This document shows, one piece after another, positions 1 to 56,726 of a stretch of DNA of 56,726 bases. Under the pieces are notes generated by a model. That model did no database searches. It had not been told where the DNA came from and worked only from the letters and a program-made list of their open reading frames with translations. Position numbers and translations under genes: made by a program. Numbering within the stretch: position 1 is the first letter of the stretch; each line of letters opens with the position of its first letter. Origin of the DNA: Leptolyngbya sp. PCC 6406 (lineage in GTDB: Bacteria > Cyanobacteriota > Cyanobacteriia > Phormidesmidales > Phormidesmidaceae); contig NZ_KI913949.1 in NCBI RefSeq assembly GCF_000332095.2, positions 3,797,279 through 3,854,004 of the forward strand, given 5' to 3'.

Positions 1-38
1 CCCCACTCCCCCACTCCCCCACTCCCCCACTCCCCCAC
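1..38. repeat. 8-bp tandem repeat ahead of nifEN
   Basis: The unit CCCCACTC is repeated about 4.7 times and runs right up to the nifEN start codon, leaving only CACC before the ATG. It occupies the place where a ribosome-binding site should be. It belongs to the short tandemly repeated repetitive (STRR) type common in filamentous cyanobacteria. A related C-rich repeat is seen at the right edge of the window. Confidence 0.85.
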
Positions 39-39
39 C

Positions 40-2841
40 ATGTCCTCCACCAAAGCCAACATGACTGACCTCCTGACCCAGCCGGGTTGCGAGCATAACC
101 ACACAAAAAATGGCAAAGGTCACAACAAGGTGTGCCAGCAGCAGGCGCAGCCAGGGGCGGCCCAGGGGGGCTGTGCCTTTGATGGAGCCAGCATTGCCCT
201 GGTGCCGATTACGGATGTGGTCCACCTAGTGCATGGGCCGATCGCCTGTGCGGGCAATTCTTGGGGCGGGCGAGGTAGCCTATCGTCGGGCGACACCCTC
301 TACAAAATGGGCTTCACCACCGACCTGAGCGAAAACGATATTATCTTTGGCGGCGAAAAAAAGCTCTACAAGGCCATTCAAGATGTGCAGGAGCGCTACC
401 ACCCTGCCGCCGTGTTTGTCTATTCCACCTGCGTGACAGCGTTGATTGGCGATGACCTAGAGGCCGTGTGCAAGGCGGCGACGGAAAAGCTGGGCATGGC
501 GGTGGTGCCCATCCAGTCTCCCGGTTTTGTGGGCAGCAAGAATCTGGGCAATCGCCTAGCCGGAGAAGCCCTGCTAGAGCACGTGATCGGCACCGCTGAG
601 CCGGAAAGCACTACCCCCTACGATATCAACCTAATCGGCGAGTACAACATCGCCGGGGAACTGTGGGGGGTACTGCCCCTATTTGAGAAGGTCGGTATTC
701 GGGTGCTGTCTAAGATTACTGGCGATGCCCGCTATCAGGAGGTAGCCTACGCCCATCGGGCCAAGCTCAACGTGATGATCTGCTCGAAGGCACTGATCAA
801 CCTGGCCCACAAAATGGAGGAGCGCTACGGCATTCCTTACATAGAGGAATCGTTTTACGGTGTGGCGGATATGAACCACTGCCTGCGGACGATCGCCGCC
901 AAACTCGGTGACGAGGCCATGCGAGCCCGTGTAGAAGCCGTGATTGCGGAAGAAACCGCCAAGCTCAATGAGCAGCTCGCGCCCTACCGCGATCGCCTCC
1001 AGGGCAAGCGGGTTGTCCTCTACACCGGCGGGGTGAAGTCCTGGTCAATCATCTCCGCTGCTCAAGACCTGGGCATTAAAGTAGTCGCCACCAGCAGCAA
1101 AAAGAGCACCGAAGAAGACAAGGCCCGAATCAAAACCCTACTCGGCCAAGACGGCATCATGCTAGAAAAGGGCGGAGCTGCCGAGCTGCTGAGGGTGATT
1201 GAGAAAACCCACGCCGACATGCTGATCGCCGGAGGCCGCAACCAGTACACCGCTCTCAAGGCCCGCATCCCCTTTTTGCACATCAATCAGGAGCGCCACA
1301 ATCCCTACTCCGGCTACGGTGGTTTGCTGGAGATGGCCAAGGAACTGGATGAAACCCTGCACAGCCCGGTGTGGGCAGAAGTGCGGCGGGAAGTGCCATG
1401 GGTAAAGGGGAGTGATGGAGTTGGGGAGTTGGGGAGTGGTAGTGTTCCCGATCCATCACCCCATCACCCCATCACCCCATCACCCCATCACCCTCCCACC
1501 AAAATCATCGCCCGCCGCAAGGCCCTCACTGTCAATCCGCTCAAGCAAAGCCAGCCCCTTGGGGCTGCCCTAGCTTTCCTCGGCATTCAGGGGGCGATGC
1601 CACTGTTCCACGGCTCCCAGGGCTGTACGGCTTTTGCCAAGGTGATGCTGGTGAATCACTTTCAGGAGGCGATTCCCCTGGCGACCACGGCGATGAGTGA
1701 AGTCAGCACCGTACTGGGGGGCGACGACAATGTGCACGGCGGCCTGCTGACGGTGATTAAGAACTCCCAGCCGGAGCTGGTGGGCCTGTTTACCACCGGC
1801 CTGACGGAAACGCGGGGCGACGATATGCAGGCCATTCTGCGGGACTTCCATGCCGCAAATCCTGATGTTACCGTGCCCATCGTGTTTGCCTCGACCCCCG
1901 ACTACAAGGGCAGTTTGGAGGATGGCTTTGCCGCAGCGGTGGAGAGCCTAGTGCGGGCCATTCCTGAATTCGGAGAGATCAACCCTAAACAAGTCACCCT
2001 GCTGGCCAGTGCCGCCTTTGGCCCTGGGGATGTGGCGGAACTGAAGGAAATCGTCGAAGCCTTTGGTTTGAGTGCGATCGCAGTCCCCGATATTTCCACT
2101 TCGCTGGATGGCCACCTAGAGGATGCCGACTTCGCCACCACGGCTACGGGGGGCACCACCATTGAAGAGCTCAAGGCTGTGGGACGCTCCGCCCTCACGC
2201 TGACCCTGGGCGGCAGCATGACCAAAGCCGCAGCCATCCTCACCGATCGCTTCGGCACTCCCGCCCTTCCCTTCACCCAACTGACGGGATTGGGGGCAGT
2301 GGATCATTTCCTGCATACCCTTTCCCAAATCAGCGGCCAACCTGTACCTGCCAAATACCTGCGCCAGCGCCGCCAGGTACAGGATGCCATGCTAGATACC
2401 CACTTTTTCTTTGGGCGCAAGCGGGTTGCGATCGCACTGGAACCTGACCTGCTGCACAACATCGCCTGGTGGCTGCACAGCACCGGGGCCGAAATCCAGG
2501 CCGCCGTCACCGCTGCTCCCTCGCTCCTGCTGAAGGATTTGCCCATCGAGCAGGTCTACATCGGCGACTTTGAGGATTTAGAAGATAGGGCCGCCACCGC
2601 TGATCTGTGGATCACCAATTCCAAAGCCCGCCCCATCGCCCGCCGCCTCGGCATTCCCCTCTACCTGCACGGGTTCCCCCTGCTAGAGCACCTAGGCAAC
2701 GGCCACCGCTGCACCGTCGGCTATCGCGGCACGTTGGATCTGCTATTTGCGATCGGCAACATGCTGCTGGTCGCCGACGAAGAGCGCACCCACGAGCTGG
2801 TGCATCGGTGGCGGGAGGGGTTAGAAAGTTTTGAATTTTGA
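40..2841 (+). CDS. nifEN: NifE-NifN fusion, FeMo-cofactor scaffold
   Basis: One 933-codon frame contains complete NifE and NifN domains. Together they form the scaffold on which the NifB cluster is matured into FeMo-cofactor before transfer to NifDK. The NifE half is residues 1-455, with the cluster-ligand cysteines at C45 (QGGCAFDG), C70 (GPIACAGNS) and C131 (YSTCVTAL). The NifN half starts near residue 490 with KALTVNPLKQSQPLGAAL and the conserved cysteine C529 (HGSQGCTAF). NifE and NifN are normally separate proteins of about 450 residues each. The joint (about residues 458-490) is low complexity (GVGELGSGS, then PSPHHPITPSPHHPP) and is encoded by tandem CATCACCC-type repeats like those found between genes here. 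The last residues, ESFEF, are also read from a repeat. The ATG at 40 fits the NifE N-terminus, but no Shine-Dalgarno is visible. Fused nifEN genes have, to my recollection, been reported in other diazotrophs, so the repeat origin of the linker is the unusual part. Confidence 0.93.
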   Translation: MSSTKANMTDLLTQPGCEHNHTKNGKGHNKVCQQQAQPGAAQGGCAFDGASIALVPITDVVHLVHGPIACAGNSWGGRGSLSSGDTLYKMGFTTDLSENDIIFGGEKKLYKAIQDVQERYHPAAVFVYSTCVTALIGDDLEAVCKAATEKLGMAVVPIQSPGFVGSKNLGNRLAGEALLEHVIGTAEPESTTPYDINLIGEYNIAGELWGVLPLFEKVGIRVLSKITGDARYQEVAYAHRAKLNVMICSKALINLAHKMEERYGIPYIEESFYGVADMNHCLRTIAAKLGDEAMRARVEAVIAEETAKLNEQLAPYRDRLQGKRVVLYTGGVKSWSIISAAQDLGIKVVATSSKKSTEEDKARIKTLLGQDGIMLEKGGAAELLRVIEKTHADMLIAGGRNQYTALKARIPFLHINQERHNPYSGYGGLLEMAKELDETLHSPVWAEVRREVPWVKGSDGVGELGSGSVPDPSPHHPITPSPHHPPTKIIARRKALTVNPLKQSQPLGAALAFLGIQGAMPLFHGSQGCTAFAKVMLVNHFQEAIPLATTAMSEVSTVLGGDDNVHGGLLTVIKNSQPELVGLFTTGLTETRGDDMQAILRDFHAANPDVTVPIVFASTPDYKGSLEDGFAAAVESLVRAIPEFGEINPKQVTLLASAAFGPGDVAELKEIVEAFGLSAIAVPDISTSLDGHLEDADFATTATGGTTIEELKAVGRSALTLTLGGSMTKAAAILTDRFGTPALPFTQLTGLGAVDHFLHTLSQISGQPVPAKYLRQRRQVQDAMLDTHFFFGRKRVAIALEPDLLHNIAWWLHSTGAEIQAAVTAAPSLLLKDLPIEQVYIGDFEDLEDRAATADLWITNSKARPIARRLGIPLYLHGFPLLEHLGNGHRCTVGYRGTLDLLFAIGNMLLVADEERTHELVHRWREGLESFEF
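1406..1497. repeat. STRR-like repeat forming the NifE-NifN linker
   Basis: The left part is built of GGGGAGT/GGAGTT units and the right part of about five CCCATCAC units. The two parts are loosely complementary, so the block resembles the palindromic intergenic STRR elements seen elsewhere in the window. It is in frame and stop-free through the nifE-nifN junction, and translates to a Gly/Ser-rich then Pro/His-rich linker. Confidence 0.8.
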
Positions 2842-2894
2842 GTTCTTAGTTTTGAATTCAAAACTCAAAATTCAAAACTCAAAACTCAAAACTC
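2827..2894. repeat. CAAAACT heptamer palindrome between nifEN and nifX
   Basis: Units of TTTTGAG/TTTTGAA are followed by their inverse CAAAACTCAAAATTC, giving an AT-rich hairpin with tandem CAAAACT copies at the end. The left arm supplies the last codons and stop of nifEN. A similar palindrome lies before fdxH (6081-6150). Confidence 0.75.
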
Positions 2895-2944
2895 CCCCTC
2901 CCCCTCGTCCCTCTATTGCACTTTCCCAAAAAAGGAGACTTCCC

Positions 2945-3370
2945 ATGAAAATAGCCTTCGCGACCAAAGACTCGATTCACATCAACGCCCACTTCGGCTG
3001 GGCCAGCCAGATCGACGTGTACGACCTGACTTTGGATGGCTACACCTTTCTCGAAACCCTCACCTTTGGCGGTGAGCTAAAGGAAGACGGCAACGAAGAT
3101 AAGCTCGAACCCAAACTCAGGGCACTGGCGGGCTGCACCATCGTCTACGTGGCCGACATTGGCGGCAGTGCAGCGGCCCGACTGATTAATCACCGCATTA
3201 CCCCGATGAAGTCTAACTCCGAAGATGACGAAATCGAAGTGATGTTGGGCCAGTTGATGCGCACCCTCCAGGGCAACCCGCCCCCCTGGCTGCGCAAAGC
3301 CCTGCGTCAAGATCAAGCCCCTAGTTTTGAAGATGCCTACATTGAAACCGAAGAGGAATTAACCGTATGA
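2945..3370 (+). CDS. nifX: NifX, FeMo-cofactor/NifB-co carrier
   Basis: The 141-aa protein belongs to the NifX/NafY/dinitrogenase iron-molybdenum cofactor family, which binds NifB-co or VK-cluster intermediates and exchanges them with NifEN. It begins MKIAFATKD and keeps the family's glycine-rich core (HFGWASQIDVYDL, then IVYVADIGGSAAARL). The ATG at 2945 is preceded by AAAAAAGGAGACTTCCC, a good ribosome-binding site. An upstream in-frame extension would only translate the repeat, so it is rejected. The stop overlaps the next ATG as ATGA, so translation of the two genes is probably coupled. Confidence 0.93.
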   Translation: MKIAFATKDSIHINAHFGWASQIDVYDLTLDGYTFLETLTFGGELKEDGNEDKLEPKLRALAGCTIVYVADIGGSAAARLINHRITPMKSNSEDDEIEVMLGQLMRTLQGNPPPWLRKALRQDQAPSFEDAYIETEEELTV

Positions 3371-3846
3371 CCACCGTTGAATCTCCTGTTGCCTTTAACT
3401 CTGCTCTGCTGGTCGATAGCTCGCTCTTTCTCAAGGCCATGGTGCAACAGATTCGCGCCAACGACCCCTACGGCACCTTTCGCCACTGGGCCGATGAGCT
3501 ACTGCTCAAGCCCTACGTACTCAGCAAAACTCAAAAGCGCGAAATCTCTGTAGAAGGCGAAGTTGACCCCATCACCCAGAGCCGAATTATGGCCTTCTAT
3601 CGGGCGATCGCCTACTGCATCGAAGCCGAAACCGGTCAGCTCTCCCAAGTGGTGATTGACCTCAGCCACGAAGGCTTTGGCTGGGTGCTGATCTTCTCGG
3701 GGCGGCTGATTTTGGTCAGCAAAACCCTGCGCGATGCTCAGCGCTTTGGCTTTGACTCCCTCGAAAAGCTCAGTGCCGAAGGCGAAAAACTTGCCGCCAA
3801 AGGCATTGACCTAGCCCGCCAATACCCCACTGTCTGCGACCTGTAA
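3367..3846 (+). CDS. NifX-associated protein, DUF269 family
   Basis: The 159-aa protein matches the DUF269 'NifX-associated' family found directly after nifX in cyanobacterial and proteobacterial nif clusters. Visible family features are YGTFRHWADE, the stretch around KTQKREISVEGEVDP, and the C-terminal GFGWVLIFSGRLI and FGFDSLEKL. The function is not established; a role in cofactor assembly is inferred from its constant position. Its start overlaps nifX by 4 bases. Confidence 0.9.
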   Translation: MTTVESPVAFNSALLVDSSLFLKAMVQQIRANDPYGTFRHWADELLLKPYVLSKTQKREISVEGEVDPITQSRIMAFYRAIAYCIEAETGQLSQVVIDLSHEGFGWVLIFSGRLILVSKTLRDAQRFGFDSLEKLSAEGEKLAAKGIDLARQYPTVCDL

Positions 3847-3854
3847 TGCCGAAC

Positions 3855-3960
3855 TATAGCAGTTCTCTAATGTATGAGGGACACCTCAACTTAATGACAT
3901 TTCGGCAAACAAGGGGCTTAAACCCCTTGTCTGTACTTAACCCCAGTGAGAACCGCTATA
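3855..3960. repeat. MITE-like element, family 3, inside the nif operon
   Basis: The ends are inverted, TATAGCAGTTCTC and GAGAACCGCTATA (11 of 13 matching after reversal). Inside is a hairpin AAGGGGCTTAAACCCCTTGT at 3911-3930. A second, shorter relative is at 15867-15936. It separates the DUF269 gene from the DUF683 gene and could act as a terminator or processing site. Confidence 0.75.
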
Positions 3961-4030
3961 TCTCTTCCTAGAAGGAGACAACCACATCCTCTCCTGACAC
4001 CTTGTACCGTAAGCCCCAAACCGTTTCTCC

Positions 4031-4252
4031 ATGCCCCAAACCACCAATCCGATCACCATCGACGCCCTCAAAACCCAGATCAAGCGGCTCAACAGCAAAG
4101 CCGGTCAGCTCAAGATGGATCTCCACGACATCGCCGAAGGTCTGCCCGCCGACCTCGATTTACTTCCCGATCTGGCCGCTCGCACCTACGCGATCTACTG
4201 CCAGTTACGGGATCTGAGACAACAGTTGCAAACCCTGGAGGCCGCCCCATGA
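4031..4252 (+). CDS. Small nif-cluster protein, DUF683 family
   Basis: The 73-aa, helix-forming, charged protein starts MPQTTNPITIDALKTQIKRL and contains KMDLHDIAEGLP. It resembles the DUF683 (Rop-like) family that accompanies nifX/nifW in diazotrophic cyanobacteria; a cyanobacterial member has been described as a small metal-binding helical hairpin. Its length is typical. A longer reading frame covering the same DNA from 3946 is a different frame and is not the gene. The stop overlaps the nifW start as ATGA. The molecular role is unknown. Confidence 0.82.
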   Translation: MPQTTNPITIDALKTQIKRLNSKAGQLKMDLHDIAEGLPADLDLLPDLAARTYAIYCQLRDLRQQLQTLEAAP

Positions 4253-4560
4253 GCACCTTGACCCTAGAACAGTTCAACCAAATCACCGATGCCGAGGCAT
4301 ACTTTGAGTTTTTTGGCCTCGACTACGACCCCCAGATTGTCAACGTCAATCGGCTGCACATTCTGCGCAAGTTCTCTCAGCTCATGGCCGACGAAGACCA
4401 GACCCAGAGCGAAGAACACCTGCTTCAGTCCTATCGGCAGGCGCTGCAAGTCGCCTACAGCGTCTTCACCACATCCAACTCCGTAGAGCAAAAGCTTTTC
4501 AAGGTCTTTCAAGACCGCCCCAAAAATATTGTCATGCTCTCTGAGATCGAACTGGAATAA
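4249..4560 (+). CDS. nifW: NifW, nitrogenase stabilising/protective protein
   Basis: The 103-aa protein matches NifW: a DAEAYFEFFGLDYD start region, then VNVNRLHILRKFSQLM, then LLQSYRQALQVAYSVF. NifW associates with the MoFe protein and is thought to help protect or mature it under oxygen stress. The ATG at 4249 overlaps the preceding stop. A longer frame from 3946 would prepend more than 100 unrelated residues and is rejected. Confidence 0.9.
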   Translation: MSTLTLEQFNQITDAEAYFEFFGLDYDPQIVNVNRLHILRKFSQLMADEDQTQSEEHLLQSYRQALQVAYSVFTTSNSVEQKLFKVFQDRPKNIVMLSEIELE

Positions 4561-4607
4561 CTTGCCCCGTCAGCACTTCTCCCAGTAAACCCCCAAGTTA
4601 GACTCCC

Positions 4608-5405
4608 ATGCTACCTATTCTGACTGCCACCGATCGCGATCGCTACCGCCGCCAAATGATGCTTCCGGGCCTAGGGGAAGTTGGGCAGCAGCAGCTCAAA
4701 GCCACCACGGCTCTGGTCACCGGCGTCGGGGGATTGGGGGGCACCGCCGCCCTGTATCTAGCGGTGGCGGGGGTTGGGAAACTGATTTTGGTGCGGGGCG
4801 GCGACCTCCAACGCGACGACCTCAACCGCCAAGTGCTGATGACCGACGACTGGGTGGGTCAGCCCAGGGTATTTAAAGCCCAAGCCACCCTGGCTGCATT
4901 GAACCCCGATATCGACATTGAGGCGGTGTGCGACTACGTTACCGCCGAGAATGTGGATGCTCTAGTGCAGCGGGCCGACATTGCCCTCGACTGTGCCTTT
5001 GACTTTAAAGAGCGCGATTTGCTCAACACCGCCTGCGTGCGCTGGGGCAAGCCCATGGTCGAAGCCGCCATGAATGATATGGATGCCTATCTAACCACCA
5101 TTATTCCGGGCGAAACACCCTGCCTCACCTGCCTGTTTCCCGAAAAGCCCGAGTGGGATCGCTGGGGTTTTGGGGTACTGGGGGCAGTGTCGGGCACGCT
5201 GGCCTGCCTAGCCGCCCTAGAGGCGATCAAGCTGATCACTGGCCTGGGTGAACCCCTGCTGGGTCAGCTTTTGACCATGGATTTGGCCCGCGCGGAGTTT
5301 GCCAAACGGCGCGCCTACCACGACCCCGATTGCCCAGTATGTGGCGGGGTAAAGGCGGAGAACAGGCGCGATCGCACCCTCCCCTTAGCTCTGACAAGGA
5401 AGTGA
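4608..5405 (+). CDS. hesA: HesA, E1-like adenylyltransferase
   Basis: The 265-aa ThiF/MoeB/HesA-family enzyme has a nucleotide-binding GVGGLGG loop at residues 39-45 and a GGDLQRDDLNRQ segment with the conserved acidic and Arg residues. Two CxxC pairs (CLTC near 172 and CPVC near 247) form the structural zinc site. HesA sits with hesB and fdxH in cyanobacterial nif clusters and probably activates a sulfur carrier or molybdopterin-type substrate; the exact substrate is not known. Its position 47 bp after nifW suggests the same operon. Confidence 0.9.
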   Translation: MLPILTATDRDRYRRQMMLPGLGEVGQQQLKATTALVTGVGGLGGTAALYLAVAGVGKLILVRGGDLQRDDLNRQVLMTDDWVGQPRVFKAQATLAALNPDIDIEAVCDYVTAENVDALVQRADIALDCAFDFKERDLLNTACVRWGKPMVEAAMNDMDAYLTTIIPGETPCLTCLFPEKPEWDRWGFGVLGAVSGTLACLAALEAIKLITGLGEPLLGQLLTMDLARAEFAKRRAYHDPDCPVCGGVKAENRRDRTLPLALTRK

Positions 5406-5566
5406 TTATGCGATTTTCCCGTGACCCACCTTAAGTTTGCATAGCCCTTCGTGGACAGTTTCCACCCATCCACCCTAGCCCCTACGGGGCGGCAAAGCCT
5501 ACGACTCCGTTGCTCCGTTGGAGCCGCTGCACGAACAGAGTTCACCAAACCCATCCCCCCATCCCC
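5406..5566. other. hesA-hesB intergenic with GGCGGCAAAGCC repeat
   Basis: This stretch includes TAGCCCCTACGGGGCGGCAA followed by AGCCTACGACTCCG. The same motif recurs near 48200 (TAGCCCCTCCGGGGCGGCAA, then AGCCAACGACTCCG), so it is a dispersed repeat. No RNA gene or clear ribosome-binding site is visible ahead of hesB. Confidence 0.5.
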
Positions 5567-5935
5567 ATGACTGTCACCATTACCGAACTTGCCGAACTGC
5601 GCCTGCGTACCTTCATTCGTGGAACCCCCGACTACACCCCCAGCCGGGGCGTGCGTTTGGCGGTTAAAGACGGCGGCTGCAACGGCTACGAGTACGACAT
5701 TAAAATTGCCAATACCCCCAAGCCTGACGATGAAGTTGTAGAGTCGGGCAGCCTCAAGGTTTTTATTGACCCCAAAAGCGCCCCCTTGCTCGAAGGCATT
5801 GTGGTGGACTACATCGACAGCCTGCTAGAGAGCGGCTTCAAGTTCACCAATCCCAACGCCACCGGCACCTGCGGCTGCGGCAAATCGTTCCAAACGGCAG
5901 GCGATTGTAGCCCCGCTGGAGTGTCGTGCAACTAG
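5567..5935 (+). CDS. hesB: HesB, A-type Fe-S carrier
   Basis: The 122-aa HesB/IscA-family protein has the three conserved cysteines C38 (GGCNGYEY) and C102/C104 (TCGCGKSF), which ligate an iron or Fe-S cluster for transfer to apo-proteins such as nitrogenase. The start at 5567 gives the usual MTVTITELAELRL beginning; a longer frame from 5510 adds non-conserved residues. The C-terminus carries two extra cysteines (GDCSPAGVSCN). The stop codon overlaps the terminal repeat of the element that follows. Confidence 0.92.
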   Translation: MTVTITELAELRLRTFIRGTPDYTPSRGVRLAVKDGGCNGYEYDIKIANTPKPDDEVVESGSLKVFIDPKSAPLLEGIVVDYIDSLLESGFKFTNPNATGTCGCGKSFQTAGDCSPAGVSCN

Positions 5936-6075
5936 TACAGTAGGGCGTAAATCAGTCCACTACTGTCGCGCCAGCTTAACCTTTTCCGGTCCCCTCTCCC
6001 CTTGGGAGAAGGCTAGGGTGAGGGGCCGAAGTGCGCCACGATGAAACGGTCAGAGTATTTACGCCGCACAGTACT
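5934..6075. repeat. MITE-like element, family 2, copy 1
   Basis: 142 bp bounded by AGTACAGTAGGGCGTAAAT and, inverted, ATTTACGCCGCACAGTACT. The interior reads TTTTCCGGTCCCCTCTCCCC, with GGTGAGGGGCCGA on the right. Near-identical copies are at 9577-9720 and, interrupted, at about 53367-53710. Each copy lies immediately after a stop codon. Confidence 0.85.
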
Positions 6076-6080
6076 AAAAG

Positions 6081-6150
6081 AGTTGAGGGTTGAGTTTTGG
6101 ATTTGCATTTAAGTCATCCACTCAACGCTCAAAATTCAACATTCAAAACT
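6081..6150. repeat. TTGAGTTTTG/CAAAACT palindromic repeat
   Basis: AGTTGAGGGTTGAGTTTTGGA is mirrored downstream by CCACTCAACGCTCAAAATT and further CAAAACT-like units. It is the same STRR type as 2827-2894. It lies just ahead of the fdxH ribosome-binding site (AAAGAGGTT). Confidence 0.65.
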
Positions 6151-6171
6151 TACCCAAAGAGGTTCCCCACT

Positions 6172-6471
6172 ATGGCCACCTATCAGGTTCACTTAATCAA
6201 CAAAAAACGTAACATCGACATCACTATTCCGGTAGATGAAGACACCTACATCCTGGATGCAGCAGAGGAAAATGATATTGATTTGCCATTTTCTTGCCAT
6301 TCTGGGGCGTGCTCCAGTTGTGTTGGCAAACTAGTTGAAGGAGACATTGATCAGTCGGATCAATCTTTTTTGGATGATGAGCAAATTGGCAAGGGCTTTG
6401 TCCTACTGTGCGTGGCCTATCCCCGTTCAGACTGCACAATTAAGACCCACATGGAAGCCTATTTAGTCTGA
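6172..6471 (+). CDS. fdxH: Heterocyst-type [2Fe-2S] ferredoxin, electron donor to NifH
   Basis: The 99-aa plant-type ferredoxin has cluster ligands C42, C47, C50 (CHSGACSSC) and C80. The sequence around LINKKRN matches FdxH, the nif-specific ferredoxin of cyanobacteria. The two lysines at 11-12 correspond to those reported to matter for interaction with nitrogenase reductase. The ATG at 6172 follows CAAAGAGGTTCCCCACT. The upstream in-frame extension from 6097 would translate the repeat and is rejected. Despite the name, fdxH also occurs in non-heterocystous nitrogen fixers. Confidence 0.95.
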
Positions 6472-6497
6472 GTTAATTTTCCCCTTGGAGTTGCGCT

Positions 6498-6761
6498 ATG
6501 TTTAGCAGTTTCACGATTTCAGGAGCATCGTTGGAGGTGCTTAATGTGGGCGATCGCGGCACGATTGCTCACTTCCCCCGAGCTGATCCGTCCACCCTGT
6601 CTCATCTACAGGAACTGGGGCTAGATCGGGGCACCGAAATCACCGTCACCCAACGCTATCCCAACTTTAGAGTCAATACGAAGGATGGCCATCTGACTTT
6701 ACCCCCATCGCTGGTACAGGCCATTTATGTGCGCCTGATGCATGGAGAAATCTCGGTTTGA
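6498..6761 (+). CDS. feoA: FeoA-domain protein
   Basis: The 87-aa SH3-like FeoA protein begins after a GGAG motif. It contains VGDRGTIAHF, LQELGLDRGTEITVTQRYP and a C-terminal RLMHGEI. FeoA proteins regulate or assist the FeoB ferrous-iron transporter. A feoA gene directly behind fdxH is usual in cyanobacterial nif clusters and probably serves the iron demand of nitrogenase. No feoB is present in the window. Confidence 0.85.
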   Translation: MFSSFTISGASLEVLNVGDRGTIAHFPRADPSTLSHLQELGLDRGTEITVTQRYPNFRVNTKDGHLTLPPSLVQAIYVRLMHGEISV

Positions 6762-6820
6762 TGATAGTCACAGCAGTTTTGAGGATTCGCGATCGCACCC
6801 CTTTTTTAGGAACTAAACCC

Positions 6821-7351
6821 ATGGCAGACATTGGACTTTTCTACGGCAGTACCTCCGGCGTGACTGAAGAGATTGCCGAAAAAATACAGGCAGCAATCGG
6901 CGAAGATCGCTGCGATTTGTACAGCATGGAAGCAGACTTTGATGATGTTGACGACCTTTTAAAGTACGACTACCTGATTTTAGGGTGCTCTACTTGGGGC
7001 GCGGGCGAGTTGCAAAACGACTGGCGCGAACCGATGTTTGACATGGAGATGGACAAACCTGACTTTTCTGGTAAAACCATCGCCCTATTTGGCCCTGGTG
7101 ATTGTGAAGGTCACAGCAAGCATTTTGTTGGTGCCCTGGGCCTCATGTACGACCAATTTAAGGCACTGGGAGCTACCCTTACCGGAGCCGTTTCTGCGGA
7201 CGACTATTCCTTTGAAAAATCCACCGCCCTACGCGATGGCAAATTTGTGGGATTGCCCCTAGATGAGGTAAACGAAAGCGAGAAAACAGACCAGCGCATT
7301 GCCGATTGGCTAGAACTGCTGAAGGCAGACTTTCCGACTATAGCTGCCTGA
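6821..7351 (+). CDS. Flavodoxin, nif-linked (NifF-like)
   Basis: The 176-aa flavodoxin starts MADIGLFYGSTSGVTEE, which includes the phosphate-binding GSTSGVTEE loop. The FMN loops follow: STWGAGELQNDW with the conserved Trp, then LFGPGDCEGHSKHF. The long-chain insert is present (LTGAVSADDYSFEKSTALRDGKFVG). The ATG at 6821 has TTTTAGGAACTAAACCC upstream; a start at 6758 would overlap feoA and add 21 unlike residues. In the second FMN loop the usual GDQxGY reads GDCEGH, so the tyrosine that normally stacks on the flavin is replaced by histidine. Its place behind fdxH/feoA suggests electron delivery to nitrogenase. Confidence 0.9.
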   Translation: MADIGLFYGSTSGVTEEIAEKIQAAIGEDRCDLYSMEADFDDVDDLLKYDYLILGCSTWGAGELQNDWREPMFDMEMDKPDFSGKTIALFGPGDCEGHSKHFVGALGLMYDQFKALGATLTGAVSADDYSFEKSTALRDGKFVGLPLDEVNESEKTDQRIADWLELLKADFPTIAA

Positions 7352-7761
7352 TTCGATTTTGGATCTTAAACAGACTTGGCAAAAAGCATATAGCCATCCT
7401 GCATGAGCTTTGAGCAAGCATCTCGTTCCGTGGGTAACCCACGCTACGAAAGCCTTCAAAAATCAAAGGAATTGCCATAGCAAAACTCCAAAATTTCCGC
7501 AGGTTTTATCCCAAGTCCAGAAGTGGATTTTCCCCACCGGGAAAACTCCACTTCTGGACTTGGGCAAGGTTTAGATCGGCTCTTACACTATCGCCTTGTC
7601 CCCCGAGGGAGAGGCAGACAGCGTCCCCTACTACTGCTCCCAACCTAGTGTTCAGTCAATTCATGATTGACGGGTGGCCGAAATCCTGGAGTTTAGTTGA
7701 GAGAGATCTTCTCTGCCCCGATTGCCCTCCGCCCTGCATCACTGCTTCTAGGTTGTCCACC
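7352..7761. other. 410-bp intergenic, end of nif core
   Basis: No gene is recognised. It contains one strong palindrome (7510-7564) and GC-rich repeat fragments such as CCGTGGGTAACCCACG near 7428. An open frame reaches back to 7648 but has no family similarity ahead of the ATG at 7762. Confidence 0.5.
7510..7564. repeat. Long perfect palindrome
   Basis: The left arm CCCAAGTCCAGAAGTGGA is repeated exactly inverted as TCCACTTCTGGACTTGGG. The pairing extends inward through ATTTTCCCC/GGGAAAACT with few mismatches, leaving a loop of about 5 nt. There is no U-run, so it looks more like a MITE or a cruciform/RNA-processing element than a simple terminator. Confidence 0.85.
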
Positions 7762-8382
7762 ATGATCGATATGCTCCACCAAGACTGGTTTGTTGATGCC
7801 CAGGGCCAGTGCCAGCCCCGACCCACCCTCCGACCGTGGGATTTGCTGCAAGAACACTACTACCTGCACCAGTTTTTAAGCGATGTGCTGCACATTATTG
7901 CCCATGCCCCCAACGAGTTTGACCAGTGGGACTATCTGCCCCAAATTCGCCGCCGGGTGCGGCAACTCGTCCTCAACTCCTACTGGTTGAACACCCAACG
8001 CCCCGACCCCGACCCCAAAACCGGGACCGCCATTCTCACCCTCTATGACGAAATTGGCTATCCCCTCACCGTGCAAACCGTCACCACCTGCGCCGGCATG
8101 AGCACCCCGATTCACAACCACGGCACCTGGGGAGTCGTCGCTCTGCTCGAAGGCCAAGAGCGCCACACCCTCTGGCGCAGAATGACCCACCCCGATCGCA
8201 TTGAAACGACGGGACAGTACATCTTGCAAGCTGGCGAAATTATCAGTTTTCAGCCCGAGGCCATTCACCAAGTTGAAGCCCTGGAGCCGACACCCAGTTT
8301 TACCTTTCAACTCTATGGTGATACCCAACCCAAATCGCGATTTCAGTTTGAGCACGCCCCATTTGCTGTCAAACCCTTTTAG
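7762..8382 (+). CDS. Cupin, cysteine dioxygenase-like family
   Basis: The 206-aa protein has a cupin fold signature: PIHNHGTWGVVALLEG (H118, H120), E130 shortly after, and H169 in FQPEAIHQVEAL, matching a 3-His/Glu metal site. It resembles bacterial cysteine-dioxygenase-family proteins recurrent at the ends of cyanobacterial nif clusters. The substrate is not known; thiol oxidation is the family default. The start at 7762 avoids an unsupported N-terminal extension. It ends 11 bp ahead of the next gene, which has an AGGAG site (TTTTAGGAGACTGCCCC), suggesting one operon. Confidence 0.8.
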   Translation: MIDMLHQDWFVDAQGQCQPRPTLRPWDLLQEHYYLHQFLSDVLHIIAHAPNEFDQWDYLPQIRRRVRQLVLNSYWLNTQRPDPDPKTGTAILTLYDEIGYPLTVQTVTTCAGMSTPIHNHGTWGVVALLEGQERHTLWRRMTHPDRIETTGQYILQAGEIISFQPEAIHQVEALEPTPSFTFQLYGDTQPKSRFQFEHAPFAVKPF

Positions 8383-8393
8383 GAGACTGCCCC

Positions 8394-8876
8394 ATGGCCA
8401 TCGTGACCTTCTACGGAAAACCCGACTGCATCAACAACACCCGCCAAAAAGCGCTGTTGCAAGCCTCTGGACACCACGTGATTGCCCGCGACCTACTGAT
8501 CGAACCCTGGACGCCCGAGCAGCTCTATCTATTTTTTGCCGGACTGCCAGTGACGCAGTGGTTTAACCCCACCGCCCGCGCTATCACCACGGGTCTGGTG
8601 TTGCCCGCACAGCTCAACATCGAGATCGCCCTAGACCTAATGGTGATCGACCCTGGGTTAATTCGGCGGCCATTGCTGCAAGTGGCCGACCAGCGCCAAG
8701 TTGGCTTTGATCCCGACATCATCGCCCGGTGGATTGGGCTCAGCACTACAGCCCTCGTTAAGACAGGGATCTCTAAAACAAGGATCTCTAAAACAGGGAT
8801 CTCTCCCACCGATTTAACCCTTTGCCCAAAGGCCCCCGTTCGATCGTTTGCCACAGGAGGGGCTAGCCTAGCCTAA
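8394..8876 (+). CDS. NifO-like, ArsC-family nitrogenase-associated protein
   Basis: The 160-aa thioredoxin-fold ArsC/Spx-type protein begins MAIVTFYGKPDCINNTRQKALL. The GKPDCINNTRQ segment with a single cysteine (C12) is characteristic of the nitrogenase-associated ArsC-like (NifO) subgroup. PTARAITTGL and RRPLLQVADQRQVGFD are family segments. The C-terminal part contains three copies of a 15-bp repeat (about 8760-8806), giving TGISKTRISKTGIS, which looks like recent expansion. NifO affects molybdenum use in Azotobacter; here the role is inferred from family and location. Confidence 0.82.
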   Translation: MAIVTFYGKPDCINNTRQKALLQASGHHVIARDLLIEPWTPEQLYLFFAGLPVTQWFNPTARAITTGLVLPAQLNIEIALDLMVIDPGLIRRPLLQVADQRQVGFDPDIIARWIGLSTTALVKTGISKTRISKTGISPTDLTLCPKAPVRSFATGGASLA

Positions 8877-8941
8877 GTGCAATGTGTGATTTTTTAAACC
8901 GCTGGCCTATCCTCGATAAGGCAACAGACGCGGAAGAGCGA

Positions 8942-9568
8942 ATGAAATTTGATGCGAAATGGATGCAGTATTACCAGGCGGTGGAAGGGCGGCCCCCCCG
9001 GCCTACCCTAGTCAAAGCGCTGGAATACCATGACCAAGCCCCTGACGCTCTGCCCAAATTTGCGGTAGACCTGGGTTGTGGAGATGGTCGCGACACCGTC
9101 GAGTTGCTCAACCAGGGCTGGCGGGTGCTGGCCATAGATGGGGAACCGGAGGCGATCGCCCGCCTGCGGCAGCGCTCTGACGGTATTGGCAAAGCATGGC
9201 CTAAAACCAACCGCCCCTACCTCGAAACCCGCGTGCAGCGGTTTGAAACCCTCACCCTACCCCCGGATATCAGCCTGGTGAATGCCAGTTTTTGCCTGCC
9301 CTTTTGCCCCCCCGAGCAGTTCCCCGACCTGTGGGATGAGATCGTCGCGACCCTGGCCACGGGAGGACGTTTCTGCGGCCAGCTTTTTGGCGACCAAGAC
9401 TCCTGGGCTGTCTATAGCGACATGAACCACCACAGTCGCGACCAAGTCAATCAGTTGCTGACCCCCTTTGACGTGGAATGGCTAGAGGAAGAAAAACATC
9501 CCGGCAAAACCGCCCTAGGCGAAGAGAAGTACTGGCATATTTTCAATATCGTTGCCCGCAAGCGATAG
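8942..9568 (+). CDS. SAM-dependent methyltransferase, class I
   Basis: The protein is about 208 aa with the SAM-binding motif FAVDLGCGDGRDTVELL followed by GWRVLAIDGEPEAI. The middle contains ASFCLPFC and the C-terminal half GGRFCGQLFGDQDSW. It resembles TehB-like small-molecule methyltransferases; the substrate is unknown. ATG 8942 has GGAAGAGCGA upstream, while an alternative ATG at 8882 would add 20 residues. It is co-directional with the cupin and NifO-like genes, so it may be a nif-edge accessory gene, but that is inference. Confidence 0.75.
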   Translation: MKFDAKWMQYYQAVEGRPPRPTLVKALEYHDQAPDALPKFAVDLGCGDGRDTVELLNQGWRVLAIDGEPEAIARLRQRSDGIGKAWPKTNRPYLETRVQRFETLTLPPDISLVNASFCLPFCPPEQFPDLWDEIVATLATGGRFCGQLFGDQDSWAVYSDMNHHSRDQVNQLLTPFDVEWLEEEKHPGKTALGEEKYWHIFNIVARKR

Positions 9569-9576
9569 ACAACCCT

Positions 9577-9720
9577 AGTACCGCAGGACGTAAATCAGTC
9601 CACTATTGTCGCGCCGCCCAACATTATTTTCCGGTCCCCTCGCCCCCTGGAAGAGGGCTAGAGTGAGGGGCCGAGGTGTGCCACGATGGAACGGTTAGAG
9701 TATTTACGCCGCACAGTACC
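9577..9720. repeat. MITE-like element, family 2, copy 2
   Basis: 144 bp bounded by AGTACCGCAGGACGTAAATC and the inverted GATTTACG-type end TATTTACGCCGCACAGTACC. The interior matches copy 1 (TTTTCCGGTCCCCTCGCCCC, then GTGAGGGGCCGAGG). It begins 9 bp after the methyltransferase stop and abuts the molbindin relic. Confidence 0.85.
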
Positions 9721-9721
9721 A

Positions 9722-9838
9722 GTCCACAGCAACCATTACATCGGCGGCTTTGACTACCGCGTAGGCTTCATCGCCAACCGTTAGCGCCAAGTTTTCAGCC
9801 GATTTGCCGTAACCTGTCTCCCTAACCAATGGCGACAT
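9722..9838 (-). pseudogene. Relic of a molbindin/TOBE (Mop) domain
   Basis: On the minus strand this segment reads VRETGYGKSAENLALTVG followed by DEAYAVVKAADVMVAVD. That is the characteristic second half of a Mop/TOBE molybdate-binding domain, as in molbindins or the C-terminus of ModC. Only about 40 codons are recognisable. The upstream half is missing and the downstream end runs into the family 2 element. It is probably a remnant of a molybdate gene that once bordered the nif cluster. Confidence 0.65.
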
Positions 9839-10298
9839 CACCATCGCCGTAGCCCTGGGACTCCTTGAGCTGTGTCTGAAGCAGGGCTTGGAACTCAGGA
9901 CGGTTGACTTCGATGCCCTTTTGCAAATTGCCAGGGGTTTCAAAAAATATAATGCTGTCTAGGCTCTTGATAGCCAACATCTGAAACAGAATATGGGTGA
10001 CGGGGGTGGGGAGCGCCATCAACTGGGGATCTGTCACTGTCTGCGGACCAGCGGCGGCATCCTGCAACGTTGGGTAGGCATAGATAATGTTGCGCCGGAT
10101 GTTGGGCTGCTGACGACTGCTGAGGGTCGTCATCACCCAACCCTGACCTAGGGTTTGGAGAACATAGTATTGCAAATGCTTCAGGCGTTCTGCGATCGCC
10201 TTTAGGGTAGGCGCGATCGCTTCCATCGCCTGCCCTGTCACCCCGTCGTTGGGGGCTTCCTCCAACAGCGTTTGAATTTGTTGATCCAGCGTATCCAT
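9822..10298 (-). CDS. Conserved hypothetical protein, 158 aa
   Basis: The protein starts MDTLDQQIQTLLEEAPNDG after a strong GGAGGAGAGAA ribosome-binding site. It is soluble and mixed alpha/beta, with YYVLQTLGQGWVMTTLSS and a hydrophobic middle. It looks like a cyanobacterium-specific family of unknown function. The last residues (SQGYGDGDVAIG) run into the molbindin relic in another frame, so the natural C-terminus may have been altered. Confidence 0.7.
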   Translation of the reverse strand: MDTLDQQIQTLLEEAPNDGVTGQAMEAIAPTLKAIAERLKHLQYYVLQTLGQGWVMTTLSSRQQPNIRRNIIYAYPTLQDAAAGPQTVTDPQLMALPTPVTHILFQMLAIKSLDSIIFFETPGNLQKGIEVNRPEFQALLQTQLKESQGYGDGDVAIG

Positions 10299-10566
10299 TT
10301 CTCTCCTCCATCCACGGTCCAGCCGAGCCTGCGTCTAGCCGCTCCATCTCCAGGCCATCGCAATTCCCATCTATGCTACTCGTCCCCCAGACAGTTCGCA
10401 CCGAGTGGGGCGAGTTTTACCTCCCACAGAAATCGGCCCCGACGGTGATCACAAAGCCCCAACCATTCACATCAGATAGGGCGAGTTTTACACCCCACCC
10501 CACTTCCTCAGACCCTGTGCTAAGGTCTTGGGGTTCTTATTGTCCTTGGGGCTCCTGCATCTGAGC
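10299..10566. other. Divergent intergenic ahead of hetZ, with repeat fragment
   Basis: This region lies between the minus-strand 158-aa gene and hetZ. It contains GGGCGAGTTTTACCTCCCA and CGACGGTGATCAC, related to the longer direct repeats near 46.5 kb. hetZ regulatory sites must lie here, but none can be assigned by eye. Confidence 0.45.
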
Positions 10567-11676
10567 ATGGCAGCACTGTCGGAACAATTATTTCAAGAAC
10601 TGCGGCAAGCGACAGCGGCCTCGGAGCGGGATTGTCGTGCTACGGCGGAGCGGCTGAGCCAAGAGGTGCAGCGCATTTGCAACGAGAGCCAGCGCATCCA
10701 GGACTCTGGGGATGTGGAGGGCTGGGCCATGACCCTGGGGCGGCACCGAGTTGCCCAGTGCGTCAAATATTATCGGCTGGGATCAAGTCAGGGACGGGTG
10801 GAACTGCACAGTACCCTAAGTGCGATTGTGTATCGCTATATCACCCCCAAATCTGGCACCGTCAGCTACCAAACTCGGCTGCAATTGATTGAGGATTTTC
10901 TCCAGGGGTTCTATGGAGAAACCTTCAAGGTTTTCCGACGAGAAAATGTTCTCTCCCCCGATTTTCAGCCCCGGACGCTGATGGAGTTGGCGGAGTACAT
11001 GGCTTTTTCGGAACGCTATGGTAAGCGTCGCATTTCCCTACCTCGGGGTCGCAGCCAACAAATTGTGATTTTGCGCGCCCAGACCTTTTCTCAACAACAG
11101 CCGCCGGAAACCCTGGTGGACCTAGAGCAGGCGATGGAGTCGGGCAATGGAGAGGCCGACGATCTGCGGGAGTTGTTGCCCTACCAGCGGCTACGGGAAT
11201 CCTTGGTGACGGACCCTGATGCCCTACCGGAGGAGGTGCTGCGGAACCGGGTGGTGGAAGCGTTGCTAGCCTACCTGAAGGAGCGCAACCAGGAAGACTG
11301 TGCCGATTACTTTACCCTGCGGCTGTTGGATTTGCCTACGGGGGAAATTGAGGCCATTCTGAGTCTGACCCCCCGCCAGCGGGATTATCTCCAGCAAAGG
11401 TTTAAGTACCATCTGATTCGCTTTGCCCTCTCCCACCATTGGGAGTTGGTCCATGAGTGGCTAGAGGCGGATCTCCATCGCAATCTGGGCCTCACCCCCC
11501 ACCAGTGGGAACGCTTGCAGGAGACGCTTTCTGAGCGTCAGCGTAAGTTATTGGCCTTGAAGCAAGAGGGATTGGGGGAGTCGGAAATTTCGCAGCGGTT
11601 GGGGGGAACTGTGATCCAAGTACAAAAGCAGTGGTCTAAGCTTCTAGAGCAGGCTTGGGAAATTCGTAATCTTTAG
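10567..11676 (+). CDS. hetZ: HetZ, cell-differentiation regulator
   Basis: The 369-aa protein matches HetZ across its length: an N-terminal SEQLFQELRQATAASERDC, then VELHSTLSAIVYRYITP, LAEYMAFSERYGKRRI and LRAQTFSQQQPPETLVD. A C-terminal LTPRQRDYLQQRFKYHLIRF is followed by an HTH-like region ending LLEQAWEIRNL. In heterocyst formers HetZ acts early in differentiation together with HetR/HetP; homologues also occur in non-heterocystous filamentous strains. The ATG at 10567 fits the family start. It is followed 27 bp later by patU, the standard hetZ-patU arrangement. Confidence 0.88.
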   Translation: MAALSEQLFQELRQATAASERDCRATAERLSQEVQRICNESQRIQDSGDVEGWAMTLGRHRVAQCVKYYRLGSSQGRVELHSTLSAIVYRYITPKSGTVSYQTRLQLIEDFLQGFYGETFKVFRRENVLSPDFQPRTLMELAEYMAFSERYGKRRISLPRGRSQQIVILRAQTFSQQQPPETLVDLEQAMESGNGEADDLRELLPYQRLRESLVTDPDALPEEVLRNRVVEALLAYLKERNQEDCADYFTLRLLDLPTGEIEAILSLTPRQRDYLQQRFKYHLIRFALSHHWELVHEWLEADLHRNLGLTPHQWERLQETLSERQRKLLALKQEGLGESEISQRLGGTVIQVQKQWSKLLEQAWEIRNL

Positions 11677-11703
11677 AATTATCCGGAACGGGGATTGGCA
11701 GCT

Positions 11704-12720
11704 ATGAACAGTGACGCAGATACCCTAAGGAGCTTCCTGATCGGACTCCTGGAATACTTTGGCCCGACAATCTCTTCACCATCAGGGGGTGTTGGCGGCG
11801 GCAACGATGTGCAAACAACGCAGTCCGGGCTGGCAGGGGTATCTTCTGATTCCCGCCTGGGGGCCGATGACGCTGGAGCATCGGCCTCTCCCAACACCCA
11901 TGCTGTCTTAAACATGCCCCCGTTATCTGAGCTGGGAGAGATGCCCACCGTGCAAACCCATTTCCAATCGTTACTGAAACGTCGTCTGCAAACGGAGATC
12001 GAACTGCGTCCGCCGTTATTCCCTTGGGAAACCGAGTTACAAGAGTATCCCCTGGGAGCCTCTGCCTCCCTTACCTCCCCTTGGTTAGCCCAACTGCGAT
12101 CGCTAAATCTTCCCACTGCCCTCCCGGAAGAGATCCTGGCGGCTCTCCTCCGTCGCTGCCAAACCCTAGCCCAAGAAGTCCTGCAACCGGGTATTCAACT
12201 GGTACGGGCCGTGGAGGAGCTGTTTCCAGAACAGCCCCAAGCGGTGAATCAAATTGCTGGACTGGTGTTGGCGGGAGCCAATCGGGATGTCCGCAGCCCC
12301 GATGTAGACGCCCTCAGGGCTGCCTTTCCGGAGGGCTACGCTGGAGCCAATCCTGAACAGCAGGTGACCCTGGCGATGCTGGCGGCTCGGGATATTTTTG
12401 ATGCCTTGACCTTGTCCGTAACTCCACAAGCCCCTCGGGTCCAGCGCCGCTGGGAAACCACCCATGGTCCGGTTAATTTGACAGTGGTTTATGAAGCCAA
12501 TTCTGAATCCCGGCTTCAGGTACAGGCAGAACTACCCGCTGTAGGGACTCTCAGCCTCAGCGGCGGGGAAGCTTCTATCCAACAGGGTGGGACAGGGACG
12601 CTGAGTCTTACGCTGATGGATCCTGAGCCCAATCAGTTCTATGCCCTAGAGGTGAGCTTGGAGGGGGCTGCGGATCCCGTTCTGACCTTTACCCTAGTGG
12701 TGCGCGATCGCGCGGTCTAG
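11704..12720 (+). CDS. patU: PatU, heterocyst-pattern protein family
   Basis: The protein is 338 aa. An N-terminal segment (DTLRSFLIGLLEYFGP) is followed by a low-complexity Gly/Ser/Ala linker, then PPLFPWETELQEYP and LVRAVEELFPEQP. The C-terminal half is a beta-rich domain. This fits undivided PatU; in Anabaena 7120 the gene is split into patU5 and patU3. PatU contributes to heterocyst pattern and works with hetZ. The internal ATG at 11704 is preferred over the TTG at 11695. No catalytic motif is visible. Confidence 0.8.
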   Translation: MNSDADTLRSFLIGLLEYFGPTISSPSGGVGGGNDVQTTQSGLAGVSSDSRLGADDAGASASPNTHAVLNMPPLSELGEMPTVQTHFQSLLKRRLQTEIELRPPLFPWETELQEYPLGASASLTSPWLAQLRSLNLPTALPEEILAALLRRCQTLAQEVLQPGIQLVRAVEELFPEQPQAVNQIAGLVLAGANRDVRSPDVDALRAAFPEGYAGANPEQQVTLAMLAARDIFDALTLSVTPQAPRVQRRWETTHGPVNLTVVYEANSESRLQVQAELPAVGTLSLSGGEASIQQGGTGTLSLTLMDPEPNQFYALEVSLEGAADPVLTFTLVVRDRAV

Positions 12721-12752
12721 GGTTGAACCCTGTTGCCCCTCCAGTGGGGATA

Positions 12753-12782
12753 GCAATCCCTCTCCCAAGGGAGAGGGATTGC
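12753..12782. terminator. Perfect hairpin downstream of patU
   Basis: GCAATCCCTCTCCC and GGGAGAGGGATTGC form a 14-bp perfect stem with a 2-nt AA spacer, 32 bp after the patU stop. No T-run follows, so it may be a repeat-type hairpin used as a terminator rather than a classical intrinsic terminator. Confidence 0.55.
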
Positions 12783-12867
12783 GCGGAAATGCGCGCCAAT
12801 AGACCCCGAGTCTTGGCCGCGCTACATCTGGGCTTAAACTTTTCTAAACACTGAGGAATCAGGCGGG

Positions 12868-12873
12868 TACAAT
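12868..12873 (+). promoter_or_regulatory. Possible -10 box for purB
   Basis: TACAAT lies 26 bp before the purB start codon. It is a reasonable -10 hexamer, but no convincing -35 is seen at the right spacing. Confidence 0.3.
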
Positions 12874-12899
12874 GGAGCGGTTGTATTCTGCTACACGCC

Positions 12900-14195
12900 T
12901 TGATTGAACGCTATACCCTGCCCGAAATGGGCGAAATCTGGAGTGACCTCTTCAAATACAAGACTTGGCTACAGGTAGAAATCGCTGTCTGTGAGGCCCA
13001 GGCAGACCTAGGTTATATTCCCCAGGTCGCGGTGGAGGAGATCAAGGCAAAGGCAGATTTCGACCCCCAGCGCATCCAAGATATTGAGGCGGAAGTCCGC
13101 CACGATGTGATCGCCTTTCTCACCAGCGTCAACGAATACGTGGGAGAAGCAGGGCGCTACATCCACCTAGGCATGACCAGCTCCGACATGCTAGACACGG
13201 CTCTGTCGCTGCAATTGGTGGCTAGCCTCCAGGTAATCATGACCCACGTAGAAAACCTGGTCCAGGCCATTCGCTACAAAGCCCAAGAGCACCGCAGTAC
13301 GGTCATGATTGGCCGCTCCCATGGCATCCATGCTGAGCCCATGACCTTTGGCTTCAAACTGGCGGGGTGGCTGGCGGAGATGTTGCGCCACCGCGATCGC
13401 TTGACCACCCTCCAGGACCAGATCGCCGTGGGCAAGATTTCTGGGGCCGTAGGCACCTACGCCAACATCGACCCTAAGGTAGAAGCTCTGGCTTGCCAAA
13501 AGCTGGGCCTACGCCCCGACACCGCCTCTACCCAGATCATCTCCCGTGATATCCATGGGGAGTTTATGAATGCCCTGGCCCTGCTGGCGGCCTCCATTGA
13601 GCGCTTTGCCGTAGAAATTCGCAACCTCCAGCGCACCGATGTCTTGGAGGTAGAGGAGTATTTCTCTAAGGGACAGAAGGGATCTTCTGCTATGCCCCAC
13701 AAGCGCAATCCCATCCGCTCGGAGCGGCTGACGGGTTGTGCCCGCATTCTCCGGGCTAATGCCATGGCCACCCTGGAAAATGTGGCTCTTTGGCACGAGC
13801 GAGATATTTCCCACAGTTCTGTGGAGCGGGTGGTGCTGCCGGATTCCTGTATTTTGATCCACTTCATGCTGGTGGAGACCACGGATTTGATCAAAAATCT
13901 GCTGGTCTATCCCGAAAACATGGCGCGGAATATGAACGTCTATGGCGGGGTGGTGTTTAGCCAGCGGCTGCTGCTGGCCCTAGTGGGCAAGGGCATGGTG
14001 CGGGAAGATGCCTATGCCATTGTCCAATCCCTCGCTCACACGGCCTGGAATACAGAGGGCGGAAATTTTCGGGCCTTGGTTACTGCCGATGATCGCGTCC
14101 AAGCCCAACTCTCGGGGGAGGAAATCGAGGCTTGTTTTGACCCGGCTCACCACCTGCGTCATCTGGATGAGGTGTATCAACGTCTGAGTATCTAG
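12900..14195 (+). CDS. purB: Adenylosuccinate lyase
   Basis: The 431-aa fumarase/aspartase-superfamily enzyme catalyses two steps of purine synthesis (SAICAR to AICAR, and adenylosuccinate to AMP). The family signature GSSAMPHKRNPI is intact, as are the substrate-binding regions GMTSSDMLDTAL and GRSHGIHAEP. The start is TTG at 12900 (TTG ATT GAA CGC), which gives the typical MIERYTLPEMGEIW beginning. It probably has its own promoter. Confidence 0.96.
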   Translation: MIERYTLPEMGEIWSDLFKYKTWLQVEIAVCEAQADLGYIPQVAVEEIKAKADFDPQRIQDIEAEVRHDVIAFLTSVNEYVGEAGRYIHLGMTSSDMLDTALSLQLVASLQVIMTHVENLVQAIRYKAQEHRSTVMIGRSHGIHAEPMTFGFKLAGWLAEMLRHRDRLTTLQDQIAVGKISGAVGTYANIDPKVEALACQKLGLRPDTASTQIISRDIHGEFMNALALLAASIERFAVEIRNLQRTDVLEVEEYFSKGQKGSSAMPHKRNPIRSERLTGCARILRANAMATLENVALWHERDISHSSVERVVLPDSCILIHFMLVETTDLIKNLLVYPENMARNMNVYGGVVFSQRLLLALVGKGMVREDAYAIVQSLAHTAWNTEGGNFRALVTADDRVQAQLSGEEIEACFDPAHHLRHLDEVYQRLSI

Positions 14196-14220
14196 TATTG
14201 AAAGGCAGAAGGCAGAAGCC

Positions 14221-14352
14221 GGGTATCAACGTAAGCTGGGACAATATTGGTACCAAGGAATTTAGGCGTTAGGAGTCAGTACTCTCCTAACGCCTAAATT
14301 CCTCGCTTCTGACTTCTCCCCAGGAGGGTCGTACTGGATTGAGATGAATACC
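14221..14352. repeat. MITE-like element, family 1, copy A
   Basis: 132 bp starting GGGTATCAACGTAAGCTGGG and ending in a degenerate inverted TTGAGATGAATACC. The interior carries an AGGAGTCAGTACTCTCCTAA palindrome. It shares ends and interior with 44561-44691 and 53221-53364. It lies 25 bp after the purB stop. Confidence 0.8.
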
Positions 14353-14358
14353 GCTATG

Positions 14359-14559
14359 TTACTCGTTGACGACCTGTAATCGGCCCCGCAACGTAGACCA
14401 GATCAGCCGATCGATGGCGGAGCGCTCTTCATCCTGAAGGTCTGGGGAACAGATAGCCTCTTGGAGCAGTTGGCGGTGGGCTGGGGTAATGCGGCGGGTA
14501 TTGATAGTCTGGGCGTACAGCTCAGCGATGGATTGGGTCAAGTCCTGAGAAGGAATCAT
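14359..14559 (-). CDS. Small conserved hypothetical protein
   Basis: The 66-aa protein MIPSQDLTQSIAELYAQTIN... with QDEERSAIDRLIWSTLRGRL resembles a short cyanobacterial family with no assigned function. It is predicted all-helical and has no signal or membrane segment. It is transcribed away from ycf66. Confidence 0.65.
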   Translation of the reverse strand: MIPSQDLTQSIAELYAQTINTRRITPAHRQLLQEAICSPDLQDEERSAIDRLIWSTLRGRLQVVNE

Positions 14560-14859
14560 GGGGGCTTAATGGATTTTGAATTCTTGTCTTATGGAAATCC
14601 AGTGTGACTCAGAAGTCGCCTCTCTAGTGTGACGGCTTGACCGAGGACAGCGTGAGTGATCCCTCAACTTTTGGTGACGTGGAGATCGCTTGGTTGTGGG
14701 AGCAATCGCAGTAAGTCGTGATCTGGATCACAGTCCCGATCCCGGCTGGAGAGATCACCTAGATTGCAAACATCCCCTAGAGTGGGTGGGGAAAGATCGC
14801 GATCGCGTGATCGGTTGAATTGTGCTGCGTTCTGTATTGCCCTAGGGAGGTCACACCCC
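14560..14859. other. Divergent promoter region
   Basis: 300 bp between the small minus-strand gene and ycf66. It contains HIP1-like GATCGCGATCGCG near 14796. The ycf66 ribosome-binding site AGGGAGG is at its right end. No other element is recognised. Confidence 0.5.
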
Positions 14860-15837
14860 ATGCTGGCCTATTTGCTTGCCATTGCGATCGCGGTGGGTAG
14901 TCTCACCTTCTATCTGATCGCCTTCTTTTTGCCGGAGGTCCATCGCCGCCAGGACTTTATCTGGAGCGGCGTGGGGTTGTTCTATGCTCTGGTGCTGTGG
15001 TTCTGTGCGGGGCGGATGACAGGGGCGGTGTTGCTAGGGCAGTTAGCCAGCGGAGCACTGCTGATCTGGCTGGGTTGGCAGACCCTGGCTCTGCGCTGGG
15101 CCTTGACGCCCCCCTCGGTACGGACCCCCATCACATGGCCCCAGGTACAGCAGCGCACGACCCAAGCGCTAGGTCAGGTGACAGGCTACTTTCAAGGCCA
15201 TTCGGTGCGACAAGGAATCGCCGCCATGGGTGGGGATCTGAGGCTGGGTTTGACCCAACTGCGGCACCGCATTGCTGGCCCTCGGGGATTGGCGGCGGGG
15301 AATCGTCCGCCGATTTCCCCAGGGTCTCCAGCACAGGCCACCTCACCCACCCCCGCTGCTCATCCGGCTACCATCGCCCCTGCCACCGCCCCTGCCGCCG
15401 ATACTGACCGTGTTCTGGCTAAATCTGGACAAAGGCGCGATGGTCTCCGACCGGCTAAAGGCCATCGTAGTTTCCCTGGTCTACACCAACTGGTGGTTCT
15501 GAAGGATTGGAGCCTGGAGATACTACAAGGGTTTCGCAAACCCAAGCCCCAACGGGCCATGATCGATATTCCCCCCCGGCCTCCTTCAATTCCGCGAGGG
15601 TCTTCGACCGGCGTCTCGCGATCGCAACCGGAGTCTGGGTCTAGTGAGGACAAAACTGCTCTCACGACACCTGGGGCTAACGCTGAGCCACAGCCAGCCC
15701 CTCCCAGCTCTAGCCCCCGTGCCGCCGCCCCGCCGCCGCCCCTGCCGGACGACGACGACTCCCCTGCTTCCTCCACCCCAATTGCCCCCGACCCCGATCC
15801 TCCTGAACCGGAGGAAGACTCTAATTGGCCTGGGTAG
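14860..15837 (+). CDS. ycf66: Ycf66 family protein
   Basis: The 325-aa protein has a membrane-spanning N-terminus: MLAYLLAIAIAVGSLTFYLI, then FFLPEVHRRQDFIWSGVGLF and a second hydrophobic stretch with LLGQLASGALLIWLGWQTL, the Ycf66 core. The C-terminal two thirds is Pro/Ala/Ser-rich and disordered, ending in an acidic DPDPPEPEED segment. Ycf66 occurs in cyanobacteria and some plastids; its role is unknown. The start has AGGGAGGTCACACCCC upstream; an earlier in-frame ATG at 14764 lacks support. Confidence 0.88.
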   Translation: MLAYLLAIAIAVGSLTFYLIAFFLPEVHRRQDFIWSGVGLFYALVLWFCAGRMTGAVLLGQLASGALLIWLGWQTLALRWALTPPSVRTPITWPQVQQRTTQALGQVTGYFQGHSVRQGIAAMGGDLRLGLTQLRHRIAGPRGLAAGNRPPISPGSPAQATSPTPAAHPATIAPATAPAADTDRVLAKSGQRRDGLRPAKGHRSFPGLHQLVVLKDWSLEILQGFRKPKPQRAMIDIPPRPPSIPRGSSTGVSRSQPESGSSEDKTALTTPGANAEPQPAPPSSSPRAAAPPPPLPDDDDSPASSTPIAPDPDPPEPEEDSNWPG

Positions 15838-15866
15838 ATTGTGTTCCCGCTCAGGAATTTGCACAA

Positions 15867-15936
15867 AAATAAGGTCTCATCCCTGAACAAGGGGCTTAAG
15901 CCCCTTGTTTGTCGTCAACCCGAGTGAGACCGTTAT
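15867..15936. repeat. MITE-like element, family 3, short copy
   Basis: The ends AATAAGGTCTCA and TGAGACCGTTATT are inverted. The interior hairpin AACAAGGGGCTTAAGCCCCT continues into TGTT, and CAACCCGAGTGAGA resembles the element at 3855-3960. Confidence 0.7.
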
Positions 15937-15984
15937 TCCTTGCCTGCCCTCTGGGCAGGCTCCGCCCTAGCGCCAGCCTTAGGG

Positions 15985-16035
15985 ATCTGCGGGTTAATCG
16001 TGTACCCAGTGGCCAGGTTTTCTTTCGGGAGAAAA
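15985..16035 (-). pseudogene. Relic of a Uma2 gene 3' end
   Basis: TTAGGGATCTGCGGGTTAAT continuing as CGTGTACCCAGTGGCCAGG closely resembles 21975-22025, the 3' end of the Uma2-family gene. On the minus strand it would read LATGYTINP, as the intact copy reads LDTGYTINP. Only this tail is recognisable. The 370-bp gap between ycf66 and the tRNA otherwise holds dispersed repeats (AGCGTAGCCATGCCAGAGGC type). Confidence 0.6.
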
Positions 16036-16208
16036 CCCGATCAGCGGAGCGGGTACGTTATTTTCTGCGAGTCCCTTAGCGTAGCCATGCCAGAGGCTAT
16101 TGCCGCAGGGCTATACGGCTCCGCTCAGGGCAAGTCCTATTCGCGGAGCGGCGAGCGGCTCGGGAGAAGCCACGGAGCCCCAACTCGTGCTAAATTAATG
16201 AACCGCGC

Positions 16209-16280
<72 letters not shown>

Positions 16281-16317
16281 TAGAACTGAAACCCCTTAAA
16301 CCCTGGGGTTGTTATAA

Positions 16318-16370
16318 CGATCGCTGATATTCCTCTCAAACTCAACGATCGCCTTGCCATCAAGACCGCC
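16318..16370 (+). pseudogene. Relic of an MNT nucleotidyltransferase 5' end
   Basis: This segment reads IADIPLKLNDRLAIK and is about 90% identical, over some 52 bp, to the start of the intact gene at 22608. Similarity stops abruptly after CCGCC. It lies 38 bp behind the tRNA. Confidence 0.75.
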
Positions 16371-16440
16371 ATGAGGGCGTTCGTGGCTCAGCGCAATTGT
16401 TGGGCGCTATGCGCCAGGAGACCAGGGTACAATTTACTCC

Positions 16441-17793
16441 ATGGTTAACTTACCCCCCGACCAATATCGTGTCCTATCGCTGTTCTCTGGAGGCATGGGT
16501 CTCGACCTAGGGCTGGAATATACAGGTCACTTCAGAACAGTGGCTTGTATCGAGAAGGAGCCAGCCTTCTGCGAGACTATCCGCCAGAACAGAGATGCAG
16601 GTCGGCTCCCGAAAGATCTGCGGATCTTGGAAGCGGATTTGTCACAGCTCGATCCGGCGGTTGCCCTAGATGGACTCGGGGTTGATCCAAGTTCGATTGA
16701 CATCGTCGTGGGTGGGCCACCATGTCAATCGTTTAGTACGGCTGGGAGACGAGGGACAACACAGGATCCCCGAGGAACGCTCCTTTGGGACTTTCTTCGT
16801 TTCGTATCATATATTGGACCAAAGTTTTTCCTTATGGAAAACGTTCGGGGCCTTCTATCCGCTGCCTTGAAACATCGTCCAATAGCGGAGCGTCCTGAGA
16901 AAGGTGGCGCACCACTTACCGAAGAAGAAAAACCCGGCTCAGTTGTGCGCCTATTTGCCAAAGATCTTTCTAGTGTCAATGGTGGCTATCACCTAGATAT
17001 TTTCGAGGTTAATGCTGTCAATTACGGTGCACCGCAGCTTCGTGAACGTGCTTTATTTATTGGCAACAAGTTCGGGAAGTTAGTTGAGTTTCCGGTGCCT
17101 ACTCATGGACCAAACCACGAAGGAGCAACTCAGGGGAATCTGTTTGAATCTCCACGCATCTTGCCCTGGCGAACTTTAGGTGATGCACTGGAAGGTTTGA
17201 AGGATCCAAATCCGCAAATTATGGACTTCAGTCCACGGAAGAAAGGATTTCTTGAAATGGTGCCGGAGGGCTCCAACTGGCGAAGCTTACCGGAAGACAT
17301 ACAAAAGGAATCAATGGGTCGGGCGTGGCACGCCAAAGGGGGAAGGTCTGGTTGGTGGCGGAGATTGACATTCGACCTCCCTTGCCCGACGTTGGTGACG
17401 ATGCCCAATCATGCGAGCACATCTCTCTGCCATCCTAAGGAGACACGTGCATTGTCAATTCGGGAATACGCTCGTATCCAAGAATTCCCGGACGATTGGC
17501 AGTTCAGCGGTACTTTGTCTCAACAATATGCTCAGGTTGGAAATGCTGTACCAACTAGGCTGGGCCGGATTGCTGGCGAGGTAATAGCGGAGGAACTCGA
17601 CCAAATTCTTGAAGAAGGTGCCCATGTTGATGAGGTCGGATCATTCGAACCACGAATCATCTACTTACAGTCGCATGTGCGTACTCGCCAATGGTTTAAG
17701 GACGGCGAGACACTAGTCTGGGAAAAGGGTGACAGGAACGAGAGGGTGCGATACACCGAGCCGAAAACTCTGCGAAAGTTGAGGAGTATTTAG
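16441..17793 (+). CDS. DNA (cytosine-5-)-methyltransferase
   Basis: The 450-aa type II C5 methyltransferase has motif I VLSLFSGGMGLDLGLE, motif IV GGPPCQSFS with catalytic C95, motif VI MENVRGLL, motif VIII QLRERALFIG and motif X GNAVPTRLG. The variable region between VIII and X (about residues 215-340) determines target sequence, which cannot be read by eye. It is followed 3 bp later by the putative cognate endonuclease. Base composition is less GC-rich and codon use is unlike the neighbouring core genes, consistent with transfer. Since the endonuclease is disrupted, this is probably an orphan methylase now. Confidence 0.95.
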   Translation: MVNLPPDQYRVLSLFSGGMGLDLGLEYTGHFRTVACIEKEPAFCETIRQNRDAGRLPKDLRILEADLSQLDPAVALDGLGVDPSSIDIVVGGPPCQSFSTAGRRGTTQDPRGTLLWDFLRFVSYIGPKFFLMENVRGLLSAALKHRPIAERPEKGGAPLTEEEKPGSVVRLFAKDLSSVNGGYHLDIFEVNAVNYGAPQLRERALFIGNKFGKLVEFPVPTHGPNHEGATQGNLFESPRILPWRTLGDALEGLKDPNPQIMDFSPRKKGFLEMVPEGSNWRSLPEDIQKESMGRAWHAKGGRSGWWRRLTFDLPCPTLVTMPNHASTSLCHPKETRALSIREYARIQEFPDDWQFSGTLSQQYAQVGNAVPTRLGRIAGEVIAEELDQILEEGAHVDEVGSFEPRIIYLQSHVRTRQWFKDGETLVWEKGDRNERVRYTEPKTLRKLRSI

Positions 17794-17796
17794 GAG

Positions 17797-18453
17797 ATGG
17801 CCCGAGGTCATGCCGGCTTGCCTCAGACTCGAAAAAAAACACTGTCTCGTCAATACCTGCTAGGGCAGCTCCAGCAGATCGACAATAACCAGGCGCGCCG
17901 GACAAGGGTATTGCGACTAGAGAACTCGTTTCGAGACAAGATTGAGACACATATCTCCGCACTTCCCACTCAAGATGCAATCTTTCAGAAATTCAACACC
18001 AGTCCCTACGTTTTATTGATTCACGCGCGTCAGCGAGGTTATTCCAAAGTCAGTGAACTTGAGGCCGACATTCTTCCGGCAAAGCAATTCTCCTCAATGG
18101 AGACTTCTGCAGGGCGGATGGTTGAAGAGGTAGTTCTTCCTGAATACGGCTGGGAGTGTGTCGCAAGTGAAATGCACACATCCAATTCGGCCTTGGACGG
18201 GAAGCGACTTGACCCTGACGTTTATCATCTCGCAACGCTAAAGAGCGGACCTCGGTGCCTCAACGACGAAATGAGCGAGAATTTTGCAGATGCCATCATC
18301 GGTAATTATTCTTCTTGGTCAAATGAATCAGGGTGTAATCGCATCGACTTTACATATGGAGTGCTGTATGGAACAGAGAAACTCTCCAATAAAAAGGACT
18401 GGCATATCCTGCGAAACATAAAGCAAAAGTGCGGTAGGGCACTGACTATTTCC
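17797..18453 (+). pseudogene. Type II restriction endonuclease, N-terminal fragment
   Basis: This is codons 1-219 of the gene after the methyltransferase. LDGKRLDPDVYHLATLKSGP (133-152) looks like a PD-(D/E)xK-type nuclease centre with D139/D141 and K149. CLNDEMSENFADAII follows. The enzyme family was not identified. Translation continues past 18453 only into insertion sequences and stops at 18636. The IS66 insertion after the codon at 18451-18453 splits the gene, and the C-terminal part is at 21408-21722. Joined across the 8-bp duplication, the frame is continuous and gives about 323 aa. Confidence 0.85.
18446..18453. repeat. IS66 target-site duplication, left copy
   Basis: CTATTTCC; the identical right copy is at 21400-21407. 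An 8-bp duplication is the rule for the IS66 family. Confidence 0.92.
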
Positions 18454-18473
18454 GTAAGCCTTCAGGGGTTCAC

Positions 18474-19795
18474 CTTAACGGGTGACAAGGGCACTCAACG
18501 TCATACGGTACAGGGTTTTGAGATAATGGAGGGGACAAAAAAAAGGGAGCCTCAGTACAGCTCCCCCAACCAAATATGTTCCCTACATTCTACCAAACTA
18601 CCCTTCTCACCCATCTCAATGAAAAACAGTACTTGACCTTCCAGTTACTGTTGTTATTGCTACAAGCGCATCGCCAAGTCAAACTCTCCGTCTTAGCCAG
18701 CGTCTTTCCTCAGCCCATTCAGTATCAAAGTCGCAAACGGAACTTACAACGCTTTTTAGCCTTACCCAAACTCACGCTCAAGGTGCTGTGGTTTCCACTG
18801 CTCAAATATTGGATCCGCCAAGTGGAAACGGGACGGGGCTTGAACCGTGACCAACGCCGTCGTCTGAGAACGCTCAAACACCATAAACACGGCTATTGGA
18901 TTCTGGCAATGGACCGCACGGAATGGAAAGGGCGAAATATATTCATGGTCAGCGTGGTGTGGGGGACTCATGCTTTACCCGTCTATTGGGAGCGTTTAGG
19001 GCGGGCGGGTACGAGTGACCTGAAAACGCAACGGCGACTGCTGAAAGCGGCCCTGTCCTTGTTTAAGTCCTACCCGGTTCTACTGCTGGGTGACCGGGAG
19101 TTCCATAGCCCTAAACTGGCGGAATGGTTGGATCAGCGCGGGGTGTCCTTTGCACTCCGACAGAAAAAGGACTTCCATTTCAAGACCGATACCGATACCG
19201 ACTATCAAGTCCTCAAAAACGTTGGCTTCAAACCGGGCCAGTCTCGATTTTATGAGGGAGTTTTGTGCAACAAGGGCGATGGTATGGGCCCGTTTAATTT
19301 AGCGGTGTATTGGAAGCGCTCCTATCGCCAGAAGGGGCCGAAGGAGCCGTGGTATATCCTGACTAATCTGCCCACCTTGAAGCAAGCCTTAGCAGTCTAT
19401 CGGTGTCGCTGGGGCATTGAACAGCTCTTCAAAGATTTTAAGACTGGGGGCTATAACTTGGAGGATACCAAGGTCAATGACACCCGGTTCTTAGCCTTAG
19501 TTTTACTGATCGCTCTGGCTTACAGTTTGGCTACTCTCCACGGCCAGTGGATGCAGGAGGCCAAGCTAGCTCAGTATGCCGGACGTCTCCAAGAGCACCA
19601 AGATAAGGCTCCACGGCACAGTGACTTTAGCTTCAGTCTCTATGGGCAACGATGGCTCTATGCCATGGACTTATGGGCCGATTGGGCGCTCAAGCTGGTG
19701 GCCCTTAAACCCCATAAACACCGCTATTTTCAGCGAGGTTTTCACGCTCTATCCCTTATCCAGCAAGCTCTCTAGGGGGGTTGTCACCCTGTAAG
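18474..19795. mobile_element. IS4-family insertion sequence inside the IS66 left end
   Basis: The 1322-bp element has ends CTTAACGGGTGACAA and, inverted, CTTACAGGGTGACAA (13 of 15 match). It is flanked by the 9-bp duplication GGGGTTCAC at 18465-18473 and 19796-19804. Both copies belong to the IS66 left terminal repeat, so the IS4 insertion is the younger event. One transposase gene fills it. Confidence 0.92.
18576..19775 (+). CDS. IS4-family transposase
   Basis: The 399-aa DDE transposase has catalytic positions in LAMDRTEWKG, LLGDREFHS and VYRCRWGIEQLFKDFK. The last fits the IS4 YREK signature Y-x2-R-x3-E-x6-K exactly. The frame is complete and the N-terminus (NEKQYLTFQLLLLLLQAHRQ) is typical, so it may be active. 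Confidence 0.95.
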   Translation: MFPTFYQTTLLTHLNEKQYLTFQLLLLLLQAHRQVKLSVLASVFPQPIQYQSRKRNLQRFLALPKLTLKVLWFPLLKYWIRQVETGRGLNRDQRRRLRTLKHHKHGYWILAMDRTEWKGRNIFMVSVVWGTHALPVYWERLGRAGTSDLKTQRRLLKAALSLFKSYPVLLLGDREFHSPKLAEWLDQRGVSFALRQKKDFHFKTDTDTDYQVLKNVGFKPGQSRFYEGVLCNKGDGMGPFNLAVYWKRSYRQKGPKEPWYILTNLPTLKQALAVYRCRWGIEQLFKDFKTGGYNLEDTKVNDTRFLALVLLIALAYSLATLHGQWMQEAKLAQYAGRLQEHQDKAPRHSDFSFSLYGQRWLYAMDLWADWALKLVALKPHKHRYFQRGFHALSLIQQAL

Positions 19796-19850
19796 GGGGT
19801 TCACGAAGAATTAAGGGTTCCAGGGTCTCGATAGGGGTTAAGGTAGGCTC

Positions 19851-21383
19851 ATGAGTGAAGGCAACGAGCCCACCATAGACATCGGCGGCATCTCCATTTC
19901 TGTGTCAGATTGGGATGCCACCCCGGCTAGCGTAAAAAAAGCTCTGGTGTGCGCTCTCATTGAGACCATCAGTCGCTTAGAAGAGCGGGTGAGCCACCTC
20001 GAAGAGCAACTCAACCAGAATTCGCAAAACTCATCGTTGCCGCCTTCAAAGGATGGATTCGGCCCCCCTAAGCCAGACCCGGAGGGCAAAGGCAAAGGGA
20101 AGCGGAAGCGCGGAGGCCAACCGGGACACAAAGGATATTCCCGCAAGCTGTATCCCCTAGAAGCCTGCAAACAGGTGTTCGAGCATCGCCCCAAGACCTG
20201 TGGGCATTGTGGAGAGCCGCTATCAGGAAACGACCCAGCGCCCTATCGGCACCAGATTGTCGAACTACCGCCAATTGAGCCCATCGTCATCGAGCATCGC
20301 CTGCACGCCTTAGATTGTGAGCACTGCGGTAAAACCACCCGTAGCAAATTACCAGCAGAGGTGCATCAAGGCGGTTATGGTGAGCGGTTGAGTGCAGTAG
20401 TGGCCTTACTGAGTGGCGCTTATCGCCAAAGCCATCAGCAGGTGAAGACCTGTCTAGCAGCGCTGTTTGAGATCGAGATTTCTGGCGGCAGCATCAACCG
20501 GCTACGCCGAGAAGCCAGTGCGGCACTGGGGCAGCCAGTAGCTGAGGCGCAAGGCTACGTGCAGGGGGAAGCGGTGATTCACAGTGATGAGACTAGCTTT
20601 CGCCAGGGGAACAGCGATGGCCAGAATCAGGCCCAGCGACAGGGTTGGCTGTGGGTGCTGGTGACGCCGATGGTGAGTGTGTTCAGCATTCTGTTGAGCC
20701 GGTCTCAAGCCGCCGCCCAAGCACTGATTGGCCCAGCCTATGACGGCATTGTGGTCTCAGACCGCTACAGCGGCTATGGGTGGATTGATATTAGCCAACG
20801 CCAGGTTTGTTGGGCTCATCTCAAACGAGACTTTACTCGGATTGCCGAGCGTCAGGGGGTCTGCCAAGAGATTGGAAAAGGCTTACTGGCTCAACAAAAA
20901 GCGTTGTTTGAGTTGTGGTACCAAGTGCGGGATGGCACCCTTTCCCGGACTGGCTTTGCTGAGTTAGTCCAGCCGATTCGGGCTGCTGTAAAAGCGGTGC
21001 TTGAGGAGGGAGCGAACTATGACATTGGCCCAAAGGAGAAGACGCCTTTGGCCAAGACGGTACGCACTTGCCGACAACTGCTGTTGGTGGAACCGGCTCT
21101 GTGGACGTTTGTCACGGTGCTGGGGGTGGAGCCCACCAATAATACGGCTGAGCGTTCTTTGCGAGCTGGGGTGATTTGGAAGCGCATCAGCTTTGGGGCG
21201 GAGTCTCAGGCCGGCAGTGAGTTTGTCGCCCGGATGCTGACGACGGTTTCTTCTCTGACGATGCAGCAGCGAGATGTGCTGGACTTTCTCACTCAAGCCT
21301 ATTGGTCGGCTCGCTTTGGCCAACCGCCTCCTTCATTGCTGCCTTTGGCCACTCATCAGCCTCAAACCCTAATCACGCCGTGA
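19851..21383 (+). CDS. IS66-family transposase
   Basis: The 510-aa protein has an N-terminal coiled coil (LEERVSHLEEQLNQNSQNSS), a basic linker (GKGKRKRGGQPGHKG), a zinc-binding CGHCGEPL...CEHCGK region, and the DDE core with HSDETSF, VSDRYSGYGW and NNTAERSLR. It is intact and starts at ATG 19851 inside the IS66 element. It may be inactive in transposition now because the left terminal repeat is split by the IS4 element. Confidence 0.95.
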   Translation: MSEGNEPTIDIGGISISVSDWDATPASVKKALVCALIETISRLEERVSHLEEQLNQNSQNSSLPPSKDGFGPPKPDPEGKGKGKRKRGGQPGHKGYSRKLYPLEACKQVFEHRPKTCGHCGEPLSGNDPAPYRHQIVELPPIEPIVIEHRLHALDCEHCGKTTRSKLPAEVHQGGYGERLSAVVALLSGAYRQSHQQVKTCLAALFEIEISGGSINRLRREASAALGQPVAEAQGYVQGEAVIHSDETSFRQGNSDGQNQAQRQGWLWVLVTPMVSVFSILLSRSQAAAQALIGPAYDGIVVSDRYSGYGWIDISQRQVCWAHLKRDFTRIAERQGVCQEIGKGLLAQQKALFELWYQVRDGTLSRTGFAELVQPIRAAVKAVLEEGANYDIGPKEKTPLAKTVRTCRQLLLVEPALWTFVTVLGVEPTNNTAERSLRAGVIWKRISFGAESQAGSEFVARMLTTVSSLTMQQRDVLDFLTQAYWSARFGQPPPSLLPLATHQPQTLITP

Positions 21384-21399
21384 CCCCCTGAAGGCTTAC

Positions 21400-21407
21400 C
21401 TATTTCC
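21400..21407. repeat. IS66 target-site duplication, right copy
   Basis: CTATTTCC, identical to 18446-18453. It restores the endonuclease reading frame (ATT TCC then CCC GAA). Confidence 0.92.
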
Positions 21408-21722
21408 CCCGAAGGTCAGTGGTCCTGCCAGTTTGTTCAAAACGGTGTCACTGTCGATGTGGCGGTTCGAATTGGTCTAGATTGGTGGCGACATCTGGGA
21501 GGTGAGCTATGCTTCATTGAGGTGCTCACCGCACTCATTAGAGCGTGCGTGAACGTGGGTACAGCAGATTCCAACACTTATAATTACACTATCAGCGACT
21601 TGAGCAACATAGTTACAACATACCGTGTTCGCGAGGATTACAATGTCTCGTTACTACAGCGAAGCCAGCTCCCATGGCTTTTCTTAATGGCCCGACACTT
21701 CTGTGACGAACTCGTTGATTGA
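21408..21722 (+). pseudogene. Type II restriction endonuclease, C-terminal fragment
   Basis: 104 codons read PEGQWSCQFVQNGVTVDVAV, then IGLDWWRHLGGELCFIEVL, ending LMARHFCDELVD. It is in phase with the N-terminal fragment once the IS66 element and one duplication copy are removed. An internal ATG at 21459 could start a short product, but the fragment is best read as the 3' end of the split gene. Confidence 0.85.
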
Positions 21723-21988
21723 GGGGCAAACCCAACAAACGCATGCACTCAACGGGAGTACAACGCAGTGTTAGGGATCTACGGGTACCCCCGTTAAGGT
21801 GAGCGTTTGTACCAATAGATCGGCGTGATGGCCAACGAGAAGACAAGGTTTACGAGCCTTGGTTCACTTTGCTTCTGTGAAAGAAATTCCGCGAAGCCGA
21901 GGTTGCAATTCCCGATTTTGAGGGCTGATCGCTGAAACGCCCGTATATCAAGGAGTAGTTCATTTGTTCACCTTAACAGGGTTAGGAT
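21723..21988. other. Gap between the endonuclease remnant and Uma2
   Basis: 266 bp with no gene. GGGATCTACGGGTACCCC near 21775 and TTAGGATCTACGGGTTAATA at its right end echo each other and the 15.98-kb relic. Nothing else is recognised. Confidence 0.4.
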
Positions 21989-22501
21989 CTACGGGTTAAT
22001 AGTGTATCCAGTGTCCAGGTTTCCTCCCTTCGGGGCAGGGGGCCGAATGACGAGCCAGCCAAACAATTCACTGACTGTCAAGTGAAAATCAGCGGCGAAA
22101 GCAGGGGTGGGTAACAAGGCGGTGGGCTGATCAAAAATCTTGACCTGATCGGGAGGCGAATAAACCAATACCGTTTGTTCATCTGGGTCTATCAGCCAAC
22201 CGATCTGGGTGCCCTGGTGCAGGCAATGCAGGATGTTTTTGGTGACTCGGGTTTGGCTCTGGTCAGGGGACAAAATCTCAATCACCCAGTCGGGATGGGT
22301 GTCAATGGCATTGGCAATCTCGCCATTGGCATCGCAGGGGATGCGCGGCCAGGTCAAGACTGTCACATCAGGAACAATGGAGCGTCCACCAACGGTACAG
22401 CGCAATTTTACAAAGGCCCAAGCGATTTGTTCCGGTTGGAGTACCCCATTCAGCACAGCAGAAAGTCGCGTTTGCAGCAAGCTGTGTTTTCCCTTGGGCA
22501 T
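21989..22501 (-). pseudogene. Uma2-family (DUF820) protein, N-terminally truncated
   Basis: The frame begins MPKGKHSLLQTRLSAVLNG and contains the PD-(D/E)xK-like core IVPDVTVLTW, then HPDWVIEILSPDQSQTRV and GWLIDPDEQTVLVY. These are characteristic of the abundant cyanobacterial Uma2 proteins, whose function is unresolved. Family members start further upstream. Here the in-frame DNA before the ATG reads KAAEYIDGQIIQEP and then hits a TAG, so about 20 N-terminal residues are lost. It is probably a pseudogene, or translated from the internal ATG. Confidence 0.75.
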
Positions 22502-22607
22502 GGGCTCTTGAATAATCTGGCCGTCGATATATTCGGCTGCCTTCTACCTTTCGTCCGTACTTCGGCTAAGATGACAGCCAAAGCATTTGTAACACTTTTC
22601 CCTATCA

Positions 22608-22955
22608 ATGCGAAGGATCGCTGACATTCCCCTCAAGCTCAACGATCGCCTTGCCATCAAGGCCGCCACCGATTTGCTCCTCGACACATTTCCTGTGGAG
22701 CAGGTGATGCTGTATGGCTCCAAAGCCTCAGGTCAAGACACCCCAGAATCCGACATCGACCTATTAGTACTCACCGCCTATCCTCTCCCATGGCAAGAGC
22801 GGAACGCCATCACCGATGCCCTGTTTGATCTAGAGCTGACCTATGACGTGGTTTTAAGTACCTTAGTCGTTGCCCACAACGACTGGATGAACAGCCAGTA
22901 CAGCATTCTGCCCATCCATCGTGAGATTGACCAACATGGGGTTGTCTTGGTATGA
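22608..22955 (+). CDS. MNT-type nucleotidyltransferase (antitoxin-like)
   Basis: The 115-aa minimal nucleotidyltransferase has the diagnostic GS-x10-DxD motif at residues 37-51 (YGSKASGQDTPESDIDLLV). In MNT-HEPN toxin-antitoxin pairs this protein neutralises the HEPN ribonuclease, in characterised cases by AMP transfer. The stop overlaps the ATG of the following HEPN remnant (ATGA). The 5' end is duplicated as a relic at 16318. Confidence 0.88.
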   Translation: MRRIADIPLKLNDRLAIKAATDLLLDTFPVEQVMLYGSKASGQDTPESDIDLLVLTAYPLPWQERNAITDALFDLELTYDVVLSTLVVAHNDWMNSQYSILPIHREIDQHGVVLV

Positions 22956-23092
22956 CACCAGACAACCCCGCCAGTGAAGTCATTCATGCCCTTCTTCAGA
23001 AGGCAGATCAGGCGCTCCATTCAGCCCGGTCAGAGCTGCAAGCTACTGCCCCTAGGAACCCGTCCCCTGGGGGGATTCCCTGGGTACAGTAG
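22952..23092 (+). pseudogene. Broken HEPN-domain gene, partner of the MNT gene
   Basis: The frame reads MTPDNPASEVIHALLQKADQ and then ALHSARSELQ, the typical first helix of cyanobacterial HEPN toxins. It then runs into an unrelated TAPRNPSPGGIPWVQ and stops at 46 codons. The rest of the domain, including the expected Rx4-6H ribonuclease motif, is absent. Confidence 0.75.
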
Positions 23093-23111
23093 GGAGAAGC
23101 CACGACATGAG

Positions 23112-23297
23112 TTGGTGAAAACCTTGCCGGAGGAGCAAGCTAATCTGGTACTGATGTTTACGCAGTTTGTCCGCCAGCAAGCGTCACAGTTGCAAGATGA
23201 ACTAACCTTAATGGCACCAGTGGATTTATTGGCCCAGTTAACGCTGGTTAATAACTTATCGGGCAATTGGGCTGATTTGCCTGAGGTGGAAGCATAA
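23112..23297 (+). CDS. Small hypothetical protein, possible antitoxin
   Basis: About 61 aa (TTG at 23112 or GTG at 23115; no ATG is in frame), with KTLPEEQANLVLMFTQFVRQ followed by a Leu-rich helix and GNWADLPEVEA. It is not recognised. It is small and acidic and lies 14 bp before the next small gene, an arrangement common for antitoxin-like genes. Its upstream DNA was joined to the HEPN remnant, so the start may be lost. Confidence 0.45.
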   Translation: MVKTLPEEQANLVLMFTQFVRQQASQLQDELTLMAPVDLLAQLTLVNNLSGNWADLPEVEA

Positions 23298-23311
23298 GAG
23301 GTGGTTGAGCA

Positions 23312-23629
23312 TTGGCAAGTGAATTGCGGTTTGAAGTAGAGACACCTCTAGGCTTTTCGGTGCGAGTGAGTCCATCCTACTGGCAGTTTATTGTGACGGT
23401 TAAGCACCCCACGATGGCAGGTATGGAAACCGAAGTACAAGCCACCTTGCGGCAACCAGAGGAGATTCGCCGTAGTCGCAGCGATGCGAATGTGTATCTC
23501 TTTTATCGGGAGCAGTTTATTCAACGGTGGTTCTGCGCGGTAGCGCGACGACTCAATGGGGAGGGGTTTTTGATTACGACTTACCCAACTGATGCGATTA
23601 AGGCAGGAGAGATAATATGGCGGCGGTGA
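23312..23629 (+). CDS. Small hypothetical protein (DUF4258/RelE-like, tentative)
   Basis: The 105-aa protein has VTVKHPTMAGMETEVQATLR, then PEEIRRSRSDANVYLFYRE and EGFLITTYPTDAIKAGE. This pattern of a helix with EVQATL, a basic RRS and a strand ending ITTYPT resembles DUF4258/BECR-type small proteins often paired with DUF2283 genes. Start TTG 23312. The assignment rests on pattern memory and gene pairing. Confidence 0.6.
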   Translation: MASELRFEVETPLGFSVRVSPSYWQFIVTVKHPTMAGMETEVQATLRQPEEIRRSRSDANVYLFYREQFIQRWFCAVARRLNGEGFLITTYPTDAIKAGEIIWRR

Positions 23630-23829
23630 AGATTTATCACGACAAGGTGGGCAATACCCTGACGGTCTGGTTTGGTGAACCTAGTGAGGAAATTATCTGC
23701 GAGGAAACGGTGGATGAGGTGATTTTGATGAAGAATCGGACAGGTAAGGTAATTGGCTTTGAAAAGCTGAATTACAGTATTGCTGATGCTGAAAATGTAC
23801 AGTTTTCGTTTGAGAGTGTGACTGCATGA
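23617..23829 (+). CDS. DUF2283-family protein
   Basis: The 70-aa protein is VKIYHDKVGNTLTVWFG..EE..VDEVILMKNRTGKVIGFE, the hallmark of DUF2283 beta-rich small proteins. It overlaps the previous gene by 13 bases, implying coupled translation. The partner relation to the DUF4258-like gene suggests a toxin-antitoxin-like module; the function is unproven. Confidence 0.8.
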   Translation: MAAVKIYHDKVGNTLTVWFGEPSEEIICEETVDEVILMKNRTGKVIGFEKLNYSIADAENVQFSFESVTA

Positions 23830-23888
23830 AATGAAGGAATGTAGGAATGTGAACGGTTACGTTGATGGAGAGATCCTGTTTTCAAATA

Positions 23889-23951
23889 AAATAGGTTGGG
23901 AGTAGAATTCTGTCCAGATTTTTGGGTTTCCTTCGTCAACTCAACCTACAA
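23889..23951. repeat. Inverted AT/GC-mixed repeat
   Basis: AATAGGTTGGGAGTAG on the left is mirrored by GTCAACTCAACCTAC on the right, about 60 bp in all, with TTGGGTTTCCTTCGTC between. It resembles the common cyanobacterial GGTTGAGTTGACGAAGGAAA intergenic repeat. The remaining DNA to 24010 shows nothing. Confidence 0.5.
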
Positions 23952-24010
23952 AAGATTTGAGATTGCTCTGGGTTCACCAGGCCAAAGATGGGGGCTTTAG
24001 GGGAACCTTG

Positions 24011-25213
24011 TCACGCCAATAGGCTTTGCACAAACGCCCGTCCACCTTCGTCGATATTGCCGGAAATATCGAAAGTCAAACTGCGGACACGGATTTTATT
24101 GGGACGGGTATCGAGCGGTTGAGTCAACGCCTGGGGGTAGACCAGTACTGCTTCTGTGGTGCCCTGTGTCTCTGCATAGGCGATCGCCTGTTGAATATCG
24201 CTAGTGGAAGGAGTTTTCGTGGCTTTGTACTTGGTGTCAAGGACATAGCGAACGGCACCAGCGGCGATATCTATCAACACCAAGTCAATGTCGAAGTAGA
24301 TGGCATGTTCGTGGGATAGATGAACCCTTTCTTGGACTTTGAGTTGCAGACCGTGGAGTTCTAAAACTTCGCTGTGATGGGCCTGGAGCCAAGCCGCCAC
24401 ACAGCTTTCAAAAAGCTGGTTCATGTTGACCAGGAAAGGTAACATGCCCTGATTACCCTGCTGAAGGCTGGGACCCGTTTGGTCGAGAAAAAAGTGACAG
24501 AGGGCATGAAGGGTCTGATAGTCCTGATTTAGGCGATGGTAGGTGCGCCCCTGGCAGATACGGGGATGGCAGGGAATCAGACTGATGGTGCCCTGCAAGC
24601 CTCGATAGGTGCGGCGGACGATGGTTGAGACTTCTTCCCGAATGATGCCGTGGTGGGTGATTTGGCGCAGGGTCCATAGCAGGATTTGGTTATCTTCGAT
24701 GTCCGCAGTTTGCTCCTGGTAGTGACATTTGGGTTTGATGTCCCAGGGGCGGCGGATTTGGTGGGGGATGTCGAGGCGACCGCGTAGGCAGGTGAGACGC
24801 TCGGTTTTGTGAATATAGGTGCGGTATAGGCCCTGGCGGGTGCGGTCGAGAATTCGGCCAGCTAAGACGCTGGCTAGGCGCTCGTAAAAGTCTTCGAGGT
24901 TATGACACTGACTTTGGCCTTCTAGGAAGCGAAAGCTTTTGAGGTTATAGGCATATTCCAGCATGGCAAAGAGATTGCCCAGAGGCACTTTAGGCTGCAA
25001 CCTGAGGCTCACGTCTGGGGAAAGGGGAATATGCCCCACATATCCCTGGGAGGTTAGTTCCCACTTGTGATCTGTAGGGGGTGCTGGAAACTCAACGTTG
25101 ATGCCTTTGCTACCGTAGGTTTGCCAGAGTTGTTGGCCTAACTCGTGGGAGAGTTCACTGTGCGGAATGCGGGTCGCTTGATACTCCGTCAGTTCAATTG
25201 TGCGGGGCGTCAT
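24011..25213 (-). CDS. mcrC: McrC, nuclease subunit of the type IV McrBC system
   Basis: About 400 aa. The N-terminal region binds McrB (GYVGHIPLSPDVSLRLQPKV). The C-terminal PD-(D/E)xK nuclease has IYFDIDLVLID followed by YVLDTKYK, where the acidic and lysine residues fit the catalytic site. The ATG at 25213 overlaps the mcrB stop by one base (TAATG), so translation is coupled; a start at 25243 would sit inside mcrB. McrBC cuts DNA containing modified cytosines. Confidence 0.9.
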   Translation of the reverse strand: MTPRTIELTEYQATRIPHSELSHELGQQLWQTYGSKGINVEFPAPPTDHKWELTSQGYVGHIPLSPDVSLRLQPKVPLGNLFAMLEYAYNLKSFRFLEGQSQCHNLEDFYERLASVLAGRILDRTRQGLYRTYIHKTERLTCLRGRLDIPHQIRRPWDIKPKCHYQEQTADIEDNQILLWTLRQITHHGIIREEVSTIVRRTYRGLQGTISLIPCHPRICQGRTYHRLNQDYQTLHALCHFFLDQTGPSLQQGNQGMLPFLVNMNQLFESCVAAWLQAHHSEVLELHGLQLKVQERVHLSHEHAIYFDIDLVLIDIAAGAVRYVLDTKYKATKTPSTSDIQQAIAYAETQGTTEAVLVYPQALTQPLDTRPNKIRVRSLTFDISGNIDEGGRAFVQSLLA

Positions 25214-27972
25214 TACAAAACCTGATTCTGAATTCTGGCCCAACGGAAGTTATCAACCTGGCCAATGCGATCGAAAAAATATTCTTCCAGGTAGGGCTCA
25301 ATTTCCATTTGCCAGATCGCCTTCAGGTCCACCTCCAGGGCTTTTCGCAGGAAGAAGGAGGTGCCCAGTTGATACTGGCGATCACCAATGGCTCCATTGA
25401 CTTGTTCAAGCACCTGCACCAAACCCTCTACAGCAAAGCCAGTCCCTTCGTGATATTTCCGAAGGATATTCATGTCGGGGTAGAGGGGCAAGAAGGCGAA
25501 GCGGCGGCGCAGCGCATGATCGACCAGGGCAATGGAACGATCGGCGGTGTTCATAGTGCTAATGATGCGGACGTTGCCTGGAATGCTGAAGGTTTGACCA
25601 CTGGTGGCGAGTTCCACCGCGTGATCGCGATACTCCAGTAAATACATCAACTCACCAAATACCTGGGCCAGGTTGGCGCGGTTGATTTCATCAATGATGA
25701 GAACACAGGTGTCTTGTCGGTTCCGGGCTTGCTCACAGAATTTGAGGAACCGCCCTGGAACAATAGGATAGTCTAGACCGCCATGTTTACTCTGCTGGGG
25801 GCGAATGCCCTGGATGAAGTCTTCGTAGGTGTAGGCCGGATGGAACTGAACTAGGGACGAGAAGCCATCCCCATCACTCAGTAGATGGCGGGTCAGGTGT
25901 TCAGCTAGAAAGGTTTTGCCCGTACCTGGGGGACCATACAAAATAGCTTGACCTTTGCGTTTAATGGCATCAGCCCAGGTTTGCAAGTGTTTTTCGTTGA
26001 GGAAAGTATCGGCAGCACACTGAGCTAAGGTGAAAGTCTCATTAGTATTTTCAGCGGGAGAAACAGGGTCTAGATACTCCTGAAGTGACGGCATAGGATC
26101 ATCAAGAGTTGCTAGCAACACCAACGGAAAAAGCTGTGAGAAAACCCTACAAATTTCATCTTGAAGGGCACCTCTAGAATGACTAAGCACATTTGCCTTA
26201 GAGAGGGTGGTAAAGACATGGACCCCTGAAGAATCCATGTTTTTGAGCCATTCCCTGAAGGAAAGTTTGTCAGGATCATAGGCTATTCCATCACTATCAA
26301 ATGAGATTTTTCCACGATCTCCAAAACGCAGATAAGGTTGATTAAGCGAGGGCTCTAGGATTTCAAGTAGATCTTCATGGTACTTGTGGCAATTTGTCAG
26401 GAAGCGTTCTCTTTGTTGGCTACTGTATTGACCAATATCAAAGCCAAAAGTGAGGCGATCATATCCCACTATCAAAATGAGCTGCGCACCCTCGGTCCGT
26501 GTGCTCCCCTTGGGATAAAAGGCTCCCCAGTAATGTTCATAAGCACCACCTTGACCAAAATCATTTTTCAGAATGCGGCCAAAAATGCGATGGCGAGTTT
26601 CCATTGCCTCTCTAATGGAAATAGGTAGCTGAGATGCCACATCTAGAAAAAGGCGCTGAAAGGGGGATTCTAGATGAGTTTTAAAGTCTTGCTTATGATC
26701 GTCGTAGGCCGTCTTTTGGGGGGTATCGTGAAGCTTTGAGAGCAGATCGAATGTGGTGGGGCTGAAGGGGCAGCTCGGATCAAACTTCTCTCCTGAGGGA
26801 TGCAGATTCACAATACTCCTAAATTCATCACTATTTAGAGGAATAAGTGTTTTAACCCAACTCGGTTTATAAACAGATCGTTGAACTGTGTCATCCCATT
26901 CCACAGGCAGACGATGTTTATGCCTCTCTGCGTCTGACTGATAGTAATATTTTCCTGTGACAGTGCCAATGCCAACTACTTCGCGGGTGCCACGATTAGC
27001 AACTATGCGAGCCCCCATTTTGATTTGTGAAAACTTCCAAACTTGATTGACACCAGCTTTGCTCCAATCTGTATGGGTAGTCATTACTTCATCTCGCCTA
27101 GCCTCGAACTCCGAGTCATCTAGCCCTGATATATCACCTAAACTATCCCATCCAATTGAAATAAAGCCTTGCTCTCGGCACTCTTCCCATTGCCAAGCGT
27201 TATCACCAGGGGCGATCTTCCAGTACTGGGTAGAAGTCTCCATAAAGCCAAACTTCCTTATGGACACCAACCAATGACAGAACATGTCAAATTTATCTGT
27301 GTCTAATAACGATGAGTCCCAAATTTCTCTCGTTGTTGGAGTAAGCTTTTGAATCAATTTTTTGCCGGCATGATTGATGGATGAATATTCCTTAATTCCT
27401 GTGGATAGCCTTGTTTTGGAAAGGAAATAATTGATGGTTTTTTGAGATTCCTCGTTGATTAATAGAAATGTGCTTGAACTTAGAGAATTTAAAATAGGCG
27501 TTAATGCCTCTGATTGAAAATTATTGACATAGGAAATATTGCTAAAGTTATTGCATATTTCTGTAAGCTTCTTGTGATCTGGGTATTCAAGGCAAGATTC
27601 AATAAAATGAAAGATGGCATGAGAAATTGCTTTCCAGTCACGCTGAACCCGATCGACTCTATGCCAATCTTTGATATCACCCTGAATTACAGGGGCTCGG
27701 TGTATCCAGTAACCACCCTCTCGATGAGCAGGTGTATCAGAGTAGGGCAATAGCGTTCGCAAAATCTGATGAGTTAGCTCATCAGTCATCCCTGTATGAC
27801 TGGCAATGTCATTCTGTTTTAAGGCTGTGTGAACAGCTTGAAAATTCGCTATTCCCTGTTGCCGATCGCGCTCATAAAAACCCGCATACTCTTGCCCTTG
27901 AGACGTATCAACAAACGTTTCTTTAAACTCCCGAAATAGCTTTTTGAATTCAGAAATTCGCTGTACTTGCAT
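25213..27972 (-). CDS. mcrB: McrB-like GTPase with EVE-like modified-base reader
   Basis: The protein is 919 aa. Residues 1-240 are an unassigned, AT-richer region. Residues 248-365 (QYWKIAPGDNAWQWEECREQ, FISIGWDSLGD, VGIGTVTGKYYY) look like an EVE/PUA-type reader. Residues 430-560 form a further domain (YWGAFYPKGSTRTEGAQLIL). The AAA+ motor at about 660-919 has Walker A GPPGTGKTF (680-688), Walker B VLIIDEINRANL (757-768) and the McrB-type MNTADRS (807-813). It is much larger than E. coli McrB (459 aa) because of the N-terminal domains, which probably set specificity. It is followed directly by mcrC. The system restricts DNA with modified bases. Confidence 0.88.
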   Translation of the reverse strand: MQVQRISEFKKLFREFKETFVDTSQGQEYAGFYERDRQQGIANFQAVHTALKQNDIASHTGMTDELTHQILRTLLPYSDTPAHREGGYWIHRAPVIQGDIKDWHRVDRVQRDWKAISHAIFHFIESCLEYPDHKKLTEICNNFSNISYVNNFQSEALTPILNSLSSSTFLLINEESQKTINYFLSKTRLSTGIKEYSSINHAGKKLIQKLTPTTREIWDSSLLDTDKFDMFCHWLVSIRKFGFMETSTQYWKIAPGDNAWQWEECREQGFISIGWDSLGDISGLDDSEFEARRDEVMTTHTDWSKAGVNQVWKFSQIKMGARIVANRGTREVVGIGTVTGKYYYQSDAERHKHRLPVEWDDTVQRSVYKPSWVKTLIPLNSDEFRSIVNLHPSGEKFDPSCPFSPTTFDLLSKLHDTPQKTAYDDHKQDFKTHLESPFQRLFLDVASQLPISIREAMETRHRIFGRILKNDFGQGGAYEHYWGAFYPKGSTRTEGAQLILIVGYDRLTFGFDIGQYSSQQRERFLTNCHKYHEDLLEILEPSLNQPYLRFGDRGKISFDSDGIAYDPDKLSFREWLKNMDSSGVHVFTTLSKANVLSHSRGALQDEICRVFSQLFPLVLLATLDDPMPSLQEYLDPVSPAENTNETFTLAQCAADTFLNEKHLQTWADAIKRKGQAILYGPPGTGKTFLAEHLTRHLLSDGDGFSSLVQFHPAYTYEDFIQGIRPQQSKHGGLDYPIVPGRFLKFCEQARNRQDTCVLIIDEINRANLAQVFGELMYLLEYRDHAVELATSGQTFSIPGNVRIISTMNTADRSIALVDHALRRRFAFLPLYPDMNILRKYHEGTGFAVEGLVQVLEQVNGAIGDRQYQLGTSFFLRKALEVDLKAIWQMEIEPYLEEYFFDRIGQVDNFRWARIQNQVL

Positions 27973-28063
27973 GAGCCTTGACCTTGCGGTTGGTGAGTAA
28001 GATTCGTTTGAGTGGTGTTGATAATAGGGGCGACGTTTATTGGCTGGTCGTGTTGGTTACCCC

Positions 28064-30175
28064 TCAATCAGTCGGTGTGAGTTCAGGCGAAGGGGTGGGG
28101 CTACGTGCCTGGGTGCTGAAGGGGGATTCCCCCGCCTGGGGCCGTCGCCGCAGGTAGCGGCCATCGGGTTGCAAGAGCCAAGCATTTTGATTGTCCGCTA
28201 GCCCATCCTCTAGGAGTTGCTGCACCAGGGCTAATTGTTCAGGGGCCAAGATGGGAGCCAGCACCTCAATGCGCTGGTCCAGCCCTCGGGGGGTCCAGTC
28301 GGCACTGCCAATGTAGACGAGGGGCTGATGGCCATTTTGGCAGTACAGAATGCGGCTGTGTTCTACATAGCGGCCCAAAATACTGACGACGCGAATGCGA
28401 TCGCTAATTCCCGCAACCCCTGGACGCAGACAGCAGACCCCCCGCACGATCAGGTCAATCTCGACCCCCGCCTGAGAAGCGTGGTAGAGGGCGGTGATGA
28501 TAGCCGGATCTGCCAGCACATTCATTTTGGCGATCAGGCGTCCGCTGCCCCCCGCCCGGACCTGATCCACTTCTGCTTGGATTAAGGCCATAAGTTGCGA
28601 TCGCAGTGCCACTGGAGCCACCAAAAGATGTTGATAGGTCTGGTGGCGAGAATAGCCCGTGAGAAAATTGAACAGATGGCTTAAATCCTGACCCAGATCT
28701 GGCTGACTGGTGAGCAACCCCAAATCGACATAGGGCTGGGGTCGATGGGGTAGATAGTCCCCCGTGCCAATGTAGGCATAGCGCCGTAGGGTAGACCGTT
28801 CTCGCCGCACCACCAGCACCAAATTGGTGTGGGTTTTAAGACCCACCACACCGTAGACCACATGGGCTCCAGCCTTTTCTAGCCGTCTGGCCCAGTGGAT
28901 ATTGGTCTCCTCCTCTAGGGGAGCCGTCAACTCCACCAGTACCACCACCTGTTTCCCTTCCTTCGCCGCCTCCAGAAGAGACCGCACCACCGACCCATCC
29001 CCAGCAGTGCGGTAGAGCGTCATCTTGATCGCCAAAACCTGGGGATCCGTTGCCGCATCCGCCACAAACTGCTCCACCGTCGCCGCGAAAGAATGGTAGG
29101 GCAGATGCACCAAAATATCCCGCTGCTGTAAGACCTGAAAGATCGGCGACGACGGCGGCGGAAATCCTAACCTTGAGGATTTCGGGGAAATTGCCGCCAA
29201 GCCAGGGGGCAGCACCGGGGGGCAATCTGGACGCGGCGGCGACCACAGTTCCGCCACTTCCATGAGGTCGCCATAGGCCAGCCAGCCCGGAGGGACGTAC
29301 AGATCCATCGGCTCCAACCCCAGGGTTGCCAGCAGGTTCGAGGCCACCAGCGGGGGCAGCGATCCCCCCACCTCCAGCCGCACCGGATTCCCCTGCTGCT
29401 GGCGCTGTTGCAGATTTTCCGCCACCCAATCCATCAGGTTTTCGGTGTCAGAGCCATCGTCTAGGTCTAGATTGGCGCTGCGGGTGACCCGCAGCGGCAC
29501 CGCCCACCGCACCGTTGCCCTAGGGAACAGGCTGGGCAAATGGGCCGCGATCGCTTGTTCCAGAGGCACCGCTACCCAGGGGTGAACACGGGGCTCCACC
29601 GCCACAAACCGAGCCAGACTGCGGGGCACCTTCACCCAAGCCACCGCCTCCCCATCCGAAGTTTGGAGCCCCACCGCCAGGGTGAGACTCAGGTTGGAAA
29701 ATTCCGGCCAGCCCTGTCCCGGCGGCACCACCAAAGCCCCCAGCAAAGGTGAAATTTCCTCCTCAAACCGCTGCTGAAGCTGCCCCCGCTGCTGGGGATT
29801 AAGGGCGATATAGTCTTGCAGCACAATCCCCTGAGTCGCCAAAGCGGGCTGGAGACTGCTGGCAAAGTGGGCCTGTTGCCGCTGGAGCAAGGGCAGCAGA
29901 CTAGCCCGTAGCCGCTGGAGTTGCTCCCTGGGGGGAATGCCATCGGGGCTGGGCTCTGTCAGGCCGAGGGCGATCGCCTGCTTTAGCGCCGCTCCCCGCA
30001 CCATGAAATAGTCATCGATATAAAGGCTGACCTGAGCCAGTTGCGCCAAACGTTCCAAGGGCGATCTCTGGAAATCGGCAGCTTCGTAGAGGAGTCGCCG
30101 ATAGAGGGCAATCCAACTCAACTCCCGATTCAGATATCCCTGCCCTGATGCCAAGATTGCGCTGGTGATAGCCAT
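28064..30175 (-). CDS. ppk1: Polyphosphate kinase 1
   Basis: About 703 aa. It begins MAITSAILASGQGYLNRELS, where YLNRELSW is the Ppk1 signature. The autophosphorylated histidine lies in VGLKTHTNLVLVV, and the second conserved histidine in YVEHSRILYC. ALYHASQAGVEIDLIVRGVC is conserved and the C-terminus is Pro/Ser-rich. The enzyme reversibly makes polyphosphate from ATP. The start is uncertain: 30175 gives the best N-terminus, while 30211 would overlap the preceding small gene. Confidence 0.93.
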   Translation of the reverse strand: MAITSAILASGQGYLNRELSWIALYRRLLYEAADFQRSPLERLAQLAQVSLYIDDYFMVRGAALKQAIALGLTEPSPDGIPPREQLQRLRASLLPLLQRQQAHFASSLQPALATQGIVLQDYIALNPQQRGQLQQRFEEEISPLLGALVVPPGQGWPEFSNLSLTLAVGLQTSDGEAVAWVKVPRSLARFVAVEPRVHPWVAVPLEQAIAAHLPSLFPRATVRWAVPLRVTRSANLDLDDGSDTENLMDWVAENLQQRQQQGNPVRLEVGGSLPPLVASNLLATLGLEPMDLYVPPGWLAYGDLMEVAELWSPPRPDCPPVLPPGLAAISPKSSRLGFPPPSSPIFQVLQQRDILVHLPYHSFAATVEQFVADAATDPQVLAIKMTLYRTAGDGSVVRSLLEAAKEGKQVVVLVELTAPLEEETNIHWARRLEKAGAHVVYGVVGLKTHTNLVLVVRRERSTLRRYAYIGTGDYLPHRPQPYVDLGLLTSQPDLGQDLSHLFNFLTGYSRHQTYQHLLVAPVALRSQLMALIQAEVDQVRAGGSGRLIAKMNVLADPAIITALYHASQAGVEIDLIVRGVCCLRPGVAGISDRIRVVSILGRYVEHSRILYCQNGHQPLVYIGSADWTPRGLDQRIEVLAPILAPEQLALVQQLLEDGLADNQNAWLLQPDGRYLRRRPQAGESPFSTQARSPTPSPELTPTD

Positions 30176-30191
30176 GACTAGGGGAACACCC

Positions 30192-30398
30192 TCAGAACAC
30201 CTCGTCTTCAATGCCGACCCACCATTCTCCCAACCCCATTAGGGTTTGATGTAGCTCCGCCAGATCGGCCATGTAGGTTTCCTCGTTCATGGTCTGTCGC
30301 TGCTCTTGCAGCAGCGACAGGCGCAGTAGCACCAAGAGCCAGGGTTTAGCGATGCCGTCAGTGGCTTCGATGTACCGGGCTAGCTCATCACTATTCAT
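30192..30398 (-). CDS. Small conserved hypothetical protein upstream of ppk1
   Basis: The 68-aa protein MNSDELARYIEATDGIAKPW followed by LLVLLRLSLLQEQRQ is a helical cyanobacterial family of unknown function. Start at 30398; an earlier in-frame ATG adds a charged, unconserved KKSDSEKERYRD. It ends 16 bp before the preferred ppk1 start, so the two are probably cotranscribed. Confidence 0.65.
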   Translation of the reverse strand: MNSDELARYIEATDGIAKPWLLVLLRLSLLQEQRQTMNEETYMADLAELHQTLMGLGEWWVGIEDEVF

Positions 30399-30447
30399 AG
30401 TATTTCTGGAATCACGGTATCGCTCTTTTTCAGAATCGCTCTTTTTC

Positions 30448-30492
30448 AAAATAGAACACCCGCCCTGAAGATCAAGGCGGGTGTTCTATTTT
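30448..30492. terminator. Bidirectional intrinsic terminator
   Basis: AAAATAGAACACCCGCC and its exact inverse GGCGGGTGTTCTATTTT form a 17-bp perfect stem with an 11-nt loop and A/T runs on both sides. It should end minus-strand transcription of the MscS-like gene (stop at 30599) ahead of the next small gene. Confidence 0.88.
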
Positions 30493-30598
30493 TCTGAGCG
30501 GCCATCAGGGCTTTGCGGTACCTATGTTGGGGCGCACAGCCCTGTGCCTCTAAGGGATTACGGTTTACTCAGGTGAGCTGTTCTTCAGCAGAAATCGT

Positions 30599-32395
30599 CT
30601 AGGAACTCTGCTTAAAGGCGTTCAACCATTCCCGCACCTGCTCAGCCGCAATATCTCGACTCCCAAGGCCAAAGGCAATCGCTAGGGCAACTGCGATCGC
30701 ACCCAGCAACAACCCAAAGGCCAGGTTGACGATATCCGTCGCCACCCCCATCTGCTGGAGACCCATCGCCCCCACCAGAATAATGATGGCCACCCGCGCC
30801 GCTTGGGCCAAGAAGTTGGCCTGACTATTGCCCATGCTGCGGATTAGTCGGAAAGCTAGATTCGCAAAGTAGAGCCCCACCGCAAACACCAGCAGCCCGC
30901 TCAGCACCTGCGCTGATACCCGGAGAATAGCCTGCACAACAGCAGTTAAGTTGTCGAATTGCAGAATCTCCGTCGCCGTGATTGCCCCAAACAGGACGAT
31001 ACCCACCAGCGCCACCAGTCCGGCGATCTCAGAGGGGGTTTTCGTCGCCGTTTCAATCCGCACCTCGGGCTGCCCCTCGGCATTGAGAACGGGCTGGACC
31101 TCAGCGGTCGCAGGCACCGTCAGTTCCGGCAGACCAAGGATGCCGAAAATATTGTCAAAGCCAACACTGCGGAGAACACTGGTCAACAACTCCGACACAA
31201 AGCGGCCAATGACGTAAAACACCACCAGCACTAGGCCCGCCATTAGAACCTGGGGCACCGCCGCCAAGATCCGCTCCAGCATCAGCACCGCTGGGCCAGA
31301 AATGGCGTCAATATTCAGCTCATTCAGCGCCGCCACCGCCGAAGGGATCAAAATCAGCACGTACACAACACTACCGACCAGCCCCGACAGGGTCACCCCA
31401 TCCCCCACCTCCGTGGTTGACAGCCCCACCTTGGCCCCGATCCGATCCGTCTGGGTGGCCTTGAGCAGATTGGTGACGATGCCCCGCACAATGCGGGCCA
31501 CCAGCCAACCCACCGCCAAGATAATAGCAGCGGTCAGAATACGGGGAATGGCCTGGAGAAACTGGTTGATCAGCGCCTCCACAGGGGCCAGGAGCCCTGG
31601 TAAATCCAAGGCGCTGAGTACCAATGGCACAAACAGCAAAAAGATAAACCAGTAGAGAATGTTGCCGATGGTCTCATTGACCACAAACGGCCCTGCCACT
31701 GCTCCGGTTTGCTGACCGATAGGCTGTCCAGTCGTCGGTCCGGTCTGATAACCGAGAGGCTGTTCAGTCGTTGGTCCGGTCTGATAACCGATAGGCTGTT
31801 CAGTCGTCGGTCCGGTCTGCTGACCGATGGGCTGTCCAGTCTGCTCCGCTAGACGGTCGTCTAGATTAAAGCGGGCTAAACCCTGAACCACCAGTAGTTT
31901 GACCACCGTGGCCGTGGCCCAAGCGATCGCCAACAGCACTGCCGCCCCACCAATCCGAGGCAGATATTGGAAAATCTGCTGTAAAAAGTCGTTGAGGGGT
32001 TGGGACACCACCTCTAGGTTCAAAGCATTGAGGAAGGCCACCAGGGTGAAGATCAAAATCACCCAATAGACGATGGTGGCAATCCATTGCTCCGTCGGGA
32101 GATTCAGGTTATCCTGCTGTCCCGTAACCCAACTGGCAATGCGATTATCGATGTGGGTGCGCTTCAGCAGGTTTTTAACCCCAAAGGCAACCACTGTGGC
32201 GATGATCCAGCCGCCCAACAGCAGAATGATGGCCCAGATTAAGCTGGGCAAAAAGGTGCCCAGTTGACCACTCAATTCATCCGTGAATCGCCCCATGGGA
32301 GCCATATTCACTTGGGCAAACGACGGCAATATATCAAGGGAGATCGGGATTCTCCCCGCAAGAAGCGGATGTGTAACACTCACCATGATTAGCAA
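30599..32395 (-). CDS. Mechanosensitive-channel family membrane protein
   Basis: About 598 aa with many hydrophobic helices in repeated TM-helix units: IWAIILLLGGWIIATVVAFG, then RILTAAIILAVGWLVARIVR, then VLMAGLVLVVFYVIGRFVS. This is the pattern of TM_helix (CmpX/MscS-like) proteins. The C-terminus ends LAIAFGLGSRDIAAEQVREW. Between two such units is an insertion of about four 12-residue repeats (QTGPTTEQPIGY type), encoded by a 36-bp tandem repeat at about 31703-31845. The start may be one of several Met codons. It probably acts in osmotic or membrane-tension response. Confidence 0.8.
   Translation of the reverse strand: MLIMVSVTHPLLAGRIPISLDILPSFAQVNMAPMGRFTDELSGQLGTFLPSLIWAIILLLGGWIIATVVAFGVKNLLKRTHIDNRIASWVTGQQDNLNLPTEQWIATIVYWVILIFTLVAFLNALNLEVVSQPLNDFLQQIFQYLPRIGGAAVLLAIAWATATVVKLLVVQGLARFNLDDRLAEQTGQPIGQQTGPTTEQPIGYQTGPTTEQPLGYQTGPTTGQPIGQQTGAVAGPFVVNETIGNILYWFIFLLFVPLVLSALDLPGLLAPVEALINQFLQAIPRILTAAIILAVGWLVARIVRGIVTNLLKATQTDRIGAKVGLSTTEVGDGVTLSGLVGSVVYVLILIPSAVAALNELNIDAISGPAVLMLERILAAVPQVLMAGLVLVVFYVIGRFVSELLTSVLRSVGFDNIFGILGLPELTVPATAEVQPVLNAEGQPEVRIETATKTPSEIAGLVALVGIVLFGAITATEILQFDNLTAVVQAILRVSAQVLSGLLVFAVGLYFANLAFRLIRSMGNSQANFLAQAARVAIIILVGAMGLQQMGVATDIVNLAFGLLLGAIAVALAIAFGLGSRDIAAEQVREWLNAFKQSS
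31703..31845. repeat. 36-bp tandem repeat inside the channel gene
   Basis: Four imperfect copies of a 36-bp unit with the core GTCCGGTCTG.TAACCGATAG. It encodes repeats of a Gln/Gly/Pro/Thr-rich 12-mer in a predicted loop and keeps frame because the unit is a multiple of three. Confidence 0.85.
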
Positions 32396-34404
<2,009 letters not shown>

Positions 34405-34406
34405 AT

Positions 34407-35378
34407 ATGGATCTCAAGCCCACTCTCGATCTGGCGGCGGTACGCAAGGCGCGATCGCGCCTTGCCCCCCACATTCGCCATACGCCCCTAGTCTCCACCC
34501 ACCCCCTCAAGGAGCCCATCCCTGGGAGTGAGCACCTCTGGTTGAAACTAGACTGCCTCCAGGTCAGCGGCTCCTTTAAGGCACGGGGAGCCATGAACAA
34601 GCTCCTGTCCCTACCTCTGGAAACCATCCAAGCAGGGGTGATCACCGCCTCCGGTGGCAACCACGGATTGGCGGTAGCCTACGCCGCATGGCAAGCCCAA
34701 GTGCCCGCCACCATCTATCTCGGCCACAATACACCCCCAGTGAAAGCGGACAAACTGCGGCAATGGGGAGCCCAGGTGGTCATGGAGGGGGCCGTGTGGG
34801 ACGATGCCAACCGGGCAGCTTTGGCCCAGGCAGCGGCGACCCATCTGCCCTATTTACATCCCTTTGCCGATCCCCAGGTAATTGCAGGCCAAGGCACCTT
34901 GGCCCTAGAAATTCTGGAAGATTTGCCAGAAGTAGATACCCTGCTAGTGGCCATCGGTGGCGGTGGGTTGATCAGCGGGGTTGCCCTAGCGGCCAAAACC
35001 CTGCGCCCAGACCTGACCATCATTGGCGTGGAGGCCACCGGAGCCCCCACCCTCCACAGCAGTCTTGCTGCTGGCCGGGTAGTGGAACTGCCCACCGTCA
35101 CCACCCGCGCCAACACCCTCGCGCCGCGCAAAACCGAGGCCATTAATTTCGACCTGATTCAGCGCTATGTAGACGACATTGTGCTGGTATCCGACGGGGA
35201 GATGGCGGCGGCGGCCCGTTGGCTCTGGTTTGAGATGGGGGTGGCGGCAGAACTCAGCGGGGCCGCGACGGTGGCCGCGCTACTCTCGGGTCGCTATCGC
35301 CCCAACCCCGACCATGTCCTCTGTGCGTTAGTGTGTGGGGCGGGGACGGATGGCATCTTGGCGGGGGATTTGTGGTGA
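34407..35378 (+). CDS. Threonine/serine dehydratase-like PLP enzyme
   Basis: The 323-aa fold-type II PLP enzyme has the lysine motif SGSFKARGAMNKL, the substrate loop ASGGNHGLA and the phosphate-binding GGGGLISGVAL. Its length lacks the C-terminal regulatory domain of IlvA, so it resembles catabolic threonine dehydratases or serine/threonine racemase-like proteins. It starts 2 bp after the pyrG stop, so it is cotranscribed with pyrG. Confidence 0.85.
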   Translation: MDLKPTLDLAAVRKARSRLAPHIRHTPLVSTHPLKEPIPGSEHLWLKLDCLQVSGSFKARGAMNKLLSLPLETIQAGVITASGGNHGLAVAYAAWQAQVPATIYLGHNTPPVKADKLRQWGAQVVMEGAVWDDANRAALAQAAATHLPYLHPFADPQVIAGQGTLALEILEDLPEVDTLLVAIGGGGLISGVALAAKTLRPDLTIIGVEATGAPTLHSSLAAGRVVELPTVTTRANTLAPRKTEAINFDLIQRYVDDIVLVSDGEMAAAARWLWFEMGVAAELSGAATVAALLSGRYRPNPDHVLCALVCGAGTDGILAGDLW

Positions 35379-35485
35379 GGCGGCGTTTTTTCCAGAAAAT
35401 AACCTGATCGAACGGTAGGGGGGTATTATGGCTCAAGCCATAGGTTAACCCTCGTTCAATGACCCTTGAGGCAAGGAGAGTATTC

Positions 35486-36058
35486 ATGCTCATGCGTCGC
35501 CCCCGTTCCTGGGCGGTTTCTGCAACGGCTGCGATCGCACTGATGGTGGCTGGCTGCGGCGAGTCCAAGGTTTCTCAGTGCAACCGTCTGGCTGAAGTGG
35601 TGAACCAAACTCAAACCTTCATGCAGGAATTTGAGAGTGAAATTGCTGAATTCAGCAGCAATGCGTCTCAGGTAGAAAGCTTGGAGGACATCAAAACTGC
35701 GGCCACCCAATACATCACCGCTGTAGACAAGGTGGTCGTCAATCTGGATGGGCTCATCACCGACCTAGAAGGCACTGAGTTAAACGATGAGCAACTGGTC
35801 ACCTACCGCGATGGTTACATTGAAGTCGTGAGAGGCTTTAGCGCTGCCCTAGGGCAGGCCAGTGAAGCCATGGGCATTGTCGAAGGTGTCGGCACCGAAG
35901 CCGAGTTACCCGCCAAAATCGAAGAGTCCCAGCAGCAAACCATGAACGCTGTGGGCTCAATTCAAGAACTCTCGGTGGAAGAGTCTTCCATCATTAGCGA
36001 AGTCAATGCCTATTGTGGTGCTGACTCTGTAGGTGGCGGTGCATCGGCTCCTGAGTAG
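35486..36058 (+). CDS. Lipoprotein, helical, unknown function
   Basis: The 190-aa protein has a signal peptide (MLMRRPRSWAVSATAAIALM) and lipobox VAGC; the mature protein starts CGESKVSQC. The rest is long amphipathic helices (VVNQTQTFMQEFESEIAEF) ending AYCGADSVGGGASAPE. AAGGAGAG precedes ATG 35486. It resembles cyanobacterial helical lipoproteins of unknown role and is probably membrane-anchored. Confidence 0.8.
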   Translation: MLMRRPRSWAVSATAAIALMVAGCGESKVSQCNRLAEVVNQTQTFMQEFESEIAEFSSNASQVESLEDIKTAATQYITAVDKVVVNLDGLITDLEGTELNDEQLVTYRDGYIEVVRGFSAALGQASEAMGIVEGVGTEAELPAKIEESQQQTMNAVGSIQELSVEESSIISEVNAYCGADSVGGGASAPE

Positions 36059-36099
36059 GCCATGAGCCCTAAATTCTGATGGGTTTGCCCCTAGAACCT

Positions 36100-36156
36100 A
36101 AAGTCCCGCCAGCAGCGCGGTGAGCCTCTGCGCTTACGTCTGTAGCGGGGCTTTTT
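36100..36156 (+). terminator. Probable terminator after the lipoprotein gene
   Basis: AAAGTCCCGC pairs with GCGGGGCTTTTT (one G-U) around a 35-nt loop containing a smaller GCGC stem; a T-run follows. Confidence 0.5.
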
Positions 36157-36190
36157 GCTATCGCCGCTTATTCCCTTGGAGGTGATGTCC

Positions 36191-36610
36191 ATGGCATTCC
36201 TAGCCCTTCTGGCCCTCACGGTGGGTGCAGTTTTGCTGATATGTATGGGCTTTGTCGGATTGGTCGAAGCCCCCTGGCCCGTCCTGTTACTGCTATTGCT
36301 AAGCGCCTTCTACGGCATTCAACGCCTATCCGATGAACAAAGCCCGGTCGGAGACCATCGCCCTCTGCCCCCTGATGGGGTAACCCTGGCCCCACCCCCA
36401 GTCTCTGAGGACCAGTCATCCTCCCCTGACTCTAATCAACTGGTGTATCGGGGGGTGCCCTACAAGCCCCATTCAGCAGACGTTTCCCAGGCTGGAGAGG
36501 ATGCCGTGGCCCCTGAGGCTGAGCCCATAGTTCTAGAAGGCACCTACCGAGGGTGTCGCTGGCGAAAGTCTATTCCCCCCATCTCGGTTGCCCATGAACC
36601 CGACAACTGA
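36191..36610 (+). CDS. DUF4278-domain membrane protein
   Basis: 139 aa. Two N-terminal hydrophobic stretches (MAFLALLALTVGAVLLICMG and PWPVLLLLLLSAFYG) are followed by a Pro/Ser-rich linker, then LVYRGVPYKP and LEGTYRGCRWRK, the paired YRG motifs of DUF4278. GGAGGTGATGTCC precedes the ATG at 36191. The function is unknown. Confidence 0.75.
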   Translation: MAFLALLALTVGAVLLICMGFVGLVEAPWPVLLLLLLSAFYGIQRLSDEQSPVGDHRPLPPDGVTLAPPPVSEDQSSSPDSNQLVYRGVPYKPHSADVSQAGEDAVAPEAEPIVLEGTYRGCRWRKSIPPISVAHEPDN

Positions 36611-37209
36611 AGAGGCATAGTCATGTTGAAGCGCACTGGTCATCTTGTTCGCGAAGCGACTTCTAAGAAACTTCTCTCCGTGACCTGAGTTCGGCAAGGA
36701 GTAGAGGGCTAAAAAACGTCAATTCGGTATCAGCGCTGTCACCCCGCCGGGAATGCAAAATTCCCGGCTAACAGGCTTAAGTCCCTTTTTAATGGACTGG
36801 GAGCTGGGCTGGGGATAGGGGGGCGAGCCCGTTTTAACGGACTTCTGCGATGAGCCAGGGCAATTTATTCCCTGGCGGATGGGCAGCGAAGCATAAGTCG
36901 AACTCAGCTCTCCGTGAGCCAGACCAGGATCTCTCCCTGGGTTCGGAATGACAGGCTTTCTTCTGTTTCTTCCGGGCATTACCCAACATTTTGGGTTGGG
37001 TCGGTTGCTCCTGCGGAGCAACCAAGGCATCGCTCACCAATCCAGGCATTATGCTACGGGGATCGTATCTGCGTTCAGCATCATCAACGTCCTAATATCC
37101 TCATGCCTCATTTCAGCCTAGGCGGACTAGTATTCCGTCAGGAAAATTGTGACGGGTCGAAGACCCTCAAAATTCAACCCCAACTAAACTCCAGAATTTC
37201 GGTCACCCG
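36611..37209. other. 600-bp gene-free, repeat-rich gap
   Basis: It contains the hairpin GCCGGGAAT-GCAAA-ATTCCCGGC (36746-36768), an inverted AAGTCC..TTTTTAATGGACT / CCGTTTTAACGGACTT pair (36779-36845), and GGTTGCTCC-TGC-GGAGCAACC (37003-37023). These look like pieces of a MITE-type repeat. Open frames here are short and unlike proteins. Confidence 0.5.
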
Positions 37210-37644
37210 TCAATCATGCATTGACTGAGCACTGGGAGCATAGAGGCGATCGCGAATGCTGGTGAGGCGTTGCTGGCTGTCTACTGCTGCCCGAGGGATA
37301 GGCATTTCGTCATTCGGCCACTGGGGTAAGTCACTGCACGGACAAAGAGGCAGGGTTGCGGTCCGAACCGGCAGCGGTACTGGTAGGGTACAGCGGGCAC
37401 AGGGTTCAATATCCCACTCGCCAGATAGCAGTTCGGCAATACTCTGATCTGTTCCCAACAGGTGACAATCTTCACCGCCACAGGCTTCAACCTGCTGCCA
37501 GCAAGTTTCAAAGTCAGCACTATACTGCCCGCCATCAAAGATCGGAATTGGTAAACAGTGCCTATTACTACGCTCAAAGACAAGGGGCTGGCCCAGTTGG
37601 AACCAGTAAGCCAAATAGGCGCGGACGTGGGTGGTGGTGGCCAT
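37210..37644 (-). CDS. Conserved cyanobacterial hypothetical protein
   Basis: About 144 aa, starting MATTTHVRAYLAYWFQLGQP. Conserved-looking segments are QVEACGGEDCHLLGTDQSIAEL and DIEPCARCTLPVPLPV, with several cysteines and CPCSDLPQWPNDE. The CxxC and CxC pairs suggest possible metal binding. A start at 37695 would add 17 residues. The function is unknown. Confidence 0.65.
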   Translation of the reverse strand: MATTTHVRAYLAYWFQLGQPLVFERSNRHCLPIPIFDGGQYSADFETCWQQVEACGGEDCHLLGTDQSIAELLSGEWDIEPCARCTLPVPLPVRTATLPLCPCSDLPQWPNDEMPIPRAAVDSQQRLTSIRDRLYAPSAQSMHD

Positions 37645-37924
37645 AGGTGTTTCCCAGCTCAGCCTATATGGCTTTGGCCAATGTGCTTCAAACACCAGAT
37701 ACCTTATTAAGGCTTAGTGCTACAACAAACTGACTCGTAGTCTTGTCTGAATCGGGCTGACGACAACTACTTAGCCTATTTAGGCAATGCCGGATATATG
37801 TAAACAGTGCCCCAATCCTAACGCCCAGCATGGGGAAGTTCACGGTCCTAAAGAACAGTTACAGACGAGTGTTACTTTTCTCAATCACTTCTTAATCACG
37901 CCCCTGTGCTGCCTGTGCTGCCAC
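37645..37924. other. Intergenic region, nothing recognised
   Basis: 280 bp. A short plus-strand frame from 37788 begins MPDICKQCPNPNAQHG, slightly reminiscent of the zinc-finger start of a transposase, but it is too short to assign. Confidence 0.35.
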
Positions 37925-38584
37925 CTATGGCAGGGTCTTCTCTTCTACCCTATATTCCTGAACTAATTGCCCATAGCGTTTCAAATCAATCGCATAACCT
38001 GCGACGACTAAATAGACTGCATCTGCGATCGCACCGACCTGTCGAGTCAGGTTGCCCAGGCGATCGCGAAAAGTCCGCCCTAAGGGATAGGCGGGTACCA
38101 ACCCCCAACCCGTTTCCTCCGCCACCAGAATGAGAGTGCCGGGGTGCGATCGCAGGGCCGAGAGAAACTCAGCCTGAGTCGCGGCCCAATCCGCATCGGA
38201 CTGCTCCAGACAGTTGGCCAGCCAAGTCCCGAGGGAATCCAGCAGCCAGCATTCCCCAGAACCGCCCTGGGCCAGCACTGATGAAATACGGAAGGGAATT
38301 TCCAATGTGCGCCAGTGTTCAGGACGACGCTGGCGGTGGGCCAGAATACGGGTATGCCATTCAACATCATCAGCATCACACTGGGCCGTGGCCACGTAGG
38401 TCACCGCTTGCTCACTGGCCCTGGCCAGGGATTCTGCCCATTCACTCTTGCCCGAACGACTCGGTCCCGTGACTAAAAGGATAGAACCCGCCGCTGGAAG
38501 GACAGAGCCAGTGGTGGACGAGGTGGGTGGGATCAAGGGGGCGGACCTCCACTGCAATGATTGAAAGGGCATGATTGCCAGCAA
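37925..38584 (-). CDS. cobU: Adenosylcobinamide kinase/guanylyltransferase
   Basis: 219 aa. The P-loop GPSRSGKS is at residues 40-47, then ATAQCDADDVEWHTRILAHR with the guanylylated-histidine region, and LVAEETGWGLVPAYPLGRTF and IADAVYLVVAGYAIDLK. All are typical of CobU, which activates adenosylcobinamide for cobalamin assembly. The N-terminal 35 residues are variable; an alternative start is 38572. No cobalamin riboswitch is visible upstream. Confidence 0.92.
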   Translation of the reverse strand: MLAIMPFQSLQWRSAPLIPPTSSTTGSVLPAAGSILLVTGPSRSGKSEWAESLARASEQAVTYVATAQCDADDVEWHTRILAHRQRRPEHWRTLEIPFRISSVLAQGGSGECWLLDSLGTWLANCLEQSDADWAATQAEFLSALRSHPGTLILVAEETGWGLVPAYPLGRTFRDRLGNLTRQVGAIADAVYLVVAGYAIDLKRYGQLVQEYRVEEKTLP

Positions 38585-38648
38585 TTCCGTCGGAAATGCC
38601 TTCCGAGAGCGAAATTAGAAACCGCCAAAACTCCTGAACTCAGAGGGA

Positions 38649-38696
38649 TTTGGTAGAGTATGGGATGCTTCTCAAAGCACTCCATACTCTACCAAA
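38649..38696 (+). promoter_or_regulatory. Long hairpin in the Rieske-gene leader
   Basis: TTTGGTAGAGTATGGGATGC plus TT, and its inverse, form 22-bp arms with two mismatches around a CTCA loop. The hairpin abuts the AAAAAGGA ribosome-binding site. ATG TAA (38705-38710) follows at normal spacing, then the GTG start at 38715. It could be an RNA leader control element or a repeat. Confidence 0.6.
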
Positions 38697-38714
38697 AAGG
38701 ACCAATGTAAACCT

Positions 38715-39770
38715 GTGTTTGCCGCTAACTCTGACCTGTTGCTCCGCAACATTTGGTACCACGCTCTTCCCAGCCGTGATCTGAAGCCGGGGCAGATGCG
38801 TTCCAAAACCCTGCTCAATGAACCCATTCTGCTGGGGCGCACCCAAAGGGGCCAAGCCTTTGCTCTACGAGACATTTGCCCCCATCGCGCTGTGCCCCTA
38901 AGCTGTGGCCGCTTCGATGGCGAATCGGTAGAGTGCTGTTACCATGGCTGGCGCTTTGGCCCCAATGGTAGCTGTCTCCAGATTCCCTCCCTGATGGCGG
39001 ACCAAACCCTAGACCTGAGCAAGTTTGATGTGCGGCGCTACGACGTACAAGAGGTACAGGGAAATGTATGGATCTACATGGCCGATCCCAATCCCCAACA
39101 GGTTCATCCGCCACGCTTCGAGGTTCCCCGCATCCCTGGCTTCCCTGAAGATGCTCAACCTCAGATCAGCTACACCATGCCCTTTTCCTGCTTTGTGGAT
39201 CATGCGGTGGTGGGGCTGATGGATCCGGCTCATTCTCCTTTTGTTCATCGGGCTTGGTGGTGGCGGGGGGGAAACCTCAACCCCGAGATCAAGTGGTTTG
39301 ATCCCTCTCCCTATGGCTTCACCATGCGTAAGCATCGCATGGAAAATATGGGCCGGGGCTACTGGTTGCTCGGGGGCGTTCCTGATAACGAAATTTGCTT
39401 CTATCTACCGGGCATCCGGACCGAGGAAACCACCACCAGCCGTCATCGGGCGGTGAACTTGACTACGGTTACCCCCCTCACCTCCACCACCAGTGAGGTG
39501 ACCTTTCAGCTCTATTGGGATATTCCCTGGATGGGACTGCTTAAGCCCATTCTGCCCCTACTGATTCGCACCTTTTTAGGCCAGGATCGAGATGTGGTGA
39601 TTAAGCAACAAATCGGACTTCAGCATGAATCTGTACTGAGGCTGATTAAGGACTCGGATACCCTTGCCCGCTGGTATTACCAACTCAAAACCGAGTACGT
39701 GCGATCGCAGGCGGAAAATCGTGACTTTATTTCCCCGGTCAAAACCCAGGAGTTACGCTGGATGGCCTAG
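38715..39770 (+). CDS. Rieske non-heme iron oxygenase
   Basis: The 351-aa protein has a Rieske [2Fe-2S] site C55-x-H57...C75-x2-H77 (CPH, CYHGW). The mononuclear iron site is suggested by DPAHSPFVH in the catalytic domain. It resembles PaO/VanA-type aromatic or chlorophyll-pathway oxygenases; the substrate is not known. Start GTG at 38715: it is the first plausible codon in frame, but it lies about 13 nt from the AAGGA. Confidence 0.85.
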   Translation: MFAANSDLLLRNIWYHALPSRDLKPGQMRSKTLLNEPILLGRTQRGQAFALRDICPHRAVPLSCGRFDGESVECCYHGWRFGPNGSCLQIPSLMADQTLDLSKFDVRRYDVQEVQGNVWIYMADPNPQQVHPPRFEVPRIPGFPEDAQPQISYTMPFSCFVDHAVVGLMDPAHSPFVHRAWWWRGGNLNPEIKWFDPSPYGFTMRKHRMENMGRGYWLLGGVPDNEICFYLPGIRTEETTTSRHRAVNLTTVTPLTSTTSEVTFQLYWDIPWMGLLKPILPLLIRTFLGQDRDVVIKQQIGLQHESVLRLIKDSDTLARWYYQLKTEYVRSQAENRDFISPVKTQELRWMA

Positions 39771-39791
39771 TGGTCTGTCAAACCTAATTGT

Positions 39792-39850
39792 GTAGATACT
39801 GTGTTAGCGCCTCAGGGTCAAGCCTGCTGAGGGGGTAACACAGCATCTAC
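39792..39850. terminator. Hairpin between convergent genes
   Basis: GTAGATACTGTGTTAGCGCC pairs with its imperfect inverse ending AACACAGCATCTAC. It lies between the convergent Rieske and ilvH genes and includes the ilvH stop codon. It probably serves transcription ends in both directions. Confidence 0.6.
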
Positions 39851-40377
39851 GGGTTGCTGGGAGTTTTGCTATGCAGGGACTTGAGGTACTCCGTGTTGAC
39901 GCCAGATTCGCGGGTGAGGGCAACCTTGCCGGTGCGGGCGATCTCGCGCAGACCAAAGCGGTTTAACACCTGAACGATCGCGACCATTTTGCCCGGATCG
40001 CCGACGACCTCTAGGGTGAGAGAATCCTCTGCTACGTCTACGACGCGGGCGCGGAAAATCTGGGCGAGGCCGACGATTTCGGCTCGGGTCGTGCTGTTGG
40101 CGTTGACCTTAAGCAGCATCAGTTCCCGCTCGACACAGGGTACCTCGGTCACATCCTGGACCTTCAGCACATTGATCAGCTTGTAGAGTTGTTTGGTGAG
40201 CTGCTCAATGGCCTGATCGTCACCGGGGACCACCATGGTGATGCGGGAAACACCGCTCTGCTCCGCCGGACCAACGGCCAAGCTTTCGATATTGAATCCT
40301 CGTCGGGCAAACAGGCCCGCAATGCGGGTCAAAACCCCCGCTTCATCTTCTACCAGTACAGATAAGGTATGCTTCAT
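39847..40377 (-). CDS. ilvH: Acetolactate synthase small subunit
   Basis: The 176-aa protein starts [20 protein letters not shown] with an N-terminal ACT domain ([17 protein letters not shown]) and a second regulatory domain ([20 protein letters not shown]). It confers valine feedback on the large subunit in branched-chain amino-acid synthesis. The catalytic ilvB gene is not in the window. A start at 40485 would add 36 unconserved residues. Confidence 0.95.
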
Positions 40378-40978
40378 TGCCGAATTACCAGGGAACCTTG
40401 CCCCGTTGATGAGTCGATGGGAATAGTCCCGGCTAGAAAGACGCCCTATCTTTCCAAGGGGAGACTCCGTTGAGCGCGATCGCATCTAACGCGATCGCAT
40501 CTAACGCGATCGCACAATGGTTCATAGTAGCCTGCCGATCGGCCCTTATTAAAGCGATTCTCACAAGTTGGGGCGGGAAATGCCACCGCCGCGCCGGATC
40601 GGGAGCAGGCTCTCTGGGGACAGGCGGGGGACAGACGATCCTGCAATATATCTTTAGAGAAGTATCTGCCCCATTCCCCGCCAACCAGGGAATGGGACAG
40701 TGAAGTGCGGCTAATATGGACGAAATTAGGGCTGATCCTTTACCCTGAGGAACGCTCTCGGAATATATCGCTTTGGCCAATTTGCTTAAGCCACCGAGCA
40801 CCTCTCGGATTCTGAGTGCCCAAACCAATTAGCTCGCAGTCTCGTCCTAATCGGACTAGCGACTGCTATACGTAGAACAGAAACCTGTCGAACTAGAACG
40901 GCTACGTTCACAGCTTGGCTGGGTTTGTCCTTTCCTCATCGGGGTTATTCCCCACTACTGCGTTTTCACCCTTAGCGC
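40378..40978. other. 600-bp divergent intergenic region
   Basis: It lies between ilvH and infC and includes a tandem HIP1 block at 40476. The rest is GC-rich with no recognised RNA or gene. CTCGGAATATATCGC near 40760 and TTTAAGAC-poor DNA give no clear promoter. The infC leader lies at the right end. Confidence 0.45.
40476..40513. repeat. Tandem HIP1 array
   Basis: GCGATCGC occurs three times at a 15-bp period (unit GCGATCGCATCTAAC). HIP1 is normally a dispersed octamer in cyanobacteria, so a tandem arrangement stands out. Confidence 0.9.
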
Positions 40979-41503
40979 ATGAGAAATCGAAACCCTCGTA
41001 ACGTTCCTCCCATTAACGACAACATTCGCTTTCCGGATGTGCGGCTGATCGATATCGACGGGACTCAACTTGGGATCTTGTCCCATCGAGAGGCCATGCA
41101 ACTGGCGGATGAACGGAATTTGGATTTAGTGCTGGTCAGCGACAAAGCCGATCCCCCGGTTTGCCGCATCATGGACTATGGCAAATATAAGTTTGAGCAG
41201 GAGAAACGGGCGCGGGAGGCCCGTAAGCGTCAGCACAATGCTGAGGTCAAAGAAGTCAAGATGCGCTACAAAATTGACGACCACGACTACAATGTGCGCG
41301 TCAAGAACGCCCAGCGCTTTCTCCAGTCCGGGGATAAGGTCAAGGCCACCATCATGTTTCGAGGACGGGAAATTCAACACTCGGACCTGGCGGAGCAACT
41401 GCTACGCCGTATGGCCAAGGACTTGGATGCCGTAGCGGAGATGCAGCAGGCTCCAAAACGGGAAGGGCGCAATATGATGATGATGCTCTCACCGAAAAAG
41501 TAG
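40979..41503 (+). CDS. infC: Translation initiation factor IF-3
   Basis: The 174-aa protein has the N-terminal domain [20 protein letters not shown] and [20 protein letters not shown], a basic linker ([12 protein letters not shown]), and a C-terminal domain with [19 protein letters not shown] and [10 protein letters not shown]. It is ordinary IF-3 length. ATG at 40979. Confidence 0.95.
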
Positions 41504-41594
41504 CGGTGAACCCTTAGCGCCGCTCCAACAGCGCCCCCAAGCGGCTTTAAGGTCGCTGATTGTGGTGGTGCTGTCCTGTCCTTTCCTTACCCCT

Positions 41595-44500
41595 ATGACC
41601 TCCGGTCGCCTTCCCTCCCCTAACAATTGGCAGCAGTGGGCCTTGCAGCTCATTAACCTCCGCTCTAGCGAGGCTAAGCGGACACTGCTGATGTTTGCCT
41701 GCTATACCGCCACCTCCATGGGCATTCTGTGGCTGGAGGTCAGTTCTGCGGCCCTATTTTTGGGAGAATATGGGGCGCGATCGCTGCCCTTGATTTACAT
41801 CTTTAGTGCAGGCGTTGGCCTGAGTCTCAGCTTCGTCTACTCCTGGATGCAGCGCTGGCTGCCCCTGCGCTGGGTGATTGTGATCATCTCCCTAATGATG
41901 GCGATCCCGGTGCTGATGTTTCGCTGGGGGATGGCGGTCCCGGCCTTGGCCGCCACCACCGTCTTCATCATGCGGCTGTGGATGGAGGCAATCTACGGCC
42001 TGAACGATCTGAATGTCTCGGTCACCGCCAACCAGCTTTTCAACATTCGGGAAATTAAGCGCACCTATCCCCTCATCAGCAGTGGCAACCTCGTGGCCGA
42101 TGTGCTGAGCGGCTTCTCGGTGTACATCCTGCTCAACTTAGTGGAGCTGAAGAATGTCCTGCTGCTGTCCTTCTTAATCATGGTGGTGGGGTCGGGCATC
42201 TTACTCTACGTCAGCCGCACCTACGAACACGCCTTCCCCGATTCCCTCAAGCGTCAGTCAGAAGCAGATGTCGCCCCCCACTCAGCCCAGCGCATGCGGG
42301 GATCCATGGGACAGTACGTGGTGCTGTTGATGAGCTTCTTCATTCTGGCCCAGATCCTGATGTACTTGATTGAGTTCGTCTACCTGAGTCAGCTTGAAAT
42401 CAACATGGAAGTGGAGCAGATTGCTGGCTTCCTGGGTATTTTCAATGGGCTTTTGGGTCTGATTGAACTGCTGACCCAGTGGTTTACCTCCAGTCGCCTG
42501 ATAGAACGCCAGGGGGTGTTTGCAGTGACGGCTATTTTACCCCTGTTTATTGGGGGAATTGGTCTCTTGATTCTGGTCGGTAGCCATGGGGTTATCCTCG
42601 GGTCAGCAGCTCTATTTATGGGGCTAGTAATCCTCAAGTTTTTTGACGAATGGCTGCGATTTACCCTACTGGCCAGTACCCGTCCGGTCCTGTTTCAGCC
42701 CATTCCCGACAGCCATCGTACCGCCGTTCAGTCCTTGGTGGGAGGCATGGCAGAACCCCTGTCTATGGGGTTTACCGGAGCCTCCATTCTGGTGATCATT
42801 GCCCTATGCAACCGGCTAGGTCTGGATCAGGTCAACGTGCAGGGGCGGTTTTTTCTCGGGTTGACGGTGGCGGGCTCCGTCATCTGGCTGGGGGTGATTC
42901 TGCTACTGCGATCGCGCTACCTGAATTTGTTGGTACTCAGTGCCGAACGGGGATTGCTGAGCGTATCCAATGCGGACCTGCGGGCCTTGAAACGGGCCTT
43001 TGTGGATCAGCTAGAGCAACAGGGCTCAGAGGACGACAAGCGCTCCTGTATTGAGCTACTATGCCACATCGATCCCCAGGGCGTCGGAGACATTCTGGCT
43101 CCCATGCTGACCGCCCTCTCCCCTCGACTGCGGCGGCAAAGCCTAGAGGCCATGCTGGAGTACCCGAGTCCCGTCTATTTAGAAACGGTGCGGACACTGA
43201 TTCAACGGGAACAACCCCCGGAAATTTTGGCCCTAGCCCTACGCTACGTGTGGCTGACGGAGGAGGCTCCCAACATTGAGGATCTGCGGGCCTACCTGAA
43301 ACCGGAGGTAGACCCGGTGGTGCGGGGAACGGCAGCATCCCTGATGCTGCGGAAAGGCAAACCCCGCGAAAAGGCAGAAGCCACCAGTGCCCTAAGACAG
43401 ATGTTGACCCATGAGCGGGAGCGAGAGCGGGTCATGGGTTGCCGTGCCCTAGGGGAGGCGGACTACTTCCAAGCCCTGCGACTGTATATTCCCAACCTCC
43501 TTCAGGACGAATCTCTGCGGGTCCGGCGTGCCCTGCTGGAGGCCATCGGAGCCACCCACATCACAGAGTACTTTCCCTCTCTGCTCAAGGCACTGCAATA
43601 CAAATCCACGCGGGAGTCGGCAATGCAGGCCCTCGTGCGCCTTGGGAATGATGCCCTACCTATGCTGAGTGATCTGGCCACGGACATTTACAAGCCAGAG
43701 ATTTTACGCACCCAGGCTTGGCAGGCCATGGGCAACATTGGCACCACGGAGGCCCTAGACTGCCTCATCGATAACTTAATCACCACTTGGGGCCAAACCC
43801 GCCGCACAATTTTGCGGATCCTGCTGAAGTTGTTGCAGGAGACAGGACTAAAACGATCCCAGGATATTGATGCGGCGCTGGACCGTTTGGGCCGCGATGG
43901 GGTGGAGCAACTCCTGAATCAGGAGTTGACCTTTATGGGGCAGCTCTATGCAGCTCGGTTGGATTTGGATCCAGATCAGGTGCAGGGACGGGCAGCGGAT
44001 CTGCTGCGACGATCTCTCCAGGATTTGGAACTGGATGCGGTAGAGCGCCTGTTTATGCTGCTGCGGTTTATCTCACCCCCCAGCGCCATTCAGGCGGCCC
44101 AAGTCAGCCTCCAGGGATCGTCCTCTAGCCGCGCTCGGGGGCTGGAAATTCTAGACAATAGCTTAGATATCCCCAGCAAGCGGGCAATTCTAACGGTGTT
44201 AGATGCCCGCAGCGATCACGAAAAGCTCAAGAGTCTCGAAAATCGTATCGTTTACGAACCCATGGCCCCCAGCCAACGACTCCGATACCTGCTGGATCTA
44301 CGGTATTTTCTGTCGGACTGGGCCTTGGCCTGCTGTTTTCACCTGGCCCGTCAGGAGCGGTGGAGCTTTACCGCCGACCATACCCTCGGCTGTCTGCGCC
44401 ATCCCACCGGTTTTGTGCGGGAGGCGGTGCTGTCCTACCTAGAGGTGGCCTCTCCCGCTGTGCTGGCCCAGCTCCTGCCCACCATGCGCCAGGATCCCAA

Positions 44501-44630
44501 TGAGTTGGTGGTGGCCCAGGCGGAGCAACTCCTTCTGGAGTTGAACTCTTCAGCCAAGACGGGCATCAACGTAAGCCGAGACAATATGGGCTCTGAGGAA
44601 TTTAGGAGTCAGGAGTCAGTACTCTCCTAG
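41595..44630 (+). CDS. MFS-type membrane protein with HEAT-repeat cytosolic domain
   Basis: About 1011 aa. The first ~440 residues hold about 12 hydrophobic helices (LPLIYIFSAGVGLSLSFVY, VVLLMSFFILAQILMYLIEF) resembling MFS or ATP/ADP-carrier-like transporters. From about residue 480 the rest is helical HEAT repeats (SLRVRRALLEAIGATHITEY, RESAMQALVRLG). This architecture occurs in cyanobacteria; the substrate is unknown. The last ~22 residues (TGINVSRDNMGSEEFRSQE and following) are encoded by a MITE-like element, so the native stop was lost. A GTG start at 41562 is also possible. Confidence 0.8.
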   Translation: MTSGRLPSPNNWQQWALQLINLRSSEAKRTLLMFACYTATSMGILWLEVSSAALFLGEYGARSLPLIYIFSAGVGLSLSFVYSWMQRWLPLRWVIVIISLMMAIPVLMFRWGMAVPALAATTVFIMRLWMEAIYGLNDLNVSVTANQLFNIREIKRTYPLISSGNLVADVLSGFSVYILLNLVELKNVLLLSFLIMVVGSGILLYVSRTYEHAFPDSLKRQSEADVAPHSAQRMRGSMGQYVVLLMSFFILAQILMYLIEFVYLSQLEINMEVEQIAGFLGIFNGLLGLIELLTQWFTSSRLIERQGVFAVTAILPLFIGGIGLLILVGSHGVILGSAALFMGLVILKFFDEWLRFTLLASTRPVLFQPIPDSHRTAVQSLVGGMAEPLSMGFTGASILVIIALCNRLGLDQVNVQGRFFLGLTVAGSVIWLGVILLLRSRYLNLLVLSAERGLLSVSNADLRALKRAFVDQLEQQGSEDDKRSCIELLCHIDPQGVGDILAPMLTALSPRLRRQSLEAMLEYPSPVYLETVRTLIQREQPPEILALALRYVWLTEEAPNIEDLRAYLKPEVDPVVRGTAASLMLRKGKPREKAEATSALRQMLTHERERERVMGCRALGEADYFQALRLYIPNLLQDESLRVRRALLEAIGATHITEYFPSLLKALQYKSTRESAMQALVRLGNDALPMLSDLATDIYKPEILRTQAWQAMGNIGTTEALDCLIDNLITTWGQTRRTILRILLKLLQETGLKRSQDIDAALDRLGRDGVEQLLNQELTFMGQLYAARLDLDPDQVQGRAADLLRRSLQDLELDAVERLFMLLRFISPPSAIQAAQVSLQGSSSSRARGLEILDNSLDIPSKRAILTVLDARSDHEKLKSLENRIVYEPMAPSQRLRYLLDLRYFLSDWALACCFHLARQERWSFTADHTLGCLRHPTGFVREAVLSYLEVASPAVLAQLLPTMRQDPNELVVAQAEQLLLELNSSAKTGINVSRDNMGSEEFRSQESVLS

Positions 44631-44691
44631 ATTCTGGCTCCTAACTCCTAACTCCTCCCCAAGAGATTTGTCCCGCTTTGAGTTGATACCC
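44561..44691. repeat. MITE-like element, family 1, copy B
   Basis: 131 bp from GGGCATCAACGTAAGCCGAG to TTTGAGTTGATACCC, with terminal inverted repeats GGGTATCAAC/GTTGATACCC. The interior has AGGAGTC heptamers and their inverse. It overlaps the 3' end of the membrane-protein gene and ends 8 bp before the convergent NIF3-like gene. Confidence 0.85.
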
Positions 44692-44698
44692 GGCTCCC

Positions 44699-45511
44699 TC
44701 ACTGGAAGAATTGACGAAAATCTTCGTCTTGATAACTCAGTTTTACCGAAGACACGCCTTGAGACTGAAAGCGGGTGACGAGGCGATCGCAGGCGGGGCG
44801 CTCAGTGGCATAGTGGCCAGCATCCACTAGGATCACACCGCGATCGCGGGCTTCCTGAAACTGGTGAAACTTGCAGTCTGAAGTCAGGTAAACCTGAGCT
44901 GCCGTCTTCTCCACATCACCGAGAAAGCTTGCCCCTGATCCCCCCAATACCGCTACCCGCTGCACCCGCTGCTGGAGATTCACCGCTGGCGAGTAGATGA
45001 GCCGGGGGGAGGATAGGAGGGTTTGAATGCGGTCCAGCAGAACCTCTAGGGTGCAGGCTACGGCCAGATTCCCCACCCGGCCATAGCCTACCCCTGCCTG
45101 GGTGGCGGTAATTGGGGCCGGATCCTGCAAATCGAGCAATTGGGCCAAGACATCAGCAGTGCCGTCATTCACCTGATCGAAATTGGTGTGGGCGCTATAG
45201 ATACCAATACCGTGGCTAATGCTCAGACGCACCATGTCCCCCACCGGATGTCCCTGGGCCACCGACTTGAGAGGACTGAAGATGAGGGGATGGTGGGCAA
45301 AGATCAGGTTTACAGCATCCCCCGTCTGGCGCAGAGCGATCGCTTCCTCCATCACCGCCAGGGTCGGGGTGAGACAGACCAATACCCGCGCTGGCTCCAT
45401 CAAAATTCCCGGCTCCACCTGCCAACCACAGTTATCCCAGGCTTCCTGCCAGGTGGGGGGAGCCCAAGCTTCAAACTGGTCAATCAGGGTGGCGATCGTC
45501 GGAACTGCCAT
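44699..45511 (-). CDS. NIF3/DUF34-like dinuclear metal protein
   Basis: The 270-aa protein starts MAVPTIATLIDQFEAWAPP. The conserved metal-binding motifs are IFAHHPLIFSPLKS, the SAHTNFDQVNDG region, and the C-terminal LVDAGHYATERP. GTP cyclohydrolase-like activity and metal roles have been proposed for the family; despite its name it is not a nitrogen-fixation gene. Start 45511 is preferred over 45538, which would overlap the upstream gene. Confidence 0.88.
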   Translation of the reverse strand: MAVPTIATLIDQFEAWAPPTWQEAWDNCGWQVEPGILMEPARVLVCLTPTLAVMEEAIALRQTGDAVNLIFAHHPLIFSPLKSVAQGHPVGDMVRLSISHGIGIYSAHTNFDQVNDGTADVLAQLLDLQDPAPITATQAGVGYGRVGNLAVACTLEVLLDRIQTLLSSPRLIYSPAVNLQQRVQRVAVLGGSGASFLGDVEKTAAQVYLTSDCKFHQFQEARDRGVILVDAGHYATERPACDRLVTRFQSQGVSSVKLSYQDEDFRQFFQ

Positions 45512-45521
45512 AGCACTTGTA

Positions 45522-46385
45522 TCAGGAACGGGGATCAACGGTGCGCCGAAGGAAGGGGACCAAGACCTCGCTGACCTTTTCGGCCCAGTCTTCTTGAGCG
45601 TAGTGGCCCACCTGCTCTAGCTTAGCCAGTTCCCCCTGGGGCAGGGCCGTCGCCCAGGTTTCCGCTAGGTCCACCGGCAACCAGGGATCTTCGACACCCC
45701 ACACCATCAGGGTGGGATGCTGCCAGCTCGCCAGCCCCGTTTCAAGTTGGGCGGTCACTGTCGCCAGTTGCAGTCGCCGCACCGTGGCCAGTAACGCCCG
45801 CCCAGCGGCAGAGGTGGTCAAAAAGGGCTTGCGATACACATCCAGATCCCCATCATCGACACGGTAGGGACCACCCCCCTCTAGGGTGCGGTCCACCAGG
45901 AGAGGATCCTGGGTGATCATGTCCCCCGCTAGGGGCAGCCCCATCTGGCGAATCTTCCAGGGCAGCTTGGCGGTCGGCCCTAGGGGGGTGTTGACAATCA
46001 CCAGCCGCTCAATCCGCTCGGGATTTTGCAATCCATACAGTAAACCCGCCATCCCCAAGTAACCCTGAACGACGAGGTGAATGGGGCCAACGTCAAGGGC
46101 ATCTAGAAAGTCCCCCAGGGCAGTGGCAAAGGCAGCTTGGCTGTAGCCAAAGTCACGGGGTTCGGGCCGACTAGAAAAGCCATGGCCAATCCAATCAGGT
46201 GCGATCGCACGAAATCCCTGGGCCGTCAGGGCGGGCATCACGCCTCGCCAGCTATAACCCTGGGAAACCAGGCCATGGAGCAGCACCACGGGACGACGAT
46301 CTCCCAGATTTTGCAAAGGATTCCCTTCCCGGTAAAACCACTCCAGATCGCCCACCTGAAGCCGCTGCTCTGCGATCGCAACCAT
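45522..46385 (-). CDS. Alpha/beta-hydrolase-fold protein with altered nucleophile
   Basis: The 287-aa protein has an oxyanion region VVLLHGLVSQGYSWRGVMPA, the acid in VWGVEDPWLPV and the base in QVGHYAQEDW. At the nucleophile elbow, where GHSMG-type sequence is expected, it reads VVQGYLGMAG, so a tyrosine occupies the serine/aspartate position. It may be a non-hydrolytic member. It lies just upstream of the NIF3-like gene on the same strand (10-bp gap), probably in one operon. Confidence 0.8.
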   Translation of the reverse strand: MVAIAEQRLQVGDLEWFYREGNPLQNLGDRRPVVLLHGLVSQGYSWRGVMPALTAQGFRAIAPDWIGHGFSSRPEPRDFGYSQAAFATALGDFLDALDVGPIHLVVQGYLGMAGLLYGLQNPERIERLVIVNTPLGPTAKLPWKIRQMGLPLAGDMITQDPLLVDRTLEGGGPYRVDDGDLDVYRKPFLTTSAAGRALLATVRRLQLATVTAQLETGLASWQHPTLMVWGVEDPWLPVDLAETWATALPQGELAKLEQVGHYAQEDWAEKVSEVLVPFLRRTVDPRS

Positions 46386-46784
46386 AACCCCTACCCGACA
46401 AGAATGTGGGTATGAGCTTACCGCTTTTCCTTAACGCTTTCATCTTTCCATCTTTCACCCCCCACCCTCACACCCCAATCCGGGTCACCCGGCGACAGCA
46501 GGGCGGGTTTTGGCCTCCCATCCCGAATTCCCCAGTAGACACGAGCTAAACCCGCCCCTACGGTGATCACCCAATCAGACCCACCCACCCTGGCAGGGCG
46601 AGCACTCGCCCCTACCGCGCTCCCACACCCCCATACCCCCAATCCCCAATCCGGGTCACCCGGCGACAGCAGGGCGGGTTTTGAGCCTCCCATCCCGGAT
46701 TCCCCAGTAGACACGAGCTAAACCCGCCCCTACGGGATTTACCCCAATACCCCAATACCCCAATACCCCAATACCCCCACCCCA
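46386..46784. repeat. Direct-repeat-rich intergenic region
   Basis: Two ~88-bp direct copies (about 46475-46563 and 46646-46735) start AATCCGGGTCACCCGGCGAC and end AAACCCGCCCCTACGG. Each can fold through GGGCGGGTTT/AAACCCGCCC. CCCCAATA is then repeated about five times (46743-46780). There is no gene. Confidence 0.8.
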
Positions 46785-48023
46785 TCACCCCGCATCCTCT
46801 GTCAGGCCCAACAGCAGGTCACCATAGAAGCGAGTGAGCTGGTTTTCATCTAGGGCTTGGGTGGCGTCATTCCAGGTGGCAACAACGCAGTAGCGGCGGC
46901 CATCCGCCGTCTCTAGGCCGGTAGTCAGGTTCAGAACGCCCGGTTCCGATCCGCCCTTGAAGGCCACGGATTGCCAGTCCTGGGGGCGGGCTAGGCCGGG
47001 ATTTACCTGCATTAGGGGTAAATCCTGCACTGTGGCCATCAACTCGCACAGCTCACGGGCGGAGAAGAACCATTCCACATCCAGGGCCAGGGGCGTATCG
47101 CCAAAGATAGTGACGGGGGGCAGGGGGACGGCGGTCAGGGTGGAGAGTAGCGATCTCCGTTCAGCCTCATTGCCCTCACGAAACTGGGCTAGATAGTCGG
47201 CGTTGGCCGGATTTTTCAGCACAAAAAAGTCGCGGGTCGTAAGGAACGGCTGATTGCGGGGGCTCCAGGTCTCCACCGCTTCTCGACCCAGGAGGTGAAT
47301 CAGGGCATCCGTCGCCGTATTATCGCTGAGGGAAATCATCAGGGTGGCGAGGGTTTCCAAGGTTAGGGCCGTGCCGGGGGGCCAATCCTGTAGGAGGCCA
47401 CTGGGAAGGCTCCGCCATGCCGCCTCTAGTACCACCACATCGGTCCACTGGTGGCTACCAGTGGTGATTGCATCCTGAAGAGCCGCCAGCACCGCCAGCT
47501 TAAAGGCCGATCCTACCGCCAGCGGTTGATCGGCATTCACCGCCGCCAGCACTCGATCCCCCTCCAGTACCAGTAGGCTGGCCTCTCTGGGAAAGGCTTG
47601 GATCAAGGCAGTGGCCTCCGCCAGCGACAGAGGCGCTTCGGGTCTGCCAATCAGCAGTTGGGCAATGCGACCCTGGTCATCTAGAGCAATCTGAGCCGGA
47701 ACGGTCCCCCGCTCAAACATCACTGCGTAGCCCCCATCCCGTGCTTGAATCCCTTGGAATGCCCCCAGGGATTGCTTCAGATCCGTCAGCAATGGTTGAA
47801 TCTGCTGAAAGGGCACCTGTTCTAGGAAGGACTGGGCGAACCAGTCCGCCTCCACGGCTTCGGCCTGAAAAATTCGCTCCAAAGCTTGTTCAGCCGTCAG
47901 GGGTTGAGCTTGGGTCATAATCCAGGGCGATGTGGAAACCGTGGTAGCCCTCAAGGGCAGATCTGGGACCATCCCAATGAGTAGTCCCTCCGCCAGCACC
48001 AGCGCCAAAGTTGCAGAAATCAT
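46785..48023 (-). CDS. Class-A-beta-lactamase-like serine hydrolase
   Basis: The 412-aa protein has an N-terminal signal-like segment (MISATLALVLAEGLLIGMVP). A DUF3887-like region with EQVPFQQIQPLLTDLK precedes the penicillin-binding fold: GSAFKLAVL (SxxK), LMISLSDNTATD (SDN) and VAFKGGSEPG (KxG). It is a cyanobacterial relative of class A enzymes; an actual lactamase role is not implied. The native role may be in peptidoglycan metabolism. Confidence 0.82.
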   Translation of the reverse strand: MISATLALVLAEGLLIGMVPDLPLRATTVSTSPWIMTQAQPLTAEQALERIFQAEAVEADWFAQSFLEQVPFQQIQPLLTDLKQSLGAFQGIQARDGGYAVMFERGTVPAQIALDDQGRIAQLLIGRPEAPLSLAEATALIQAFPREASLLVLEGDRVLAAVNADQPLAVGSAFKLAVLAALQDAITTGSHQWTDVVVLEAAWRSLPSGLLQDWPPGTALTLETLATLMISLSDNTATDALIHLLGREAVETWSPRNQPFLTTRDFFVLKNPANADYLAQFREGNEAERRSLLSTLTAVPLPPVTIFGDTPLALDVEWFFSARELCELMATVQDLPLMQVNPGLARPQDWQSVAFKGGSEPGVLNLTTGLETADGRRYCVVATWNDATQALDENQLTRFYGDLLLGLTEDAG

Positions 48024-48331
48024 AGGAAATCCTCAACATTTCCTCCATTGGTAACTCGGTGGCTGAGCAAAGTCCAATTTGTGACACGATTTGGAAGGTT
48101 ACAGAGAATCAAGCCCGTTGACTGCTGGCTGAGCGGAGTCGTTCGCAAAGCGTCTCCCGAAGGGAGAAAGCCAGCCACACCACCAGGTTCTTGCCGTTCC
48201 CTAGCCCCTCCGGGGCGGCAAAGCCAACGACTCCGCTCAGGGAACTAAATGTCTGTATAGAAACAACGAGATGGCAGGTTTTTCAGCTCGTTTTTGTGAC
48301 TCGGTGGCTGAGCGGAGTCGAAGCCACCGGG
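48024..48331. other. Repeat-containing intergenic region
   Basis: GGCTGAGCGGAGTCG occurs twice (near 48126 and 48306), with a further variant GGCTGAGCAAAGTC at 48060. The TAGCCCC..GGGGCGGCAAAGCC block is shared with 5480. No gene. Confidence 0.5.
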
Positions 48332-51067
48332 CTATTCTTCGGTTTTCTTAGTACGGCTGGAGGTTTTCTTCGCCGTTGGACTTTTCTTTGCCGTGGTCGT
48401 TTTTTTCGTCGTTGAACTCTTCGTCGTAGTTTTCTTCGTGCCGCTAGCCTTATTGGCCGCTGCTCGCTTAGTTGTGGTCCCCGTAGACTTGGCGGTTCCC
48501 GTAGACTTACGGCGGGTGGTTTTCTTCGCCCCCGCCTTAGCCGCGATCACCTCTAGGGCCAGCTCCATCGTCATATCCTCCAGGGTCTTGCCCTCCGGCA
48601 GCGACGCATTCACCTTGCCGTGTTTCACATAGTGGCCGTAGGGACCGTTATAGATGGCCACCAATTCCCCATCTTCTGGATGGGGACCTAGTTCCTTCAG
48701 GGGAGCGGCCTTGCTTCGTCCTCGCTGAGCTTTGGGTTCCGCCAGCAGGGCCAAGGCTCGTTCCAGAGTGATCGACAACACATCGTCATCCCCTTTTATG
48801 GAACGGTAATCCTTGCCATCTTTGCCCTGGTCATGGACCACGTAGGGTCCAAACCGTCCCAGGCTAGCCTTCACAGGCTTGCCCGTCTCCGGGTGACTCC
48901 CCAGCAACCGGGGCAGTGCTAACAGCCCTACCGCCTGCTCCAGAGTCACCGTGTCCGGCGTCACCCCCTTGGGAAGGGAGGCTCGCTTGGGTTTGGGGAT
49001 TTCCTCCGTGGCATCCCCCAATTGCACATAGGGGCCATAGGTACCCACTAGGACGTAAATGGGCTCCCCAGTCTCAGGATGGAACCCCAACTTGTCGGGG
49101 CCTTCGGTCTTTTGTTTTAGTAGCAGTTCCACCTGATCTGCATTCAGATCCGCTGGGTTAATGTCTTGGGGAATGGATGCCTTCACCGGACCACTGCCGT
49201 TTTCCATTTCCACATAGGGACCATAGCGACCAATGCGGACCTTGGCCACCAAGCCTTCCAGGCTGACAGTGCGGGCTTCCGTCGGATCAATGTGGATTTC
49301 TCGCTCCTGCACCTGATGCTCTAGTCCCTGCTCTCCGCTGTAGAAGGTCCGCAGGTAGGGTAGCCACTCGGCCTCCCCGGTGGAGATGTCGTCTAGGGTG
49401 CGTTCCATGCGGGCGGTGAAACCTACATCCACCAAGTCAGGGAAATGGTTTTCCAGTAAAGAGGTGACGGCAAAGGCGGTGAAGGTAGGAACAAGGCTGT
49501 TGCCGTTGGCCTGAACATAGCCGCGATCGATGATGGTGCCGATGACACTGGCGTAGGTACTGGGGCGACCAATGCCTTCACTTTCTAGGGTTTTGACTAA
49601 GGTGGCTTCGGTGTAGCGGGCGGGGGGCTGGGTTTCGTGGCCGATGGCCTCCAGTTCTCGGCAGTTGACTCCATCACCAACGGTAAGACGGGGTAGCAGC
49701 ACTTCTTGATCCTCGATCGCCGCTTCGGGATCATCCGACCCTTCCACATAGGCGCGGAAAAAGCCGGGAAAGTCAATGCGCTTGCCGGAGGCCCGGAACA
49801 GGGCATCCTCTACCTCGATTTGCACCGTGATGTGGGTCTGGCGCACTTCGGCCATTTGGGTGGCTACGGTGCGCTTCCAGATCAGGTCATAGAGGGACAG
49901 TTCCCGTCCACTGAGTCCGGTTTCGCGGGGGGTACGGAAGGTTTGTCCAGAAGGACGAATGGCCTCGTGGGCCTCCTGGGCTCCCTTGGTTTTGGTGGCG
50001 TACTGGCGGGGTTTAGGGCTGAGGTATTCCTTGCCGTATTTAGTCTCCACGCAGGCGCGAGCTGCCGCGATCGCTTGTTGGGATAAATGGACGGAATCCG
50101 TCCGCATGTAGGTGATGTAGCCCTGTTCATACAAACTTTGGGCCACCCGCATCGTGTCGCGGGCCGAGAGCCGCAGCTTGCGGTTAGCCTCCTGTTGCAG
50201 GGTAGAGGTCGTGAAGGGGGCGGAGGGTTTGCGGGTAGAGGGGCGTTCCTCTAGGTTGGCCACGGTCCAGACGCTGTCCTGGAGGCGGGTTTGGAGGGCG
50301 CGGGCGGCGTCCTCATCCAGGAGGAGTACATTGCGCCCCGCTGTAATTTGCCCGGTATTTTCGTCAAAGTCGCTACCGGTGGCAAGGCGAGTTCCCCCCA
50401 GGGAGATCAACTTGGCCTCAAATGCCTCTGCTGCTTTCAGGAGAGTCGCCTTCAAGTCCCAGTAGGAACCTTGGTGGAAGGCCCGCCGTTCCTTCTCGCG
50501 GCTCACGAGAAGTTTCACCGCTACGGACTGAACCCGTCCAGCGGAGAGGCCCCAGGCAATTTTTTTCCACAGGAGGGGCGACAGGGTGTAGCCCACCAAG
50601 CGATCCAGAATGCGGCGGGTTTCCTGGGCGTGAACTAGTTGCTCATCAATATCTCGGCAGTTGTGGAGGGCCTGCTGGATGGCTTCTTCGGTGATTTCAT
50701 GGAAGACCATGCGTTTGATCGGCACTTTGGGCTTGAGCACCTGGAGCAAGTGCCAGCTAATGCTTTCCCCTTCCCTATCTTCGTCAGTGGCTAGGACTAA
50801 CTCATCGGCATCTTTGAGGGCATCCTTGAGGGCCTTGACCACCTTTTTTTTGTCGCTGGGCACCACGTACAGAGGCGAGAAATCCGTTTCTGGATTGACT
50901 CCTAGCTGAGCCCACTTTTCTCCTTTGACGGCAGCGGGAATTTCGCTGGCCGAGCGGGGCAAATCCCGCACATGGCCCATGGATGCCTCTACCCGATAGC
51001 CCCTAGGGAGGTAGTTGCGAATGGTTTTGGCTTTGGTCGGCGACTCAACGATGACAAGGGTGGACAT
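48332..51067 (-). CDS. topA: DNA topoisomerase I
   Basis: The 911-aa type IA topoisomerase has an N-terminal TOPRIM domain ([30 protein letters not shown]) and the active-site tyrosine in [14 protein letters not shown]. Several C-terminal repeat domains ([40 protein letters not shown]) follow. The last ~70 residues are a Lys/Thr/Ser-rich tail ([18 protein letters not shown]) that should bind DNA. It relaxes negative supercoils. Confidence 0.96.
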
Positions 51068-51655
51068 AGGACTCGTGCAGGGTTCCTGGCTTGGGTGACC
51101 TTAAATCAGAGAAGGGCTAGGGGAAGCCAATCGTTAATGAAAGTTTTCGGTTTGAGGGGTAAGGGCGGTGGCCCTGCGAGGGATTCTTCTCCAGCGTATT
51201 CCATCTCAAGAATCATCTTTGGGGTGGGGCAAGGGGAGTGCCCTGGGGGATTTCTGCTGGGGTTTCCACTGAGATCCCCATGGGATCCAAGGAGATCCGA
51301 GGTGGAAATCTGGTGTCAACACTCTAAATCTAATCAACATTTAACCGATGAGGGCCTGCTTTCTGGAATATCACATCTCATCCCTTTCCGGGAAATATAG
51401 CGGGAGGGGGTGATGTGGCAAGCAATCCTACCGTCATCCTATACATGCGGGTCTCTATAGGAAATTTGTGCCGATGAACATAGGAATGGCCACAGGCGGG
51501 GGCAAGATGTGGGCTAGGACCGCCAATCCTGGGAAAGAAACGGTAATATGCCTGAGGGAGTCCTGTGCTGTAGTCGGTTCAGGCGGGCTGTTCCCTGTGG
51601 GGAATGGTGGTAAGCGACAGGTCAGGGTTAACGGTTGTTGAGGAACGCAGAATCC
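51068..51655. other. 588-bp divergent region between topA and ndhB
   Basis: No gene is recognised. It includes GATCCCCATGGGATC-type palindromic sequence near 51274 and an AT-richer stretch (ATCTAATCAACATTTAACCG) near 51325. Promoters for both flanking genes presumably lie here. Confidence 0.45.
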
Positions 51656-53212
51656 ATGGATTTTTCAAATCTGGCGGCCCAGCTCAATGCGGGGGTGATT
51701 TTGCCGGAAGGACTGGTGATCATCACGCTGTTGGTGGTGTTGGTGGGGGATCTGATTGGTGGTCGCACCTCGTCTCGGTGGACACCCTATGCCGCGATCG
51801 CAGGTTTGGTGAGCGCGATCGCGGCCCTCGTCTGGCAGTGGAGCGACATTGATCCGATCTCGTTTCTCGGCTCCTTCAACGGCGATGCCCTGAGTATTGT
51901 GTTTCGGGCGATTGTGGTGCTGTCGGCCATCATCACCATTCCCATGTCTGTGCGCTACGTGGAACAGTCGGGCACCTCCTTAGCGGAGTTCATGGTGATT
52001 TTGATGACCGCTACGTTGGGGGGCATGTTTTTGTCCGGGGCCAACGAGTTGGTAATGATCTTCGTCTCCCTGGAAACCCTGAGTATTTCCTCCTATCTGC
52101 TGACGGGGTACATGAAGCGCGATCCCCGTTCTAATGAGGCAGCGCTGAAGTATTTGCTGATTGGGGCGGCCAGTTCCGCCATTTTCCTCTACGGTGTTTC
52201 GCTGCTCTATGGCTTATCAGGGGGCGAAACGCGGTTGGATGCGATCGCATCTAGTCTGGCCGCAGATGGCACCAATGCCCCCATTGGCCTCGTGGTAGCG
52301 CTGGTCTTTGTAATTGCCGGGATTGCCTTCAAAATTGCCGCCGTCCCCTTCCACCAGTGGACTCCCGACGTGTACGAAGGCTCCCCTACTCCAGTGGTAG
52401 CCTTCCTGTCCGTGGGCTCGAAAGCGGCGGGTTTTGCCCTGGCCATTCGCCTACTGGTATCGGTCTTTCCCCTGGTGTCAGAGCAGTGGCACTTTGTCTT
52501 CACCGCCTTAGCCATCCTCAGCATGGTGCTGGGGAACGTGGTGGCTCTAGCCCAAACCAGTATGAAGCGGATGCTGGCCTATTCCTCCATTGCCCAGGCG
52601 GGTTTTGTGATGATTGGCCTGATCATTGGCACCGATGCGGGCTATGCCAGCATGGTGTTCTACCTACTGATCTACCTGTTCATGAACCTGGGGGGCTTTA
52701 CCTGTGTAATTCTCTTCACCCTCCGCACCGGGACGGACCAGATCAGCGAATATAGCGGCCTCTACCAAAAGGATCCTCTGCTCACCCTGGGGCTGACCAT
52801 TTGCCTCCTTTCCCTAGGGGGGATTCCACCACTGGCAGGCTTCTTTGGCAAGCTCTATATCTTCTGGGCGGGTTGGCAGGCGGGAGCCTACGGACTCGTA
52901 CTGGTGGGTCTCGTCACCAGCGTCATCTCCATCTACTACTACATCCGTGTGGTCAAGATGATGGTGGTAAAGGAACCCCAGGATATGTCGGAGTCCGTGA
53001 AAAACTATCCCGCCATGCAGTGGAATCTGCCGGGGATGCGTCCTCTCCAGGTAAGTCTGATTGTGGCGGTGATTGCCACCTCCATCGCCGGAGTATTGTC
53101 GAATCCCCTCTTTACCCTGGCGAACGACTCCATCACTCGCACGCCCATGCTGCAATCCAACCTCAGCGCCCCCACCGTCACCCTATCTTCGGCAGTGAGC
53201 GCAGAAAATTAG
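51656..53212 (+). CDS. ndhB: NDH-1 subunit 2
   Basis: The 518-aa membrane protein has about 14 transmembrane helices and the proton-channel signatures of Ndh[81 protein letters not shown]. It is part of the thylakoid NDH-1 complex in respiration and cyclic electron flow. ATG at 51656 ([13 protein letters not shown]) is preferred to a TTG at 51635. Confidence 0.97.
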
Positions 53213-53220
53213 TACTAGTT

Positions 53221-53364
53221 GGGTGTATCAACAACTCAAAGCGGGACAAATCTCCTGGGGAGGAGTCAGGCATCAGACGTTGAGAACCCAGGAGATTCCT
53301 GACTCCTAGCTCCTGACTCCTCAATTCCTCGGAAGCAAGATTGTCTCAGCTTACGTTGATACCC
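53221..53364. repeat. MITE-like element, family 1, copy C
   Basis: 144 bp, inverted relative to copies A and B, from GGGTGTATCAACAACTC to TTACGTTGATACCC. It is flanked by the 6-bp duplication CTAGTT (53215-53220 and 53365-53370). The duplicated bases belong to the end of the family 2 copy that follows, so it inserted at that end. Confidence 0.85.
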
Positions 53365-53366
53365 CT

Positions 53367-53710
53367 AGTTGGCGGAAATAGGCTTGCCATTCTATCGCAC
53401 CAGCCCAATATTTTCCGGTCCCCTCTCCCCGTGGGCTACGGTGTACACATAAGTCACTGTTTGATGTGCATCCCGGCCTGACCCCCTCTAACTCCCCCTT
53501 TACATTTACAAGGGGGAAGGACTAGAGTTTCCCCCCTTGTAAAGGGGGGATTAAGGGGGGTTGCAAGGGGCATCAGCACCCTTCCAGAAATATGTGTACA
53601 CAGCAGCCCCTTGGGAGAGGGCTAGGGCTTCGGCGTGAGCTCAGCCCAACGGTGAGGGGCCGAGGTGTACCCCGATGAAACGGTTAGGAGGGTGTTTACG
53701 CCGCAGAGTA
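53367..53710. repeat. MITE-like element, family 2, copy 3 (interrupted)
   Basis: The left part, AGTTGGCGGAAATAGG to TTTTCCGGTCCCCTCTCCCC (to 53440), and the right part, CTTGGGAGAGGGCTAGGG to TTTACGCCGCAGAGTA (53610-53710), match copies 1 and 2. It is split by the 161-bp element at 53441-53601. Confidence 0.75.
53441..53601. repeat. MITE-like element nested in the family 2 copy
   Basis: 161 bp with perfect 11-bp ends GTGTACACATA and TATGTGTACAC. It contains an inner long hairpin, CCCCCTTTACATTTACAAGG then GGGAAG, mirrored by CCCCCCTTGTAAAGGGGGGA. It is a fourth type of small inverted-repeat element. Confidence 0.8.
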
Positions 53711-54245
53711 AGTAGGTCGGCGTATAAAGTTCGAGGTGTGTTACGAACAGTAAATCCTCTTAGATCCTTGCACACAGACTGTTTCAGGTGCTCAAGTACG
53801 TGTTCAATCGCTATACCTTAGCTAGCACTGCTTAGCAGAAATGAAGCCGCCATTAGTCCCCTCATTCCCGTATTCCAAGTTCGCTTTGCGAGTGCCTTGC
53901 ACTCAGCGTGACCCGAGGTCGTAAACGGCAATCCGTACTAGCCCAACAAGCCCCCCGCGAAAGCGAGATAGTCCATCCGGATTTGTTAGTAGACGAGTTG
54001 ATCCCCAAAATCATCCGTAGCAAAACGTAATATTCCCCGGCAACCCTTCATATTTAGGGGATATCACCGTTGTCAATGCTGTAAATTCCCAACTCAGCCC
54101 CATGGTCGCAAGACATCCTACTGTTTCCTTGTCAATATGATGGGTATCTGCTGCCAACGGATACCCAATCCTGATCCATAGAACTTCGATCCGTTAGGTG
54201 CACAACCGTGGACCTCTACAGGGATTTTTGTTTAGGAGAAAGACT

Positions 54246-55517
54246 ATGTCCTCTTCCTTACACCTTGACCTCAAACCCCTCGCCTTCGCACCCGCTAGAG
54301 ATGACAAACTGAGGCAACAACTCCTCAGCCAAGGCATTCAAGTCCTCACCGAACAGGAAGCCCTACGGGGGTCAAGACCTTGGGATATTATTTGCCAAGA
54401 TGATCAGCGAGAAACCGTCCTCAAGCAGTTCAAAATCTTCAAAACCCTAGGACTGGGCAACACCTACATTCAAGGTCTATGGCATTGTGAACGGATTGAT
54501 CTGCTCTCCGAACGCCTTTTCGCCCTGAATCCAGGCACTAAAACCAACTCCCTTATCTTTGAGTTGCCCAACTCCCCATCCTTAGTTCTAGAACAGGTTT
54601 TGTACAAAACATTTAACCTGTCTCTAATCCGACAGAATGATGTAGCAAAGGTCCATTACGCTCTACCTACGGAACTGTATCAAGGCTTTCTCGGAGAGTC
54701 GATGAAATACACCACGGGAGATTGGACTGGACTGGATCAGGTGCCGGAAAACCTCACCGCTGCCCAGCACCAGAATCTGGATTACTGGTGTAACGAGCTA
54801 AGCATTAGCAATGGCGATATTCTTCTGGACTGTGGTTGTGGCTGGGGAACCCTACTCGACTATTTAAGCCCTCGTGTCGATGTTACCTACATTGGCATCA
54901 CCATTTCCGAAGAACAGCTCAACTATTGTCGCAGCACTTTTGAAGACTTTGAGAACGCCTATTTCTACAACCATAGCTACCACAATCGATATCAGGACAT
55001 TCTGGCCGCATCCGGTGTAGATCACATCACAAAATGCCTTTTCTTGGAAACGATTGAGCATGGCGGCACCAGAAATTGGCCGAATATTCTCAAAAATGTC
55101 CGGGAGGTGATCAGTCCCGACGGTCTCTTGGGAATCCAAACAATTGGCGCTGATCATCCCAACTTGGTCTGCGATCCCTATATCAATCGCTATATTTTCC
55201 CCCATGCTTCTCTAGGTTCTCCCTCAGAACTGGGGCGAGCCATTGAGAGCGATCGCCAATTCGTCAAATGCAAGGAACATAATATTGCCCATCACTATCC
55301 AGCAACGTTGCGGGCCTGGAATCACTTTTTTCAACAAAACTGGGAAGAGATTCAGCCCTATATTCAACCCATCCTTGACTTGACCCCGTTTCAAACCCTG
55401 GATGAATGGAAGCGCCACTGGGAATTTTATCTATTGCTCTGTGCGGGAGCTTTCGTGGCCGGAACCTATCCCCAGGTCTATCAACTGACAGCAAAACCCA
55501 ATTTTTTCAAGGCTTAG
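54246..55517 (+). CDS. CFA-synthase-like SAM methyltransferase with extra N-terminal domain
   Basis: The protein is 423 aa. Residues ~1-125 form an unassigned domain (DDKLRQQLLSQGIQVLTEQE, PWDIICQDDQRETVLKQFK). From ~135 it matches cyclopropane-fatty-acid synthases: VHYALPTELYQGFLGESMKY, the SAM motif LLDCGCGWGTLLDYL, YIGITISEEQLNYCRS and CLFLETIEHGG. It probably methylates an unsaturated lipid or similar substrate. The start at 54246 follows TAGGAGAAAGACT. It is less GC-rich than its neighbours and flanked by decayed repeats, hinting at transfer. Confidence 0.82.
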   Translation: MSSSLHLDLKPLAFAPARDDKLRQQLLSQGIQVLTEQEALRGSRPWDIICQDDQRETVLKQFKIFKTLGLGNTYIQGLWHCERIDLLSERLFALNPGTKTNSLIFELPNSPSLVLEQVLYKTFNLSLIRQNDVAKVHYALPTELYQGFLGESMKYTTGDWTGLDQVPENLTAAQHQNLDYWCNELSISNGDILLDCGCGWGTLLDYLSPRVDVTYIGITISEEQLNYCRSTFEDFENAYFYNHSYHNRYQDILAASGVDHITKCLFLETIEHGGTRNWPNILKNVREVISPDGLLGIQTIGADHPNLVCDPYINRYIFPHASLGSPSELGRAIESDRQFVKCKEHNIAHHYPATLRAWNHFFQQNWEEIQPYIQPILDLTPFQTLDEWKRHWEFYLLLCAGAFVAGTYPQVYQLTAKPNFFKA

Positions 55518-55592
55518 CCTGCCCGATAGGGCTTGGGGGTGAGGGCCGAGATGCGTGTACACGTAGCCCTAGGAAGGGAGCCGGATTCGGAG
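55518..55592. repeat. Short gap with a family 2 fragment
   Basis: GGGGGTGAGGGCCGAGATGC resembles the right part of family 2 elements, followed by palindromic CGTGTACACG like the ends of the nested element at 53441. The region lies between convergent genes. Confidence 0.4.
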
Positions 55593-56726
55593 TTATCCCA
55601 GCATCCGTAGGGCCGCAGCACTGTGAATCTGCACCGCCTCTTGGGGATCCGCGAGCAGGGTTTGAAGTAGGGGAATGGCGGATTGGGCCTGGAGCCGACC
55701 GAGGGCTAGGGCAATGGCTTGTTTTTGGGCAGCGGCGGTGGGCTGGTCAATGAGCGCCGTGAGCCAGGTTTGCAGCACCGTCTGGGTTTGTTGGCCCAGA
55801 GGACCGTCGCCAAGATGGCCCAGAGCAGAAATGATTTCGAGCTGCACAGGGGAGGCGACTTTTTCCCAAGCCGCTGTCAAGGCCGTTAAGGCGGATTCTG
55901 AAGTCAGCCAGCCCAGGGATCGCACAATGCTAATTTGCAGTGGCTCCGGGGTCTGGGGAGAGGAAAGGGCTCGGGCGAGAGTTTCGATGATCAGGGACTG
56001 GCCCAAAGGGGCCATCGCGGTTTCGGTCCCGAAGCGCCCCAGGGCCACAACGGCGGCTTGGCGAACAGAAAGAGCCCGATCCCAGAGCGCGGGTTGGACA
56101 TGGGCAACGAGATCCACCTGTCCCAGCAAGTCTGTGCGAAGTCCCAGGGCCGTCACCGCCTCCCGCCGGACAGAATCCACCCTATCCCCTAGGGCCGCTA
56201 GCAGTACGGGCAAAATCCGCTCATCCCGAAACTGGGCCAAGGCTTCTATAACCATAGTTCGCACTTCTGCATCCGGATCCTGGGCTACCCACAACAACGG
56301 CTCCACCGTAGCCGGGTGACCCATCCGCGCCAGAATCTGCACCGCCAGAGATCGCTGATCTGCGATGGTCCGGGACCGGCCCAAAGGGGCCATCGCGAGG
56401 AGAGGTTCCAGCGCCGCGACTCCCGCCGCCCCACAGTTCCCCAGCGCCGCTGCCGCCGCCGCCGTCAGTTCCGGTTCGTGGCTATGTAACAGCACCTCCA
56501 GAAGTCCCTGCACCACACCCGGACCACTGATTTGACCCAAAATCTGAGCCACAAACCACTGTAGTTCCCAATCTGAGGTGTCATCTTGCAAGCGCTCCAG
56601 CAATGACGGTAGCGCCACCTCCCCCAGTTGAGACAAATCCTTTGCGACCTCCCAGCGCCGTTGAAAATCCCCCGTTTCTAATTCCTCTAGGAGGGTATTG
56701 AGGGTGGGGTGGGGGGTGGGGTGGGG
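55593..56726 (-). CDS. HEAT-repeat protein, partial
   Basis: The C-terminal ~377 residues of a PBS-lyase-type HEAT-repeat protein (DPDAEVRTMVIEALAQFRDE, VDSVRREAVTALG, ALSVRQAAVVALGRFG), running off the right edge. The frame stays open from 56636 to the edge as LNTLLEELETGDFQRRWEVA and so on, preceded by HPTPHPT from a CCCCACC repeat. The real start is therefore upstream or within that repeat. Related proteins act as scaffolds or as phycobilin lyase subunits; nothing here decides which. Confidence 0.8.
   Translation of the reverse strand, partial: PHPTPHPTLNTLLEELETGDFQRRWEVAKDLSQLGEVALPSLLERLQDDTSDWELQWFVAQILGQISGPGVVQGLLEVLLHSHEPELTAAAAAALGNCGAAGVAALEPLLAMAPLGRSRTIADQRSLAVQILARMGHPATVEPLLWVAQDPDAEVRTMVIEALAQFRDERILPVLLAALGDRVDSVRREAVTALGLRTDLLGQVDLVAHVQPALWDRALSVRQAAVVALGRFGTETAMAPLGQSLIIETLARALSSPQTPEPLQISIVRSLGWLTSESALTALTAAWEKVASPVQLEIISALGHLGDGPLGQQTQTVLQTWLTALIDQPTAAAQKQAIALALGRLQAQSAIPLLQTLLADPQEAVQIHSAAALRMLG

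Follow-up and report, generated by a model that had tools for sequence, protein, structure and literature searches.

The DNA studied here, referred to as the window, is a stretch of 56,726 bp from Leptolyngbya sp. PCC 6406 in which nifE runs into nifN in one open frame, and the DNA that joins the two halves is built of short repeats. The question that this locus raises is whether the repeat made the fusion or whether it settled in a gene that was already fused.

The nifEN gene and known NifEN fusions

The single open frame extends over positions 40-2841 of the window (forward strand, as do all window features given below) and comprises 933 codons, from the ATG at position 40 to the TGA at 2839-2841, with NifE first and NifN second. 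The NifE part (40-1401) ends with REVPW and is followed by a variable linker of 32 codons (1402-1497; 96 bases), which is spacer-like DNA that is translated. The frame re-enters conserved sequence at a segment of 30 bases encoding TKIIARRKAL (1498-1527), which corresponds to the N-terminus of the separate NifN in split relatives, and the NifN part (1528-2838) then begins with TVNPLKQSQ. Against NF011047, the NifEN fusion model of NCBIfam, the protein scored 1364.5 bits (cut-off 1229 bits) over residues 8-918, and it was also above the NCBIfam cut-offs of the nifE and of the nifN models. The uninterrupted NifE-NifN frame claimed in the original prediction is thus confirmed, and the linker peptide of this single-chain frame is Gly/Ser- and then Pro/His-rich as had been described. 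Five cysteines, which we take to be cluster ligands, are kept in the fused protein (C45, C70, C131 and C248 of NifE, C529 of NifN). The predicted product is one NifEN polypeptide, which by analogy with the known family would serve as the FeMo-cofactor scaffold.

Downstream of nifEN, a spacer with the opposed heptamer arms AGTTTTG and CAAAACT (2842-2944) precedes nifX (2945-3370) and the gene of a NifX-associated protein (TIGR02935; 3367-3846), both identified by profile match. Upstream in the genome are nifB, nifS, nifU, nifH, nifD and nifK, as named from their translations. A NifD-NifK fusion was also considered (both were listed in one 1084 open frame) and was rejected because stops separate nifD from nifK. 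A tandem repeat of another kind, with a 36-bp unit in 3.9 copies (88% match), is present at 31703-31841.

NifEN fusions were described in the nif2 cluster of A. variabilis and in Chroococcidiopsis (C. thermalis) (PMC4284476); PMC8071049 names seven further genomes with the fusion, and PMC8399215 reports it for 29 assemblies, which are from Cyanobacteria and Nitrospira. Like the window, the cyanobacterial cases (A. variabilis nif2, Chroococcidiopsis, Thermoleptolyngbya, Trichodesmium) have one NifE-NifN gene. Linker DNA and repeats are not discussed in the accessible portions of these three papers, and a literature search at the level of titles and abstracts, with subscription journals mostly absent, returned no report of repeats in a NifEN linker. 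A fused NifEN has also been solved as a single chain of 919 aa (PDB 9i0g/9i0h), and its alignment with the window protein covers residues 24-910 of the latter; in this alignment its linker is without repeats of the window type. The fusion itself is therefore ordinary and known, being represented in both NCBIfam and the PDB, and the novelty is the turnover of the linker.

Repeats in the linker and in the genome

The linker has a G-rich left arm of GGGGAGT/TGGGGAGT units (1407-1444), followed by an array of the octamer CATCACCC (1453-1493; 41 bp), which Tandem Repeats Finder detected as CCATCACC in 5.1 copies with 100% match. The tandem score of the linker was 33, above all 490 coding windows of nifEN (highest score 9). 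Genome-wide, a doublet of CATCACCC was matched 156 times and the reversed control not once; among the first 100 matches listed, the doublets lay at 45 separate places at least, the linker itself counted in. By eye, the fetched contexts of these copies (L137-L166) were spacer-like, and several were directly 5' of a gene start. The tandem GGGGAGTT unit matched the genome solely in its own linker and hence forms no dispersed family.

Cyanobacterial short tandem repeats of this type are called STRR. Three properties of short tandem repeats were considered, namely tandem units of 7-8 bp, dispersal in many copies and a mostly intergenic position. The linker has an 8-bp unit in 5.1 copies, and dispersal was found for CATCACCC (156 matches versus 0), but not for GGGGAGTT (one match). 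For the third property, arrays of period 7 or 8 were surveyed in ten loci of the window's clade (see below), the window and its upstream stretch (L008), and 69 of the 84 arrays were outside ORF interiors. The original prediction took the repeats for a kind that also lies between other genes of the window. Their kind is indeed that of the spacers of this genome; within the window, related arrays are sparse, with one at 46740-46791 (TACCCCAA, then CACCCCATCACCCC) and one of the octamer CCCCACTC at 1-38, directly 5' of nifEN and adjoining an assembly gap of 100 N. Both ends of the window (1-38 and 56702-56726) adjoin 100-N gaps beside C-rich or G-rich arrays. Some other arrays of this genome likewise adjoin assembly gaps, which bears on the unit count of the 41-bp tract.

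Linker turnover among close relatives

Source searches for loci gave a match in 32 of 77 relatives and in 125 of 388 genomes of the class. We compared 83 loci, which were chosen and not drawn at random (one per genome for 81 genomes, plus the named loci L042 and L046); 48 of these chosen loci were fused and 35 were split. Together with the published cases, this bears out the expectation that fused nifEN genes exist elsewhere. A quick tree of NifE and NifN without the linker was calculated with 81 rows; it has SH-aLRT support only and its root is not known. L042, in which NifN is cut short, and L084 were left out of it, and L045 contributed no linker, as its match lies at the end of a contig and starts only within the NifN region. 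The nifEN of L084 (G044, a draft genome) is interrupted by a stop in the linker and shifts frame twice, once in the linker and once inside NifN; these defects reflect either a broken gene or sequence errors.

In this tree, the window is placed in a clade of 11 genomes that are all fused (SH-aLRT 99). Close relatives with a name are records of Nodosilinea, Phormidium and Leptolyngbyaceae. Within the clade, NifE is on average 93.7% identical (91.6-97.8) and NifN 89.2% (86.4-94.0). Of the 55 pairs of linkers, 21 aligned better than 50 shuffles and 34 did not. Significant tandem arrays of 7 or 8 bp were found in the linkers of eight of the 11 genomes and a palindrome in the other three, and the repeats are mostly of kinds that are dispersed in these genomes. 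About six linker types can be told apart, which is not to be read as 11 independent events: GGGGAGT/CATCACCC in the window; GTGAAGG with CTCTTTAC and CATCCACC (L061, L063); GGTTTAC or CCCAAAA arms around a common core (L053, L062); GAAGGCA with CATCCACC-like units (L065, L052); CATCCACC alone (L066); and a CCTCACCCCCAACCCC palindrome (L064, L067, L068). Taken as the stretch between the end of NifE and the conserved start of NifN, the tether has 24-71 residues in the 48 fused loci. The comparison of linker length and repeat content in relatives that had been proposed with the original prediction thus yielded variation in both.

Palindromic elements that are inserted in frame in genes are known from Rickettsia. 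They are likewise dispersed repeat DNA, in frame and at tolerant places of protein genes. However, the Rickettsia elements are palindromes of one genus, whereas the linkers of the clade are for the larger part tandem arrays.

One palindrome linker (L068:9843-9908) belongs to a genome of another family (G069, family f24), whose NifEN is 89% identical to that of the window and groups within the window's clade. In the G069 genome the palindrome has a single copy, the one in the linker. The foreign family, the placement in the clade and the single copy suggest that the nif cluster of G069 was horizontally transferred together with its linker.

Origin of the fusion

Over the 81 rows of the tree, the fused state requires at least five changes, four of which are forced by well supported branches. 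The window's clade adjoins six more fused rows and Geitlerinema, which is likewise fused and has a long branch, and in five of the six fused neighbours the linker is without a significant tandem array. Clade and fused neighbours have the fusion in common but not the linker. Therefore, the repeat most likely post-dates the fusion in this lineage, as judged from these sequence comparisons. Among the split loci, 13 of 35 have a TAATG in which the stop of nifE overlaps the start of nifN (counted by eye, in chosen loci), and a GGAGG-type site was seen by eye within the nifE end at these 13 loci. Since stop and start overlap in this way, one small indel could fuse nifE and nifN without any repeat.

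The original prediction had pictured the reverse order, in which the fusion at this locus arose when an intergenic repeat expanded and erased the stop of nifE together with the start of nifN. In its favor, the layout of the linker is that of a spacer, and tandem-rich spacers were found in 11 of the 19 split loci (of 35) that were long enough to test. Repeat spacers could also be prone to fusion, as an open and in-phase frame already runs through 7 of the 71 whole spacers of the clade. However, the relatives that are fused alike, the 11 genomes of the clade and their six neighbours, carry unrelated linkers, mostly without a significant array in the neighbours, and the TAATG overlap of the 13 split loci leaves no spacer that could expand. 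Fused relatives with an unrelated linker, the observation named beforehand as speaking against this mechanism, were encountered many times. We therefore regard a fusion made by the repeat as improbable and favor a repeat that entered a gene already fused.

Spacer-like character of the linkers

Compared with coding windows of the same gene, 17 of the 48 fused linkers had more tandem structure at p<0.01, and 28 of the 48 did not pass this test even at p<0.05. With periods of 5-24, tandem structure was found in 18 of the 48 linkers, the best period being 7 (seven linkers), 8 (five), 14 (three), 15 (two) or 12 (one); in 15 of these 18 it is no multiple of three, and in three it is. G-rich sequence precedes C-rich sequence in 16 of the 17 tandem-rich linkers and in 34 of all 48, and the same order was observed in 32 of the 40 tandem-rich spacers of the clade. 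The opposite order, from C-rich to G-rich, was seen in the four palindrome linkers (L027, L064, L067, L068).

Five linker units were counted in 14 whole genomes, overlapping units included and draft assemblies among them; the counts are confined to these five and do not extend to further linker units, such as those in G292, G331, G024, G019 and G010. Four of the five units were commonest in a genome that bears the unit in its linker, with peak counts of 156 for CATCACCC (G000), 280 for GAAGGCA (G354), 36 for CCCAAAA (G030) and 97 for GTGAAGG (G313). Second carriers had lower counts (G369, 30 for GAAGGCA; G342, 12 for GTGAAGG). The palindrome was counted 12 times each in G045 and G019, five times in G326 and only as the linker copy in G069; among the 14 genomes, it showed no peak in a genome with exactly that copy in its linker. 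The reversed control was not clean for GAAGGCA (15 in G326, 1 in G369) and is not independent for CCCAAAA. Sharing of 12-mers with the flanking DNA (~20 kb at most, in many cases less) was significantly above that of coding windows in just 6 of the 48 linkers, and for the window linker it was not significant even with 74 kb (p=0.24).

In Nostoc, G-rich heptamers GGGGA(C/T)T are present in many copies, 68% of them intergenic and some thus intragenic, and such repeats of Nostoc and Xanthomonas are placed at most 50 bp past a stop codon (sense strand) or ahead of a start codon (antisense strand) and form quadruplexes in vitro (PMC4692102). The linker repeats resemble the Nostoc heptamers as G-rich multicopy repeats of 7 bp, and the G-rich/C-rich placement in the linkers matches. 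Unlike what is described there, the linker arrays are read in frame within a conserved enzyme, in the linker between its domains, and they vary from one close species to the next.

The likeness to quadruplex-forming repeats in placement is compatible with a role of the linker DNA or RNA of its own, for example through a hairpin or G-quadruplex formed by the nif mRNA, and strong folding was predicted for L053 (z -5.0), L061 (-4.9) and L063 (-3.5), with a weaker value for the window (-2.3). However, only 11 of the 48 linkers had z<-2, and as a set they did not differ from coding windows in hairpin potential (Wilcoxon p=0.10). No excess folding was seen in L066, L065 and L052, and the window has three GGGG tracts and lacks a fourth. 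A nucleic-acid role is thus quite improbable, and the linker behaves, as far as its sequence can tell, as would an intergenic spacer through which translation happens to run.

Of the 15 arrays of the clade survey that are inside ORFs, ten are NifEN linkers (in eight genomes). One of the remaining five is the interdomain linker of NifU in L063 (L063:16835-16891, complement). We judged the other four to be spacers that are read as open: one 5' of NifU in L061, one 5' of an Fe-S assembly protein in L067, and two in L062, where the judgement is from Pfam alone; one of this pair adjoins a Fer2 domain and the other lies in an ORF to which no family was assigned. A survey of NifU linkers revealed in-frame CATCCACC material in L063 and L067 and in-frame GGGGAGCA in L079, which is outside the 11-genome clade; in many relatives the NifU interdomain linkers are short and plain. 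As comparable repeats also occur in the NifU linker of a few relatives, the pattern appears to reflect a general process at the DNA level that affects tolerant linkers and is not specific to NifEN.

Retention of the reading frame

Linkers of the clade were open and in phase in 11 of 12 readable loci, whereas random spacer windows of equal lengths were open in 25-65% of draws, and only the 7 of 71 whole spacers noted above were both open and in phase. No joint probability is given, because the linkers are related. The exception, L042, stems from a low-coverage MAG (SM2_5_2); it has an in-frame TGA in the repeat linker and a GTG codon in the NifN frame three bases on, possibly a re-splitting or an error. 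In L063, arrays of 7- or 8-bp GTGAAGG elsewhere in the locus put a TGA in every frame, and its linker has a corresponding 15-bp in-frame combination that does not.

In the window, the CATCACCC array (1453-1493) has no stops in any of the three forward frames. Loss of one octamer would end the protein at 550 residues and gain of one at 513, removing NifN in both cases, and a change by three octamers keeps the frame and the whole protein. As 8 is no multiple of 3, the array could act as a frame switch, in which slippage by 8 bp turns NifN off and on (phase variation), with a TTG in the linker (1429) and an ATG inside the domain (1597) as start-like in-frame codons close to NifN. Yet the other ten genomes of the clade have different linkers, that of L063 with its frame-safe 15-bp unit, and five repeat units are short for slippage, so that we consider such a switch highly improbable. 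Least credible of all is an assembly artefact, in which a collapsed repeat conceals a stop or frameshift, as 100-N gaps beside arrays at both window ends and elsewhere might suggest, since the tract is a mere 41 bp, assemblies of other species are fused and open as well, several of them in few contigs (for example G051 and G069 in one, G032 in two), and NCBIfam has a model for the NifEN fusion.

Conclusions

In this study, we observed the nifE-nifN fusion, unlike linkers between close species, repeats and a layout of the spacer type in these linkers, and a second such site in NifU. The reading that we consider likely is that the window inherited a fusion of the known cyanobacterial type, and that a process which fills spacers with repeats also fills and rewrites the tolerant tether between the halves, so that the repeat displaced an earlier linker as a mere passenger and did not cause the fusion. 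The fusion event itself may have been a small indel at a TAATG overlap. The tether would tolerate very different sequences, and therefore the DNA process that fills spacers with 7/8-bp tandem and palindromic repeats could act on it too, with slippage or template switching as the presumable copying step. Selection would then retain those linker versions that are stop-free and in phase, and the linker peptide itself may be neutral.

More tentatively, and with somewhat less than even confidence, it is tempting to speculate that the short tandem repeats proper to each of these genomes actively rewrite both spacers and the translated tethers of multi-domain proteins (NifEN and NifU), that linkers evolve at the speed of spacers under a frame filter, and that the repeats travel with nif clusters between lineages. 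The length of 24-71 residues and the many unrelated sequences among the 48 fused loci suggest that the sequence of the tether is probably of little importance. If true, this indifference would be useful for engineering single-chain NifEN. What was suspected to be a gene-fusion event thus becomes a natural experiment, and the linker may serve as a marked site at which the turnover of spacer repeats can be followed within a coding frame.
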